DNA from: an uncultured Bacteroidota bacterium
Lineage (GTDB): Bacteria; Bacteroidota; Bacteroidia; Flavobacteriales; Flavobacteriaceae
Assembly: GCA_902526075.1 (NCBI GenBank)
Contig: CABZJM010000002.1
Coordinates: 1 to 64,000 of the forward strand
Reading direction: 5' to 3'
DNA length: 64,000 bases
The notes beneath the pieces were generated by a model, which saw nothing but the letters and a program-made list of their open reading frames with translations, was not told the DNA's origin and searched no databases. Numbering within the stretch: the first letter of the stretch is position 1; every line of letters starts with the position of its first letter. Below are positions 1 through 64,000 of this stretch, in pieces. Both the position numbers and the translations under genes were made by a program.

Positions 1-25
1 TTAAATTGTATTTAAGTTTAATAAT

Positions 26-1621
26 ATGAATTTGATTATAAAATTTTTAATGATTAGTATTTTTTTACTAATTACTAGTAATAAGGATACCGATATAGCT
101 GAAAACAAAAGTAACAAAGATAAAAAGCCTAATATTATCTTTATTCTTTCAGATGACCATACAACAAATGCAATATCAGCATATGGAAGTATTTATAAGA
201 ACATCGCACCTACCCCAAATATTGATAGAATTGCAAAAGAAGGTGCAATATTAAAAAATACATTTGCAACTAATTCAATTTGTGGACCAAGTCGCGCATC
301 GATTCTAACAGGGACCTACAGCCATATTCATGGTTATAATAAAAATTATAAAGGTGGTGTTTTTGATAATAGTCTTTGGACATTCCCAAAAGAACTTCAA
401 AAAAATGGATATAACACTGCACTAGTTGGAAAATGGCATCTTGCCTCAGAGCCAACTGGTTTTGATTATTATAAATATCATGATAATCTTGGTCAACAAG
501 GATTTTATTGGGATCCTTTATACAATGAAAATGGTAAAAAAGTAAAGGAAAAAGGTTATGCCACAAATTTAACAACCGACTATGCATTAAATTGGCTTGA
601 CTCAAGAAATGAAGAAGAACCATTTTGCTTATTACTTCAATTCAAGGCTCCTCACAGAGAATGGGCACCTGATAAAAAATATGAGGAACTTTGGGAAGAT
701 ATTGACTTGGCGTATCCAGAAACATATAATGACGATTATAGTTCCAGAGAACTGACAGCTGGAAATACTGAAATGACAGTTGATTATTTTTCAAGAAGGG
801 ATATGAAATTAGTCCCACCTGATTCTCTTTCAAATAAAGATAAAAGACAATGGTTATTTTATGGTTTTAAAAGGAACGAAACAGTTTTGTTAGACTCAAC
901 CATTTCTCTTGAAGAAAATAGAAACATGAAGTTTCAAAAATATATTAAAGACTATTTGGCTACAGTTAGGTCCGTTGATGATAATATTGGAAGAGTTTTA
1001 AATTATTTAAAAGAAAATGATTTAGAAGAAAATACGATTGTAATATATACTTCTGATCAGGGATTTTTCATTGGCGAGCACGGATGGTTTGATAAGAGAT
1101 TCATGTATGAAGAATCAAGTAGAATGCCATTTGTAATTAGATATCCAGAAAAAATTAAACCAAAAACTGTTAATGAAGACATCATTACAAATATCGATTT
1201 TGCCCCAACGTTACTAGACATGGCAAACATAAAAATTCCTTCTAATGTTCAAGGAAAAAGTTTTTTAAGGAATCTAACCACGAATAAATCAAAAAAATGG
1301 AGGCAATCAATGTATTATCATTACTATGAATATCCTTATTACCATCACGTTCAACCTCATTATGGTATTAGAACCGAGAGATACAAATTAATTCATTTTT
1401 ACTATGATGTTGATCAATGGGAGTTGTATGATTTACAAAATGATCCTAATGAGCTTAATAACTTAATTGGTAATGATAAATACGCTGATTTAATTTCTGA
1501 CTTAAAATCTGACTTATACAATCTCAAGGAAATTTATGGTAATAATTTATCACTGGAGGAGTTAAGATTTATTTCTGATAATGATTTTGGCGGATTAGAA
1601 TCAAACAAGGGCAAAAAATGA
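26..1621 (+). CDS. Sulfatase (alkaline phosphatase superfamily, S1-type), secreted
   Basis: ORF with N-terminal signal; NIIFILSDDHTTNAISAYG, CGPSRASILTG (C-x-P-S-R formylglycine motif), GKWHL motif. Confidence 0.93.
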   Translation: MNLIIKFLMISIFLLITSNKDTDIAENKSNKDKKPNIIFILSDDHTTNAISAYGSIYKNIAPTPNIDRIAKEGAILKNTFATNSICGPSRASILTGTYSHIHGYNKNYKGGVFDNSLWTFPKELQKNGYNTALVGKWHLASEPTGFDYYKYHDNLGQQGFYWDPLYNENGKKVKEKGYATNLTTDYALNWLDSRNEEEPFCLLLQFKAPHREWAPDKKYEELWEDIDLAYPETYNDDYSSRELTAGNTEMTVDYFSRRDMKLVPPDSLSNKDKRQWLFYGFKRNETVLLDSTISLEENRNMKFQKYIKDYLATVRSVDDNIGRVLNYLKENDLEENTIVIYTSDQGFFIGEHGWFDKRFMYEESSRMPFVIRYPEKIKPKTVNEDIITNIDFAPTLLDMANIKIPSNVQGKSFLRNLTTNKSKKWRQSMYYHYYEYPYYHHVQPHYGIRTERYKLIHFYYDVDQWELYDLQNDPNELNNLIGNDKYADLISDLKSDLYNLKEIYGNNLSLEELRFISDNDFGGLESNKGKK

Positions 1622-1637
1622 AAATTTTAGTCATAGT

Positions 1638-2744
1638 TTGAAAATAAAAGTCATATCACCTGGAAGAGTTAATTTAATTGGTGAACATACTGACTACAAT
1701 GGAGGATACGTTCTTCCCTGTGCTTTGGACTTAACAATCGACCTTTACATTGAAAAAAAATCAAATGAATCATATGTTAAAACCGATTTAGGATATAGCA
1801 TGTCTTTTAATGTAAACACTACACTAAAAAAAAGTAATAATCATTGGGAAAATTATGTCCTCGGTGTTATCAACGAGCTAAAGCAAATTAAATCTAAATT
1901 GAGTAATTTTTCATGTTCAATAATATCAACATTACCATCAGGAGCTGGGATTAGCTCCTCCTCTGCCCTTGTTTGTGGCTTAATAAAGGGGTTAAGTAAA
2001 TTAAATGAAATTAAACTAGAAAATTCAGAAATAATAAATCTTAGCAGAAATGTTGAGCATAAATATATTGGACTATTAGGTGGAATTATGGACCAGTTTA
2101 CAATTTTGAACGCAAAAAAAAATACAGCAATTTTGCTAAATTGTGAAAAACTAGATGCACAATTCATAAAACTAGAATTTAAAGAATATAAAATACTCTT
2201 ACAAGATACAAACGTAAAGCATAATTTAGCAAACACAGAGTATAATCAAAGAGTAAGTGAATGTAAAGAATCAATACAAATAATTAACAGATTGTGTAAA
2301 AAGAACTACACTAATTTATCTCAGGTAAATAGACTTGATTTGAGTTCATCTAAAGAAAAACTAGGTGAAACTCTTTATAAAAGGGCCTCATACGTTTTAA
2401 ATGAAAACCAAAGGGTAATTAATTCGGTAAAATTTTTAGAAAACAATAAACTTAAAGAATTTGGCCAACTCATGTATGAATCGCATTTTGGTCTAAAAAA
2501 TGATTATGAAGTTAGCTGTAAAGAATTAGACTTCCTAGTTGAATATTCAATGAAGTATGACAAAATATTAGGTTCAAGAATGATGGGAGGTGGTTTTGGA
2601 GGATGTACTTTAAGCCTAATAAAGGAAAGTTTTATTGACGAATATATTAAAGAGATTAAACAAGAATATTTTTCTAAATTTAAAAGGAAATTAAATCCAA
2701 TTATTGCAAATTTGAACGAAGGAATACAAATAAGCTTAAATTAA
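1638..2744 (+). CDS. galK: Galactokinase (TTG start)
   Basis: GRVNLIGEHTDYNGGYVLPCAL and LPSGAGISSSSAL GHMP kinase motifs; GSRMMGGGFGGC. Confidence 0.92.
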   Translation: MKIKVISPGRVNLIGEHTDYNGGYVLPCALDLTIDLYIEKKSNESYVKTDLGYSMSFNVNTTLKKSNNHWENYVLGVINELKQIKSKLSNFSCSIISTLPSGAGISSSSALVCGLIKGLSKLNEIKLENSEIINLSRNVEHKYIGLLGGIMDQFTILNAKKNTAILLNCEKLDAQFIKLEFKEYKILLQDTNVKHNLANTEYNQRVSECKESIQIINRLCKKNYTNLSQVNRLDLSSSKEKLGETLYKRASYVLNENQRVINSVKFLENNKLKEFGQLMYESHFGLKNDYEVSCKELDFLVEYSMKYDKILGSRMMGGGFGGCTLSLIKESFIDEYIKEIKQEYFSKFKRKLNPIIANLNEGIQISLN

Positions 2745-2752
2745 ATGAAATT

Positions 2753-3484
2753 ATGTTAAAAACTGTTAGTGAAGCAATTGAATATAGAAGATCAGTTAGA
2801 AAATATCTAGATACTGAATTGGATGAAGAAAAAGTAAAAAACTGTATTAGAAATGCCACATTAGCTCCAAATAGCAGTAACATGCAATTATGGGAATTTT
2901 TACATGTAACTGATAATGAAACATTAAAAAAACTATCAAAAGCATGTTTTGATCAAAATGCTGCTAAAACTGCCGTTAATATGGTTGTATTTGTTGCAAG
3001 AAGAGACAAGTGGAGAGAAAGAGCAAAATATAATTTAGATTTCTTGGAGGATATGTTTGATAAACAAGAAAAAAAAGGTATCGATGTTGGCAGAAGAAGA
3101 AAAGTTTCAAGAAGATACTATAAAAAATTAATGCCTACAATCTATACTGACTTTCTAGGAATTGTGGGCTATTACAAAAAAATATTATCATTTTTTATTG
3201 GTTTATTTAGACCAATTTACAGGGAAGTATTATTTTCTGATACGAGAGTTATAACGCATAAAAGTGTAGCTTTAGCTGCCGAAAACTTTATGCTTAGCAT
3301 GGCAGAAATAGGTTATGACACATGTCCGATGGAAGGATCGGATACCAGTAGAGTGAAAAAAATACTTAATCTACCCTCAAAAGCTGAAATTACTATGATA
3401 ATTGGGTGTGGAATAAGAGCGGAAAACGGAGTCTATACTGAAAGATTTAGGGTACCGTTTGAAAAAGTTTATAAAAAAATTTAA
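2753..3484 (+). CDS. Nitroreductase family protein
   Basis: EAIEYRRSVRKYLDTELDEEKV...ATLAPNSSNMQLWEF nitroreductase N-terminus. Confidence 0.85.
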   Translation: MLKTVSEAIEYRRSVRKYLDTELDEEKVKNCIRNATLAPNSSNMQLWEFLHVTDNETLKKLSKACFDQNAAKTAVNMVVFVARRDKWRERAKYNLDFLEDMFDKQEKKGIDVGRRRKVSRRYYKKLMPTIYTDFLGIVGYYKKILSFFIGLFRPIYREVLFSDTRVITHKSVALAAENFMLSMAEIGYDTCPMEGSDTSRVKKILNLPSKAEITMIIGCGIRAENGVYTERFRVPFEKVYKKI

Positions 3485-3494
3485 AATAAGAAAT

Positions 3495-4988
3495 ATGAAA
3501 TCAAAATTAATACTTTCAATTACACTTATTACATGTGTAATTTTTTCATATGCTCAGGATAAAGTTTTAATGGAAGCCTCTAATTCGATTAAAATTGATG
3601 AGTTAAAGGGAAAAATGTACACTTATTCATCTGATGAATTTGAGGGAAGAGGCACCCCCAGTAATGGTCAGCAGCTTGCTGTCGAATATTTAGTAAACCA
3701 TTATAAAAACTTAGGCATTCAATCAGTAAAAACAGATACTTATCTACAAGCAGTACCACTACAATTAGAAGAAAAACCTAATATAAGTCTAAATATTTCA
3801 GGTCAAAAATTTATTTATTACCAAGATTATGTATCCTATCTAAATGGTCCTGACAGAGAATATAAATCTGAAGAAATTATTTTTGCAGGTTATGGAATTG
3901 ATGATCCTAATTATTCAGACTACAAAAATATTAATGTAAAAGGTAAGGTGGTGGTGGCGCTTGGAGGTGAGCCAAAAGATAAGAATGACGAGTATTTTAT
4001 AAATGGAAAAAATAAGTCAAAATGGTCTATTTTAAGACAAGAAATTGATAATAAGAAAAGAGTGGCAAGAAGAAACGGTGCTTTAGCTATAATTATTATA
4101 GATAATTATCTTCACGATAGATACAGTGGAAGATATCGAAATAGTGACATAGGTTACTCAGAAAAAAGAATGACTCTTTCAAATAATGAAGAAAATAACT
4201 TTCATGTGTTATTATTCCCTGAAAAATTTAAAAATTTCTTATCCGAAGATAATTTGACTTTTGGTATGATATTTAAGAAAAATATTATAAAGTTTAGTGC
4301 AGATAATGTAGCTGCTATTATTGAAGGGTCTAAATTTCCAGATGAGTATGTAGTCCTAACTGCTCATCTTGATCATGTTTTACCCAGAAACGGAAAAATT
4401 TATAATGGTGCAGATGACAATGGCTCTGGTACTGTTGCAATGCTCGAAATTGCTGAAGCTTTTGCTTTAGCTAAAGAACAAGGCTATTCACCTAAAAGAT
4501 CAGTTGTTTTCTTACATGTTACTGCTGAAGAGAGGGGATTGCTTGGTTCTAAGTATTATACAGATTACGATCCATTAGTTCCAATCAAACAAACGATAGC
4601 AAATTTAAATATGGATATGATGGGAAGAGCTGACCCGGAACGTGGTGTTAGAAATTTAAATTATGTATATATAATTGGTTCTGATGTATTATCAGATGAT
4701 TTACATGATATTAATATTGATGCCAATAAATATTCTAATCTTGAATTAGATTTTAGATTTAATGGTATTGATCATCCTGACCAATTCTACTACAGGTCAG
4801 ATCATTTTCATTTTATAAAAAACAACATACCTGCTATTTTCTATTTCAGTGGTGTACATGAAGACTATCATGAGCCAACAGATACCGCTGAAAAAATCTT
4901 ATATGAACCATATAAAAGAAGAGTTAAGTTGATTTTTCATACTGCATGGGACTTAGCGAATTCAAATGAGAAAATAAAATTGAAATAA
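3495..4988 (+). CDS. M28 family metallopeptidase, secreted (ORF opens at 3459; likely ATG at 3495)
   Basis: VLTAHLDHV...NGADDNGSGTVAMLEIAEAF...AEERGLLGSKYY. Confidence 0.88.
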   Translation: MKSKLILSITLITCVIFSYAQDKVLMEASNSIKIDELKGKMYTYSSDEFEGRGTPSNGQQLAVEYLVNHYKNLGIQSVKTDTYLQAVPLQLEEKPNISLNISGQKFIYYQDYVSYLNGPDREYKSEEIIFAGYGIDDPNYSDYKNINVKGKVVVALGGEPKDKNDEYFINGKNKSKWSILRQEIDNKKRVARRNGALAIIIIDNYLHDRYSGRYRNSDIGYSEKRMTLSNNEENNFHVLLFPEKFKNFLSEDNLTFGMIFKKNIIKFSADNVAAIIEGSKFPDEYVVLTAHLDHVLPRNGKIYNGADDNGSGTVAMLEIAEAFALAKEQGYSPKRSVVFLHVTAEERGLLGSKYYTDYDPLVPIKQTIANLNMDMMGRADPERGVRNLNYVYIIGSDVLSDDLHDINIDANKYSNLELDFRFNGIDHPDQFYYRSDHFHFIKNNIPAIFYFSGVHEDYHEPTDTAEKILYEPYKRRVKLIFHTAWDLANSNEKIKLK

Positions 4989-4990
4989 AA

Positions 4991-5014
4991 AAACCCTCAA
5001 TTCCTTGAGGGTTT
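4991..5014. terminator. Bidirectional hairpin terminator between convergent genes
   Basis: Perfect 10-bp stem AAACCCTCAA/TTGAGGGTTT with TTCC loop. Confidence 0.85.
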
Positions 5015-5020
5015 AATAGT

Positions 5021-5527
5021 TTATTCGTTAGAATCTTGTTTTGTCTGTGACCAGCTTATTAATTTTCCATCATCAATTTGATACCATTCCATGTAAAAAC
5101 CATCAGTACCTTGGAAACCTGCACTAACCCACTCTCCTCTGTTGTTTGGGTAATCAGTTCCCTCAGGTTTACTGGGTTTTATTGCAAATGCATATGTAGT
5201 TGTCCAACCCCATCCTGAATCACTTGCCATATACTCATCATATTCAGCTATAATAATTGAAATAAACTCCTGCCCGTTAGAAGCGGTCTGTCCATCTTCA
5301 AAGGTTAATGTTGCATCATCAGCAACGAAAGAAGCAAGCAGATCCCAATCTTTAGCTGCCCAAGCAGCATCAATTTGATTAAAAACATCAACTGTGGCCT
5401 GACTTCCCATCATAACTGTTTGACCGTCAAAAGGGGCAAATCCATTTGATTGATCATCACAAGAATTTTTGGTCTGTGAACACGAAGACAGTACCAAAAA
5501 ACAAATAATATAAATGTAATTTTTCAT
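5021..5527 (-). CDS. SnoaL-like / DUF4440-type lipoprotein
   Basis: Lipoprotein signal LVLSSCSQ; VDVFNQIDAAWAAKDWDLLASFVADDATLTFEDG. Confidence 0.65.
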   Translation of the reverse strand: MKNYIYIICFLVLSSCSQTKNSCDDQSNGFAPFDGQTVMMGSQATVDVFNQIDAAWAAKDWDLLASFVADDATLTFEDGQTASNGQEFISIIIAEYDEYMASDSGWGWTTTYAFAIKPSKPEGTDYPNNRGEWVSAGFQGTDGFYMEWYQIDDGKLISWSQTKQDSNE

Positions 5528-5561
5528 AATTATAATTAAAGTTTAATTTATAAATGTAATA

Positions 5562-7889
5562 TTAATCTTTTATATAAAATGTTTTTTCAACATTAAAGGT
5601 TACACTCTTCAGGTCTTTATCCCTTGATGAATTACCAACAAGGATATCAAAATCGCCTTGCTCAACAATATAATCCATTTCTGAATCATAATAAGCAAAA
5701 GCTGATTTGTTCAGTTCAAATAAAATTTCTTTGGATTCCCCTGGCTTCAAACTAACCCTCCGGTAGGCTTTTAATTCTTTTACAGGTCTGGTTATGCTAC
5801 TATATTTGTCAGAAATATAAAGCTGAACAATCTCATCTCCGGATATTTCACCAATATTTTTTACATCAACTGTAACACTCAAAAGACCTTTTTTAAACTT
5901 TGAGCTGTTTATTTTTGGTTTACTAATATCAAATTTTGTGTAGCTGAGACCAAATCCAAATGAATAAAGTGATTTATTAGTTTGCATAGCATAATCTCTA
6001 AAATACATTGAGTGCTTATGATTATAAAACATCTTTAATTGACCAACTGTTCTTGCTACAGTAAGGGGTAACTTTCCACTTGGATTTATTTTACCAAATA
6101 TAATTTCAGCAACTGCCAAACCACCAAAACTTCCAGGCTCCCATGATTCAATTATCGCATTTATATTTTCGGATATCCATGGCTCTGAAATTGGTCTTCC
6201 GTTCACATACACAACAATTACATTCTTTCCAGACTTCTTTAATTCCATTGCCAAATCCAATTGCTTTCCTGCTAAATCAAGCTCAGCTCTAGCTGTATTT
6301 TCTCCAGCTGTTTTTTGATTCCACTTATACCGCATTGAATTATCTCCAATTACAAGAATAACCATGTCATAATCGCTAGCAACTTCAATTGTTTTATTGA
6401 TATCTTTTTCTGAAATCCTCTTTATGTTTTCATTGGAATCGTGGTAATCAACTAAATAACCCATTTCAGCACCAATTTTTTTAATTCCCTCAAATACTGT
6501 ATATACATTTTCATCAGGCTGAGCACTGTGCCAATCACCTAGTATTGATTGGTTATTGGCATTCGGTCCAGTCACTAATATTCTATTTTTTGAATTTTTG
6601 GGTCTTCTTAGTGGTAATACATCATTATTTTTTAACAAAACTATACCCTGTCTCGCTAGTTTTAAAGCTGTTTGTGTGTGGTGCTGATTAAATATTTTTT
6701 CTGGAATATCATCTTCATCTACAAATCTATTTTCAAATAGACCCAGCTTAAATTTTGCCTCTAATATTTTTGAACATGCATAATTAACTCTTTCTTCTGA
6801 CAATTTACCTTCATTTACTAAATCAACGACAAGTTCAGGGAAGTCTGGACCATGCATATGCATATCAATACCTGCATCAACGGCAAGATATATGGCTTCT
6901 TTGAAATTTCTTGCAACTTTATGTAAAGTTTCTAATCTTTCAATATCTAACCAGTCGCTAACATAAAAACCATCAAATCCCCATTCGTTTCTAATAATAT
7001 TAGACATTAATTTTTTGTTTGAATGAGATGGTACACCATTTACCTCATTATGAGCTGCCATGATCGAAAATACACCCGCATCAACAGCACTTTTATAGGG
7101 TGGCAGATATATCTCATTTAATGTTCTCTCAGAGATATCCATTGGAGATAAATTTAGGCCATTAATTGGCTCACTTCCAGCAATTAGATGTTTTGCACAC
7201 GCAATAACTTTATTAATTCCTGTGTAATCTTCCTGTTGAAGTCCATTTATCATAGCAACACCCATTTGGGTTACTAGAAATGGATCCTCACCAAAGGTTT
7301 CACCAACCCTACCCCATCTTGCATCTCTCATAACATCAACATTGGGTGTAAATGCCCAATGAGAACCCGTAGATCTCATTTCTAAAGCTGTCTGGACACC
7401 AACATCATATGAATTATTTTCATCCCAAGTGGAAGCTATTGTTATTGGAGATGGATAAACAGTAGCACCTCTATACAGCGCATTTCCATGTATTGCATCA
7501 ATACCAATAAGTAGTGGTATTTTCAACTTAGATTTATTCGCCAACTGCTGTAAATAGTTAGCTTCCTCAGCGGTAATTACATGTAAAAAAGAACCTATTT
7601 GTCCGTTAATTATCATTTGCTTAACATCATCAGAAAATACCCCTTTATAAAAACCTTGAGCATCACTTTTTTTCATATCCTCAGGTGATAAATCTTTTTC
7701 TGCTTTTTTCATATGCTCAAGTCCGACGAACTGATTCATTTGGCATGCTTTTTCAAAAAGAGTCATTCGACTCATTAGATCATCAACTCTCACGTTAATC
7801 TCAAGGTTAGAATCCAGATATGGGTAATAACTGTTTTGAGAAAAAATGAATGATGAGGTAATTAGTAGGAGTATCTGTAAAACTTTCAT
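5562..7889 (-). CDS. bglX: Glycoside hydrolase family 3 beta-glucosidase, secreted (BglX-like)
   Basis: IPLLIGIDAIHGNALYRGATVYPSPI, GFDGFYVSDWLDIE, C-terminal fibronectin-III-like domain. Confidence 0.9.
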   Translation of the reverse strand: MKVLQILLLITSSFIFSQNSYYPYLDSNLEINVRVDDLMSRMTLFEKACQMNQFVGLEHMKKAEKDLSPEDMKKSDAQGFYKGVFSDDVKQMIINGQIGSFLHVITAEEANYLQQLANKSKLKIPLLIGIDAIHGNALYRGATVYPSPITIASTWDENNSYDVGVQTALEMRSTGSHWAFTPNVDVMRDARWGRVGETFGEDPFLVTQMGVAMINGLQQEDYTGINKVIACAKHLIAGSEPINGLNLSPMDISERTLNEIYLPPYKSAVDAGVFSIMAAHNEVNGVPSHSNKKLMSNIIRNEWGFDGFYVSDWLDIERLETLHKVARNFKEAIYLAVDAGIDMHMHGPDFPELVVDLVNEGKLSEERVNYACSKILEAKFKLGLFENRFVDEDDIPEKIFNQHHTQTALKLARQGIVLLKNNDVLPLRRPKNSKNRILVTGPNANNQSILGDWHSAQPDENVYTVFEGIKKIGAEMGYLVDYHDSNENIKRISEKDINKTIEVASDYDMVILVIGDNSMRYKWNQKTAGENTARAELDLAGKQLDLAMELKKSGKNVIVVYVNGRPISEPWISENINAIIESWEPGSFGGLAVAEIIFGKINPSGKLPLTVARTVGQLKMFYNHKHSMYFRDYAMQTNKSLYSFGFGLSYTKFDISKPKINSSKFKKGLLSVTVDVKNIGEISGDEIVQLYISDKYSSITRPVKELKAYRRVSLKPGESKEILFELNKSAFAYYDSEMDYIVEQGDFDILVGNSSRDKDLKSVTFNVEKTFYIKD

Positions 7890-7893
7890 TTAA

Positions 7894-7917
7894 TAAAAAT
7901 AAAAATAAAAATAAAAA
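7894..7917. repeat. Hexanucleotide tandem repeat (TAAAAA)x4 immediately upstream of the GH3 start codon
   Basis: taaaaa taaaaa taaaaa taaaaa read directly. Confidence 0.9.
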
Positions 7918-7940
7918 ACCCTCTTTATTGAGGGTTTTTT
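7913..7940 (-). terminator. Hairpin terminator of the T9SS protein gene
   Basis: AAAAAACCCTC TTTATT GAGGGTTTTTT. Confidence 0.8.
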
Positions 7941-7960
7941 ATTACCTATTAAAATTTGAT

Positions 7961-9622
7961 CTACTTAACTATTAGTTTGGATTTATGTAGTTGGCCATTA
8001 ACATTAATTTCAACAATATAGGTGCCTTGATTCAAAGATGAAATGTCTATTCTACTGTCATCAGTAATTAAATCATATACTTTTCTTCCCATAATATCAA
8101 AAATCTTTATGGCTTTTAAATAATTATAATCCATTTTAATATTTAAATAGTGTTCCGTTCTATCCACAGGATTCGGGAATAAGCTAATCTCATTAATATT
8201 AAATTCATCTGTTGACAACTCATTATTTGAACCAATAACTAAATTCATCAGAGATGTATTATTACCAACATAATTATAATAATCACACGTTGAATCTATC
8301 CAGGGACCAGTCTGAACAGCAGGATAAGGATAATTAGTAGCATCTTGAGGCAGAACGGTAAAATCAGATAAATTACCAGCAATGAACTTTCTTACACCAC
8401 CTTCAAAACCGGTTGAGGCCTCATCACCAGGACCCATCCAAACCTGAACAATTATATCATCGTTGGCAGAAACTTCGACACCATTTCCATTTAAGTTACC
8501 AAATCCAGGTAAAAACTCTAAAGGAACAGTTATTACAGTTTGATGATCCTCAGGTGTTATCTCAAAATTTAATTTAAATGCAATCTGCTCCCAGTAAGCT
8601 TGATTTTGTCCTACATTACTTGTGCCTACTCCACCATTAGTTTGTCTATACAAGAAAATATTCTGATATGCTGTTCCTGTATAATCTGTAACTGGTAAAT
8701 CAGGATTGTAATTACCCTCAGCATCAGAATACCATATACCCAATTCAACAGCTCCAATAGTAACAGTTCCCTCATATCCAAAGTCTGCTGGTATATAGCT
8801 TCTTGTGTAAATTTGAGCTCCCACAGTTGTTATTGCTTCAGAATCTGCATTTTCAGAAATTATTGAATAACCTACCTCGTAGAACCATGTACCTTGATTA
8901 ACCCATTGCGTAGAAATTTCATCTCCGGACATTGCCTCAAAACTGATACTTTGTTCTGAAAGTCCATCGGCTAAGGTTATATCATCAAGCACTACTGTTC
9001 CGTTGACTAATACATCTAAAACAGTTTCATTTCCAACTCCATTACCTATCCAACCATCTCCATATGCGTCGGTTAATGTAATTATATAGGGGCCGTCTGA
9101 TGTAGCAGTAAACGAGGTTTCAGGACATGAAAAACTTGTATCGCTAGCGGAACCAGTATATATAAAGTCATAAGCTGCTTCTGTTGATTCACATATTTGT
9201 GAGGGCTCATGAGTAATTTCCTGTGAAGAATTGTGAGATAAAGTATTTTCAGCTGAAAATTCTCCAGCCTCCATATTGGTATACCAAAGGTCTGGCCCGT
9301 CATTTCCGTTGTCATTCCAGTCACTTACAGAACCATCAGTACATACAGCTCTATTTGTAAAATAATATGGTGTCCCAGGCATCAAACCTGTAATGGTATG
9401 CGGAAATGCATTAAATGTATAAATTTCTGCTGTTCCGTCCCCAGGTGTAAAGGTTTCATATGCCTTGTATTCAATTTCAAAATAGTCAATTTGAGTATTA
9501 TTGTTACCGTTAATAAATACAAAATCCTCACCTGTTTCAAACCAAAAAATATCAGGATTTGGACATTGTGAATAAATATTTGTAGATAAAAAAATAAGTG
9601 CTAAAAAGTATAATTGTTTCAT
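7961..9622 (-). CDS. Secreted protein with T9SS type A C-terminal sorting domain
   Basis: Signal peptide; C-terminus ISLFPNPVDRTEHYLNI...IKIFDIMGRKVYDL...LNQGTYIVEINVNGQLHKSKLIVK. Confidence 0.85.
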   Translation of the reverse strand: MKQLYFLALIFLSTNIYSQCPNPDIFWFETGEDFVFINGNNNTQIDYFEIEYKAYETFTPGDGTAEIYTFNAFPHTITGLMPGTPYYFTNRAVCTDGSVSDWNDNGNDGPDLWYTNMEAGEFSAENTLSHNSSQEITHEPSQICESTEAAYDFIYTGSASDTSFSCPETSFTATSDGPYIITLTDAYGDGWIGNGVGNETVLDVLVNGTVVLDDITLADGLSEQSISFEAMSGDEISTQWVNQGTWFYEVGYSIISENADSEAITTVGAQIYTRSYIPADFGYEGTVTIGAVELGIWYSDAEGNYNPDLPVTDYTGTAYQNIFLYRQTNGGVGTSNVGQNQAYWEQIAFKLNFEITPEDHQTVITVPLEFLPGFGNLNGNGVEVSANDDIIVQVWMGPGDEASTGFEGGVRKFIAGNLSDFTVLPQDATNYPYPAVQTGPWIDSTCDYYNYVGNNTSLMNLVIGSNNELSTDEFNINEISLFPNPVDRTEHYLNIKMDYNYLKAIKIFDIMGRKVYDLITDDSRIDISSLNQGTYIVEINVNGQLHKSKLIVK

Positions 9623-9701
9623 AATAATTTATTTGTTCCTTGAATTTAATTAATTTATCTAAATAAATTATAAAAAAGATTACAGAACTGTTGAAAGTGT
9701 A

Positions 9702-9729
9702 ATGTCTATTAATTAATCAAAATAGACAT
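9702..9729. promoter_or_regulatory. Perfect 9-bp inverted repeat, candidate operator upstream of the T9SS gene
   Basis: ATGTCTATT-10 nt-AATAGACAT. Confidence 0.4.
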
Positions 9730-9740
9730 ATAAAATATAA

Positions 9741-9764
9741 AAACCCTCAAAAAATTGAGGGTTT
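9741..9764 (-). terminator. Hairpin terminator downstream of tRNA-His
   Basis: Perfect 10-bp stem AAACCCTCAA/TTGAGGGTTT with AAAA loop. Confidence 0.8.
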
Positions 9765-9771
9765 AAAATTG

Positions 9772-9846
9772 GGTGGAAGACCGGATTCGAACCGGCGACC
9801 TCCTGAACCACAATCAGGCGTTCTAACCAACTGAACTACAACCACC
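9772..9846 (-). tRNA. tRNA-His (anticodon GTG)
   Basis: Reverse complement GTGGTTGTAGTTCAGTTGGTTAGAACGCCTGATTGTGGTTCAGGAGGTCGCCGGTTCGAATCCGGTCTTCCAC; end coordinates approximate by 1-2 nt. Confidence 0.93.
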
Positions 9847-9904
9847 ATAATAAGGAGTGCAAATGTAATTTTTTTGTATTTCTCTGCAAAACAAGAAATA
9901 AAAA

Positions 9905-10621
9905 TTATTTCAAGTCGCTAATATTTTCAATTAAAGGTAAACGAGCAGCAATAAAACCTTCACCATAATCAACATTAGTTAATCGTCCTAGATCTCTAGC
10001 CCTGTATTCGATACTATCAATAAAGTTTTTAGTGGAAATAGGTGTGCTATGCACAGTTTCATTTCCATCATAAAATTGAGACTTAAATGCCTTGACGGCT
10101 TTAATCTTTGTTTGAAAGTGATTACTAATATCAACAACAAAATCAGGTTTCAAACTTTTCCATTGTATATAATGATAAATATTATTGGGCCTCCAAGGCT
10201 CCTGATCAATACCATCTTCAATAGTCTCAACCTTTTTGAGCCCACTTAAAAAACATGAATCGACAACCAATTTAGCACCTCTTGGGTGGTCAATGTGTCT
10301 GTCATCAGGTGCATTACACAAAATTAAATCTGGCCTGTATTTTCTGATCTTTTTGATTAGTTTTAACTGATGAGCGTCATCATTTTTAAAAAAACCATCT
10401 TTAAATTCTAAATTATCACGAAAAGCAACATTCAAGATTTTAGCCGCATCATTTGCTTCTTTTTCTCTAATTTCAGCGCTACCCCGAGTACCCAGCTCGC
10501 CCCTGGTCAAATCCAATATACCTACCTTTTTACCTTTTGAGATTTCTTTTGCAATTGTTCCTGAACAACCCAATTCAACATCATCTGGATGTGAACCAAT
10601 AGCTAAAATATCAACTTTCAT
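9905..10621 (-). CDS. bshB1: Bacillithiol biosynthesis deacetylase BshB1 (ORF extends to 10693; ATG at 10621 preferred)
   Basis: MKVDILAIGSHPDDVELGCSGTIAKEISKGKKVGILDLTRGELGTRGSAEIREKEA. Confidence 0.92.
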   Translation of the reverse strand: MKVDILAIGSHPDDVELGCSGTIAKEISKGKKVGILDLTRGELGTRGSAEIREKEANDAAKILNVAFRDNLEFKDGFFKNDDAHQLKLIKKIRKYRPDLILCNAPDDRHIDHPRGAKLVVDSCFLSGLKKVETIEDGIDQEPWRPNNIYHYIQWKSLKPDFVVDISNHFQTKIKAVKAFKSQFYDGNETVHSTPISTKNFIDSIEYRARDLGRLTNVDYGEGFIAARLPLIENISDLK

Positions 10622-10628
10622 AATACTT

Positions 10629-11786
10629 TTATTTACAATTGTTAAATGCTTGTTCAATGTCATACTGAATGTCAGGCACATCTTCGATACCAACAGAAAA
10701 CCTGATTAAATTATCAGTAATACCTTGAGCAATTCTATCTTCCGGAGTTAACAAATAATGGGAAGTCTCGGTAGGGGACAACATTGTACTTTCAACTCCA
10801 GCAAAACTCATTGACGGATTAATCATTTTCAATGATTTTAAGAAGGCTTTTGGATCAATTTTTTTATTTAATTCAAATGAAATTACGGCTCCAAAGCCAT
10901 TCATCTGTTTTTTTGCAATATCATGGTTTACATGTTCTTCTAAGCCAGGATAAAAAACCTTGTCAATGTTACTGCACCCTGTTAGATATTTTGAAAGCTC
11001 AACAGCATTCTTTTGCTGAGCAAAAAATCTTACAGACAATGTCTTCATACTTCTCTCCAGAAGCCATGCCGTATAATCACTTAGACTGCCGCCAATATTT
11101 TTTGAGAGATTCCAAATTATTTCTCTGTGCTCACTTGTTGATGCAACAGCACCAGCACATATATCACTGTGACCACCAAAGTATTTGGTTGCACTGTGTA
11201 ATATAATATCGATTCCAAGCTTGTGTGGCTTTTGAAGTAAAGGAGTTGCAAAAGTATTATCAATAAAAGAAATTAGTCCATTGCTCTTTGATAAATTAGC
11301 TATCTCTTTAATATCAACAAGTTTGAGTAAAGGATTTGATGGTGTTTCAATGTAAATAGCCTTGGTATTTGGCATTATTTCTTTTTCAAAAGATTTTACA
11401 TCTAACCCATCTGTAAATGAATATTGTATGCCATATCTTTTAAATTGAGCCTCGACGAGATTTCTAGTACCTCCATAAATATCATTTTGAATTACAATAT
11501 GATCTCCAGAACCTAGAAAGGCTAGTAATGAAGTACTAATCGCAGCCATTCCAGAGCCTAGAATAATAGCATCCTCTGTTTCTTCTAGGGCAGCTATTTT
11601 TTTTGCTAGAAATTCCTGATTTGGAGTTGAGCTATATCTCGGATATCTGTCAATTTCTTTATCAATATATTCGTATGATGTTGCAGGATAGATTGGAGAG
11701 ACTGAACCTCCATACTGTTCATCTTTGACTTGACCCACGTGGGTACATATGGTATTTACACCCTTGAATATATTTTCATCAGACAT
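10629..11786 (-). CDS. Trans-sulfuration PLP enzyme (cystathionine gamma-synthase/lyase-like)
   Basis: AIYIETPSNPLLKLVDI, FIDNTFATPLLQKP, LHSATKYFGGHSD PLP-lysine motif. Confidence 0.9.
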   Translation of the reverse strand: MSDENIFKGVNTICTHVGQVKDEQYGGSVSPIYPATSYEYIDKEIDRYPRYSSTPNQEFLAKKIAALEETEDAIILGSGMAAISTSLLAFLGSGDHIVIQNDIYGGTRNLVEAQFKRYGIQYSFTDGLDVKSFEKEIMPNTKAIYIETPSNPLLKLVDIKEIANLSKSNGLISFIDNTFATPLLQKPHKLGIDIILHSATKYFGGHSDICAGAVASTSEHREIIWNLSKNIGGSLSDYTAWLLERSMKTLSVRFFAQQKNAVELSKYLTGCSNIDKVFYPGLEEHVNHDIAKKQMNGFGAVISFELNKKIDPKAFLKSLKMINPSMSFAGVESTMLSPTETSHYLLTPEDRIAQGITDNLIRFSVGIEDVPDIQYDIEQAFNNCK

Positions 11787-11796
11787 AGCGTCTAAT

Positions 11797-14700
11797 TTAG
11801 CGATTATTTTTTAGATATTTTTTATACTTGGGATATGCTAATAATGAAAGAATTAAAATAATCGCAAGCGTTATACTGATAAATACTAAACTGATTTCTT
11901 GATCATCTTTAGCGTAAGAATGTAATCCTGCTAGATAAAAATTAACGCCAAAATAAGTCATTATGATAGAACCGAAAGAAAGTATTGAAGCCACTGTAAA
12001 AGTAAAATTACTTTTTAACCCAGGAATTAATCTCATGTGAATCACAAATGCATAGACCATAATACTTATTAAAGCCCATGTTTCTTTTGGATCCCAGCCC
12101 CAATATCTACCCCAGCTTTCATTTGCCCACATTCCACCCAAAAAGTTTCCGATAGTAAGCATTACCAATCCAATTGTCATTGACATTTCATTAATTAAAA
12201 CTAGCTCTTTAACATTAATATTAAGCAACTCTCTGTTTTTTTTATTTACCAAAATCATCAAAATCAAAGAAACTATCCCTAGAATCATACTGATTGTAAA
12301 CGGACCATAGCTTCCGACAATAACAGCAACATGAATCATTAGCCAATAACTATCCAGAACAGGAACTAAATTGGCTATAGCTGGATCCATCCAGCTCCAA
12401 TGAGCAATCATTAAGATCATTGATGTAACAAATGTTGTTGAGGCTAATGTTAACTCGCTTTTTTTACCAAAATAAATCCCAAATAACATTGTAGCCCATG
12501 CCACATAAATCATTGATTCATACCCGTCACTCCACGGTGCATGACCAGAAATATACCATCTTGAAATTAATCCTAGAGCATGTATTGTAAAAAGCGCGTA
12601 AACAGCATATTTAGAAATTGCGATAATACTGTTAACAAATTTATTTCTGTTAAAGATCTGGAAGATTAGTGCAATGAACAAAATAGTACTAGCGTACAAA
12701 TACCAACTAAATAAACTTTTAAAAATATCATATTTGTTGTATAGAATTTCAGCATCTACTTTATTTGTAGTTAACATAACCTCAGAACCGTATCTCTTCT
12801 GGGTATTAGTAATTGCAACCAAAATTTCATCAGCATTAGAGAAGTCACCTGACTTTTTACCTTCATTTAGGAAATATAAGTATGTTTTGAAACCTGTATT
12901 AATAAAATTAGAGTACAGTGAATCCGTTAGCATTACGCTAAATCTATTTTCACTTGGTGATATCCATTTATTGTTTTCATCATCTGGAACAGGAAAAATC
13001 TTCAAAGTAGTACCCTGAACTGCATTGTATAATAGGTTTACACGCTGATCAGTCTCTCTGAATTCTTTTTGAAAAGCATTAGGAACAGCCGCTCGATAAG
13101 CCTCTTCTAGAAATGGACCTAACTTATACTCTCCCCTTTCAGTGAAAAAATCTACCAATGAGGCATGTTTTAAGTCTTTGTTAACACCAATTATACTTCT
13201 TATAGAGTCCGCTTTTTTACTTTTTAAAAATATTAAAGGAACACTGTACCATAACAATGGGCTTTCCTGCATTGATAAATAAACCTGATTGGAATCAAAA
13301 TCTTTATAATGATCTTTCTTGCTTAATTTTCTTAATAGCTCAGATGAATATGTATTTACCGGCATCATTCTTCCACCAATATCTTGTATTACTAATCTAC
13401 CGAATTTTCCCGCTTGTTCCTTTGAAGCAATATTTACATCTAGAATAGAATCAATTTTTTCAATATCAGATGCTGATGAGCTATGAACTCCAAATCCTTG
13501 AGCATTAATTGTTAATGAAATTAAAATTAGCAGCGAGGTTACAAGCTTTGTTTTATTATTCCTGGCAATATCAAGTTGCCTCTTAAGTGAATCAAATCTT
13601 GTAAATCTGGCAAAAAGGATAACAACTAAACCAAAGTACAATAAAATGTAACCAATGTATGTAAATAATGTGCCCCAAAAATCATGATTTACAGATAAAA
13701 TTGTCCCTTGTTCGTCAGGGTCAAATGAAGCCTGAAAAAATCTGTATCCTTCATAATTAAGAATGCTATTCATGTAAATTCGATAATCAAATGTCTCATC
13801 ATCAACAACCGTAACCTCACTAGCGAAAGAAGAATAGCTGCTGTCTGTTCCTGGATATTTTTCAGCTATAAAATCATTCAACTTTATACTAAAAGGTAAA
13901 TCATATACTTTTGATCCATATCTGATTGTAAAGTCTTGATTTCCCACAGAAAAAGTCTTAAATGCATTGTTAGTACCTTTACCACCTATCACTCTAACCG
14001 TTTTAGATTCTTCTGGTGTGGAAATCAGAAGCTCTAGACCGTCTTGGTCTGACTTTAAAAGTTCAGACTTTTTAACAATGTCGAAAACTCCTTTAATGGC
14101 AGGTTTTGGGAAAACAAGCTGTTGCCCATTAATAATGTATCTTGCCCTAAGATTTAATAATTCGTCAGAATTTTTTGGAAGAAAACCCTGCGTCATAGAA
14201 GCCATAACAATGTATTCACCCTCATATGGGGAATTAATAAATAAATCGTAATTCTCATCAAAAGTAATATTTACAGCACCTTCAATGTAATTGTTTAGTG
14301 TGTAAAGGGTCCCATGAATATTTTCTGTGGATCCATCTTTAAGGAAATGGTTGTGAGGCATACCCCCTGCCGATTCAACAATTTTTAAATAGTAATCTCC
14401 ATTTTCATCGAAAACCACATCTTCCTCAGCACCATTTATAAATTCAGTTAATTTGATTGAGATTGGCATATTTGCATATTGAGCATTGAAGCTAAATTTG
14501 TTTTCCAATCTTGGTGAAAAGTCAACAGGTCTTTCTGTATACCACCTCTGGGGTAATCCGTCTATCTCATAATCGCCGTCAATGTAAACAGTTAAATAAG
14601 TTTCTTCAGACAAAAATGAGCTTTCTGTGGCTCCTTCGCGGATACTCATGACTCCCTCATAACTAATGTATCTGGTTACAAAAGCACCAAGTAAAATAAA

Positions 14701-14967
14701 AATCCATGATAAATGAAGTAATAAAACCGGCCATTTCCTTATGCTTAATAGATTATATTTAAATATGTTTCCTATAAAATTTATCACGAAAAGAAGCATA
14801 ATAGCTTCAAACCACCATGCATTATAGATTAAATTTCTAGTTAGTGGAGTTGGTGATGTTTCTTGACCAGCATCCAAAAATGTTCCAATTGCCATAGCAA
14901 CAGCAAACACAACAAATAATACCCCAGTGAGCCTGTTGGAAAATAATATTTTTTTAAGTGTATTCAT
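11797..14967 (-). CDS. ccsA: Cytochrome c biogenesis protein, fused ResB-like/CcsA (System II)
   Basis: C-terminal WANESWGRYWGWDPKETWALISIMVYA haem-handling WWD motif; N-terminal ResB-like TM region. Confidence 0.9.
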   Translation of the reverse strand: MNTLKKILFSNRLTGVLFVVFAVAMAIGTFLDAGQETSPTPLTRNLIYNAWWFEAIMLLFVINFIGNIFKYNLLSIRKWPVLLLHLSWIFILLGAFVTRYISYEGVMSIREGATESSFLSEETYLTVYIDGDYEIDGLPQRWYTERPVDFSPRLENKFSFNAQYANMPISIKLTEFINGAEEDVVFDENGDYYLKIVESAGGMPHNHFLKDGSTENIHGTLYTLNNYIEGAVNITFDENYDLFINSPYEGEYIVMASMTQGFLPKNSDELLNLRARYIINGQQLVFPKPAIKGVFDIVKKSELLKSDQDGLELLISTPEESKTVRVIGGKGTNNAFKTFSVGNQDFTIRYGSKVYDLPFSIKLNDFIAEKYPGTDSSYSSFASEVTVVDDETFDYRIYMNSILNYEGYRFFQASFDPDEQGTILSVNHDFWGTLFTYIGYILLYFGLVVILFARFTRFDSLKRQLDIARNNKTKLVTSLLILISLTINAQGFGVHSSSASDIEKIDSILDVNIASKEQAGKFGRLVIQDIGGRMMPVNTYSSELLRKLSKKDHYKDFDSNQVYLSMQESPLLWYSVPLIFLKSKKADSIRSIIGVNKDLKHASLVDFFTERGEYKLGPFLEEAYRAAVPNAFQKEFRETDQRVNLLYNAVQGTTLKIFPVPDDENNKWISPSENRFSVMLTDSLYSNFINTGFKTYLYFLNEGKKSGDFSNADEILVAITNTQKRYGSEVMLTTNKVDAEILYNKYDIFKSLFSWYLYASTILFIALIFQIFNRNKFVNSIIAISKYAVYALFTIHALGLISRWYISGHAPWSDGYESMIYVAWATMLFGIYFGKKSELTLASTTFVTSMILMIAHWSWMDPAIANLVPVLDSYWLMIHVAVIVGSYGPFTISMILGIVSLILMILVNKKNRELLNINVKELVLINEMSMTIGLVMLTIGNFLGGMWANESWGRYWGWDPKETWALISIMVYAFVIHMRLIPGLKSNFTFTVASILSFGSIIMTYFGVNFYLAGLHSYAKDDQEISLVFISITLAIILILSLLAYPKYKKYLKNNR

Positions 14968-15063
14968 TAAGATTTTTATGGGCTACAAATTTAATACCAT
15001 TTTGACTTTTTTTATACCTAATTATATTATTTATTTTGTAAATTTTAACTAATCATTTATTTC

Positions 15064-15810
15064 ATGATAAAAGTTACAGTATTGGGGTCAGGAAATGTTG
15101 GATTTCATTTGATTAATTTATTTGACAACTCAAAAAAAATTAAACTGCATGAGTGGTATTCACGTTCATTAAAATTTGACTCTAGGGTTAAAATTGTTAA
15201 TGAGATTTCGGGGTTAACTGAATCTGATGTTTATATCATTTGTGTTAATGATGATTCTATTGCTGAAGTAAGTGATAAAATTCCAATTGAGGGAAAATTA
15301 GTTGTTCATACGTCTGGAAGCACGCCATACAATGTTTTGAATAAAAACAACAGAAGAGGTGTTTTTTATCCTCTTCAAACCTTTTCTAAATCACAAGAGT
15401 TAAATTATTCTGAAATTCCAATGTGTATTGAAGCAGAAAATGTAGATGATCTTAACAGCTTAAAAGACATATCAAAAATTTTAGGTTGCAATTATTATGA
15501 AATAAACTTTGAAGAAAGAAAAACTTTGCATCTGGCTGCTATTATTTCTAACAACTTCACAAACTTTTTATTTAATCTTTCCAAAGAATTGACGGATTCA
15601 AAGAATTTAGATTTTAATATTTTAAAACCTTTAATTAGGGAAACGGTTAATAAAATTCATAAATTAGACCCCATCAATGCACAAACAGGTCCAGCAAGGA
15701 GAAATGATAAAAATATCATGAAAATGCATCTGGAAATGTTAGATGATAAAAATACAATATCTCTATACAAAACTATTAGTGATATGATTAACGACAAGTA
15801 TGGAAATTAA
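15064..15810 (+). CDS. Rossmann-like / DUF2520-containing NAD(P)-binding protein
   Basis: VTVLGSGNVGFHLINLF; VVHTSGSTPYNVL; GPARRNDKNIMKMHLEML. Confidence 0.85.
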   Translation: MIKVTVLGSGNVGFHLINLFDNSKKIKLHEWYSRSLKFDSRVKIVNEISGLTESDVYIICVNDDSIAEVSDKIPIEGKLVVHTSGSTPYNVLNKNNRRGVFYPLQTFSKSQELNYSEIPMCIEAENVDDLNSLKDISKILGCNYYEINFEERKTLHLAAIISNNFTNFLFNLSKELTDSKNLDFNILKPLIRETVNKIHKLDPINAQTGPARRNDKNIMKMHLEMLDDKNTISLYKTISDMINDKYGN

Positions 15811-16303
15811 TTACAAAGAAAAATTAGCCGATATAAACGCATTCATTTTTGATGTAGACGGAGTCCTAACCGACGGAAGTTTAATAATAAGTGAATCTGC
15901 AGAGCTGTTAAGAACAATGAACGTGAAAGACGGATTTGCTATGAAATTTGCTGTTGATAATGGTTATAAAATTGGAATTATTTCTGGTGGAACTAATGAA
16001 TCTGTTAGAAAAAGATTAAATGGTCTTGGAATTGAAGAAATTCACTTAAAATCATATGATAAGATTGTTCCATTTAATAATTTTTTAAGTAAATATAAAC
16101 TAAACAAAGAAAATGTTTTGGTAATGGGCGATGATATTCCTGACATTCCAATTATTAAGTTGGCAGGAATTGGTTGTTGCCCTCAAGATGCTGTTCCTGA
16201 AGTCAAATCTGTTTCTAACTATGTTTCTCAAAAAAATGGAGGAAAAGGATGTGTAAGGGATGTCATTGAGCAGGTAATGAAGATTCAAAATAAATGGATT
16301 TAA
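15800..16303 (+). CDS. KdsC-like HAD phosphatase
   Basis: FIFDVDGVLTDGSLIISESAELLRTMNVKDGFAMKFAVDNGYKIGIISGG; VMGDDIPDIP. Confidence 0.9.
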   Translation: MEINYKEKLADINAFIFDVDGVLTDGSLIISESAELLRTMNVKDGFAMKFAVDNGYKIGIISGGTNESVRKRLNGLGIEEIHLKSYDKIVPFNNFLSKYKLNKENVLVMGDDIPDIPIIKLAGIGCCPQDAVPEVKSVSNYVSQKNGGKGCVRDVIEQVMKIQNKWI

Positions 16304-16395
16304 AAAATTTCAAATGGGATAAAGAATATACAATTCTTCTACTTCTCAACTTTATCTACTTTTTATTTTTCCTTTTCATAACTACAAACTATTAG
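16294..16395 (+). CDS. Candidate 33-aa single-TM microprotein MDLKNFKWDKEYTILLLLNFIYFLFFLFITTNY
   Basis: ATG overlaps the end of the kdsC-like gene, TAG ends 2 nt before the symporter ATG; one hydrophobic helix; below ORF-track cutoff. Confidence 0.5.
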   Translation: MDLKNFKWDKEYTILLLLNFIYFLFFLFITTNY

Positions 16396-16397
16396 CC

Positions 16398-18095
16398 ATG
16401 GATAATTTAGATTGGTTTGTGTTAATTTTTACTTTGCTGGTGATTGTTCTTTACGGAACCATAAAAACCAGTGGTGCAAAAACTGCTAATGATTATATAA
16501 AAGCAGGTAATGGAGCAAAATGGTGGACAATAGGTCTCTCAGTAATGGCTACACAGGCCAGTGCAATTACTTTTTTATCAACCCCTGGTCAAGCTTACAA
16601 TGATGGATTAGGCTTTGTTCAGTTTTATTTTGGTTTGCCAATCGCAGTTGTAATTGTTTGTACCATATTTATACCTATTTATCACAAATTAAAGGTGTAT
16701 ACGGCATATGAATTTTTAGAAAGTCGTTTTGATTTAAAAACAAGATCTTTAACAGCTGTTCTCTTTTTAATTCAAAGAAGTTTATCTGCAAGTATTACTA
16801 TTTTTGCACCTGCTATAATTCTATCAACAGTACTTGGTTGGGACTTAATAACAACAAATATCATTATAGGTTTACTTGTAATAATTTATACCGTTTCTGG
16901 GGGTACAAAAGCTGTTAACTTCACACAAAAATATCAAATGGGTGTGATTTTTGTAGGACTAATTATAGTGCTTTTTACGATTTTCAGCCTTCTTCCCAGT
17001 GATATTAACTTTGAAAAGGCAATTAAGATAGCCTCCGCAAACTCAAAAATGGATGTTTTAAACTTTTCATTTGATCTTGAAAACAGATATACTGTTTGGA
17101 GTGGCATTATCGGTGGAACCTTTTTAATGATGTCCTACTTCGGCACTGATCAAAGTCAAGTTCAAAGATATCTTTCCGGAAAATCTCTCAAAGAGATGCA
17201 ACTAGGGATGATTTTCAATGGAATATTTAAGATTCCCATGCAATTTTTTATTCTTTTTATCGGAGTTATGGTTTTTGTTTTTTACCAGTTTAACCCCTCT
17301 CCATTAAATTTTAACCCCCAAGGAAAAATTATAATTTCTAATTCTAATTATGAGAACGAATACAAACAACTCGAAGAAAATCTACAAAAAAACTTTGATG
17401 AAAGGACCTATGTATTAAATGATATTTTGTCAAAAGATAAGATTGAAGTAAAGGAAAAAATTGACAATTTAAACTATGAAGAAAAAATAATAAGGGATCG
17501 AGCTAAGACTTTAATCGGAAAAGCTGCCAAAGATAAAAATGAAAAAGTTGAAACAAATGACAAAGACTATGTATTTATTAATTTTGTCCTCGAAAATCTT
17601 CCAAAAGGTTTAATCGGATTCCTGTTGGCTGTTATAATAAGTGCTGCAATGTCTTCAACCTCAAGTGAAATAAATGCACTAGCTACAACAACATCAATTG
17701 ATATTCTCAAAAGGAATTTCAGCTATGTCAATGATAATAATATTGTTTTTTTTACAAAACTAATGACACTATTTTGGGGCTTGTGTGCCATAGCTATAGC
17801 GTGTGTTGCATTTCTTGCAGACAACCTGATTCAACTTGTAAATATTATTGGGTCAATATTCTACGGAAATGTATTGGGTATATTTTTAATCGCATTTTTC
17901 TTAAAAGCATTGAAGTCGAATGCGGTATTTATTGGAGCCATAATAACTCAGATAATCATAATTATCGCTTGGTTCTATGACTGGATGCCCTTCCTTTGGC
18001 TTAATGTTTTTGGTTGCGTTATGGTGATATTAATATCTTTTATAATTCATCTAACATTGAAAGGCTTTAGAGCTTCTCCGACCATTCAGCAATAG
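16398..18095 (+). CDS. Sodium:solute symporter (SSS family)
   Basis: Multi-TM; MATQASAITFLSTPGQAYNDGLGFVQFYFG; SAAMSSTSSEINALATTTSIDI. Confidence 0.9.
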   Translation: MDNLDWFVLIFTLLVIVLYGTIKTSGAKTANDYIKAGNGAKWWTIGLSVMATQASAITFLSTPGQAYNDGLGFVQFYFGLPIAVVIVCTIFIPIYHKLKVYTAYEFLESRFDLKTRSLTAVLFLIQRSLSASITIFAPAIILSTVLGWDLITTNIIIGLLVIIYTVSGGTKAVNFTQKYQMGVIFVGLIIVLFTIFSLLPSDINFEKAIKIASANSKMDVLNFSFDLENRYTVWSGIIGGTFLMMSYFGTDQSQVQRYLSGKSLKEMQLGMIFNGIFKIPMQFFILFIGVMVFVFYQFNPSPLNFNPQGKIIISNSNYENEYKQLEENLQKNFDERTYVLNDILSKDKIEVKEKIDNLNYEEKIIRDRAKTLIGKAAKDKNEKVETNDKDYVFINFVLENLPKGLIGFLLAVIISAAMSSTSSEINALATTTSIDILKRNFSYVNDNNIVFFTKLMTLFWGLCAIAIACVAFLADNLIQLVNIIGSIFYGNVLGIFLIAFFLKALKSNAVFIGAIITQIIIIIAWFYDWMPFLWLNVFGCVMVILISFIIHLTLKGFRASPTIQQ

Positions 18096-18912
18096 ACTGT
18101 CTATTCATTTTTACATAACCTTGGTTATCAGCCTTAATTGCATCATTTAATGATTTATTTGCGGCATCAATCGCCTCAGAAAATTTATTGTTAGCTGCCA
18201 TTAATAAAGATTGTTGTCTGTAATGATAGAATCTTGGATTTTCAAACATTTCTATTGCTTTATTCATCCATAATAATGCTTGAGATAAGTTAACGTTCTC
18301 CTGTCTGTAAAAAACAGCTGCAGCATAATAATCAGAGGCCTTTGGATTATCATTAAGGACATTACTAATATCCTTTTCAACCATTGATCTTGTTGGTACT
18401 TCAATTCTAACATTAACGGATGAATTTTCCCAAGAAATACTCATATTTACATCATTATTAGTTAAATCATTAAAAGAAATGGTAAATGTCTCAACGGGGT
18501 TAATTTTATTTACTTTATAAGTTGAACTAAATACTATTTTATCATCGGACCAATTCCTAGGAACTCCCCAAAGTTCAACATCAGAATATAACATTACCAT
18601 CCATTCATCTTGTGTTGGAATTGAAAAAATTGAATATGTGCCTGCCTTAATTTTATTATCATCAATTATTACGTCAGTTGTAAAACTAATTTTTGTACTA
18701 TTATCCGCACCGGTTCTCCAAATTTTATCGTAAGGAACCAAATTGCCAAAAATTTCTCTTCCTCTCATTGAAGGTCTACTGTATTTAACCTCAATCTCGG
18801 TTAAACCTACCATCTGATTAATTTCGGAGGCTGGGCTAAATCTGGGAGTATTAATTTGTGAAAAACCAAAATAACCAACAAATAATAATATAGTAAAAAT
18901 AAAAGCTCTCAT
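18067..18912 (-). CDS. DUF2911 domain-containing secreted protein with TPR-like C-terminus
   Basis: EVKYSRPSMRGREIFGNLVPYDKIWRTGADNSTKISFTTDV. Confidence 0.88.
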   Translation of the reverse strand: MRAFIFTILLFVGYFGFSQINTPRFSPASEINQMVGLTEIEVKYSRPSMRGREIFGNLVPYDKIWRTGADNSTKISFTTDVIIDDNKIKAGTYSIFSIPTQDEWMVMLYSDVELWGVPRNWSDDKIVFSSTYKVNKINPVETFTISFNDLTNNDVNMSISWENSSVNVRIEVPTRSMVEKDISNVLNDNPKASDYYAAAVFYRQENVNLSQALLWMNKAIEMFENPRFYHYRQQSLLMAANNKFSEAIDAANKSLNDAIKADNQGYVKMNRQSIAEWSEKL

Positions 18913-18966
18913 GTTATGTAAATAATTTTTATATTGGACTTAAGTTTCAAATTTAACGAATTAATT

Positions 18967-19590
18967 ATGAATAAGTATATAATTGAATTTTTAGGAACAT
19001 TTTTTCTTGTATTAATAATAGGCCTTAGCCAAAATCCCATTGCAATAGGACTAGGATTATCTGTTTTAGTTTACATGGGTGCTCATATTTCGGGAGCACA
19101 TTATAACCCTGTTGTTAGTCTTGCGATGTTAATAAATTACCAAGTCGAGTTAAAAGAGTTTTCATTCTATTTGGCAAGTCAACTTTTGGGATCTGTAGTT
19201 GCCACTTATTTCACAATTTTATTAGGGAATGATTTTGAAGTCATTTCTAATACCAATGATATTTCTAGTTTCTTTGTAGCTGAAATTTTGTTTACTTTTC
19301 TTCTTGTTTTTGTTATTCTTAATGTAGCACTAAATAAAAATTTGAAAGGGAACCAGTTTTATGGACTTGCAATTGGCTTGACCGTCACTGCTGGTGCTTT
19401 TACTGTTGGAGATATTTCAGGTGCAGTATTTAATCCAGCGGTAAGTTTTGGCCCCTCATTATTAAGTTTTATTGACCCTCAAGTTGTAGGCACTAATATT
19501 TCCTCAGACGACTTCTTTATCTACTATCTCATCTCGGGGATAATTGGTTCAGTTATTGCATCCTACCTTTATCAAAAGGTTTATAGCTAA
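18967..19590 (+). CDS. Aquaporin / MIP family channel
   Basis: ISGAHYNPVVSLA and SGAVFNPAVSFGP, two NPA-like (NPV, NPA) motifs. Confidence 0.9.
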   Translation: MNKYIIEFLGTFFLVLIIGLSQNPIAIGLGLSVLVYMGAHISGAHYNPVVSLAMLINYQVELKEFSFYLASQLLGSVVATYFTILLGNDFEVISNTNDISSFFVAEILFTFLLVFVILNVALNKNLKGNQFYGLAIGLTVTAGAFTVGDISGAVFNPAVSFGPSLLSFIDPQVVGTNISSDDFFIYYLISGIIGSVIASYLYQKVYS

Positions 19591-20210
19591 TGCATTTCAA
19601 CGAGGAGGATATTGAAAATCTTGATAAAGTTTACAGAATTAATTTGATTAATTCTTGCTCTGGATATAAATCAGCAAACTTGATAGGTTCAGTTTCAAAT
19701 GAAGGAATCAATAACTTAGCGATATTTAGTTCAATAACTCATTTGGGATCTAATCCACCCCTATTGGGTTTTTTTTTGAGACCAACAGAAATTATTCCAA
19801 GGCACACCTATCTTAATATAAAAGAAAACTCATACTACACAATAAATTCAGTTCAGTTAGAATTCGCTGATAAAGCACACCATACTTCAGCAAAATATGA
19901 CAGAGAAACTTCTGAGTTTGATATTACTAAAATTGAATCAGAAATTACAAATAATTTCCCTGCTCCATATGTAAAATCCTCATCAGTTAAGATTGGAATG
20001 AAGTTTGTAGAGGAGATTAAAATCAATTATAATAAGTCAAGATTAATTGTGGGTAAAATAGTAGAATTAAACGTTGAAGAGAATCTTATCACTAACGATG
20101 GATTTATTAATTTGAGTGGTGCTAAAATTGCAACGATAAGCGGCTGTGATGGTTATTCATTTCCAAAATCAAATTCAAGAAAAGGATATCAGAAACCTCA
20201 AAAGAGTTGA
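19590..20210 (+). CDS. Flavin reductase family (FMN-binding split barrel) protein
   Basis: [41 protein letters not shown]. Confidence 0.8.
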
Positions 20211-20356
20211 AAAAAACATTTTTACCTGAAAAAACATGCCCAGTCTGTAAATTCCCCTTCAAATGGAGAAAAAAGTGGAAGAGAGACTGGGAAAATGTGA
20301 TTTATTGTAGCAAAAAATGCAGTAAAATTGGAAGAGGTAAACTTAATATTTCCTAA
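20207..20356 (+). CDS. DUF2256 zinc-ribbon protein, 49 aa (TTG start), absent from the ORF track
   Basis: [49 protein letters not shown]; CPxC...YCSxxC; start overlaps the previous stop (TTGA). Confidence 0.85.
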
Positions 20357-21803
20357 TCAACTTTTTGAAAAATCCCCGCTTTTCAACAAAAATGTTAAGA
20401 CATTTTTAATTGAAGAGTACTTATTCTTTAAGCACTTTAAATTCCATAAAAAAAAGATTTTTTTTCACAGGATAAGTATGAAAAAGTACTATGATTATTG
20501 TTTGGGCTACTTTGATGATATTGAATACATAGATTCCTGCGATGAAAATTCTGATATCAGAATTCTATTAAGTATGCTTTTGAGTAAAAATGTTAAGAAA
20601 ATTAATTATATAGACCCATGTGACAATTGGTTAAATAAAAGAATAAAGGAATCTGGAAAATCAATTGAAATTAATATCATTGACTCCCCTCAATTTATAA
20701 ATTCTAATGATGAAAACTTAACTTTTTTCAACCCTGATAAAAAGAAGTTTTTTCAAACCAGTTTTTATAAACTACAAAGAAAAAAAATGGACATTCTTAT
20801 GGTTGATGATAACCCTGAGGGTGGTAAGTGGACCTATGATGATGAAAATAGAAAAAAATATCCCAAAAATAAAATACCACCAAAGATCACTTACCCCAAA
20901 GAAGAGGTCTCATATGTTGAAGAGGCATATTTGTTCATAAAAAATAATTTTGAAAACAATTATGGATCACTCAATCAAAAAATAAACTACCCTACTGATT
21001 TTGAAACAGCCAAAAATTGGTTAAATGATTTTTTAAAAAATAGATTTTTTGAGTTTGGAGATTACGAAGATGCAATCGTTCAAAAGGAATTAATATTAAA
21101 TCATAGCCTACTATCTCCTCTGATTAACTCTGGGTTATTAACACCTTCATATGTGGTAAATGAGTTAAACACTTATGCAACTAAAAAAAACATACCCATT
21201 AACTCATTCGAAGGAATAATCAGACAAATTATTGGCTGGAGAGAATTTATTAGAGGTGTGTACGTTTCTAAGGGTAATATTGAAAGAACTAAAAACTATT
21301 GGGGATTTACAAAAAAAATGCCTGACTCTTTTTACACAGCATCAACAGGCATCAAACCAGTAGATGATAGCATAAACAAAGTAAATGATAATGCCTACTT
21401 ACATCATATTGAAAGACTAATGGTGATTGGGAATTTTATGTTTTTGTGTGAAATAAATCCAGATGATGTATATAAATGGTTTATGGAATTGTTTATTGAC
21501 TCATACGACTGGGTAATGGTTCCGAATGTTTATGGAATGAGTCAGTTTGCTGATGGTGGATTAATGTCTACAAAACCATACATAAGCAGTAGTAATTACA
21601 TAATGAAAATGAGTGATTATAAAAAGGGAGAATGGCAAAAAATATGGGATGGCCTTTACTGGAGATTTATACACAAAAATCAATCTTTTTTTACATCTAA
21701 CCCCAGATTATCCATGATGGTTAGAACATTAAACAAAATGAGCACTGATAAACTAAATTATCATCTCAAAGTCTCTGAAACATTTTTATCGCAATTAAAT
21801 TGA
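20328..21803 (+). CDS. Cryptochrome/deoxyribodipyrimidine photolyase-related protein (DPRP / FeS-BCP-like family), TTG start
   Basis: [74 protein letters not shown]. Confidence 0.9.
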
Positions 21804-22222
21804 TTTATAATTCTACTTATACTGATATCGAAAAGGATATAGAGACCGATAACCTGGTTGGAAAAAAATATAACTTGATAAAATCAATTAGATTAGGTGG
21901 TATTGGTTCAAAGAGATTAATTGTTGATGAATTCAGTTTGAATTTTAAAAAGCTTATTCAGCAAAAAAATGATATTATTTACTCAAACATTGAGTTAAGA
22001 AAAAGTGGAATCATAGTATATGTAGTTGATAGTCAAAGAAGGTTTACTTGGGTAATTCCATTTTATAAATTAGTTGTATACAAAACCCCTTCATTTTCCA
22101 TACATTCTGACGGAAATTTTATTAGATACAGCAATAAATTGAATCATAAACAAAATCTAGTTTTTTTTAAAAAGGTGTTAGATCATAAATTCAACTTTAA
22201 CAAACATAATAATCAGATATAA
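21800..22222 (+). CDS. Hypothetical protein, photolyase-cluster associated
   Basis: TTGA start/stop overlap with the upstream photolyase; beta-rich sequence, no recognised family. Confidence 0.7.
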   Translation: MIYNSTYTDIEKDIETDNLVGKKYNLIKSIRLGGIGSKRLIVDEFSLNFKKLIQQKNDIIYSNIELRKSGIIVYVVDSQRRFTWVIPFYKLVVYKTPSFSIHSDGNFIRYSNKLNHKQNLVFFKKVLDHKFNFNKHNNQI

Positions 22223-22223
22223 T

Positions 22224-22526
22224 TTGGAAAATTTAAATGGCACAGATATTGATAGAATCATTCAAATGGCATGGGAAGACAGAACAACTTTTGATGCTAT
22301 TCTAGAGACGTTTGGCTTAAACGAGTCGGAAGTTATCACACTCATGCGAAGCAATCTCAAACCTTCCAGTTTTAGACTTTGGAGAAAAAGAGTAGCTGGA
22401 AGGAAAACAAAACATCAGGCCAAAAGAAATTTTGGGCTTGGAAGATTTAAGTGTTCAAGACAAAGAAGCATAAATCAAAATAAAATAAGTAAAAGAAATG
22501 GAAGTAAAAGATACCGAAATAATTGA
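22224..22526 (+). CDS. TIGR03643/DUF2805-like family protein (TTG start)
   Basis: GTDIDRIIQMAWEDRTTFDAILETFGLNESEVITLMRSNLKPSSFRLWRKRVAGRKTKH. Confidence 0.82.
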   Translation: MENLNGTDIDRIIQMAWEDRTTFDAILETFGLNESEVITLMRSNLKPSSFRLWRKRVAGRKTKHQAKRNFGLGRFKCSRQRSINQNKISKRNGSKRYRNN

Positions 22527-22734
22527 TAAAGCAACAGAGTTTGAAAACAGAAAACATGTATACAAAAGTACAAATGAAAAGATAGTTGCATCAAGAGAAG
22601 TTAAAAGTCTTATCCTTGAATTAAATGAAATCTACAAGGAAAATAAAGATACTGACATAATGGATATGATGAAAAGACTTACTGTTATCAAAAGAAAGGT
22701 AGAAAAGAGGTTAAAAGGAAGGCCTGGCTCATAA
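22498..22734 (+). CDS. Small charged hypothetical protein (78 aa)
   Basis: Overlaps the 3' end of the upstream gene; TAATG junction with the downstream SDR. Confidence 0.6.
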   Translation: MEVKDTEIIDKATEFENRKHVYKSTNEKIVASREVKSLILELNEIYKENKDTDIMDMMKRLTVIKRKVEKRLKGRPGS

Positions 22735-23417
22735 TGAAAAACATTCTAATTATAGGCGGATCCAAGGGTATTGGAAAATCAATTGTAGACGATCTTGTTG
22801 ATCACAACAATATTACTTGCTTAAGTAGAAATAAGCCAGACTTTCATCATCAAAATTTTGTTCACAAAGAATTTAATGCCTTAAACGATGAATACCCTGA
22901 AATGGATAGTCTAGACTGTCTGATATATTGTCCTGGTAGTATCAATTTAAAACCCATTTCAACTTTGACTTTAGAAGACTTTAGAAATGATTTTGAAATA
23001 AATGTTATTGGTGCAGTTAAAGCAATCAAACAATATTTACCATTATTAAAAAAATCACTCTCCGCATCAATATTGTTATTTAGTACAGTTGCAACCAAAC
23101 TAGGTATGCCCTACCACGCATCCGTTTCGGTAGCCAAGTCAGGTGTTGATGGTCTTGTTAAAACATTGGGTTCTGAATTAGCTCCCAAAGTAAGGATTAA
23201 TGCAATTGCTCCTACAATAACAAATACTGATTTAGCTTCCAAAATTCTAAGAAACGAAAAAGTAATAGAAAATATGATTGAAAGACATCCACTTAAAAAA
23301 ATCCTTTCATCTAGTGAAGTAGCTAAAATGGCATGTTTTCTTATTTCTGAAAAAGCATCCTCAATCTCTGGACAAATCTTTAATATGGATGCAGGAATCG
23401 TAACATTTAAAAGCTAA
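22734..23417 (+). CDS. Short-chain dehydrogenase/reductase
   Basis: IIGGSKGIGKSIV; YHASVSVAKSGVDGLVKTL; C-terminal SSISGQIFNMDAGI. Confidence 0.9.
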   Translation: MKNILIIGGSKGIGKSIVDDLVDHNNITCLSRNKPDFHHQNFVHKEFNALNDEYPEMDSLDCLIYCPGSINLKPISTLTLEDFRNDFEINVIGAVKAIKQYLPLLKKSLSASILLFSTVATKLGMPYHASVSVAKSGVDGLVKTLGSELAPKVRINAIAPTITNTDLASKILRNEKVIENMIERHPLKKILSSSEVAKMACFLISEKASSISGQIFNMDAGIVTFKS

Positions 23418-23421
23418 TATT

Positions 23422-23979
23422 ATGATAAATACAATTAAGATAGTATTAGTTCTCATGTTCTCACTTTTTAGTAGTGACTTTAACAAAAAAAAATCAAATA
23501 AAGCGTCTATGTCAATATATGATATCACAATTAAAAATATTGAAGGAAGTGAAATGTCACTAAGCGATTTTAAAGGTAAGTATATATTATTTGTTAATGT
23601 TGCTTCAAACTGCGGTTTTACAAGACAGTATAAAGATCTTCAAAAATTATATGATCAAAACTCTGATAAATTAGTTGTAATAGGTGTACCATGCAACCAA
23701 TTTGGCGCCCAAGAACCAGGAAGTGAAGACCAAATCTCAATATTTTGCTCACAAAAATACAATGTTTCCTTTCCAATGACTGAAAAAACTTATGTAAGGG
23801 GGTCTAATCAACATACATTATATAAATGGCTAACATCTAAGGAATTGAATGGTAGGAAAAATTCAAGTGTAAAGTGGAATTTTCAAAAATACTTGGTTGA
23901 CAAGGATGGAAATCTAATTGATTATTGGTACTCTTTAACTAGTCCCATGAGTTCCAAAATTACGAACTACATTAAATGA
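23422..23979 (+). CDS. Glutathione peroxidase-like peroxidase (Cys type), exported
   Basis: YILFVNVASNCGFTRQYKDLQKLY; GVPCNQFGAQEPG; VKWNFQKYLVDKDG. Confidence 0.93.
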   Translation: MINTIKIVLVLMFSLFSSDFNKKKSNKASMSIYDITIKNIEGSEMSLSDFKGKYILFVNVASNCGFTRQYKDLQKLYDQNSDKLVVIGVPCNQFGAQEPGSEDQISIFCSQKYNVSFPMTEKTYVRGSNQHTLYKWLTSKELNGRKNSSVKWNFQKYLVDKDGNLIDYWYSLTSPMSSKITNYIK

Positions 23980-24437
23980 AAATTTTTAGATTAGAAAAAT
24001 CTATAAAATTACCAATTACCATTGAAGAGTGCTGGGAATTTTTTTCTTCTCCCAAAAATCTCAAAATAATCACCCCAGACTACATGGGGTTTAGCATCAT
24101 CGATGGAGAAAAAACAAAAATGTATTCTGGTCAGATTATAAAGTACAATGTGACTCCAATTTTTGGTATAAATATGAAATGGGTGACAGAAATTTCACAT
24201 GTCAAAGAATATAAATTTTTTGTTGATGAACAAAGATTTGGTCCTTATAAATTTTGGCATCATAAACATATATTTGAAGTAATAGATGGTGGAGTTAAAG
24301 TAATTGATATTTTAGATTATGCATTACCTTTTGGGTTTTTGGGGTTGTTATTTCATCCTATCACTGTCAGACCAAAGTTGAATGAAATTTTTAATTACAG
24401 AGAAAAAAAGTTGATTGAAATATTCGGAAAATTATGA
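23976..24437 (+). CDS. SRPBCC family protein
   Basis: KSIKLPITIEECWEFFSSPKNLKIITPDYMGF; ATGA overlap with GPx. Confidence 0.85.
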   Translation: MKIFRLEKSIKLPITIEECWEFFSSPKNLKIITPDYMGFSIIDGEKTKMYSGQIIKYNVTPIFGINMKWVTEISHVKEYKFFVDEQRFGPYKFWHHKHIFEVIDGGVKVIDILDYALPFGFLGLLFHPITVRPKLNEIFNYREKKLIEIFGKL

Positions 24438-25732
24438 TGGAAGAGGTTAATATTTTTTGGTTTAGAAGAGATTTAAGATTGTACGATAATTCAGGATTAT
24501 CTGCAGCTACACATTCCAAAATTAAAGTTATACCCATATTTATTTTTGACACTTCAATAACTGATAAACTCCCCAATAATGACAGAAGAATTAACTTTAT
24601 ATTCGACAACCTAGCGAAGATTGATTTAGAATTAAAAAATAAATTTAATTCGTCAATTAATGTGTTCAAAGGCAAACCTGAAGAAATTTTCAAGGAATTA
24701 ATCAGAAATTATAAAATAAATTCTGTTTTTATAAATAATGACTACGAACCATATGCTATTTCGAGAGATAAATCAATTAAAGATCTATTAGAAAATAATC
24801 AAATTAAATTTAAGTCCTTCAAGGATCAGGTAATCTTCGAAAAAAATGAAGTTGTAAAAGACGATGGTAACCCATATGTTGTTTACACCCCATATATGAG
24901 AAAATGGAAAGCTAGTTTGAATGAAGATCTTTCTGAACTTAATGAAAAAGAGGTTATAAATAATTTTTACAACTCCCCCGTTTCTGCTCTAAAGAAATTA
25001 AATGAATATGGTTTTATCGAGAATGATAAAAAAATTGAAGCTTTCAAATTAAATAGAGATATAGTAACAAAATATGCTGATACAAGGAACTTTCCTTCAA
25101 TTAATTCTACATCAAAGATTGGACCTTATCTAAGATTTGGAACTGTCAGTGTAAGAAAAATTGTTTCAGGATTATTAAAATTTAATGACCAAACATATTT
25201 AAATGAACTGATTTGGAGAGAGTTTTTTATGCAAATATTGTTTCATTTTCCTCATACTGCAGAAAAAAGTTTTAAGTCAAAATATGATAAGATTATATGG
25301 TTAAATGATTCCAAATCGTTTGAAGCATGGAAAAATGGAGAAACTGGTTTCCCTTTAGTTGATGCAGGTATGAAAGAACTTAATAACACTGGCTTTATGC
25401 ATAACAGAGTTAGAATGATAACTGCAAGCTTTTTATGTAAGCATCTATTAATTGATTGGAGATTAGGAGAAAAATATTTTGCTCTTAAACTTAATGACTA
25501 TGAAATGGCTAGTAACGTTGGTAATTGGCAGTGGGCAAGTGGATCAGGCGTTGACGCTGCACCTTACTTCAGAATCTTTAATCCTCATACTCAAATTATA
25601 AAATTTGATAAGAGCAGGGAATACATTAACAAGTGGGTAAATACTGAATCCGAATCTTATCCAGATGAGATTGTTGATCACAAAGTTGCTAGACAAAGGT
25701 GCTTAAATACTTACAAAATGTATTTAGACTAA
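24434..25732 (+). CDS. phrB: Deoxyribodipyrimidine photolyase / class I cryptochrome-photolyase
   Basis: VNIFWFRRDLRLYDNSGL; GPYLRFGTVSVRKI; LIWREFFMQILFHFP; NVGNWQWASGSGVDAAPYFRIFNP. Confidence 0.93.
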   Translation: MMEEVNIFWFRRDLRLYDNSGLSAATHSKIKVIPIFIFDTSITDKLPNNDRRINFIFDNLAKIDLELKNKFNSSINVFKGKPEEIFKELIRNYKINSVFINNDYEPYAISRDKSIKDLLENNQIKFKSFKDQVIFEKNEVVKDDGNPYVVYTPYMRKWKASLNEDLSELNEKEVINNFYNSPVSALKKLNEYGFIENDKKIEAFKLNRDIVTKYADTRNFPSINSTSKIGPYLRFGTVSVRKIVSGLLKFNDQTYLNELIWREFFMQILFHFPHTAEKSFKSKYDKIIWLNDSKSFEAWKNGETGFPLVDAGMKELNNTGFMHNRVRMITASFLCKHLLIDWRLGEKYFALKLNDYEMASNVGNWQWASGSGVDAAPYFRIFNPHTQIIKFDKSREYINKWVNTESESYPDEIVDHKVARQRCLNTYKMYLD

Positions 25733-25760
25733 AATCATTATATTTATCAATATTCATAAC

Positions 25761-27191
25761 ATGATGAAGTATCAATTACTCTTTGGTTTTCTGTTTTTTG
25801 CAAGCCTTGACGTTTTTTCTCAAAATTTAGACGAGACAAAAAAAAATATTATTTTGTCTATTGAAAACCACGAAGAAGAAATAATAAAAATCAGCGATAA
25901 AATATGGGAACTAGCAGAAACTGCTTTTAACGAATATGAATCATCTAAACTTCTTTCTGATTATGCTGAGGTAAATGGTTTTAGTCTTGAGAGAGGTGTA
26001 GCTGGAATGCCTACAGCATTTGTTGCAACATATGGGCAGGGCAGTCCAGTTATAAGTGTTTTAGGTGAATTTGATGCTCTTCCTGGTCTATCTCAAGATA
26101 CTACTCCAACTAAAAAACCCCTGATAGAAGGTGGGAATGGCCATGGTTGTGGACATAACTTATTTGGGGCTGCAAGTCTTGCCTCTGCAATTGCTATAAA
26201 AGAACAGATCGAAAACGGAGACTTAAAAGGAACTATTAAATTCTTTGGAACCCCTTCAGAAGAAAAGTTTTTTGGCAAAATATGGATGGTTGATGCAGGT
26301 TTATGGGATGATGTAGATGTAAATATAAGTTGGCACCCTGGATACTATACCGAGTCTGATGTTCAGTCTACCTTGGCTTTAATTGATTTTCAGGTTGAAT
26401 TTTTTGGTCAAGCAGCACACGCGTCAATGGACCCTTGGAATGGAAGAAGTACCTCCGATGCCTTAGAATTATATACAACTGCAATTAATTATTACCGAGA
26501 ACATGTTGAGCCAACAGTTAGAATGCATTATCACATTCAGGATGCTGGAAAGGTTGTGAATGTGGTTCCCGATTACTCAAAATTATGGGTCAGAGTACGT
26601 AACTCAAATAGAGCTGGAATGACCCCAGTTTATGAAAGGGTAATGGAAATGGCAGAAGGAGCTGCAATACTTGCAAATGTTGATTATAAGGTAAAATTAA
26701 TTTCTGGAATATACGAAGTTTTAGTTAATAGAACGGGTGGTGAAATTATGCAAAAAAATTTAGAGCTATTGGGTCCAATAGAATATCATAATGATGAGAT
26801 AAAATTTGCCAAAGAATTACAACTTACTCTGGATAAGCCCCAAGTGGGCTTAAATGGAATGATATACCCTCTTAGGGAAACCATAATTAACGGTGGTGGC
26901 GGTTCTACTGATGTCGGAGATGTTAGCTGGAACGTTCCAAATATTAATTTATCTGTAACAACAGCACCATACGAAACACCATGGCATTCATGGGCTGTAG
27001 TAGCTTGCGGTGGAATGAGTATTGGACACAAAGGTGCAATCTATGCATCAAAGGCAATGGCTTTTACAATGTCTGACTTATTTAAGAGTGATAAGCTTGT
27101 AAAAGAAATAAAAGATGAATTTTTAATGAGAAAGGGTGATCATGTATATAAACCAATGATTGATGGTCCTCCTCCGATTAATCAAAATTAA
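25761..27191 (+). CDS. M20 family amidohydrolase (AbgB-like), secreted
   Basis: ISVLGEFDALPGLSQ; GHGCGHNLFGAASL; FFGTPSEE; QAAHASMDPWNGRS. Confidence 0.87.
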   Translation: MMKYQLLFGFLFFASLDVFSQNLDETKKNIILSIENHEEEIIKISDKIWELAETAFNEYESSKLLSDYAEVNGFSLERGVAGMPTAFVATYGQGSPVISVLGEFDALPGLSQDTTPTKKPLIEGGNGHGCGHNLFGAASLASAIAIKEQIENGDLKGTIKFFGTPSEEKFFGKIWMVDAGLWDDVDVNISWHPGYYTESDVQSTLALIDFQVEFFGQAAHASMDPWNGRSTSDALELYTTAINYYREHVEPTVRMHYHIQDAGKVVNVVPDYSKLWVRVRNSNRAGMTPVYERVMEMAEGAAILANVDYKVKLISGIYEVLVNRTGGEIMQKNLELLGPIEYHNDEIKFAKELQLTLDKPQVGLNGMIYPLRETIINGGGGSTDVGDVSWNVPNINLSVTTAPYETPWHSWAVVACGGMSIGHKGAIYASKAMAFTMSDLFKSDKLVKEIKDEFLMRKGDHVYKPMIDGPPPINQN

Positions 27192-28495
27192 ATCCTTTCA
27201 ATTAAGGCGCCTAGCAACCTTAATCGTTCATCAATATTTTCATAACCTCTGTCAATCTGTTCGATATTTTGAATAATAGACTCTCCTTTCGCGGATAAGG
27301 CTGCAATTAGTAGTGAAATTCCTGCTCTAATATCAGGTGAGCTCATGGTAGTGGCTTTTAAAGAAGATTTAAAGTCATGTCCTATAACTGTTGCGCGATG
27401 TGGATCGCATAAAATTATCTTTGCACCCATATCAATTAATTTATCAACAAAGAATAATCTACTTTCAAACATTTTTTGATGAATTAAAACACTACCTCTT
27501 GCTTGAGTGGCAATAACCAAAATAATACTGAGTAAATCAGGGCTGAAACCTGGCCATGGAGCATCAGAAATTGATAAAATAGAGCCGTCAATATAATTGC
27601 TTATTTCGTATCCATTTTTGTGCTCTGGGATAACGATATCATCACCCTCTTTTATCAACGAAATGCCTAGTGATCTAAAAATATTTGGAATAACACCAAG
27701 ATTATCCCAACTTACATCTTTTATTCTGATGTTACTCTTTGTCATAGCTGCCAATCCAATCCAACTTCCTATTTCAATCATGTCAGGTAATACAAAGTGA
27801 TCAGCACCACCTAAACAATCAACTCCTTCAATCACTAATAAATTTGAACCTATCCCTTTAATTTTTGCACCCATTTTACATAAAAGCTTACATAATTGCT
27901 GTATATAAGGTTCACAAGCAGCATTATATATAGTAGTTATTCCCTGTGCCAGAACAGAGGCCATTAATATATTAGCAGTACCTGTAACAGAAGCTTCATC
28001 CAATAAAATGTAGGCACCTTTTAATCCTTTTGATTCTACCCCATAAAAGTAATTCTCTTTGTTATATGAAAAATTAGCGCCAAGTTTAATTAAACCTTCA
28101 AAATGTGTGTCTAATCTCCTTCTACCTATTTTATCACCTCCAGGTCTAGGAATAAATGCTTTACCAAATCTAGCCAAAAGAGGACCAACTATCATAATTG
28201 AACCTCTTAAACTTTTACCGTCAGTCTTAAATTGCTCAGAACTCAAATAATCTAAATTGATATTATCTGCTTTGAATGAATACTTATTTGAGTCTAGCTT
28301 ATTAACTTTTACACCCAAAGATTTTAAAAGAGAAATGAGTTTATTTATATCTATAATATCAGGAATATTATTTATTAAAACCTCCTCAGAAGTTAATAGA
28401 GTTGCACAAATAATTTGAAGTGCCTCGTTTTTTGCTCCCTGAGGTTTTACTTCTCCTTTGAGTTTTCTTCCACCTGATATTTTAAAAGCTTGCAT
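27188..28495 (-). CDS. murA: UDP-N-acetylglucosamine 1-carboxyvinyltransferase
   Basis: ISGGRKLKGEVKPQGAKNEALQIICATLLT; RPGGDKIGRRRLDTH; SSPDIRAGISLLIAAL. Confidence 0.93.
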   Translation of the reverse strand: MQAFKISGGRKLKGEVKPQGAKNEALQIICATLLTSEEVLINNIPDIIDINKLISLLKSLGVKVNKLDSNKYSFKADNINLDYLSSEQFKTDGKSLRGSIMIVGPLLARFGKAFIPRPGGDKIGRRRLDTHFEGLIKLGANFSYNKENYFYGVESKGLKGAYILLDEASVTGTANILMASVLAQGITTIYNAACEPYIQQLCKLLCKMGAKIKGIGSNLLVIEGVDCLGGADHFVLPDMIEIGSWIGLAAMTKSNIRIKDVSWDNLGVIPNIFRSLGISLIKEGDDIVIPEHKNGYEISNYIDGSILSISDAPWPGFSPDLLSIILVIATQARGSVLIHQKMFESRLFFVDKLIDMGAKIILCDPHRATVIGHDFKSSLKATTMSSPDIRAGISLLIAALSAKGESIIQNIEQIDRGYENIDERLRLLGALIERI

Positions 28496-28505
28496 TTTAT
28501 GAAGA

Positions 28506-29138
28506 CTAATATCTTTTTCTGTTTTTATTATTTTTCTTGGGAAATTTCTTATTTGAAAACCTTTTCTTAGACCTGAGCAAAAGGGCTGAATCCAATAACT
28601 CCTCTTTTGAATCTCTGATATCTATCTTAGAATCCGACAGCTCATATAGATGATCAAATATAACCTGATCCTTTACGCTATCTTTATTCCAATTTAAAAA
28701 ACACTTTTTCATGTGATTAGCTATTGTTAAAACTAATGCTTCTTTCATTTCACCAGCATCCCATTTTACAGCTTCATCAATCATGATTTTAATATTATTT
28801 CCGTAAAATCTATATTTTGGGAAATTCTGAGGATAACTTAGTGGATCTGGTTTAGCATTTAGTACTTCTTTGGAGGGCTTTTCAAATGGCGAATCAGCAT
28901 CTAGTTTAAAATCTGACATAATGAATAACTGATCCCATAATTTATGCTGAAAGTCAGGTACATCCCTCAAATGTGGTTGCAAATTACCCATAACCGAAAT
29001 AATTGAATTGGCCAATTTATTTCTCTCTTCTTTACTTTCTCTAGAGGATGCATAATTTATCATTTTTTGAATATGTCTTCCATATTCAGGAATAATTAAC
29101 TCTTCCCTTATTGTATTATATTCTAAATTTTCAATCAA
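28506..29138 (-). CDS. DUF4290 domain-containing protein
   Basis: LEYNTIREELIIPEYGRHIQKMINYASSRESKEERNKLANSII. Confidence 0.88.
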   Translation of the reverse strand: MIENLEYNTIREELIIPEYGRHIQKMINYASSRESKEERNKLANSIISVMGNLQPHLRDVPDFQHKLWDQLFIMSDFKLDADSPFEKPSKEVLNAKPDPLSYPQNFPKYRFYGNNIKIMIDEAVKWDAGEMKEALVLTIANHMKKCFLNWNKDSVKDQVIFDHLYELSDSKIDIRDSKEELLDSALLLRSKKRFSNKKFPKKNNKNRKRY

Positions 29139-29193
29139 CTTTATATGTTTTACAGGTTAATATGAGGCAAAATACGAAAAATATGTGCAGAAA

Positions 29194-29481
29194 TTATAAT
29201 AAAATTACATTTTCAATTCTATCAGCGACCTTCTTGTAGTTTTCGATTATTAAATCTGGGTTTTTAGCAATAATTTTTACCGAAACCGAGGTGTAATTGC
29301 CGTTTCTAGAGGTTTTAATTTTAAAGTCTGCATTTGATGCTTTAAAAATATCTCTTAATATTTCAATATTCTCAGATTTAGAACTGTAAATAAATTTATA
29401 TATATATTCTGAAGGCCAAGTGCTTGTGTCATCAAGAAGTTGCTTTAAGTTCTTATAAAAATTTTTATTATTTTCACCCAT
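29194..29481 (-). CDS. DUF493 family protein
   Basis: KNLKQLLDDTSTWPSEYIYKFIYSS...SRNGNYTSVSVKIIAKNPDLII. Confidence 0.8.
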   Translation of the reverse strand: MGENNKNFYKNLKQLLDDTSTWPSEYIYKFIYSSKSENIEILRDIFKASNADFKIKTSRNGNYTSVSVKIIAKNPDLIIENYKKVADRIENVILL

Positions 29482-29557
29482 TTCTTGAAAACAAATATAT
29501 TGTTAATTATTTTTTCATTTTAAACATTATTGTCGAATTTTATAAAAAAATATTGTT

Positions 29558-30085
29558 ATGAAGATTGTGATTACTGGTGGTCCTGGAACCGGAAAAACTT
29601 CGATAATTAACAAATTAGAGAGTCATGGACACCATGTATTTCATGAGAGTTCCAGAGAAATAATCAGAAAATATAAAAAATTAGGTCATGATCAATACTT
29701 TTTATCAGATCCTATTAAATTTTCAGAAATACTTTTAAAAAATAGAATTATACAGTTTGAAGAGTCCAATAAATCAGACCATGATATTAAATTTTTTGAT
29801 AGAGGTATTCCAGATATTATAGCTTATTTGAATTATAAGAAAATTTCATTTGTTAAGGAATTGGAATTAACATCAAAAAAGTATAAGTACGATTTTATTT
29901 TTTTAGCTGAGCCATGGAAGGATATATACAAAAAAGACAATGAAAGATATGAATCTTTTGAGGACTTAAAGGTTATTAATAAATACATAAAAAAAATATA
30001 CTCTGATTATGCTGAAAAGTTTATCACAATTCCAAAAAGTTCGGTCCAAGAAAGAACAAATTTTATAATTGAATCAATTAAATGA
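29558..30085 (+). CDS. AAA_28 / NadR-like P-loop ATPase
   Basis: IVITGGPGTGKTSIINKLESHGHHVFHESSREIIRKYKK. Confidence 0.85.
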   Translation: MKIVITGGPGTGKTSIINKLESHGHHVFHESSREIIRKYKKLGHDQYFLSDPIKFSEILLKNRIIQFEESNKSDHDIKFFDRGIPDIIAYLNYKKISFVKELELTSKKYKYDFIFLAEPWKDIYKKDNERYESFEDLKVINKYIKKIYSDYAEKFITIPKSSVQERTNFIIESIK

Positions 30086-31035
30086 ATAATAAAGAGGTGA
30101 AGATATTATTTATGGGTACTGCCGAATTTGGAATACCGACACTTAAAGTTTTGAAAGATAATTTTAATCTCGATGCAATTATTACAAATTTCGATAAGCC
30201 GTCAGGCAGAGGGTTAAAAATTGAATTCTCCCCAGTAAAAAAGTTTGCATTAAGCAATAATATAAAATATTTTCAGCCAAAAAATCTAAAAGAACAAAGT
30301 CTCATAGACAAAATAACATCGATAAATCCGGACATTATTATTGTAGTTGCATTTAGAATGATACCAAAAAGTATTTGGCAAATTCCAAAATATGGAACAA
30401 TTAACCTTCATGCCTCTTTACTGCCAAACTATCGTGGTTCTGCTCCGATAAATTGGGCGATTATTAATAATGAAAATTTCACGGGTGTAACAACATTTTT
30501 TATTGATGATAAAATTGATACAGGGGATATATTGTTACAGGAAAAAATAAAAGTTGATAAAAAAATTAATGCTGGAGAGTTACATGATAAATTAAAAGTA
30601 ATTGGAGCTAGAATAGTTAAAAAAACTATTGAGGAAATTTTGAATTATAGTTTGACACAAAAGAAACAAAAGCATGATGAAAATTATAAAACGGCATATA
30701 AACTGGATAAAGAAAATATTAAAATTGACTGGAATCAAAAATGCCTTGAAATCTATAATAAGATCAGGGGATTATCACCGTTTCCTGGTGCAAGAGCATC
30801 CCTGATTAGTAATAGCGGAAATGTTAAAAGGGTCGTATTCTACGAATCTGAATATGTTATTGAAAATCATAATTATGAAAATGGACAAATAATCAAAGAA
30901 AAAGATTTTATAAAAATCACATGTAATGATGGTTTTATTTTTATTAAAAATTTAAAAATGGAAGGAAAAAAAAGAATGAATTCATCTTCATTTCTGAATG
31001 GGTTTAATATTGAAAATTATAAAATGGTTAAATGA
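30082..31035 (+). CDS. fmt: Methionyl-tRNA formyltransferase
   Basis: ILFMGTAEFGIPTLKVL; INLHASLLPNYRGSAPINWAIINNENFTGVTTFFI. Confidence 0.95.
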   Translation: MNNKEVKILFMGTAEFGIPTLKVLKDNFNLDAIITNFDKPSGRGLKIEFSPVKKFALSNNIKYFQPKNLKEQSLIDKITSINPDIIIVVAFRMIPKSIWQIPKYGTINLHASLLPNYRGSAPINWAIINNENFTGVTTFFIDDKIDTGDILLQEKIKVDKKINAGELHDKLKVIGARIVKKTIEEILNYSLTQKKQKHDENYKTAYKLDKENIKIDWNQKCLEIYNKIRGLSPFPGARASLISNSGNVKRVVFYESEYVIENHNYENGQIIKEKDFIKITCNDGFIFIKNLKMEGKKRMNSSSFLNGFNIENYKMVK

Positions 31036-31580
31036 TTAATAAGGGGGATTTACTTATTTCAACTCCTGAAAGTTTGGGTGATTACTATTTTAATAGATCT
31101 ATAATTATACTAACGGAAGTGAGTGAAGAGGAAGTAATTGGCTTTATCATTAACAAGGAACTCAATTATACTCTAAGCGATTTATATAATGAAGTTCTAG
31201 AAAAAAATATAAAAATTTTTAGTGGTGGTCCTGTAAATCAAGATAATCTTTATTTTATTCATAAGCACCCACATTTAATTGATAATAGTATAAATTTTTT
31301 TAATGATCTACACCGGGGAGGTGATTTCAAAAAAATTACAGAAATGATAAATAAAATGAAAATTGACAATTCATCGATAAAATTCTTTTCTGGTTATTCT
31401 GGTTGGACATATAATCAGTTAATAGGTGAAATAAATAATGGTTCATGGGTGGTGGTAAAAAATAAAGCCAATTATTTGTTTAAAAAAGATATTAAAAAAA
31501 TGTGGGGGGAAAAAATGAAAAAGATGGATGAAAAATTTAAAATCTGGTCAAATGCTCCTGAAAATCCACAAGATAATTAG
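31032..31580 (+). CDS. YqgE/AlgH family protein
   Basis: GDLLISTPESLGDYYFNRSIIILTE...VIGFIINKEL; FSGYSGWTYNQLIGEI. Confidence 0.92.
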   Translation: MINKGDLLISTPESLGDYYFNRSIIILTEVSEEEVIGFIINKELNYTLSDLYNEVLEKNIKIFSGGPVNQDNLYFIHKHPHLIDNSINFFNDLHRGGDFKKITEMINKMKIDNSSIKFFSGYSGWTYNQLIGEINNGSWVVVKNKANYLFKKDIKKMWGEKMKKMDEKFKIWSNAPENPQDN

Positions 31581-31966
31581 GTAGATCCCAAAACTTTCTT
31601 TAAATCGGAGATTTGATTAGTCCACAATAATTTTGACTCTTCAACTTCTTCTTCATCTTCACCATAATCAGTAACGATTAAAGAGACATCTTTAGTTATT
31701 TCATCAAACTGTATTCTTAACTCAAAATAGTAATCTGTTTGCTCATCATCAAGCCATTGAAATTGAATCTTTTCATTATTTATTTTTCTGATTAATTTCG
31801 CACTTTCTTCAGAATCATCCCAAATAAAAATAAAAATTTCCCCTCTTGAATTTACATTATCAGCAAACCACTCAGACAATCCTGAGGGTGTGGAAATATA
31901 TTGAAAAAGAAGTTTTTGAGAGACCTTTATTGGAAACTCCATTTCGAATTTAATTCTGTCACTCAT
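31577..31966 (-). CDS. START-like / AHSA1-type domain protein
   Basis: FEMEFPIKVSQKLLFQYISTPSGLSEWFADNVNSRG. Confidence 0.85.
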   Translation of the reverse strand: MSDRIKFEMEFPIKVSQKLLFQYISTPSGLSEWFADNVNSRGEIFIFIWDDSEESAKLIRKINNEKIQFQWLDDEQTDYYFELRIQFDEITKDVSLIVTDYGEDEEEVEESKLLWTNQISDLKKVLGST

Positions 31967-32049
31967 ATTGAATAATTAGGGATGTAATATATACATTTAT
32001 TCTTTTTTAAAGCAAGATTTATATAAATAATTTCTTGGTCATATATTGA

Positions 32050-32165
32050 ATCTAAAAAATTTAAATTTTATATTTGCTGCCTTTATAAATGGCGAGATAG
32101 CTCAGTTGGTCAGAGCGTCGGATTCATAACCCGGAGGTCCCGAGTTCAAATCTCGGTCTCGCTAC
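32050..32165 (+). repeat. 116-bp direct repeat copy 1 (41-bp upstream flank + tRNA-Met)
   Basis: Ungapped alignment to 33607..33722 with 6 mismatches counted by eye. Confidence 0.93.
32091..32164 (+). tRNA. tRNA-Met (anticodon CAT), copy 1
   Basis: GGCGAGATAGCTCAGTTGGTCAGAGCGTCGGATTCATAACCCGGAGGTCCCGAGTTCAAATCTCGGTCTCGCTA; cloverleaf, T-arm CCGAG/CTCGG. Confidence 0.95.
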
Positions 32166-32170
32166 AAAGT

Positions 32171-32199
32171 AAAAAAGACCTCTCATAGAGGTCTTTTTT
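32171..32199. terminator. Bidirectional terminator between tRNA-Met (+) and desaturase (-)
   Basis: Perfect 13-bp stem AAAAAAGACCTCT/AGAGGTCTTTTTT, CAT loop. Confidence 0.9.
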
Positions 32200-32230
32200 A
32201 TATTTGATTATAGTAGAGAAATTTTTTATG

Positions 32231-33424
32231 TTATTTATATGAACCCTCGACAATAAGATTCGGATCTAAATAATTCTTATTTATATTAAATTTAATAGAG
32301 TTTAAAACACTTTTGATTTCTTTAAGTTCTTGCATATATTTTTTTCTGTTAGTTTTTAATTTCTTTATGATGTTCTTAAAATTAACCGGATCAGTATTTT
32401 TTAGGTTATTATATTTTTTTTCCATTTCATCCCAAGAACTAAATATATTGTCTATATTTTTTTGCAATAAATCAATTTTATTTTGATAGAACTGCTTACA
32501 ATTTTGAGTAGATTTATTGTGGATCTCATTAAGTTGGTCTTTGATAGAATTAATATGATTTTTCCAAATAAGATATTCTTTTGTTTCTCTCAAATCATAA
32601 GTTATACCAACAAATGAAAGTAATTTGATAATCCACTTGCTTGGATCAAAAGAAAACCATTTAACTCCATTTCTATAATCCCATTGGAATGTATGATGAT
32701 AATTATGATAACCTTCCCCAAAAGTAAATAAAGACACAAACCAAGAATCGCGTGCCGATGATTTGTAATCATATGGTCTTTTACCAACGTAGTGGCAAAG
32801 GGAATTGATAAAAAAAGTTGCATGGTGAACTAAAGTTACTCTTAAAAAACCAGCCCATAAAACTGCTCCAAATGGTCTGTTGTATATCAATCCCACAATT
32901 AACGGTAAGATAAAACCAATAATTATTCCTATATGAAAATAATACTTGTTTTGAAATTTTATTGCAGATTTTGATTCTAAATCTTTAACAGCTTTAATCT
33001 TAGATTGCTCTTCTGATGTATTTTTTAAAATCCAACCAATGTGTGCATGCCAAAAACCTTCCATAATTGAATATGGATCATCTTTCGTATCTGATAAATT
33101 ATGATGTTTCCTGTGATCTGAAACCCATTTCAAAATTGTATTTTCAAAAGCAAGTGAGCCTGATATCATTAAAATCCATTCAACAAATGAATTTGTTTTG
33201 AAAGACTTGTGTGCAAATAGCCTATGATAACCCATAGTAATTCCCATTCCAGAAACAAACCAAAAAATTAGTAATAAAATAGGTTCTTGCCACACAATTC
33301 CATTATGATAAACATAAATAGAGGTGCCAAAAATTCCAATTAAAGGAATTACAGTTAAGAAGAAAACCATATTCCAATTGTATTTATTATTATTTTTCTT
33401 TTGATTCATTTTATTTGAAAACAA
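32231..33424 (-). CDS. Acyl-CoA/fatty acid desaturase with charged helical C-terminal extension
   Basis: GYHRLFAHKSF, SDHRKHHNLSD, FGEGYHNYHHTFQWDYRNG histidine boxes. Confidence 0.92.
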   Translation of the reverse strand: MFSNKMNQKKNNNKYNWNMVFFLTVIPLIGIFGTSIYVYHNGIVWQEPILLLIFWFVSGMGITMGYHRLFAHKSFKTNSFVEWILMISGSLAFENTILKWVSDHRKHHNLSDTKDDPYSIMEGFWHAHIGWILKNTSEEQSKIKAVKDLESKSAIKFQNKYYFHIGIIIGFILPLIVGLIYNRPFGAVLWAGFLRVTLVHHATFFINSLCHYVGKRPYDYKSSARDSWFVSLFTFGEGYHNYHHTFQWDYRNGVKWFSFDPSKWIIKLLSFVGITYDLRETKEYLIWKNHINSIKDQLNEIHNKSTQNCKQFYQNKIDLLQKNIDNIFSSWDEMEKKYNNLKNTDPVNFKNIIKKLKTNRKKYMQELKEIKSVLNSIKFNINKNYLDPNLIVEGSYK

Positions 33425-33606
33425 TTACATTAATACTTTCCATTTACAAAAATAAGTTATTTGTTTGATAAATAATTAATATCTATATGTACAATTTATT
33501 TATTTTTTAAGCTTGTTATTTATTTAGCAATGTTGATACCCTCCTCTTTCAAGCTATTTCTAAATCACTTAAGTAAGTTAAACTAACATCTATTTAGTAA
33601 ACACCC

Positions 33607-33722
33607 ATCTAAAAAATTTAAATTTTATAATTGCTGCCTTTGAAAATGGCGTGATAGCTCAGTTGGTCAGAGAGTCGGATTCATAGCCCGGAGGTCCCGA
33701 GTTCAAATCTCGGTCTCGCTAC
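33607..33722 (+). repeat. 116-bp direct repeat copy 2
   Basis: See 32050..32165. Confidence 0.93.
33647..33720 (+). tRNA. Diverged tRNA-Met-like gene copy 2 (CAT); possible pseudo-tRNA
   Basis: GGCGTGATAGCTCAGTTGGTCAGAGAGTCGGATTCATAGCCCGG...; three substitutions vs copy 1, two disrupting acceptor and D stems. Confidence 0.75.
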
Positions 33723-35086
33723 TAATTTCCTCTAAGAGTTTTTACTAGTTTTTCCCTGCTAAGTGTTTCTTGATTACCGGTTTTCATATCTTTTAATTGA
33801 TAACAGTTCTTTTCTTTTTCTTCATCACCGTAAAATAAGACATATGGAATACCATTTTTATTAGCATAATTTAACTGTTTTTTCAAAGAAATAGAATCAG
33901 GGTAAAATTCTGCATTAATATCATTTAATCTTAAAAAATTTGCTATCTCAATCAAATCATAAGAAAATTTTGCGCCAAAGTTTAATATCAAAACATTTAC
34001 TGAATTACAGGAAATTACCGGAAAAAGATTTAGTTCATCGATCAATAAAAATAATCTATCTAATCCAAAGCTAATTCCAATACCACTCATATTTTTTAGA
34101 CCAAAAATTTCAGTCAAATTATCATAACGCCCTCCACCTGCAATTGACCCAAGATTTATTTTCTTTGGAGGAATAACTTCAAAAATTACTCCGGTATAAT
34201 AATCAATACCCCTTGCAAGGCTAATATCGAAAACCAGATTGGATTTTATTAATTTATTTTTAGAGAAATAATTGAAAATATACTCAATATCAGAAATTGC
34301 TTCTAATCCACTATTTGAAGATTTAAAATATAATTTGATTTCTTTTAAGTTATCATAGAAGTTTTTTGATAGGTCAATAGCTTCAAACAAAGAATCTATT
34401 ATTTTTTTGTCACATCCATTTTCTGTTAAGTTATTCTTTACAACATTTACATCTGTTTTATCTAATTTGTCTAACTGATTAGTTATTATGCCAAATTTAT
34501 CGACACAATCATTTATTTCACAAATTGCATACAATAACTTCCTGCTATTAATTTTAATGAGACATCCTTCTAAATTTAAATCATTAAAAACCGAATCAAA
34601 TAAAGAAATAAAGTCTATTTCTTGCATCATTGATTTAGAGCCTATCACATCAGCATCACATTGAAGAAATTCTCTGTACCTACCCTTTTGAGGTCGATCT
34701 GCTCTCCACACATTTTGAATTTGATATCTTTTAAACGGAATGTTAATATTATTTTGATTCTGAACTACATATCGTGCGAATGGTACAGTTAAATCGTATC
34801 GAAGCGCTTTATCAACAATTTTTGGAGCTAGATTTGAAAACTCGAAATCTTTACCATCAATATTCTTGAGAAAGTTACCTGATTTAAGGATTTTGAAAAT
34901 AAGTCTCTCTCCCTCTTGCCCATATTTACCCAATAGAGTCTCTGATCTTTCAAAACTTGGAGTCTCAATTGGATTAAATCCAAATTTTGAAAAATTATCT
35001 CTAATTATGTTAATTATATAATTCCTTTTATATAAATCTTCAGAATTAAAATCTCTTGTACCTTTAGGTAAAATTGGCTTTTGCAT
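33722..35086 (-). CDS. hisS: Histidyl-tRNA synthetase
   Basis: PILPKGTRDFNSED; RYDLTVPFARYV; ARGIDYYTGVIFEVI; AGGGRYDNL. Confidence 0.95.
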   Translation of the reverse strand: MQKPILPKGTRDFNSEDLYKRNYIINIIRDNFSKFGFNPIETPSFERSETLLGKYGQEGERLIFKILKSGNFLKNIDGKDFEFSNLAPKIVDKALRYDLTVPFARYVVQNQNNINIPFKRYQIQNVWRADRPQKGRYREFLQCDADVIGSKSMMQEIDFISLFDSVFNDLNLEGCLIKINSRKLLYAICEINDCVDKFGIITNQLDKLDKTDVNVVKNNLTENGCDKKIIDSLFEAIDLSKNFYDNLKEIKLYFKSSNSGLEAISDIEYIFNYFSKNKLIKSNLVFDISLARGIDYYTGVIFEVIPPKKINLGSIAGGGRYDNLTEIFGLKNMSGIGISFGLDRLFLLIDELNLFPVISCNSVNVLILNFGAKFSYDLIEIANFLRLNDINAEFYPDSISLKKQLNYANKNGIPYVLFYGDEEKEKNCYQLKDMKTGNQETLSREKLVKTLRGN

Positions 35087-35116
35087 TTCTTATTTAAATT
35101 TAAGTTAAATTAAAAA

Positions 35117-35144
35117 AAAAACACCTACGGAAGCAGGTGTTTTT
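35117..35144 (-). terminator. Hairpin terminator downstream of rplI
   Basis: AAAAACACCT ACGGAAGC AGGTGTTTTT. Confidence 0.85.
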
Positions 35145-35165
35145 AAACTAGAACGTTATTATTGT

Positions 35166-35618
35166 CTATTTTTTTTCTGGAACTACTTCGAAAGGAAAAT
35201 CAAACATTACCTCACGATGTAATCTAATTTTAGCAGTATACTTACCTACTTGCTTAATATTATTTCCAGAGATCATAATAGCTTTTTTGTCTATTTCAAC
35301 TCCGCTATCCGCAAGTTCTTTTTGAATATTAATATTATTAACAGAACCAAACAATTTAACCCCCTCGCCTACTTTTGCCTTTACTTTTATTTCTAGACTG
35401 TTTATTTTTTTTGCCAACCTGTTAGCGTCATCAATTATTTTTTTGTCTTTAACAACTTGTTGTTTGATATTTTCTGCTAATACTTTTTTTGCAGATGGTG
35501 TAGCAAGAATTGCAGATCCACTAGGAATTAAAAAATTTCTGCCAAATCCATTTTTAACATTAACAATATCATCCTTGAACCCTACACCTTCAACATCTTT
35601 TTTTAATATAATTTCCAT
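35166..35618 (-). CDS. rplI: 50S ribosomal protein L9
   Basis: MEIILKKDVEGVGFKDDIVNVKNGFGRNFLIPSGSAILAT. Confidence 0.95.
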   Translation of the reverse strand: MEIILKKDVEGVGFKDDIVNVKNGFGRNFLIPSGSAILATPSAKKVLAENIKQQVVKDKKIIDDANRLAKKINSLEIKVKAKVGEGVKLFGSVNNINIQKELADSGVEIDKKAIMISGNNIKQVGKYTAKIRLHREVMFDFPFEVVPEKK

Positions 35619-35629
35619 ATTGTAAATTT

Positions 35630-35926
35630 TTATTTAAGTAAATCCGCAACATATGGCAATAATGCTAGATGCCTAGCTCTTTTTACCGCAACAGAAACTT
35701 TTCTTTGATATTTTAATGAAGTACCTGTTATTCTTCTGGGCAATAATTTACCTTGTTCATTAATGAATTTCAATAAAAAATCTGAATCTTTATAATCCAC
35801 ATATTTTATTCCATATTTTTTAAATCTACAATACTTTTTTGTTGTACTGTGTTCAATATTAAGGGGTGTTAGATATCTAATTTCACCGCCTTTTTTTCCT
35901 GATGCCTCTTCTTGGATACTTGCCAT
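35630..35926 (-). CDS. rpsR: 30S ribosomal protein S18
   Basis: [62 protein letters not shown]. Confidence 0.96.
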
Positions 35927-35928
35927 AA

Positions 35929-36270
35929 TTATGATTCTTTAGTATTAATCTTAGTTCTTCTTTTCTCAGCCCATTCAACAGCGTGCTTCTCAAGTTTTAC
36001 GGTAAGGTATCTCATAAATCTTTCATCTCTTCTAAATTCAAGTTCTAAATCAGAAATGACAGTAGGATCAACGGTATACTCAAAAAGATGATAAAAACCA
36101 CTTTTTTTGTTTTGAATTGGGTAAGCTAACTTCTTTAATCCCCAATCCTCTTTAGATACCATTTTTGCACCTTTCGATGTTAAAAATTTCTCATATTTAA
36201 GGACTGTTTCCTTTGTCTGTTCTTCAGACAAAACGGGATTAAGAATGAAAACAGTTTCGTAATGATTCAT
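35929..36270 (-). CDS. rpsF: 30S ribosomal protein S6
   Basis: [22 protein letters not shown]...[26 protein letters not shown]. Confidence 0.96.
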
Positions 36271-36410
36271 TTTGTTATTTTTAATTTTAATGCGTGCAAA
36301 AATAGATAATTTTATAATGTTATGATAATTTTTGTTATCAAATATTTTTTATTTTAGGAATTTAAGATTATTTATCTTTTAAAATTTTATATTTAACTGT
36401 TTTAAATCTT

Positions 36411-38852
36411 CTAATAAGGATCAATATCAACAATGATCTGAACAGATCTAAACTCAGCAATTGACTGGAAAGATAAAATAGACTTTTTCAATATGTTTTT
36501 TACAGCGGATAATGATTGGCTACGGGTGATTTTTATAAGTATATTTTTCTGGTATTTATTTCTTATTCTTGAAATATATGGAAACTCTGGACCTAATAAA
36601 TTTTCTTTGAAATAAGGATATATCTTCTTGTAAAACCAATTTGAGGAATTGTTAACTTTATTTATTTCTTTATGCTTTACTGTTATTTTTATTAGTTTGA
36701 CAAACGGAGGATAATTAAATTTTTCTCTGTCATGAACTTGATCATTATAAAACATTTCATAATCACCTTTAATAATTTGATTTACAGCAGTGCTTTTCGA
36801 ATTGTATGTTTGAATTAACACCTCACCCTGCTCCTTTGATCTACCAGCTCTTCCAGAAACCTGCTGAATTAGTTGATAACATCTCTCATAAGATCTAAAA
36901 TCCGGATAATTCATAGAGCTATCTAAATTTAATACACCAACTAATTGCACATTCTTAAAATCTAGACCTTTGGTTATCATCTGTGTTCCTACAAGAACAT
37001 CGTATTCGTGATTATCAAATGAATTAATTATATTTTTGAATTTATTTTTAGCTCTTGTAGTATCATAATCCAATCTTGCAACCTGCATTTTCGGGAAAAA
37101 TTCTTTTAGCTCTAACTCAACTTGCTCAGTTCCAAATCCCTTGGACAATAAATCATTACTATTACACTTAAAACAATTACTATTTAATTTCTCACTATAG
37201 CCACAATAATGACATTTTAATAATTTTTTAGAATAATGATATGTTAGTGTAACATCGCAATTTATACACTTGGGGGAATGACCACATGAATTACACTCTA
37301 AAACTGGAGAATAACCTCTCCTATTTTGAAAAAGGATAACTTGTTTATTATTGTCGACAACATCCTTAATTCTTTTCAGTAGTCTATCCGAAAAAAGACC
37401 ATACATTTTTCCGTTCTTGACTTTATCGGACAAGTTGATTAATTCAATCCTAGGAAGAGGAATATTTCCAAATCTACTGTTTAACTCAACCAATGATAAT
37501 TTTTTAGATGTTTTGGAGTTGTAAAAGCTTTCTAATGAGGGTGTAGCTGAACCTAATATTACGTTTGAATTATAAAGATTCCCTAACATCAATGCGGCAT
37601 CTCTAGCATGATATCTTGGGGATGGTTCGTATTGTTTGTATGATTGCTCGTGCTCCTCATCAACAATAATTAACTTAAGTTTATTATATGGTAGTAGCAC
37701 AGCTGACCTTGCACCAATGATGACCTGAGGTTTCTCATTTTTAATTATTTCACTCCAAAGTTCAGCTCTTTGATTTATACTTAACCCTGAGTGATAAACC
37801 ACCAAATTTTTAGCAAAATAAATTTTCAATCTCTCAACAAGTTGTGTGGTTAAAGCGATTTCTGGAACGAGAAATAAAATCTGGTTTTTTGAATTTAGTA
37901 ATTCATTAATTAAACTTATATAAATTTCTGTTTTTCCAGATGATGTAATCCCCTTAAAAAGGACGTTTTTATTTTGACTGAACTTGATTTTAATTTCTTC
38001 AAAAGCTGTTTTTTGAACATCAGTAAGTTTAAATTCTTTAAAATTAAAATTTTGATCAATTATATTTCTTTTAACTTCAATGTCATAATATTCAAATATT
38101 TCCTTTTCAACCATCCTTTTAATAATAGCAAAGTAACCGGAGTTTAATTTTTTAAACTCTGAAACCCTAACATTTTCAATCAATTGTTTTTTTAATGTGG
38201 TATAATGTTCATAAAACTGAATTTGTCTTTTTGATTTTTTGATTATTAACATAACGGAGTTCCTGTCAAAATCTTTAATTAAACGAACACATTTTATGAA
38301 TTTTGGTTGATATTTTGAATATATTTTTTCGTCAACTTTTATTAGATCCTTTTTGTTCATTTTATTTATAACAGAAAAAATATTTTTTCTGTTTAAAATT
38401 TCGGATACATTTTTTATTGATAGTTGTTTATTAATATTTAATGCATCAAGAATTAGATATTCAGTATCATCTAACTTGTTATTATCAAGCTCATTTTGAT
38501 TATTTAAAGTAATTATTGTTTCACTCTGCAAAATTAAATTACTCGGAATAGAAGCTCTCATTACTTCTCCAAGTGATGTAAAGTAATATCTCGAAAGCCA
38601 GTCCCAAAACTTTAATTGATGAGTATTTACTAAGGGAGAGTCATCAATAATTTGAATTATTGATTTCAATTCAAAATCACCTTCAAAAAAATTATGAATT
38701 TTTACTGAAATTGAGGTGTATAGTTTTGAACTTCCAAATGGGACTATAATTCTCATTCCAGGTTTTAAAAATTCATACTCATCTTTACTTATCAAATAAG
38801 TGAATTTTTGATTGACTGGAATCGGTAATATTACATCAACATAATAAGTCAT
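36411..38852 (-). CDS. priA: Primosomal protein N' (PriA helicase)
   Basis: FKGITSSGKTEIYI; VDEEHEQSYKQYEPSPRYHARD; CNSCGHSPKCINCDVTLTYH zinc site; GTQMITKGLDFKNVQLVGVLNLD. Confidence 0.96.
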   Translation of the reverse strand: MTYYVDVILPIPVNQKFTYLISKDEYEFLKPGMRIIVPFGSSKLYTSISVKIHNFFEGDFELKSIIQIIDDSPLVNTHQLKFWDWLSRYYFTSLGEVMRASIPSNLILQSETIITLNNQNELDNNKLDDTEYLILDALNINKQLSIKNVSEILNRKNIFSVINKMNKKDLIKVDEKIYSKYQPKFIKCVRLIKDFDRNSVMLIIKKSKRQIQFYEHYTTLKKQLIENVRVSEFKKLNSGYFAIIKRMVEKEIFEYYDIEVKRNIIDQNFNFKEFKLTDVQKTAFEEIKIKFSQNKNVLFKGITSSGKTEIYISLINELLNSKNQILFLVPEIALTTQLVERLKIYFAKNLVVYHSGLSINQRAELWSEIIKNEKPQVIIGARSAVLLPYNKLKLIIVDEEHEQSYKQYEPSPRYHARDAALMLGNLYNSNVILGSATPSLESFYNSKTSKKLSLVELNSRFGNIPLPRIELINLSDKVKNGKMYGLFSDRLLKRIKDVVDNNKQVILFQNRRGYSPVLECNSCGHSPKCINCDVTLTYHYSKKLLKCHYCGYSEKLNSNCFKCNSNDLLSKGFGTEQVELELKEFFPKMQVARLDYDTTRAKNKFKNIINSFDNHEYDVLVGTQMITKGLDFKNVQLVGVLNLDSSMNYPDFRSYERCYQLIQQVSGRAGRSKEQGEVLIQTYNSKSTAVNQIIKGDYEMFYNDQVHDREKFNYPPFVKLIKITVKHKEINKVNNSSNWFYKKIYPYFKENLLGPEFPYISRIRNKYQKNILIKITRSQSLSAVKNILKKSILSFQSIAEFRSVQIIVDIDPY

Positions 38853-38921
38853 TAAAATATTTAATTATAATATGATATTTTTGAAAAGAGTTAAGTGATA
38901 AATTTACTCATAAAATAGATT

Positions 38922-39389
38922 ATGAATATTAAACTTATTTACATAAGTAAAAATAAAAGTAATAATATTGAATTATTAGTTGAATATTATGAAAAAAAAA
39001 TAAATCATTTCATAAGTTACAGCTCAGTTGGATTAAAAAATAAAAATAAAAAAACCGAAAAAAAATTAATTCAAAAATCTGAATCAGATATTATTTTAAA
39101 AAATATTAAAAGCAATGATTTAGTAATTTTACTGGACGAAAAGGGAAAAGAATTTTCGACTATTGATTTTTCTAAATTTATTTCTAATAAAATGATGGAA
39201 AGAACAAAAAATATAGTTTTTATAATTGGTGGTGCTTATGGTTTTTCATCGAAATTAAAAGGGAAATTTAAATTAAAGATAGCATTATCAAAATTTACAT
39301 TTTCTCATGATATGGCGAGATTATTTTTCAGTGAGCAACTTTATAGATGTTTAACCATTATTAATAATATTCCATATCATAACCAATGA
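38922..39389 (+). CDS. rlmH: 23S rRNA (pseudouridine1915-N3)-methyltransferase
   Basis: LLDEKGKEFSTIDFSKFI; FIIGGAYGFS; LSKFTFSHDMARLFFSEQLYR. Confidence 0.93.
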   Translation: MNIKLIYISKNKSNNIELLVEYYEKKINHFISYSSVGLKNKNKKTEKKLIQKSESDIILKNIKSNDLVILLDEKGKEFSTIDFSKFISNKMMERTKNIVFIIGGAYGFSSKLKGKFKLKIALSKFTFSHDMARLFFSEQLYRCLTIINNIPYHNQ

Positions 39390-39967
39390 ATAAATTAATT
39401 TTTGCGACTCAAAATATAAATAAAGTTAGAGAGGTAAGAGAACTGCTATCAAATTCATTTGAAATTTTGGGTCTTGATGATATTGGATTTAATGAAGATA
39501 TAATTGAAGATAAATCTACAATAATTGAAAATTCAATTAAAAAAGCTGAATTTATTAAAATCAAAACTGGATATGATTGTTTTGCAGATGATACTGGGCT
39601 TGAAGTAAATGCATTAAATGGCCAACCTGGGGTGTTTTCTAAAAGATTTGCTGGGCCAAATGCTAGTTCTGATGACAACATTGATAAATTATTAGAAATG
39701 TTGGGAAATAATCCAAATAGGGCAGCTCGCTTTAAAACTGTCATATCATTGTCAAAAAACAGTGAAATCATAACATTTGAGGGTCTTTGTGAAGGAAATA
39801 TTGGATATAAAAGAATGGGTAACTTAGGCTTTGGATATGATCCGGTATTTATCCCAAAAAACCGAAACATATCTTTTGGACAAATGAGCTTAAGTGAGAA
39901 AAATTTAATAGCTCATCGGGCAAAGGCAATGAATAAACTTGTTGATTATTTAACAAATCTTTATTAA
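39386..39967 (+). CDS. Non-canonical purine NTP diphosphatase (HAM1/RdgB)
   Basis: LIFATQNINKVREVREL; FADDTGLEVNALNGQPGVFSKRFAG; GFGYDPVFIP. Confidence 0.94.
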   Translation: MNKLIFATQNINKVREVRELLSNSFEILGLDDIGFNEDIIEDKSTIIENSIKKAEFIKIKTGYDCFADDTGLEVNALNGQPGVFSKRFAGPNASSDDNIDKLLEMLGNNPNRAARFKTVISLSKNSEIITFEGLCEGNIGYKRMGNLGFGYDPVFIPKNRNISFGQMSLSEKNLIAHRAKAMNKLVDYLTNLY

Positions 39968-40009
39968 TATTAAATATAAATTGGCCTGATTAGTGTATAA
40001 ATATGATAA

Positions 40010-40786
40010 ATGAATAAGTTAATAGTATTTGTTTTCTTTTTTTTTATTTCAACTTCATTTTTTTCCCAGGGAGTTACTGATGTTAGTGGAACAATTTTAA
40101 ATTCTAAAACAAATCTTCCATTAGAAAATGTAAATATTGTCAACCTCAACAAAGTTATCGGTACTGCCACAAGTAAGGAAGGGAAATTTGAAATTAATGC
40201 CCAAGTTGACGATACATTACATTTTTCATATTTAGGATATAAATCTATCAAGGTTAGAGTCACTAATGACTGGATTAAGTTTGGAACTAATACTATAATC
40301 GAATTAACTGAGCTTGCATTAGCTCTTGAAGAAGTAGTTGTTTACGAAATGAAACTAACAGGTTATTTAGAATTAGACATCAAGCAAGTTCCAATAAATA
40401 ATAATTTTAGATATAGTATTTCTGGTCTTTCTAATGTTGGTTATGAATCAAGTGTTAGACCAACAAAAGCTGTAACAAAAGCGCTGAATGCAATTTTTAA
40501 CCCAGTTGATTTTCTTTATCAGATTTTTGGCAGAGAACCCAATCAATTAAGAAAACTAAAAAAAATGAAAAGTGACGATCAAATCAGAAATGCCCTATCA
40601 AATAGATTTGACAGAGAAATGCTAATTGAATTATTAGATATTGATAAGATTGATCTTGACTTTTTAATCACTCAGTGCAATTATTCTGATGAGTTTATTT
40701 CAAAAGCTAATGACTTACAGGTTCTTGACGCAATAAGTGAATGTTATGAAGAATACAAAGTTCTAAATAAAACCATAAAAAACTAA
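40010..40786 (+). CDS. Carboxypeptidase-like regulatory domain-containing protein, secreted
   Basis: VSGTILNSKTNLPLENVNIVNLNKVIGTATSKEGKFEINAQVDDTLHFSYLGYKS. Confidence 0.85.
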   Translation: MNKLIVFVFFFFISTSFFSQGVTDVSGTILNSKTNLPLENVNIVNLNKVIGTATSKEGKFEINAQVDDTLHFSYLGYKSIKVRVTNDWIKFGTNTIIELTELALALEEVVVYEMKLTGYLELDIKQVPINNNFRYSISGLSNVGYESSVRPTKAVTKALNAIFNPVDFLYQIFGREPNQLRKLKKMKSDDQIRNALSNRFDREMLIELLDIDKIDLDFLITQCNYSDEFISKANDLQVLDAISECYEEYKVLNKTIKN

Positions 40787-40806
40787 ATGAATATTTTCTG
40801 AAAAAT

Positions 40807-41577
40807 TTATTTAATTTTTTCATAGTAATTAGCCGTTACAACATAAGAAAAGGGGATATACCATAACAAACCAATAAATAATGTAAAGGGGGTTAAAGCC
40901 AGCAATAGCAATAAAATTAGATTAAGAACAAAAAAGTTAAATTTATAACCCTTCATCATTTTCCAACTTTTTTGTACAGCATCCCAAGCATCAATTGAAG
41001 CGTCTTCTGCCATTACAAAAAAGGTCATAGCAAAAGGAATGTAAGCAATTATCCAGGGTAGAATAAACGAAAAGCAAAAACTCAAAATACAAAACATCAA
41101 CAACATTATTGATTCGGCAGCTAGGCCAATAGAAAGCGACCTAAAGGGTGTCAATAGGGCTTCCCATTCTAAAGTGTTAACAAACGCCTCATAGGATTGG
41201 GTATAAACAACAGAGATGATTAATAAAAATATAGCAAAGTTTATTAATAAAAACAATATCATTAAAATTATACCAACTACCGCTACAATCGGGATTATTA
41301 TAAAGTAAGCCAAAATATTATTACCTAGATTGTATTGAAATCCAAATAATAAATCTTTAAATTTTGGAAAACTATCATTGATGATTTTAACACAATATAA
41401 ACTTACACCTACAGAAAATGGTCCGGTAACAAGCAAACTTAAAAACCCCCCAATTCCAGGGATTGCTTGGACCAATCCAATAATCAAATTAAATACAAAA
41501 AAAACAGCTATGGCTTGTAGCCAATGTCCTTTCATTAATACCAAAGACTCAGAAAGAAGGTCTCTTAATTTAATCAT
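40807..41577 (-). CDS. Multi-TM membrane protein of unknown function
   Basis: Several hydrophobic helices; VMAEDASIDAWDAVQKSWKMMKGYK, reminiscent of DUF975-type proteins. Confidence 0.65.
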   Translation of the reverse strand: MIKLRDLLSESLVLMKGHWLQAIAVFFVFNLIIGLVQAIPGIGGFLSLLVTGPFSVGVSLYCVKIINDSFPKFKDLLFGFQYNLGNNILAYFIIIPIVAVVGIILMILFLLINFAIFLLIISVVYTQSYEAFVNTLEWEALLTPFRSLSIGLAAESIMLLMFCILSFCFSFILPWIIAYIPFAMTFFVMAEDASIDAWDAVQKSWKMMKGYKFNFFVLNLILLLLLALTPFTLFIGLLWYIPFSYVVTANYYEKIK

Positions 41578-41663
41578 TTACCTAATGTATTTATCCTTAA
41601 AGGAAGTAAAATTAACCATAAAATGTAATTATTTGATTAACTTTGCAAATCTTTAACATTTGA

Positions 41664-43013
41664 TTGATGAACAATAGTAGACTAAATGCAATTTCTCCAA
41701 TTGATGGAAGATATTCTTCAAAAACATCAGAGCTAAATAAATTTTTCTCTGAGAAAGCTTTGATGAAATATAGACTAGTGGTTGAAATTGAATATTTTAT
41801 CAGTTTATGTGAATTTGATATTCCCGAACTAAAAAACTTTGACCAGTCAAAGTTTGAATTACTAAGAAAAATATACCTTGATTTTTCTAACGATGATGCA
41901 TCAATCATTAAAAAAATTGAAAAAACAACAAATCACGATGTAAAGGCAATTGAATATTTCCTTAAAGAAAAATTTGAAGATTTAAGTCTGTCAAAATATA
42001 ATGAATATATACATTTTGGGCTAACATCACAAGACATTAATAACACCGCCATCCCTCTGAGTCTTAAAGAAATGTTTGAGGAGGTATATTATAATTCAAT
42101 CGAATTAATTTTATCATCGTTAGAACAGATTTCAAACGAATGGAAAGATATTTCTATGATTGCAAGAACTCATGGACAGCCAGCATCTCCAACGAAACTT
42201 GGAAAAGAAATAAAAGTTTTTATAACCCGAATTAATGAGCAATTAAAACTTTTAAGAGCTATTCCAATTGCAGCTAAATTTGGTGGTGCTTCAGGAAATT
42301 TCAACGCCCATCATGTTGCGTACAAGAATCATAATTGGCTTCAATTTTCAAAGAACTTGATTGAAAATAAATTTGGATTGAAACATTCATATCCAACAAC
42401 ACAAATTGAGCATTATGACCATTTAGCTGCAATATTTGATAATTTAAAAAGGATTAATACAATATTAATTGACTTCAGCAGAGATATATGGCTCTACATT
42501 TCTATGGATTATTTTAAGCAAAAAATTAAAAAAGGTGAAATTGGCAGTTCAGCAATGCCACATAAAGTAAATCCTATTGATTTTGAAAATAGCGAAGGTA
42601 ATTTAGGATATGCCAACAGCATTTTTCAACATCTTTCTGAAAAACTACCTATTTCAAGACTTCAGAGAGATTTAACTGACAGTACTGTTTTAAGAAATGT
42701 AGGTGTTCCAATCTCACATACCCTAATTGCATTTAAATCAACAATTAAGGGAATTAATAAACTAATTGTCAATGAATCGAAAATCAAAGAAGACCTTAAT
42801 AATAATTGGGCAGTTGTAGCTGAAGCAATACAGACAATTCTTAGGAGGATTAATTACCCAAAGCCATACGAGGCATTAAAAGAATTAACCCGAACAAATT
42901 CAAAAATCGATAAAAACAGTATCAAAAAATTCATTAATTCTCTGGATATTTCAGAGGAGATAAAATCAGAGTTAAAAAATATAACACCAGAAAATTTTAC
43001 AGGAATTCACTAA
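41664..43013 (+). CDS. purB: Adenylosuccinate lyase
   Basis: NAISPIDGRYSSKTSELNKFFSE; ARTHGQPASPTKLGKE; GSSAMPHKVNPIDFENSEGNL. Confidence 0.96.
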   Translation: MMNNSRLNAISPIDGRYSSKTSELNKFFSEKALMKYRLVVEIEYFISLCEFDIPELKNFDQSKFELLRKIYLDFSNDDASIIKKIEKTTNHDVKAIEYFLKEKFEDLSLSKYNEYIHFGLTSQDINNTAIPLSLKEMFEEVYYNSIELILSSLEQISNEWKDISMIARTHGQPASPTKLGKEIKVFITRINEQLKLLRAIPIAAKFGGASGNFNAHHVAYKNHNWLQFSKNLIENKFGLKHSYPTTQIEHYDHLAAIFDNLKRINTILIDFSRDIWLYISMDYFKQKIKKGEIGSSAMPHKVNPIDFENSEGNLGYANSIFQHLSEKLPISRLQRDLTDSTVLRNVGVPISHTLIAFKSTIKGINKLIVNESKIKEDLNNNWAVVAEAIQTILRRINYPKPYEALKELTRTNSKIDKNSIKKFINSLDISEEIKSELKNITPENFTGIH

Positions 43014-43021
43014 ATTTAATT

Positions 43022-44467
43022 ATGGATTCTAGATGCTTCTTATTATATCTATTTCTTTTTTCATTGTTATTTACTAGTTGCTTTGAAGATAATGATGACA
43101 ATGGTGCATCAGCAAGTGAAATAAATGATTTTGTATGGAAGGGTATGAATGCTGCATATTTGTACAAACAGGAAATTTCTGATTTAGATAATGAGAGATT
43201 TAATGATTCTGATGAATACGCCAGCTATTTAAATAATTATAGTTCCCCTGAAGATTTATTTGAATCTCTTATTTATGAAAGAGATAATATTGATAAATTC
43301 AGTTTAATTATAGATAACTATATTGAATTAGAGCAATATTTAAGTGGTGTAAGTCTGTCTAATGGTCTAAATTATGGACTTGTTTATTTACCAAATTCAA
43401 ATAATGAAATTTTTGGTTATGTCAGATATGTAAACAATGGATCAGCAGCAGATTTAGCCAATATAAATAGAGGCGATATCTTTCGAAGTATTGATGGTGT
43501 AACTCTCACGGTTGATAATTATAGTGATTTATTATCACAAGAAATATATACAGTTAATTTTGCCAATTATTTGGATAATGACACAGAGGATATTAATGAT
43601 GATACAATAGAGTTGAACGGTATTAATATTGAATTACAAAAAGCTCCCTTAGTTAAAAACCCTGTACATCATTATTCTACTCTGGATTATTCTAATGGAA
43701 AAATTGGTTACCTAATGTATAATCAATTTGTTTCAAATTATGATGATTATTTGAAGACAATTTTTTCTGAATTTAAATCGAACTCTATTGACGAATTAAT
43801 ATTAGATCTTAGATATAATCCAGGGGGTAGTATAAATTCTGCAATAGTATTGGCAAGTCTTATTACTGGACAATTTGAAAATGAAATTTTTAATACTGAA
43901 CAATGGAATAATGATATTCAAAATTATTGGATTAATAATAATCCTGAGTATCTTATAAACAGATTTACAACTTTTCAAAGTAGCTTGAACTTAAGTAAGG
44001 TTTTTATTCTTACAACAAGATCTTCCGCATCTGCAAGTGAATTAATTATTAATTGTCTTAAACCTTACATAAATGTTGTACAAATAGGAACTACAACATA
44101 TGGTAAATATCAAGCTTCTGTTACTTTGTATGACTCAGAAAATTTTTCAAATCAAGATGTAAATCGTTCTCATAGTTATGCTCTACAACCACTTGTTTTA
44201 AAAACCTTAAACGCAAATGGTGTAACTGATTATTACAATGGAATTAACCCAGATTATGAATATGAAGAGAGGGCTTTTGATATGGGGCAGGTTGGAGATT
44301 TAAATGAACCTATGCTTAATTTTACATTAGACATTATAGACTCTAGAATTTCTTTAGATTTAAAAACAGAATTATTTGAATACATTGATGATAATCTTAA
44401 ATTTGATTTTCTGGAACGAGAAATGTACATTGATAATAAAGAGATGGTAAAATTTTATGAAAAATAA
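43022..44467 (+). CDS. S41 family peptidase, lipoprotein with PDZ-like region
   Basis: LLFTSCFED lipobox; IDELILDLRYNPGGSINSAIVLASLI; TTRSSASASELIINCLKPY. Confidence 0.87.
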   Translation: MDSRCFLLYLFLFSLLFTSCFEDNDDNGASASEINDFVWKGMNAAYLYKQEISDLDNERFNDSDEYASYLNNYSSPEDLFESLIYERDNIDKFSLIIDNYIELEQYLSGVSLSNGLNYGLVYLPNSNNEIFGYVRYVNNGSAADLANINRGDIFRSIDGVTLTVDNYSDLLSQEIYTVNFANYLDNDTEDINDDTIELNGINIELQKAPLVKNPVHHYSTLDYSNGKIGYLMYNQFVSNYDDYLKTIFSEFKSNSIDELILDLRYNPGGSINSAIVLASLITGQFENEIFNTEQWNNDIQNYWINNNPEYLINRFTTFQSSLNLSKVFILTTRSSASASELIINCLKPYINVVQIGTTTYGKYQASVTLYDSENFSNQDVNRSHSYALQPLVLKTLNANGVTDYYNGINPDYEYEERAFDMGQVGDLNEPMLNFTLDIIDSRISLDLKTELFEYIDDNLKFDFLEREMYIDNKEMVKFYEK

Positions 44468-44954
44468 ATTTGATATAATTCAAAAAATTGTCCTCTTAAT
44501 CATAATTTTTGGGGTTATTTGTCGTATAATACCTCATCCGCCAAATTTTTCACCTGTTACTACAATTGCATTATTTGGTGGGCTGAATTTTACTGATAAA
44601 AGAATTGCTTTTTCAATTCCTCTAATTGTTTTATTTCTGTCTGACTTAATACTTGGTATTTCTATTATAAATTTATTTGTTTACACTGGTTTTTCAATAA
44701 TAGTTTTTTTGGGAACAAAGATTAAATCAATCAAATTTGGAAATATAATTTTAAGTAGTTTTATTTTCTTTTTAATATCAAATTTTGGTGTATGGATAAT
44801 TGGTTATCCAAAAAATATAGAAGGGTTAATTCTATGTTATACAATGGCGATACCATTTTTTGGTTATTCAATTGCAGGAGATTTGTTTTTTGGGTATTTA
44901 TTTAAATTCTCATTTGGTAAAATTGCTTCAATTTTACCGAGTAAAATAAACTAA
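44457..44954 (+). CDS. Membrane protein (DUF6580-like)
   Basis: IPHPPNFSPVTTIALFGGLNFTDKRIAFSIPLIVLFLSDLILG. Confidence 0.7.
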   Translation: MKNKFDIIQKIVLLIIIFGVICRIIPHPPNFSPVTTIALFGGLNFTDKRIAFSIPLIVLFLSDLILGISIINLFVYTGFSIIVFLGTKIKSIKFGNIILSSFIFFLISNFGVWIIGYPKNIEGLILCYTMAIPFFGYSIAGDLFFGYLFKFSFGKIASILPSKIN

Positions 44955-46063
44955 TCATCTGATTGTGGTTTTTCAATTAGTTCTGAATTAATATCTAACT
45001 TAGAAGTTCCTGAAATCCTTATAATATCTTTATCAATTTTTTTAAATTCTTTAGTACTATCGTTATAATGATTTACAGCAGTTCCTAAGGTATTTCCTAA
45101 CTTATCGTGATATGTTTTATAAGCATTTAGGTGATTAGATAACTTTTCGACATTTTTTATTATGTCGTTAATAGAATCCTCCACTTTCATATTGTGCAAT
45201 GCTTTCACTGTTATCTGTAGCATTGGGAAAAGGCTCATTGGTGAAACTATCATTACTTTTTTTTCGTAAGCATAATTGACCAAATCTCTCTGATTAATTT
45301 TCAAGGAGCCCACCCTACTATTTAGTAAATCCTGGTATAATCCATCAGCAGGGATAAACATATAAGCATAATCTGTTGTTCTTTCGTTAGGTCTAATATA
45401 TTTTGCTGTTTCATCAATTCTATTCTTAATATCTGTTTTAAATTTTTTTTCTAGATCGACTAATTCTTCTTTGTTTTCTGACTCAATCATTTTATTATAA
45501 TTATCTAAAGAGAATTTCGCGTCAATAGGAATAATATATTCACCAACCCTTACTATTGCGTCAACTGTTTCTTTATTTGAAAATGTATGCTGCATTTTAA
45601 AAAGTTCTGGTGGTAATACATTTGCAAGTAGATTCTCCAATTGAATTTCACCTAAAACACCCCTTTGTTTCTGATTACCAAGAATTTTTTCCAAGGTTTT
45701 CATTTGATTTGCAAAACTTAGAACTTGTTCGTTCGTACCCTTAATTTTTTCAAGCTCAGTAGTAACATCTTTTATTACCTTATTAGACTCTTTAAACTGC
45801 TGAGTAATCGAATAAGTGGATGATTTCTGAAAATCATTAATTTGTTTGTTGATAATATTCAATTTTGCTTCTATCTCACCTCTACTCTCCTTTGAATTAC
45901 TACTAATTTCTTTTCTTATATCTTGAATTTGAGCATTTAGAGTATTGGAAAAATTCATTAAATCAGTGGATTCAATTAAACCAGCTGAGGAACCTGATTT
46001 GTAAATTAAATAAACAAGAACTATCGAAACAAAAATCAATAATATTAATATGATTAGATCCAT
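44951..46063 (-). CDS. rmuC: DNA recombination protein RmuC
   Basis: QKQRGVLGEIQLENLLANVLPPELF; VGEYIIPIDAKFSLDNYNKMIES; YAYMFIPADGLYQDLL. Confidence 0.92.
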   Translation of the reverse strand: MDLIILILLIFVSIVLVYLIYKSGSSAGLIESTDLMNFSNTLNAQIQDIRKEISSNSKESRGEIEAKLNIINKQINDFQKSSTYSITQQFKESNKVIKDVTTELEKIKGTNEQVLSFANQMKTLEKILGNQKQRGVLGEIQLENLLANVLPPELFKMQHTFSNKETVDAIVRVGEYIIPIDAKFSLDNYNKMIESENKEELVDLEKKFKTDIKNRIDETAKYIRPNERTTDYAYMFIPADGLYQDLLNSRVGSLKINQRDLVNYAYEKKVMIVSPMSLFPMLQITVKALHNMKVEDSINDIIKNVEKLSNHLNAYKTYHDKLGNTLGTAVNHYNDSTKEFKKIDKDIIRISGTSKLDINSELIEKPQSDD

Positions 46064-46112
46064 CTAAAACAATTTACAATTAATTTACAGAATAATAAAA
46101 AAGAAGATTATT

Positions 46113-48965
46113 CTATTTACTTAAATACATTTTACGTCTAGAGTATAGCTCATAGAACCTATCATCCTGAAGATTGTCAATAAATAAAATGCTCTCACCA
46201 GTACTTTTCATTTCTGGCCCTAGTTTTTTATTTACATTAGGGAATTTATTAAAGGAGAATACTGGCTCTTTAATTGCATAACCTTTGTAAGTTGGTTTAA
46301 AATCAAAATCCTTTACTTTATTTTCACCTAGCATTACTTTAGTTGCATAATTTACATAAGGCTCTTTGTAAGCTTTTGAGATAAAAGGAACTGTTCTTGA
46401 GGCACGTGGATTGGCTTCAATTATATAAACCTTATCATTTACAATTGCAAACTGTACATTTATCAATCCTACAGTATTTAAGGCCTTAGCTATTTTTTTA
46501 GTATGATCTTCAATCTGTTGAATAACTAAATCTCCTAAATTAAAAGGAGGTAAACAAGCATTGCTATCACCAGAATGAATACCACAAGGTTCAATATGCT
46601 CCATTATTCCGATTATGTATACATCTTGACCGTCACAAATTGCATCAGCTTCGGCTTCAATTGCACCATCTAAATAATGATCTAATAAAAGTTTATTATC
46701 AGGAATTCTTCTTAACAGATTAACTACATGCTCTTCTAATTCTTCCTTGTTAATCACGATTTTCATTCCTTGGCCACCAAGAACATATGATGGTCTGACC
46801 AAAATAGGAAAATCTAATTTTTCGGCAACTGCAAGAGCTTCATCGGCAGTCGAAGCAGTATCAAACATTGGGTAAGGAATGTCATTTTCCTTTAATAAAG
46901 TTGAGAATGAACCTCTGTCTTCAGCTAAATCTAAAGATTTGAAATTAGTACCAATTATTTTAACCCCGTATCTCTCAAGCTTTTCAGCTAATTTTAATGC
47001 GGTTTGCCCTCCTAATTGCACAATCACCCCCTCTGGTTTTTCGTGTCTAATAATGTCGTAAATATGCTCCCAAAAAACTGGTTCAAAATATAACTTATCG
47101 GCTATGTCAAAATCGGTAGATACTGTTTCTGGGTTACAATTAATCATAATTGTTTCATAACCACTCTCGGAGCTTGCCAAAATTCCATGTACACAGCAAT
47201 AATCAAACTCAATCCCTTGACCAATTCTATTAGGCCCGGATCCAAGAACAATAATTTTCTTTTTATCGGTAACCAAACTTTCATTTTCTGAAAATTTTAC
47301 TCCATCTTTTGTTTCGATTTCGTTTTCAAAAGTTGAATAGTAATAAGGAGTAAAGGCTTTGAATTCAGCAGCACAAGTATCAACCAACTTGTAAACTCTT
47401 TTAATACTCATTTCATCTCTTTTTGAATATACTTGACTTTCCAAACATCCAAGTATATGGGCAATTTGTCTATCACCATAACCTTTTTGTTTTGCCTCTA
47501 ACAGTAAATCTCTGGGGATTGAATCAATCTTATATTTGGAAATTTCATTTCTCAGAATATGTAGTTCCTCGTATTGTTTTAGGAACCACATGTCAATTTT
47601 AGTAAGCTCATATATTCTGCTTAGTGGAATACCCATTTGAATTGCATCATAAATAACAAATACTCTGTCCCATGAGGCAATAGATAATTTAGAAATAACA
47701 GTCTCATAATCAGTTATTCCTTTACCGTCAGCACCAAGTCCATTTCTTTTGATTTCAAGAGATTGAGTTGCTTTGTGAAGAGCTTCCTGAAATGATCTAC
47801 CTATCCCCATAACCTCTCCAACTGCTTTCATTTGTAGCCCTAATCTTCTATCACTACCCTCAAACTTATCAAAATTCCATCTTGGAATTTTAACAATAAC
47901 ATAATCTAGTGTTGGCTCAAACAAAGCAGATGTAGATTTTGTAATTTGATTCTGTAATTCATCTAAATTATAACCAATTGCTAATTTTGCAGCAATTTTA
48001 GCTATAGGGTAACCCGTAGCCTTACTTGCCAAAGCTGAGGACCTGGAAACCCTAGGATTAATCTCAATCGCAATAATATCTTCCTTGTCATCGGGACTTA
48101 CAGCAAACTGTACATTACATCCGCCCGCAAAATCTCCAATACTCCTCATCATTTTGATCGCCATATCCCTCATTTTTTGATAAGTTGTGTCGCTCAGAGT
48201 CATAGCAGGTGCAACCGTTATGGAATCTCCAGTGTGTATTCCCATTGGATCCATATTTTCAATTGAGCAGATGATTACCACATTATCGTTGGCATCTCTA
48301 AGTAATTCTAGCTCATACTCTTTCCACCCAATTAGAGCTTTATCAATCATAACCTCATGTATGGGTGAAGTTTCTAATCCTCTTGTTAGCAATTCATCAA
48401 AATCTTTTTCTTCATATACAAAAGAAGCCCCGGTTCCACCTAATGTAAATGAGGCCCTAATGACAAGCGGAAACCCAAACTTTTGAGCAATTTCTTTTCC
48501 TTTTAGGTACGATGTAGCTGTAGCTTGTGGTGCCATGGGGATACCGATGTCTAACATTAGATTTCTGAACTGCTCTCTATCTTCTGTAATATTTATAGCA
48601 TTTATATTGACTCCAATTATTTTTACGTTAAAATCATCCCATATTCCTTTGTCATCAGCCTCAATACAGAGATTTAGTGCAGTTTGACCACCCATTGTTG
48701 GTAATACTGCGTCAATTTGAGGATGCTCCTTCAAAATTTTGACAATCGAGGAAGTATTTAAAGGAAGTAAATATATATGATCAGCCATCACAGGGTCTGT
48801 CATAATTGTTGCAGGGTTTGAGTTAATCAATATAGTCTCTATTCCATCCTCCTTTAGCGATCTTAAAGCTTGTGATCCTGAGTAATCAAACTCACACGCT
48901 TGACCGATAACAATTGGACCAGAGCCTATTATAAGCAGAGACTTCAGGTTAGTATCTTTCGGCAT
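46113..48965 (-). CDS. carB: Carbamoyl-phosphate synthase large subunit
   Basis: IIGSGPIVIGQACEFDYSGSQALRSLKEDG; GSGPNRIGQGIEFDYCCVH duplicated ATP-grasp architecture. Confidence 0.97.
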   Translation of the reverse strand: MPKDTNLKSLLIIGSGPIVIGQACEFDYSGSQALRSLKEDGIETILINSNPATIMTDPVMADHIYLLPLNTSSIVKILKEHPQIDAVLPTMGGQTALNLCIEADDKGIWDDFNVKIIGVNINAINITEDREQFRNLMLDIGIPMAPQATATSYLKGKEIAQKFGFPLVIRASFTLGGTGASFVYEEKDFDELLTRGLETSPIHEVMIDKALIGWKEYELELLRDANDNVVIICSIENMDPMGIHTGDSITVAPAMTLSDTTYQKMRDMAIKMMRSIGDFAGGCNVQFAVSPDDKEDIIAIEINPRVSRSSALASKATGYPIAKIAAKLAIGYNLDELQNQITKSTSALFEPTLDYVIVKIPRWNFDKFEGSDRRLGLQMKAVGEVMGIGRSFQEALHKATQSLEIKRNGLGADGKGITDYETVISKLSIASWDRVFVIYDAIQMGIPLSRIYELTKIDMWFLKQYEELHILRNEISKYKIDSIPRDLLLEAKQKGYGDRQIAHILGCLESQVYSKRDEMSIKRVYKLVDTCAAEFKAFTPYYYSTFENEIETKDGVKFSENESLVTDKKKIIVLGSGPNRIGQGIEFDYCCVHGILASSESGYETIMINCNPETVSTDFDIADKLYFEPVFWEHIYDIIRHEKPEGVIVQLGGQTALKLAEKLERYGVKIIGTNFKSLDLAEDRGSFSTLLKENDIPYPMFDTASTADEALAVAEKLDFPILVRPSYVLGGQGMKIVINKEELEEHVVNLLRRIPDNKLLLDHYLDGAIEAEADAICDGQDVYIIGIMEHIEPCGIHSGDSNACLPPFNLGDLVIQQIEDHTKKIAKALNTVGLINVQFAIVNDKVYIIEANPRASRTVPFISKAYKEPYVNYATKVMLGENKVKDFDFKPTYKGYAIKEPVFSFNKFPNVNKKLGPEMKSTGESILFIDNLQDDRFYELYSRRKMYLSK

Positions 48966-49002
48966 TGAATTAAAGTTTTTTAAATGTACTAATCAAAAAA
49001 AT

Positions 49003-49032
49003 AAAAAAAAAGGTGTTACTATTAGTAACACC
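49003..49032 (-). terminator. Hairpin terminator downstream of rpmH
   Basis: Minus strand GGTGTTACTAATAGTAACACC followed by T-run. Confidence 0.85.
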
Positions 49033-49061
49033 ATATAATATATTAACAATTGTTAATCATT

Positions 49062-49220
49062 TTATTTCGGGCTATTTTCTGATGAAACTGAAAGCTTCTT
49101 TCTGCCCTTTGCTCTTCTTCTAGAAAGCACTTTTCTTCCAGCAGCGGTTGACATTCTTTCTCTGAAACCGTGCTTATTTTTTCTCTTACGTTTTGATGGC
49201 TGAAAAGTTCTTTTGCTCAT
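49062..49220 (-). CDS. rpmH: 50S ribosomal protein L34 (52 aa, absent from the ORF track)
   Basis: Translation [52 protein letters not shown]. Confidence 0.96.
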
Positions 49221-49352
49221 TTTTAATTATAATTATTTTAAAACTAAAACCGCGGGCAAATATACAAAGAGTTTTTAGTTAAACAAATCAATTTATTTAA
49301 TAATTATCAATTTGTTTTTTATTAATTTTACCCGACTTAAATTATAAAAAAT

Positions 49353-49922
49353 ATGTTTAACAAATATATCAAAATAGTATTATCATTATTAGTTTTTGCT
49401 CTATCAATTCAGCAATTTACAGATGGTGCAGTAGGGTCTATTGGAAATGGAATTATGTTGATTTTATTGTCATTGGTTTTTGTTTTTTTATTTTTTAAAA
49501 ATGAATTTTTAATATTGGCATTTTTTCAATTAAGAAAGCAAAATCTAGATGGTGCTAATAGATGGTTGAACAGAATTAAAAATCCAAAATCAGCACTTAC
49601 GACAAAACAGCTGGGTTATTACAATTACCTAAAAGGGCTAATAATATCTCAAGAAAATATGAATCAAGCTGAAAAATATTTTCGTTCGGCAATATCATTG
49701 GGGTTGAATATGGATCATGATTTAGCAATGGCCAAATTAAATTTAGCCGGAATACTTTTTACTAAAAGAAGAAAAATTGAAGCTCAAAAACTGCTAAAAG
49801 AAGCTCAAGATCTGGATAAAAATGGAATGTTTAATGATCAAATAAAAATGATGAAAAATCAAATGAAAAAAACAAATATTCCTAATCAACATTTTGGAAG
49901 AAATAATATGAGAAGAAGGTAA
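49353..49922 (+). CDS. TPR-like protein with N-terminal TM segments
   Basis: Two hydrophobic segments then YYNYLKGLIISQENMNQAEKYFRSAISLGLNMDHDLAMAKLNLAGI. Confidence 0.65.
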   Translation: MFNKYIKIVLSLLVFALSIQQFTDGAVGSIGNGIMLILLSLVFVFLFFKNEFLILAFFQLRKQNLDGANRWLNRIKNPKSALTTKQLGYYNYLKGLIISQENMNQAEKYFRSAISLGLNMDHDLAMAKLNLAGILFTKRRKIEAQKLLKEAQDLDKNGMFNDQIKMMKNQMKKTNIPNQHFGRNNMRRR

Positions 49923-49925
49923 GTT

Positions 49926-50591
49926 TTAACTTTCGATTAATAAAGGTAAATTTTCATTAAACCACTTTGCTTTAAGTATTATCATTTCATGTTTACCTCC
50001 CTTAATTTTTATACAATTTGAAATGTTTTCAATTGGAAAAACATTGTCTTTATCACCATGAATATGTATCAAATCTGGTCTATATTCTTCTTGTTTCCAG
50101 TTTAACAAACTTGAAACAGCCCATTCAAGGTAAATTTCATCTCTCTCAGTTAAATATCTTTCAGCAAGGTCAATTCTCTTATACAATTTATTTATGTTTA
50201 GTTTAAGTGAAAACTTGATGAAATTATCAAACATTCCAAACGGCAGAGCATTGTTAAGCTGATAATCTCTTGCAATTTTATAAAGAATAGGAAACTCTTT
50301 GTGACTTTTTACACTTGAAACAATAATCAACTTTTTAACATTTACAATTTTATCAAGCTCCTGAACAATAATTCCACCAAAAGAAACCCCTAATAAAATT
50401 GGATTATCGTGTTTAATTTTTTTAGACAATCTAAAACAATAAGCATTTAAACTTTCACGCTTTTTTGGCTGAATCCAATCAATTCTGTGTAATGAATATT
50501 TTTTACTGTCTAAATTTATATTTTCAAAAACCATGGAGCTAGCTGCTAAGCCCGGCATAAGGTAAATATGTGTTTTTACTTGTGTAATCAA
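49926..50591 (-). CDS. Alpha/beta hydrolase
   Basis: YLMPGLAASSMVF; PILLGVSFGGIIVQEL (GxSxG); HIHGDKDNVFPIENI. Confidence 0.8.
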   Translation of the reverse strand: MITQVKTHIYLMPGLAASSMVFENINLDSKKYSLHRIDWIQPKKRESLNAYCFRLSKKIKHDNPILLGVSFGGIIVQELDKIVNVKKLIIVSSVKSHKEFPILYKIARDYQLNNALPFGMFDNFIKFSLKLNINKLYKRIDLAERYLTERDEIYLEWAVSSLLNWKQEEYRPDLIHIHGDKDNVFPIENISNCIKIKGGKHEMIILKAKWFNENLPLLIES

Positions 50592-50658
50592 TTTGATAAT
50601 TAATGGTTTGGTATAAATTTATTATTTTTACACTAAACTTTTTGATAAAATTTTGTTA

Positions 50659-50943
50659 ATGGAAATAGTGGACAACAATTTTTTAAGACAATTTGAAACC
50701 AAAGTTGGTGGTGGATTAGCCATTATTGAATATTCTGTACAGGAAAGAAAGATTTTTTTAACCAAAATTTTTGTGCCTGAAATCAAATCTAAAGATGAGT
50801 TTTCAGAAAAATTCATTTCTGAAGTTTTAGAAATTATTAGTGATAAGAATATAAGTGTTGTTCCAACAGCTGCAATTATCACAAAGTTTATCAGAAAAAA
50901 CAGAAAGTACAAGTCTCTTCTACCAGTTGGAATTAGAATCTAA
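50659..50943 (+). CDS. Small GNAT-like N-acetyltransferase
   Basis: GGLAIIEYSVQERKIFLTKIFVPEI...ISVVPTAAIITKFIRKNRKYKSLLP. Confidence 0.7.
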   Translation: MEIVDNNFLRQFETKVGGGLAIIEYSVQERKIFLTKIFVPEIKSKDEFSEKFISEVLEIISDKNISVVPTAAIITKFIRKNRKYKSLLPVGIRI

Positions 50944-52284
50944 ATATTGCTTTTCCATCCTCTGTTTTTTTTCACTCAATTGAATTCTCACAAAGCCATC
51001 ATTATCAATATTTGTCAGCTTAGCTTGAACGATCTTGTTTGATAGTTTCGGACTCCATGGATGTCTGACCTTTACATAATTGTCCGTGTACCCATAAATA
51101 TATCCAAGTTTATTCTCTGACTCAAATAAAACAGGTTTCAACCTATTAATTTGAGAATAATAAAATATTTTACGCTTTTTTTCGGAAAGAGATCTTAACA
51201 TTTTACTTCTTTCATGTCTAATATTTTTAGGCACAGGATTTAGCATGTTTGATGCTTCGGTATTATCTCTTTCTGAATATGAAAAAACATGTAAATATGA
51301 AATATCTAGATTTAATAAAAAATTGTATGTTTCATGAAAGTCTGAATCTGTTTCACCAGGAAAGCCAACAATCACATCTACTCCAATGCATACATCACGA
51401 ATCTTTGAGTGAATATATCTGAGCCGATCTTCATAAAGCTCTTTTCTATATCGCCTCTTCATTAATCTTAGTATCTTATTTGAACCGCTTTGCAATGGAA
51501 TATGGAAATGAGGAACAAACAAGTTACTACTTGCTACAAAATCAATTATATCGTTTTTTAATAAATTAGGCTCAATTGATGAAATTCTAAATCTGTTGAT
51601 ATTTTTTGTTAAATCTAATTCTTTTATTAATTCAAGAAAGGTTGTTTCATGCCTCTTATTACCAAATTCTCCTTTGCCATAATCTCCAATATTTACTCCG
51701 GTTAAAATAATTTCTTTTATGTCTTTTGAGGCAATTTCAGAAACATTTATTTTGATATTTTCAAGGCTATCACTTCTCGAAAAACCTCTAGCATTTGGAA
51801 TTGTACAATATGTACATTTATAGTCACAACCATCCTGAACTTTTAAAAATGACCTTGTTCTGTCATCAACAGAGTAACTACTTTCATATTTTTTAACATC
51901 ATTAATGTCACAGGAGTAAACAAAGGTATTTGCTTTATCAAGTTGACAAATGTAATCTATTACATTAAATTTTTCATTTGCCCCTAATACCAAATCAACT
52001 CCAGGGATCTTGGAGATTGATTTAGGCTTAAGTTGTGCATAACATCCAACAACAATATTAAACGCATTAGGGTTGCTTTTTTTTGCTCTATTTAAAACGT
52101 TTTTAAACTTTTTGTCAGCATTGTCCGTAACAGAACATGTATTAATCACATAAAAATCTGCTTTTTTAGAAAAATCCGTTAATTCAAAACCATTTTCTAG
52201 AAATGATCTCGCAATGGTTGAAGTTTCTGTGAAATTTAACTTACAACCAAGAGTGTGAAAAGCGACTTTTTTCTTTGTTGACAT
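50920..52284 (-). CDS. mtaB: tRNA (N6-threonylcarbamoyladenosine(37)-C2)-methylthiotransferase
   Basis: VAFHTLGCKLNFTETSTIARSF; VQDGCDYKCTYCTIPNARG radical SAM; DVIVGFPGETD. Confidence 0.93.
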   Translation of the reverse strand: MSTKKKVAFHTLGCKLNFTETSTIARSFLENGFELTDFSKKADFYVINTCSVTDNADKKFKNVLNRAKKSNPNAFNIVVGCYAQLKPKSISKIPGVDLVLGANEKFNVIDYICQLDKANTFVYSCDINDVKKYESSYSVDDRTRSFLKVQDGCDYKCTYCTIPNARGFSRSDSLENIKINVSEIASKDIKEIILTGVNIGDYGKGEFGNKRHETTFLELIKELDLTKNINRFRISSIEPNLLKNDIIDFVASSNLFVPHFHIPLQSGSNKILRLMKRRYRKELYEDRLRYIHSKIRDVCIGVDVIVGFPGETDSDFHETYNFLLNLDISYLHVFSYSERDNTEASNMLNPVPKNIRHERSKMLRSLSEKKRKIFYYSQINRLKPVLFESENKLGYIYGYTDNYVKVRHPWSPKLSNKIVQAKLTNIDNDGFVRIQLSEKKQRMEKQYLDSNSNW

Positions 52285-52344
52285 ATAAATCTTATAAAAG
52301 GGTTGTAAATTTACAACTAATTATGTTTCACAAAAAAATAAAGC

Positions 52345-53940
52345 TTGATATTTAAACAAAACATATTCGCAATAATATTAACAATACTTGTCTGCGTTTG
52401 CTCTTGTGAAGAGAGAAATTTAATTAATGAAAGTACTGTGTTTAGATATAATGAGCATAAAAATATTAATTCATTAGATCCAATTTTTGCCAAAGATATT
52501 GCAAATATTCAAGCGGTAAACCAACTATTTAATGGGCTGGTAGAAATGGATAATCAATTAAATGTTGTTCCATCCATAGCAAAAAGTTGGGAAATTTCAG
52601 AAAATGGCAAAATTTATTCCTTTAAAATTGATACTACAGTAAAGTTTCACCCTCACCCAAAACTCAAGAAAAGAAATGTTTCTGCATATGATTTTGAATA
52701 TAGTTTTAATAGATTATTAGATCCTAAAAACGCATCTCCCGGCAAGTGGGTCTTTGATAAAGTAAATACTTTCAAAGCAAAAAATGATTCGATATTTGAA
52801 ATCGAGCTTAAATTTCCATTTAATGCTTTTTTAGGCATTTTAACCATGAAATACTGCTCTGTTGTACCCAAAGATATTGTGGAGTATTACAAAGAAGACT
52901 TTAGATCAAATCCAATTGGCACAGGACCTTTTAAATTTAAAAGGTGGGAAGAAAATATCAAGTTAGTTTTGAGAAAAAACAATGATTATTTTCAGAAGGA
53001 TGTTAATGGATCACATTTACCATACCTAGAAGCTGTTTCGGTTACCTTTCTTCCTGAAAAACAAAGTGAATTTTTACAGTTGGTAAAAGGTAAAGTTGAT
53101 TTTATTTCTGGACTTGACAACTCATATAAAGACGAAATAATAAACAGTTATGGCGAGTTAAATGATGATTATGAAAATAAAATCAACATGTTGCGTGGTC
53201 CATACCTAAATACAGAATATTTAGCATTTTTCATGGAATCCGGAAAAAATGAAATTAAATCTGATTTGATAAGAAAAGCTATAAATATTGGATTTGATAA
53301 AGGAAAGATGATAAAATTTTTAAGAAATGGCGTAGGTATTCCAGCAAATGCTGGATTTATTCCGGTTGGATTACCTGGTTACAAAAAAAATAATATCAAT
53401 AAATATAATCCAGAGCTTGCAAAAAATTATGTTGAAAGATTTAAGGAAAAATTCAACATGTCCCCGTCTATTAAGCTTACGACATCCGGTAATTATCTAG
53501 ACTTTTGTGAATTTATTCAAAAAGAACTTGAAAAGCTGGGTATTGAGATTATTATAGATGTAATTCCAGGATCTGCATTAAAACAAGCTAAAGCCAACGG
53601 AAAATTGGATTTCTTTAGAGCCAGTTGGATTGCTGATTACCCTGATGCAGAAAATTACTTATCGCTTTTCTACAGCAAAAATTTTGCACCAAATGGACCA
53701 AACTATACTCATTTCAGCAATAATGAATATGATAAGATTTATGAGAATTCGTTAAGAGAAACTAACCCAGAAAAATCTAAATTGATTTATTCAAGACTTG
53801 ATTCAATAATTTCATCTAAATTTATTATAGTTCCACTGTTTTATGATGAGGTGATAAGGTTTGTTTCCAAAAATGTAGTTGGAATGGAAATAAATGCAAC
53901 AAATTTATTGGATTTAAGAAGGGTGAAAAAAAATAATTAG
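52345..53940 (+). CDS. Family 5 ABC transporter substrate-binding lipoprotein (oligopeptide type)
   Basis: VCVCSCEE lipobox; SLDPIFAKDIANIQAVNQLFNGLVEMD; NPIGTGPFKFKRWEE; ADYPDAENYLSLFYS. Confidence 0.9.
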   Translation: MIFKQNIFAIILTILVCVCSCEERNLINESTVFRYNEHKNINSLDPIFAKDIANIQAVNQLFNGLVEMDNQLNVVPSIAKSWEISENGKIYSFKIDTTVKFHPHPKLKKRNVSAYDFEYSFNRLLDPKNASPGKWVFDKVNTFKAKNDSIFEIELKFPFNAFLGILTMKYCSVVPKDIVEYYKEDFRSNPIGTGPFKFKRWEENIKLVLRKNNDYFQKDVNGSHLPYLEAVSVTFLPEKQSEFLQLVKGKVDFISGLDNSYKDEIINSYGELNDDYENKINMLRGPYLNTEYLAFFMESGKNEIKSDLIRKAINIGFDKGKMIKFLRNGVGIPANAGFIPVGLPGYKKNNINKYNPELAKNYVERFKEKFNMSPSIKLTTSGNYLDFCEFIQKELEKLGIEIIIDVIPGSALKQAKANGKLDFFRASWIADYPDAENYLSLFYSKNFAPNGPNYTHFSNNEYDKIYENSLRETNPEKSKLIYSRLDSIISSKFIIVPLFYDEVIRFVSKNVVGMEINATNLLDLRRVKKNN

Positions 53941-54359
53941 AGATATTTTTTCATTACAACGTTATTTACCTCAAAACCATTCCTGCCGTAGAAATTAACC
54001 AAAGTTTCTTTACAAAAAAGTGTGATTCTGTAACATCCTTTATTTTTAGCAACTTTAATTAACTCTTTAATCAAAGAAACACCTATCATCTTTCCTCTAA
54101 CTTCTGAGTCAACAACAATATCCTCAATATGTCCAGCTACCTCTCCCCTAACCTTATTTTCAACAACAACACTTCCATATGCAACGATTTTATCATTACA
54201 TAAGCCTACAACAGAATTTGAACCGGTATTATTTATAAAATCACTCCAAGCTTTATCTTTGTCTATATTATCAATATCAATTTGTTTCAACTGATTTAGT
54301 AAAACAAAAACCAAATCTAAATCCTTTTTTTCAATATTTCTAAATATAACTTTTGACAT
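53937..54359 (-). CDS. GNAT family N-acetyltransferase
   Basis: GHIEDIVVDSEVRGKMIGVSLIKELIKVAKNKGCYRITLFCKE...FYGRNGFEV. Confidence 0.9.
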   Translation of the reverse strand: MSKVIFRNIEKKDLDLVFVLLNQLKQIDIDNIDKDKAWSDFINNTGSNSVVGLCNDKIVAYGSVVVENKVRGEVAGHIEDIVVDSEVRGKMIGVSLIKELIKVAKNKGCYRITLFCKETLVNFYGRNGFEVNNVVMKKYL

Positions 54360-54386
54360 ATAAAAATTTATGATTTTGATAAATGT

Positions 54387-54420
54387 AAAAAAAAGCCTCT
54401 CAAATTTATTTAAGAGGCCT
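54387..54420 (-). terminator. Hairpin terminator downstream of rpmE
   Basis: Minus strand AGGCCTCTT...GAGAGGCTTTTTTTT. Confidence 0.75.
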
Positions 54421-54440
54421 AGTAAATTCTTTAATCAATG

Positions 54441-54695
54441 TTATTTTTTGTTGAATTTAGCATACTTAGTCTTGAACTTATCAATTCTACCTGCAGTGTC
54501 CACCAACTTAGCTTTTCCTGTGTAATAAGGGTGAGAAGTTCTCGATATTTCTAACTTTACTAGTGGATACTCTACACCATCAACAGAAACAGTTTCACTT
54601 GTTTGTGCAGTCGATTTAGCTAAAAAAATATCATTGTTTGACATGTCTTTAAATGCAACAAGTCTGTAGTTTTCAGGGTGTATACCTTTTTTCAT
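54441..54695 (-). CDS. rpmE2: 50S ribosomal protein L31 type B
   Basis: MKKGIHPENYRLVAFKDMSNNDIFLAKSTAQTSETVSVDGVEYPLVKLEISRTSHPYYTGKAK; no cysteines. Confidence 0.95.
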   Translation of the reverse strand: MKKGIHPENYRLVAFKDMSNNDIFLAKSTAQTSETVSVDGVEYPLVKLEISRTSHPYYTGKAKLVDTAGRIDKFKTKYAKFNKK

Positions 54696-54812
54696 TTCAT
54701 TGATATTGAGGTGCAAATTTATTGATTTTTTAACACTAAACAATAATTGAAGAAAATTAATTTAATTTTTATGGGATATCGTTTTGTATATTTGAAACAA
54801 ATTTGCAAAAGT

Positions 54813-55328
54813 ATGGAAACAAACTTAAAGAAAAATTCGATTGATCTTGGTGTTAAACTAGGTACACTTCTCTTTTTAGTTACGGCTGTAATTTATATTG
54901 TAGATGTAAAATTATTTACCAATTTCACTACAATGCTAGCCTACATGATACCAGCTCTAGCGTTTAGCATATACTCTGTTTTTAGTGCAAGAAAGCTTCA
55001 AAATCAAATAATATCTTTCAAAGAGGCATTTCTAGCATATTTTTTATGCATCGCGATTGGATACTTGATATTGACAATGGGTAATATTGCGCTTTTTAAG
55101 TTTATAGACCCAGCAGCAGCGGATCTTATACATGAAGAAATAATGATAACATCTAAAGAAATGCTGGAAAATTTTGGCACCCCATCTGATGTCATTTCTG
55201 CTACTATGGATGAGATGCAAAATAATCACTCCTTTTCTTATGCGGCTATTTTCCAAAACTATGCTAATGCACTTTTGAGAAATGCTATTTTCGGCCTAAT
55301 AATCGCCGCAATTTTTAAAAAATCATAA
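54813..55328 (+). CDS. DUF4199 domain-containing membrane protein
   Basis: METNLKKNSIDLGVKLGTLLFLVTAVIYIVDVKLF; multi-TM. Confidence 0.8.
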   Translation: METNLKKNSIDLGVKLGTLLFLVTAVIYIVDVKLFTNFTTMLAYMIPALAFSIYSVFSARKLQNQIISFKEAFLAYFLCIAIGYLILTMGNIALFKFIDPAAADLIHEEIMITSKEMLENFGTPSDVISATMDEMQNNHSFSYAAIFQNYANALLRNAIFGLIIAAIFKKS

Positions 55329-55334
55329 TATCTA

Positions 55335-56282
55335 ATGAATATTTCTGTAGTTATACCTCTTTTAAATGAAAAGGAATCGCTTTTAGAACTAACTGATTCT
55401 CTAAAAGATATTATGAAAAGTTATAACTTTTCATATGAAATCATTTTCATTGATGATGGAAGTAGTGATAATTCATGGAATATTATAGAAGAACTTTCAT
55501 CTAAATCAAACACAATAAAAGGTATAAAATTTCACAGAAATTATGGAAAATCTCAGGCACTTCATGCAGGGTTTCTAAAGTCTCAAGGGCAAGTGATTTT
55601 TACAATGGATGCTGACCTTCAAGATGATCCGAAGGAAATCCCTGCCATGTATGACATGATTATGAACGATAATTTTGATCTTGTTTCAGGCTGGAAGAAA
55701 AAAAGATTTGATTCAGTGATATTTAAAAATATACCATCAAAAATTTTCAATTTTGCAGCAAGAACTACCTCAGGAATTAAGCTAAATGATTTTAACTGTG
55801 GATTAAAGGCTTTTAAAAAAGATGTTGTTAAAAGTATAAATGTTTACGGAGAGATGCACAGGTATATTCCCATTCTAGCAAAAAATGAAGGTTATAAAAA
55901 AATTGGAGAAAAAATTGTCAATCACAGAGCTAGAAAATATGGGAAAACAAAATTTGGACCTAGTAGGTTTTTATATGGTTTTCTTGATCTGTTAACCATA
56001 TGGTTTATTTCAAGTTTCGGTAAACGACCAATGCATTTGTTTGGCTCACTGGGGCTTATTTTAATTACTACAGGATTTTTATTTGCGGCTTATCTTGGAT
56101 ATGATAAAATAATCCTAAATCCTGGGGGTAGACTTATCACCGAAAGACCAGAATTTTACATCAGTTTAGTTACTATGATTATTGGGAGTCAGTTCTTCTC
56201 AATGGGTTTTATTGGAGAACTAATGCTAAAAAGCATTAATCAAAAGCCTCAGTACATAATTCAGAAGCAAACAAATTTGTGA
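55335..56282 (+). CDS. Family 2 glycosyltransferase with C-terminal TM helices (GtrB/DPM-like)
   Basis: ISVVIPLLNEKESLLEL; IFIDDGSSDNSW; FTMDADLQDDPKEIP. Confidence 0.92.
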   Translation: MNISVVIPLLNEKESLLELTDSLKDIMKSYNFSYEIIFIDDGSSDNSWNIIEELSSKSNTIKGIKFHRNYGKSQALHAGFLKSQGQVIFTMDADLQDDPKEIPAMYDMIMNDNFDLVSGWKKKRFDSVIFKNIPSKIFNFAARTTSGIKLNDFNCGLKAFKKDVVKSINVYGEMHRYIPILAKNEGYKKIGEKIVNHRARKYGKTKFGPSRFLYGFLDLLTIWFISSFGKRPMHLFGSLGLILITTGFLFAAYLGYDKIILNPGGRLITERPEFYISLVTMIIGSQFFSMGFIGELMLKSINQKPQYIIQKQTNL

Positions 56283-56348
56283 TTAATTTAACAACTTATC
56301 TATAAAGTATTCTCTTCTATAAGCATAATTTTGAAGTCAATTTGTTCA

Positions 56349-58058
56349 ATGAATAACACGGTAAAAAAAAATATTGAAGAGTGGTCAAATCACCCATTTT
56401 GTGAAGAAACACAAAATAAACTAAATCATTTAAAAAATGATAAAGTCAAATTAAATGACGCTTTCTGTAAAAATTTAGAGTTTGGAACAGGGGGAATGAG
56501 AGGGTTAATGGGAGTTGGAACAAACAGAATAAATAAATATACAATTGGAAAAAATACTCAAGGAATTTCAAACTTTATAAATAGCAATTACCGTGTTAAT
56601 AAATCAGTTGTAATTGCTTATGATTGCAGGAATAATAGCAGTGAATTAGCAAAAATTGTTGCTAAAGTATTTTCTGCTAATAAAATCATGGTCTACCTAT
56701 TTTCAGGAATGAGACCAACACCTGAGCTTTCGTACGCGGTAAGAAAATTAAATTGTTTTTGTGGAATTGTTTTAACAGCCTCTCACAATCCTCCTGAGTA
56801 TAATGGATTTAAAGTATATTGGAAAGATGGGGGGCAAATAGTCCCTCCAATCGATAACTTATTAATATCCGAAATTGAAAAGTTAAAATTCAAAGATATA
56901 AATTTTAATTCCAGAGCAGAATTAATAGAAATAATAGATAAAGAAATCGATAAGCCGTTTATTAATAAATGCTTAGAAAATGCAATCGATAAAGATGTAA
57001 AAAACAGAAATGATATTAAAATTGTATTCACTGCTTTGCACGGGACCTCAGCCACAATAATTCCGACATTACTAAAAAAAGCAGGTTATGAAAATGTTAA
57101 TTATGTAAAATCTCAAATGATTGCTGATGGTAATTTTAGCACTGTTAAATCTCCAAATCCTGAAGAAATTGAGTCATTATATCTTGCCTTAAAGCTTGGC
57201 AATAAAGAAAAAGCTGACATAGTCATCGGTACTGATCCGGATGCTGACAGACTGGGTATAGCAATTAGAGACTTAAAAAATGATTTAACATTGATTAATG
57301 GAAATCAACTGATGGTTTTGATGTTTAATTACATTCTCGATAAAAAGAAATTAGAAAAAACATTAAATAAAAATCATTTTTTAGCATCAACAATAGTTTC
57401 CACTCCAATGATTAAAAATATCGCAAAATATTATAATGTTGATTGTAAATTAAGCCTAACAGGATTTAAATGGATTGCTAAAATGATAGAAGATTTTCCA
57501 AATCAAAAATTTGTGATTGGTGGTGAAGAAAGCTTTGGTTTAATGATTGGTGATACTGTTAGAGATAAAGATGCTATAACCGCCAGCTTAGCAGCTTGTG
57601 AAATGATTTCTTACTACAAACAAAAAAATTCTTCAGCTTTCAAAGAGTTAATAAAACTCTATTGCCTACACGGTTTTTACAAAGAAAAATTAGTTTCAAT
57701 AGTTAAAGACGGAGAAAAGGGGCAAAATGAAATAAAAAAAATAATTAATGGTTTTAGAAAAAACCCCCTTAATTTTATTCTAGGATCCAAGGTTAAATAT
57801 TTTTGCGATTATGCAATTTCATTAAAGAAAAATTTAATTAATGGTGTTGCTGAAAAAATTAGTTTACCTAAATCAAATGTTATTGAATTTGAATCAGTTG
57901 ATGGATGTAAAATAATTTTAAGGCCAAGCGGTACTGAGCCTAAAATTAAAATGTATATTTCTATAAATGAAGCTTTAAATAGTGTTAATGAATTTGAAAA
58001 AGTTGATAAAAACTTGAATGATAAGATTGAAAGAATTATCAAAAGTATTGGTTTATGA
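56349..58058 (+). CDS. Phospho-sugar mutase (phosphoglucomutase/phosphomannomutase)
   Basis: GTGGMRGLMGVGTNRIN; LTASHNPPEYNGFKVYW; IGTDPDADRLGIAI; LRPSGTEPKIKMYIS. Confidence 0.94.
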   Translation: MNNTVKKNIEEWSNHPFCEETQNKLNHLKNDKVKLNDAFCKNLEFGTGGMRGLMGVGTNRINKYTIGKNTQGISNFINSNYRVNKSVVIAYDCRNNSSELAKIVAKVFSANKIMVYLFSGMRPTPELSYAVRKLNCFCGIVLTASHNPPEYNGFKVYWKDGGQIVPPIDNLLISEIEKLKFKDINFNSRAELIEIIDKEIDKPFINKCLENAIDKDVKNRNDIKIVFTALHGTSATIIPTLLKKAGYENVNYVKSQMIADGNFSTVKSPNPEEIESLYLALKLGNKEKADIVIGTDPDADRLGIAIRDLKNDLTLINGNQLMVLMFNYILDKKKLEKTLNKNHFLASTIVSTPMIKNIAKYYNVDCKLSLTGFKWIAKMIEDFPNQKFVIGGEESFGLMIGDTVRDKDAITASLAACEMISYYKQKNSSAFKELIKLYCLHGFYKEKLVSIVKDGEKGQNEIKKIINGFRKNPLNFILGSKVKYFCDYAISLKKNLINGVAEKISLPKSNVIEFESVDGCKIILRPSGTEPKIKMYISINEALNSVNEFEKVDKNLNDKIERIIKSIGL

Positions 58059-59881
58059 ACACAAACTACTTTAATAGAATATTTGAATATGCATGGGTGC
58101 ATAAAAAATACTTCATACTAAATATCATATCTAATGTTTTTTATGCCTTCTTTGGAACCCTTTCAATGATTTCATTATTCCCCATGTTAAAAGTTCTTTT
58201 TAATCAAACAGAGCAACTAAATCAACCTCCTGTTTGGGAAGGTATTTCTGAGATTACAAGTTTTGTCCAAAATTATCTAAATTATTTTGTTACGACCAAA
58301 AAAGCTGCTGGTAGTGATGATGTACTAATCTTCATGGTTTCAATAATCATTGTTACTTTTTTACTTAAAAATATCTTTAATTATTTAGCAATGTACTTTA
58401 TAACATTTCTGAGAAATGGAGTTGTTAGAAATATCAGAAATGAAATATATGGTCAAATCATCAAATTATCACTTTCGTTCTATTCAGAGAAAAAAAGAGG
58501 AGATATTGTAGCTAGAATTTCATCTGATGTTCAAGAATTGGACAACTCATTTCTTTCAATATTTGAATTAATTGTAAAAGATCCACTTATGGTTTTATTT
58601 ACACTTATTTCAATGTTTTTGATTAGCCCAAAACTAAGCTTATTTGTAATTATCTTTATACCACTCTGCGGGTTTGTAATTTCTGTTGTAGGAAAATCAC
58701 TTAGAAGAAAATCTCTCAAGGTTCAAAAAGAACAAGGTCAATTTATTTCTCTAGTTGATGAAACTCTTTTAGGTATGAAAATCCTTAAGATTTTTAACGC
58801 AGAGAGTAAGTTTTTAGATAAATTTACAAATTCAACAAAAAGATTTTATCAGTTTTCAAATAGTGTTTTAAATAGAAAAAATCTAGCAAGTCCTCTTAGT
58901 GAGTTTTTAGGAATTTCATCAATAGCTGGAGTGTTATGGTTTGGTGGAATCATGGTGCTTAATGAAAATTCACTAGATGCAAGTGCATTCATCGTATATC
59001 TTGGACTTGCATATAATATTTTAACACCTGCAAAATCACTTAGCAGAGCAACTTACAAGGTAAAAAAGGCCTCTGCGGCTGCACAAAGAATATTTCATGT
59101 TATTGATAATGAAACGGTAGTTAACGAAGAGCCAAATGCTAAAAATATTAATTCTTTTACTGAAAAAATTGAGATCAAAAATATGTCATTTTCATATGAT
59201 GATGAAAATGTTTTACACGACTTAAATTTATCTATATCAAAAGGGAAAAATATTGCACTAGTTGGTCAATCTGGTAGTGGAAAGTCAACAATTGCAAATC
59301 TAATATGTAGATTTTACGATGTGGACTCTGGATCAATTAATATTGATGGACAAAACATTAAAAATTTTAAAAAGAAATCACTAAGAGAGTTAATTGGATT
59401 GGTAACACAGGACTCAATTTTATTTAATGATTCAATAAAAAACAATCTTTTAATTGCTAAACCAAATGCTGCAGATGATGAATTAAATGATTGTTTAAAA
59501 ATTGCTAATGCCTGGGAGTTTGTAAATAAATTACCCAAGGGTATTGATAGTAATATAGGAGATTCTGGAAACAAGTTATCTGGAGGTCAAAAACAAAGGT
59601 TGAGTATAGCTCGTGCAGTTTTAAAAAATCCTCCAATTTTAGTTTTAGATGAAGCTACCTCTGCCCTTGATAGTGAAAGTGAAAAACTTGTTCAAAATGC
59701 ATTGGATAATCTTATGAAAAATAAGACTTCAATCGTAATAGCACATAGATTATCAACCATACAAAATGCTGATAGTATAATTGTTTTAGATAAGGGTAGG
59801 ATAATAGAATCAGGAGTTCATAAAGACTTGATGAAAAAGGGCGGAATTTACAGCAATCTGGTTAAAATGCAATCTATTTAA
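58055..59881 (+). CDS. ABC transporter ATP-binding/permease (MsbA-like exporter)
   Basis: VGQSGSGKSTIANLICRFYDV Walker A; LSGGQKQRLSIARAVLKNPPILVLDEATSALD; N-terminal TM domain. Confidence 0.93.
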   Translation: MNTNYFNRIFEYAWVHKKYFILNIISNVFYAFFGTLSMISLFPMLKVLFNQTEQLNQPPVWEGISEITSFVQNYLNYFVTTKKAAGSDDVLIFMVSIIIVTFLLKNIFNYLAMYFITFLRNGVVRNIRNEIYGQIIKLSLSFYSEKKRGDIVARISSDVQELDNSFLSIFELIVKDPLMVLFTLISMFLISPKLSLFVIIFIPLCGFVISVVGKSLRRKSLKVQKEQGQFISLVDETLLGMKILKIFNAESKFLDKFTNSTKRFYQFSNSVLNRKNLASPLSEFLGISSIAGVLWFGGIMVLNENSLDASAFIVYLGLAYNILTPAKSLSRATYKVKKASAAAQRIFHVIDNETVVNEEPNAKNINSFTEKIEIKNMSFSYDDENVLHDLNLSISKGKNIALVGQSGSGKSTIANLICRFYDVDSGSINIDGQNIKNFKKKSLRELIGLVTQDSILFNDSIKNNLLIAKPNAADDELNDCLKIANAWEFVNKLPKGIDSNIGDSGNKLSGGQKQRLSIARAVLKNPPILVLDEATSALDSESEKLVQNALDNLMKNKTSIVIAHRLSTIQNADSIIVLDKGRIIESGVHKDLMKKGGIYSNLVKMQSI

Positions 59882-59983
59882 ATAGCCTGTTTAAAAGAGG
59901 TGAATAACTATTTATTTTAGTCAATTTATTTTGATAATTAATAAATTAATTTCGATTAATTTTAGCAATCATATTAATATCAA

Positions 59984-62900
59984 ATGATTTCCTTTTTTGA
60001 ATCTAAAGATCAATCTGTTTTTGCAGTTCAAACAAAAAAATCTTTCTCCGAAAACGAAATAAAAAAGCTAGAATGGTTATTCGGTAATGCGACTTTTATT
60101 TCTGATGCGAAAGTCAACCGTGATCTAATTGGACCCAGAGCAGCTATGGTTTCTCCTTGGAGTACAAATGCAGTAGAAATTTGTCATAATATGGGGTTAA
60201 CTTCGGTGGCAAGAATTGAAAAATACAATCTAAAAAGTGATGATTCATTTGATTTTGACCCCATGTTAAATGAAAGGTTCAACTCTCTTTCTCAAGATAT
60301 TTTCAAGATAAATATTATCCCAAAGAAAATTACAAATATTAATGATATTGAAAAATATAATCAAAAAGAAGGTTTATCATTAAGTCCGAATGAAATTTCC
60401 TATCTCAATAATGTTTCAAAAATAATAAATCGAGAACTAACCGACTCTGAGATATTTGGCTTTTCACAGGTTAATTCTGAACATTGTAGACATAAAATCT
60501 TCAATGGAAAATTTATTATTGACGGAGAAGAAAAAAAAGAAAGCTTATTTTCATTGATTAAAAAAACATCAAAAGAAAATCCGCATAATATAGTTTCTGC
60601 ATATAAGGATAATGTAGCGTTTATTAAAGGACCAAAAGTTATTCAATTTGCACCTAGTAAATCCGATGAATCAAACTTCTACATTTCAAAAGAAATTGAA
60701 ACGGTCATTTCCTTGAAAGCAGAAACTCATAATTTTCCTACAACGGTTGAACCATTTAACGGGGCAGCAACAGGTTCTGGGGGTGAGATTAGAGATAGAT
60801 TAGCTGGTGGAAGAGGTTCAATACCATTGGCTGGAACAGCAGTTTACATGACACCATATTCCAGAGTAGATAACAAAGAATGGGAAAATAATATTGAAGA
60901 AAGAAAATGGTTATATCAAACACCGGTTGAAATATTGATTAAGGCCTCTAATGGCGCTTCAGACTTTGGAAATAAGTTTGGACAACCACTCATTTCTGGG
61001 TCTGTACTTACTTTTGAAAATGATAATGATGGTGAAATACAATCTTATGACAAAGTAATAATGTTAGCTGGTGGAATTGGTTTTACCAACAAAGAACACT
61101 CAATAAAAAATAAACCTGAAAAAGATGATTTGATTGTAATTATGGGTGGTGATAATTACAGAATTGGTATGGGTGGAGCAGCTGTTTCTTCGGCAGATAC
61201 CGGAGAGTTTTCAACTGGAATTGAACTAAATGCTATTCAAAGGTCTAATCCCGAGATGCAAAAAAGAGTAGCGAATGCTATCAGAGGTACTTTAGAAAAT
61301 GACAAAAATTGTATAGTCTCAATTCATGATCATGGTGCTGGAGGTCATTTAAATTGCTTAACTGAGCTAGTAGAGGAAACCGGAGGATTTATCAAATTGG
61401 ATGATTTACCCATTGGAGACCCAACACTTTCAAATAAAGAAATAATTGGAAATGAATCTCAAGAGAGAATGGGATTAATTATTAAAAAAGAAAATATAGA
61501 TGAATTTATACGTATCTGTGAGAGAGAAAGAGCCCCTGTATACATTGTTGGTCGAGTTACAGATGATAATAGATTCACTATACACTCCGAAAAATCAAAT
61601 CTTAGTTGCGTTGACCTTGACCTAGATCATTTTTTTGGAAGCTCTCCCCAAACCATTTTGAAAGATAAAAGTATCTCCAAAAAATATAATAATGTTAAAT
61701 ATTCTAATAGACTTATTCATAATTACATCGAGCGAATATTTAGCTTGGAATCTGTGGGCTGTAAAGATTGGTTAACAAATAAAGTTGACAGATGTGTTGG
61801 GGGAAAAGTTGCAAAACAACAATGTGTTGGTGAACTTCAGTTGCCTCTTAATAATTGTGGAGTAATGGCGCTAGACTACTCTACTAAAAATGGTGTAGCA
61901 ACATCCATTGGGCATTCTCCGGTATCAGCATTAATTGATCCTAATGCTGGAAGTAAAAATAGTATAGCTGAAGCATTAACTAATATAATTTGGGCCCCCA
62001 TTGAAAATGGCTTAAAGGGAATCTCCTTATCAGCTAATTGGATGTGGCCATGCAAGAATCAGGGAGAAGATGCGAGACTTTATAGCGCCGTTGAATCGGT
62101 TTCAAAATTTGCAATTGAGTTAGGTATTAATATTCCTACGGGAAAGGATTCTTTATCAATGAATCAAAAATATGAAAACATAGAGGTCAAATCCCCAGGG
62201 ACTGTAATTATTTCAGCAACCGCTCATTGTAATAATATTTCAAATATTATTGAACCCGTATTTAAGATTGACAAAGGATCTATTTTTTACATAAACCTAT
62301 CCTCAGATGATTTTAAATTAGGTGGCTCTGCCTTTTCTCAAATAATTGGAAATATTGGAAATAACACTCCAACTATAAACGATTCAAGATATTTTGTCAA
62401 TGTTTTTGAAACAATACAAAGAATGATAAAAAATAATCATATTACAGCTGGTCATGATATTGGTTCTGGTGGGTTTATTACATCTCTAATGGAAATGTGT
62501 TTTTCTACTAAAAACATTGGTGCAAACATAGATTTGTCATCATTAAATGAAAATGATACCGTCAAAATACTTTTTTCAGAAAATTGTGGAATAATTATTC
62601 AGGGTAAAGATGATAAAATAGAAAAAGAATTAATCAATAATGGGATAGCTGTCCACAAGATTGGTAAAGTTATCAAAGAAAATAAGTTGAAAATAAAAAA
62701 TCAAGAAAATGAATTTTTATTTGATTTAGAAAAATATAGAGATTATTGGTTTCATACATCAACTCTACTTGACAGAATGCAAACTTCTAACAACCTAGCT
62801 GATTCAAGATTTAAAAATTACAAGAATCAACCACTCAAATTTAAGTTTCCTAAAAATTTTAACGGCGGCTTAATAAAATTACCCTCTGGAAAAAAACCGA

Positions 62901-63643
62901 AAGCAGCAATATTAAGAGAAAAAGGCAGTAATAGTGAAAGAGAATTAGCTAATGCTCTTAATATTGCAGGATTTGATGTTAAAGATATTCATATGACCGA
63001 CCTAATTTCTGGTAAAGAAACATTACAGGACATTAAATTTTTGGGTGCTGTTGGAGGTTTTTCTAACTCTGATGTTCTTGGTTCTGCAAAAGGATGGGCA
63101 GGATCATTTAAGTTCAATGATAGCGCAAAAAACGCACTTGAAAACTTTTTTTCAAGAAAGGATACTTTATCCATTGGTATATGTAATGGATGTCAACTAT
63201 TCATGGAGCTTGATTTAATATATCCAGGACATGAAAATCATGGAAAAATGACTTTTAATGATTCAAGAAAACATGAAAGTAACTTCACATCAGTGAAAAT
63301 AAACACTAATAATTCAATTATGTTAGGCTCGCTTGAACAATTGAATTTAGGTGTATGGATAAGCCATGGTGAGGGTAAGTTTAAACTTCCCTACCCAAAA
63401 GAAAATTATAATATAGTTGCTGAGTACGGATACTCAGATTATCCATCCAACCCAAATGGCTCAGATTTCAATACAGCCATGCTTTGCAGTGAGGATGGCA
63501 GACATCTTGTAACAATGCCGCATATAGAAAGATCAATATTTAAGTGGAATTGGGCATACTATGAGGATAACAGAGATGACATACTAAGCCCATGGATATT
63601 GGCCTTTTTGAATGCCAAAAATTGGATATTAGAAAATTCCTAA
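59984..63643 (+). CDS. purL: Phosphoribosylformylglycinamidine synthase (large single-chain type)
   Basis: FGFSQVNSEHCRHKIFNG; AETHNFPTTVEPFNGAATGSGGEIRDRLAGGRGS; C-terminal GATase GICNGCQLFMEL. Confidence 0.96.
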   Translation: MISFFESKDQSVFAVQTKKSFSENEIKKLEWLFGNATFISDAKVNRDLIGPRAAMVSPWSTNAVEICHNMGLTSVARIEKYNLKSDDSFDFDPMLNERFNSLSQDIFKINIIPKKITNINDIEKYNQKEGLSLSPNEISYLNNVSKIINRELTDSEIFGFSQVNSEHCRHKIFNGKFIIDGEEKKESLFSLIKKTSKENPHNIVSAYKDNVAFIKGPKVIQFAPSKSDESNFYISKEIETVISLKAETHNFPTTVEPFNGAATGSGGEIRDRLAGGRGSIPLAGTAVYMTPYSRVDNKEWENNIEERKWLYQTPVEILIKASNGASDFGNKFGQPLISGSVLTFENDNDGEIQSYDKVIMLAGGIGFTNKEHSIKNKPEKDDLIVIMGGDNYRIGMGGAAVSSADTGEFSTGIELNAIQRSNPEMQKRVANAIRGTLENDKNCIVSIHDHGAGGHLNCLTELVEETGGFIKLDDLPIGDPTLSNKEIIGNESQERMGLIIKKENIDEFIRICERERAPVYIVGRVTDDNRFTIHSEKSNLSCVDLDLDHFFGSSPQTILKDKSISKKYNNVKYSNRLIHNYIERIFSLESVGCKDWLTNKVDRCVGGKVAKQQCVGELQLPLNNCGVMALDYSTKNGVATSIGHSPVSALIDPNAGSKNSIAEALTNIIWAPIENGLKGISLSANWMWPCKNQGEDARLYSAVESVSKFAIELGINIPTGKDSLSMNQKYENIEVKSPGTVIISATAHCNNISNIIEPVFKIDKGSIFYINLSSDDFKLGGSAFSQIIGNIGNNTPTINDSRYFVNVFETIQRMIKNNHITAGHDIGSGGFITSLMEMCFSTKNIGANIDLSSLNENDTVKILFSENCGIIIQGKDDKIEKELINNGIAVHKIGKVIKENKLKIKNQENEFLFDLEKYRDYWFHTSTLLDRMQTSNNLADSRFKNYKNQPLKFKFPKNFNGGLIKLPSGKKPKAAILREKGSNSERELANALNIAGFDVKDIHMTDLISGKETLQDIKFLGAVGGFSNSDVLGSAKGWAGSFKFNDSAKNALENFFSRKDTLSIGICNGCQLFMELDLIYPGHENHGKMTFNDSRKHESNFTSVKINTNNSIMLGSLEQLNLGVWISHGEGKFKLPYPKENYNIVAEYGYSDYPSNPNGSDFNTAMLCSEDGRHLVTMPHIERSIFKWNWAYYEDNRDDILSPWILAFLNAKNWILENS

Positions 63644-63685
63644 CTTTTCGGAATAATATTTGCCTTAACCAAAATAAAAAAATTG

Positions 63686-64000
63686 TTGAAAAAAAATTTG
63701 TTTTTTCTTTTTTTAATTCTATTTACGGGACTTGGTCATTCCCAGCATTCAGATATTTTCTATAAAATCAAAATCAATTATTCAACCCAGGAAGATTTAT
63801 TGAAGCTTTCGAATAGTGGAGTTTGTATTGACCATGGTTTGCATAAAAAAAATCATTTTTTTATATCTGATTTTTCAGTAGACGATTTACATAAAATTAA
63901 CTCTTTAGGTCTAACATATGATATATTAATCGATGATGTAGTTAACTTCTATCAAAATAGAAACAAGTCTAAATCTAATATTAAATCAAATGAGTTTTGT
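63686..64000 (+). CDS. N-terminal fragment of a secreted protein, likely M14-type zinc carboxypeptidase propeptide; runs off window
   Basis: LKKNLFFLFLILFTGLGHSQHSDIFYKIKINYSTQEDLLKLSNSGVCIDHGLHKKNHFFISDFSVDDLHKINSLGLTYDILIDDVVNFY... Confidence 0.55.
   Translation, partial: MKKNLFFLFLILFTGLGHSQHSDIFYKIKINYSTQEDLLKLSNSGVCIDHGLHKKNHFFISDFSVDDLHKINSLGLTYDILIDDVVNFYQNRNKSKSNIKSNEFC

Follow-up and report, generated by a model that had tools for sequence, protein, structure and literature searches.

A desaturase cassette between two tRNA-Met copies and a related group of integrase-free cassettes at tRNA-Met genes of Flavobacteriaceae

We analyzed a 64,000-nt stretch of DNA, hereafter the window (positions 1 to 64,000 of contig CABZJM010000002.1, assembly GCA_902526075.1), from an uncultured member of the Flavobacteriaceae whose genome (G000) is a 1.24-Mb draft, 62% complete. 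Between a START_2-domain gene and hisS, this DNA carries two copies of an elongator tRNA-Met gene that bracket a fatty-acid desaturase gene, the cargo of a cassette of about 1.4 kb. The locus comprises the following features.

31577 to 31966, minus strand: START_2-domain gene, left flank (PF19569, 1e-39), the same neighbor in congeners and in G312, a genome of another genus (L261)
32046 to 32076, plus strand: putative promoter of copy 1, with TTGA (32046-32049) and TATATTTG (32069-32076), both conserved in all relatives printed
32050 to 32165, plus strand: repeat copy 1, 41-bp flank and tRNA, from the alignment
32091 to 32165, plus strand: intact elongator tRNA-Met(CAT), the same as the single copy of most congeners (Rfam, 68.3 bits)
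32162 to 32165, plus strand: CTAC, left insertion point of the cassette; divergence from empty sites begins right after it, and other cassettes use the same point
32166 to 32199, plus strand: left end of the cassette, terminator hairpin AAAAAAGACCTCTCATAGAGGTCTTTTTT, with a homologous left end in G009, G012 and MED-G123
32231 to 33424, minus strand: fatty-acid desaturase, cassette cargo (PF00487, 2.4e-19; relatives)
33607 to 33611, plus strand: ATCTA microhomology at the right junction (CATCTAG in cassette homologues, GAATCTAA in the tRNA flank)
33607 to 33722, plus strand: repeat copy 2, where the usual 27-nt cassette right end would be, from the alignment and the comparison of homologues
33648 to 33722, plus strand: apparently decaying tRNA-Met copy without the -33 element (Rfam, 52.4 bits; upstream sequence)
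33722 to 35086, minus strand: hisS, right flank (TIGR00442, 6.1e-111)

Pairwise alignment of the two repeat copies confirmed the originally predicted 116-bp direct repeat, which is gap-free and holds six mismatches (copy 1 to copy 2: 32073 T>A, 32085 A>G, 32086 T>A, 32095 A>T, 32116 C>A and 32129 A>G). ARAGORN called a tRNA-Met(CAT) at 32091-32165 and again at 33648-33722. As predicted too, the repeat consists of 41 bp of non-coding upstream DNA plus the tRNA, and it ends on the outermost base of the stop codon of hisS (33722-33724, minus strand). The desaturase had been named as the only gene between the copies, and it is indeed the sole gene-sized ORF there, a 73-aa ORF being nested inside it. 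Its ORF as called begins with TTG; the true start is likely the ATG near 33409. The length and identity of the repeat exclude a chance origin. An assembly or amplification artefact is unlikely, because copy 2 has accumulated six substitutions, of which a fresh artefact would have none, and because the cassette is ~10% diverged from every other copy found.

The two tRNA copies are not equivalent. Copy 2 scores lower with the Rfam tRNA model and has two more non-standard pairs, and at the three mismatches within the tRNA (acceptor position 5, D-stem position 25 and position 38) the odd base with respect to the congeners is always that of copy 2. One of the flank mismatches falls inside the box TATATTTG, which copy 1 and every relative printed retain and which reads TATAATTG in copy 2, while the remaining two lie immediately 5' of the tRNA. 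The TTGA that precedes the repeat at copy 1 and in the relatives is absent at copy 2. We take TTGA and TATATTTG to be the -33 and -7 elements of a Bacteroidota promoter and, on that reading, copy 2 would be a promoterless, decaying tRNA. Just before this copy, GAAAAT (33642-33647) agrees with the G015 and G006 loci (L043, L045) and not with copy 1, an agreement that may mean that copy 2 came with donor DNA.

We compared this locus with those of the genus, for which the genomes are drafts, one per species. In the congeners, the single tRNA-Met lies directly beside hisS or within about 120 bp of it. Comparison of synteny in close relatives had been proposed as a check on insertion, and it revealed empty sites, that is, one tRNA-Met by hisS and no desaturase, at 16 congeneric loci. 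In the nearest relative, G016, the left 669 bp up to the tRNA match the window at 95.5%, and on the right side 394 bp running from the flank through the tRNA into hisS are 92.1% identical, with nothing intervening. The extra DNA of the window starts exactly after the tRNA CTAC and ends where copy 2 begins. The desaturase occurs in 3 of the 21 genomes of the genus, and it is missing at this locus in every congener whose locus was recovered; G009, for instance, has an ordinary single tRNA-Met next to hisS. Insertion at a tRNA with empty sites in relatives, which is one mark of tRNA-targeted additive islands in the broad sense, was found here.

The closest desaturases are those of G009 (AG-313-A15), G012 (AG-313-I08), MED-G123 and RS341, with 92-93% protein identity to that of the window. 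The next homologues were found in four other Flavobacteriales (64-67%) and then mostly in marine Gammaproteobacteria (about 30-41%). At the DNA level, the window cassette is 89.6-90.8% identical to those of G009, G012 and MED-G123, which are about 97% identical among themselves. MED-G123 and RS341 were taken as other lineages from the identity of their hisS to that of the window (46% and 50%, respectively) and not from a stated classification. In the desaturase tree, MED-G123 groups with G009 and G012 and leaves G000 outside (99/94), which indicates that the gene moved between lineages. The tree is at odds with the rest of the genome, the discordance that the original prediction had named as a sign of insertion. 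Both identities and tree thus evidence the horizontal transfer expected of tRNA-island cassettes of the broad kind. Together with the empty sites of the congeners and the patchy distribution of the gene, this discordance supports the original reading of a tRNA-associated insertion with a membrane-lipid gene as cargo. From the lack of an integrase, the same prediction had judged an ancient or recombination-driven event more likely than an active element. Indeed, 0 of the 3 Phage_integrase matches of the genome are on the contig of the window, but great age is doubtful: lineages with only 46-50% identity in hisS have cassettes that are 90-97% identical.

In G009, G012, MED-G123 and RS341, the desaturase is found downstream of the initiator tRNA-fMet and not of the elongator tRNA-Met. 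The G009 cassette sits directly 3' of tRNA-fMet, with CGCTAC on one side and, on the other, the terminator found after this tRNA in relatives, whereas in G012 and MED-G123 it is stacked with other cassettes. In the Flavobacteriales RS341 (L130) and SP71 (L134), the desaturase comes after a DnaJ-like gene upstream of tRNA-fMet, which is possibly the older chromosomal setting of the desaturase. We discarded RS341 as the direct donor of the left terminator, as the similarity takes in the tRNA and is unconvincing. A search of IMG/VR for viral carriage of the cassette returned no desaturase, TE or RE match, and the RE-TE boundary described below was not found in phage or plasmid records.

The tRNA-fMet arrays uncovered a usual unit that starts after CTAC with a 50-nt element, TE (TAAAACAATAAAACGGTTATAC...GTAGCCGTTTTTTT), which forms a strong hairpin when folded, and ends with a 27-nt element, RE (GTTCGATATTTCnnnnGAGTTATCTAC). 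TE was present in 31 of 301 family genomes, spanning 26 genera, and is often above 90% identical, with conservation of both TE and RE judged from alignments. The survey scored three candidates per genome, which makes its copy numbers lower bounds. Among the 42 TE copies inspected, 20 abut the CTAC of a tRNA-Met and 17 abut an RE (16 ending in CTAC and one in CTGC); of the five left over, two lie behind partial tRNA ends. RE was 27 nt long in 19 of 20 listed cases and 26 nt in the remaining one. The RE-TE boundary, 50-90 bp in length, is highly conserved between genera, and the certain overlap of the tRNA 3' end with RE is CTAC only. Within the genus of the window, the gene next to tRNA-fMet varies (by reading or Pfam: desaturase, DUF998, YHYH, lipoprotein-like and others), and MED-G123 carries four units in succession at this tRNA. 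A different terminator follows the last RE in G170 and G197, as expected if cassettes enter between the tRNA and its native terminator. Furthermore, the elongator tRNA-Met of G312, next to the same START_2-type gene, recognized by reading, carries TE, a small lipoprotein-like gene, RE and TE in this order, which makes the window site a recurrent one.

Further observations concern the arrays of other genera. Stacked integrase-free RE-CTAC-TE cassettes occur at their tRNA-Met loci (L127, L286-L305, L312), with cargo that includes HTH_3 and small membrane proteins, DUF998, YHYH and a bacterial PH-domain protein; array ORFs were mostly named by reading. A second type of boundary before TE, GTTGCAACTTTnnATAATAGGGGGAGCTACT, was seen in L304 (G342; 8150-8232 and 9900-9989), with a resolvase-like gene a few kb off, and similar sequences occur in L127 and L283. 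The RE of L286, L287 and L127 resembles an imperfect inverted repeat (GTTCGATATTTC / GAGTTATCTAC) with a variable 4-nt center, a layout that looks like a recombinase site. Folded as a DNA hairpin, RE was no better than shuffles, while its boundary with TE folds well. A search for an RNA family at the boundary in three arrays returned tRNAs alone.

How the window cassette relates to these units differs at its two ends. On the left, it begins after the tRNA-Met CTAC with a terminator hairpin (32162-32199), whose sequence is not that of the usual TE; indeed, desaturase cassettes have a different left hairpin and, in the homologues, the RE variant GTTAGATATTTGAATGCTTCTCGCTAC. On the right, the similarity of the window cassette to its homologues extends through CATCTA, where the sequence turns into the upstream flank of tRNA-Met, and the 27-nt RE present in the cassettes of G009, G012 and MED-G123 is gone. 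The homology at this junction is exactly ATCTA (5 bp), inside a similar AT-rich stretch of about 20 bp, and the switch there to a position 41 bp upstream of the tRNA accounts for a 116-bp duplication of flank plus tRNA. The repeated part is thus the whole tRNA and 41 bp in the window, and only CTAC to CGCTAC in other cassettes. Judged by its homologues, the window cassette would be classed as a truncated member of the RE-TE group, and the 41-bp flank is an aberrant right junction and not an ordinary attachment site. We also considered that the right end in G009, G012 and MED-G123 might be a decayed tRNA-Met. However, the two have in common just the first 17 bp or so and the last 9 bp, and the interior alignment was no better than shuffles.

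On this evidence, we consider it probable that a horizontally acquired desaturase cassette inserted right after the CTAC of the elongator tRNA-Met by hisS, and that an aberrant right junction made the duplication. The mobile unit would have comprised the terminator hairpin, the desaturase on the opposite strand and a right end, and would have entered directly after the 3'-terminal CTAC of the tRNA. We infer that insertion is normally site-specific at CTAC and catalyzed by a recombinase acting in trans, perhaps from a phage or element that targets the same tRNA. A crossover or template switch at ATCTA would then have linked the cassette to an empty copy of the locus, at a point 41 bp ahead of its tRNA, with loss of the normal right end and creation of the 116-bp duplication; this step could have occurred at insertion or later, by recombination with an empty locus copy. 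Copy 1 would have kept its promoter and its function, with the cassette supplying its own terminator for the tRNA, while copy 2, having lost the promoter, would be decaying. Against this reading stand the absent RE and the non-TE hairpin of the window cassette, the failure to find a recombinase, the limitation of the certain tRNA-RE overlap to CTAC, the GAAAAT before copy 2 and the incomplete state of the drafts.

Somewhat doubtful is a single microhomology-driven event, in which a replication fork or incoming DNA switched at the tRNA-Met 3' end into a desaturase cassette linked to tRNA-fMet, entering it at CTAC, copied it as far as ATCTAnAAAAT, and then returned to the tRNA-Met locus at a point 41 bp ahead of the tRNA, so that the G000 copy would need no site-specific recombinase. 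It accounts for the exact extent of the duplication and fits the CTAC/CGCTAC at one junction, the ATCTA at the other, where about 20 bp of AT-rich sequence are similar, and the lack of a recombinase near the locus, but many independent cassettes have this left junction as their standard site and G312 uses the same locus for a cassette with a normal right end. Exchange of taken-up DNA purely by RecA-dependent homologous recombination over the tRNA and the repeated RE-TE boundary, with no special enzyme, is unlikely: although the conservation of that boundary between genera favors it, as do the many array genomes that hold two XerC/XerD-sized recombinases only, it leaves unexplained why unrelated cassettes have the same RE and TE and how a first insertion took place between a tRNA and its native terminator with CTAC alone in common. 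Finally, an origin by tandem duplication from a locus with tRNA and resident desaturase, the duplication being one of the options originally offered, or by an assembly artefact is highly improbable: direct repeats around one gene are a classical duplication product and the genome is an incomplete draft, yet the congeners have empty sites without the desaturase, the gene is foreign by tree and identity, and copy 2 bears its six substitutions.

The reading that we favor, site-specific insertion at CTAC, calls for an enzyme, and none was identified in the DNA separating the tRNA copies or in any array read. Phage_integrase proteins in the genus are mostly one or two per genome and of XerC/XerD size, with one more each in G000 and G020 and two weak additional matches in G011. 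The third proteins of G000 (C6:28353-28820) and G020 (C8:40374-40826) are strong matches and the only ones of their kind within the genus. Exactly two XerC/XerD-sized recombinases were found in 8 of 20 further TE-bearing genomes, and the idea that every array genome has a dedicated tyrosine recombinase is unsupported, many having these two only. A Y1 transposase acting in trans was likewise set aside, as PF01797 was detected in 2 of 28 genomes, with the drafts being incomplete, and was not detected in G000. The single-contig genome G170 carries a prophage-like island of ~48 kb between tRNA-fMet and a TE array (C1, about 1,767,900-1,815,900; L310, L286), which encodes a 435-aa tyrosine-recombinase-like protein next to tRNA-fMet and whose far end is GAGTCCAGTTCCCGCTAC, an 18-nt piece of the tRNA 3' end. 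We suggest that tRNA-fMet islands of this sort could supply the cassette recombinase.

Insertion of cassettes at tRNAs with a partial tRNA repeat is documented in Ca. Actinomarinales (PMC7771536) and in fGI-2 of Methylophilaceae (PMC10872708). Like these additive flexible genomic islands of streamlined bacteria, the present cassettes are small, pile up at a tRNA, are transferred between genera and have no reported integrase; a partial tRNA repeat can also mark their end. Their boundary, however, is a conserved RE-CTAC-TE across genera instead of a tRNA fragment, has only CTAC in common with the tRNA, and delimits mostly single small genes. Tycheposons (of Prochlorococcus, and the tRNA-Met tycheposon of Methylophilaceae) are also tRNA-bordered cargo elements of marine bacteria with tRNA-Met among their sites, but as described in PMC10872708 they span 4-200 kbp and carry a tyrosine recombinase, whereas the units reported here are about 0.5-1.6 kb and show no such enzyme in the arrays read or, in the window, between the two copies of tRNA-Met. 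The arrays recall integrons in their small, mobile single-gene cassettes with a repeated boundary, although their anchor is a tRNA gene and attC boxes at a fixed position are lacking: the plus-strand motif RYYYAAC was found at 0 of 21 boundaries (140 bp checked), and GTTRRRY at only 7, in differing positions. In the arrays read, with ORFs named by reading, no integron integrase lies beside an array, the neighbors being era, gldN or other genes. IS200/IS605-RAYT elements insert by a fixed tetranucleotide and have hairpins near their ends, as the cassettes do, but the Y1 transposase was missing from 26 of the 28 genomes tested and from all cassettes. Prophages and ICEs that integrate at tRNAs share the target, as the G170 island does at tRNA-fMet, but in their case the shared tRNA 3' core is longer, 18 nt in G170, and they bring a recombinase of their own. 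For flavobacterial equivalents, nothing on point was found in the open-access literature searched, and the shared end sequences of the cassettes are without description in the literature found. What appears to be new here is the integrase-free cassette group at flavobacterial tRNA-Met genes, cassettes at tRNAs being already known from streamlined bacteria.

Tentatively, these cassettes may represent an exchange system of Flavobacteriaceae, neither integron nor transposon, in which an enzyme encoded elsewhere captures units, marked by a hairpin on the left and the conserved 27-nt RE on the right, at the CTAC of tRNA-Met genes, moving adaptive genes such as a lipid desaturase between genera. Streamlined bacteria have few mobile-element genes, yet gene exchange occurs in them, and the literature found does not explain clearly how, in the absence of an integrase, single genes come to lie at tRNA genes. 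RE-CTAC-TE offers a concrete signature across 26 genera, accompanied by empty sites, by cassettes in stacks and by a clear case of transfer involving a membrane-lipid gene. It makes this question searchable and testable, and the window locus shows how insertion of a cassette can duplicate a tRNA and silence one of the copies.
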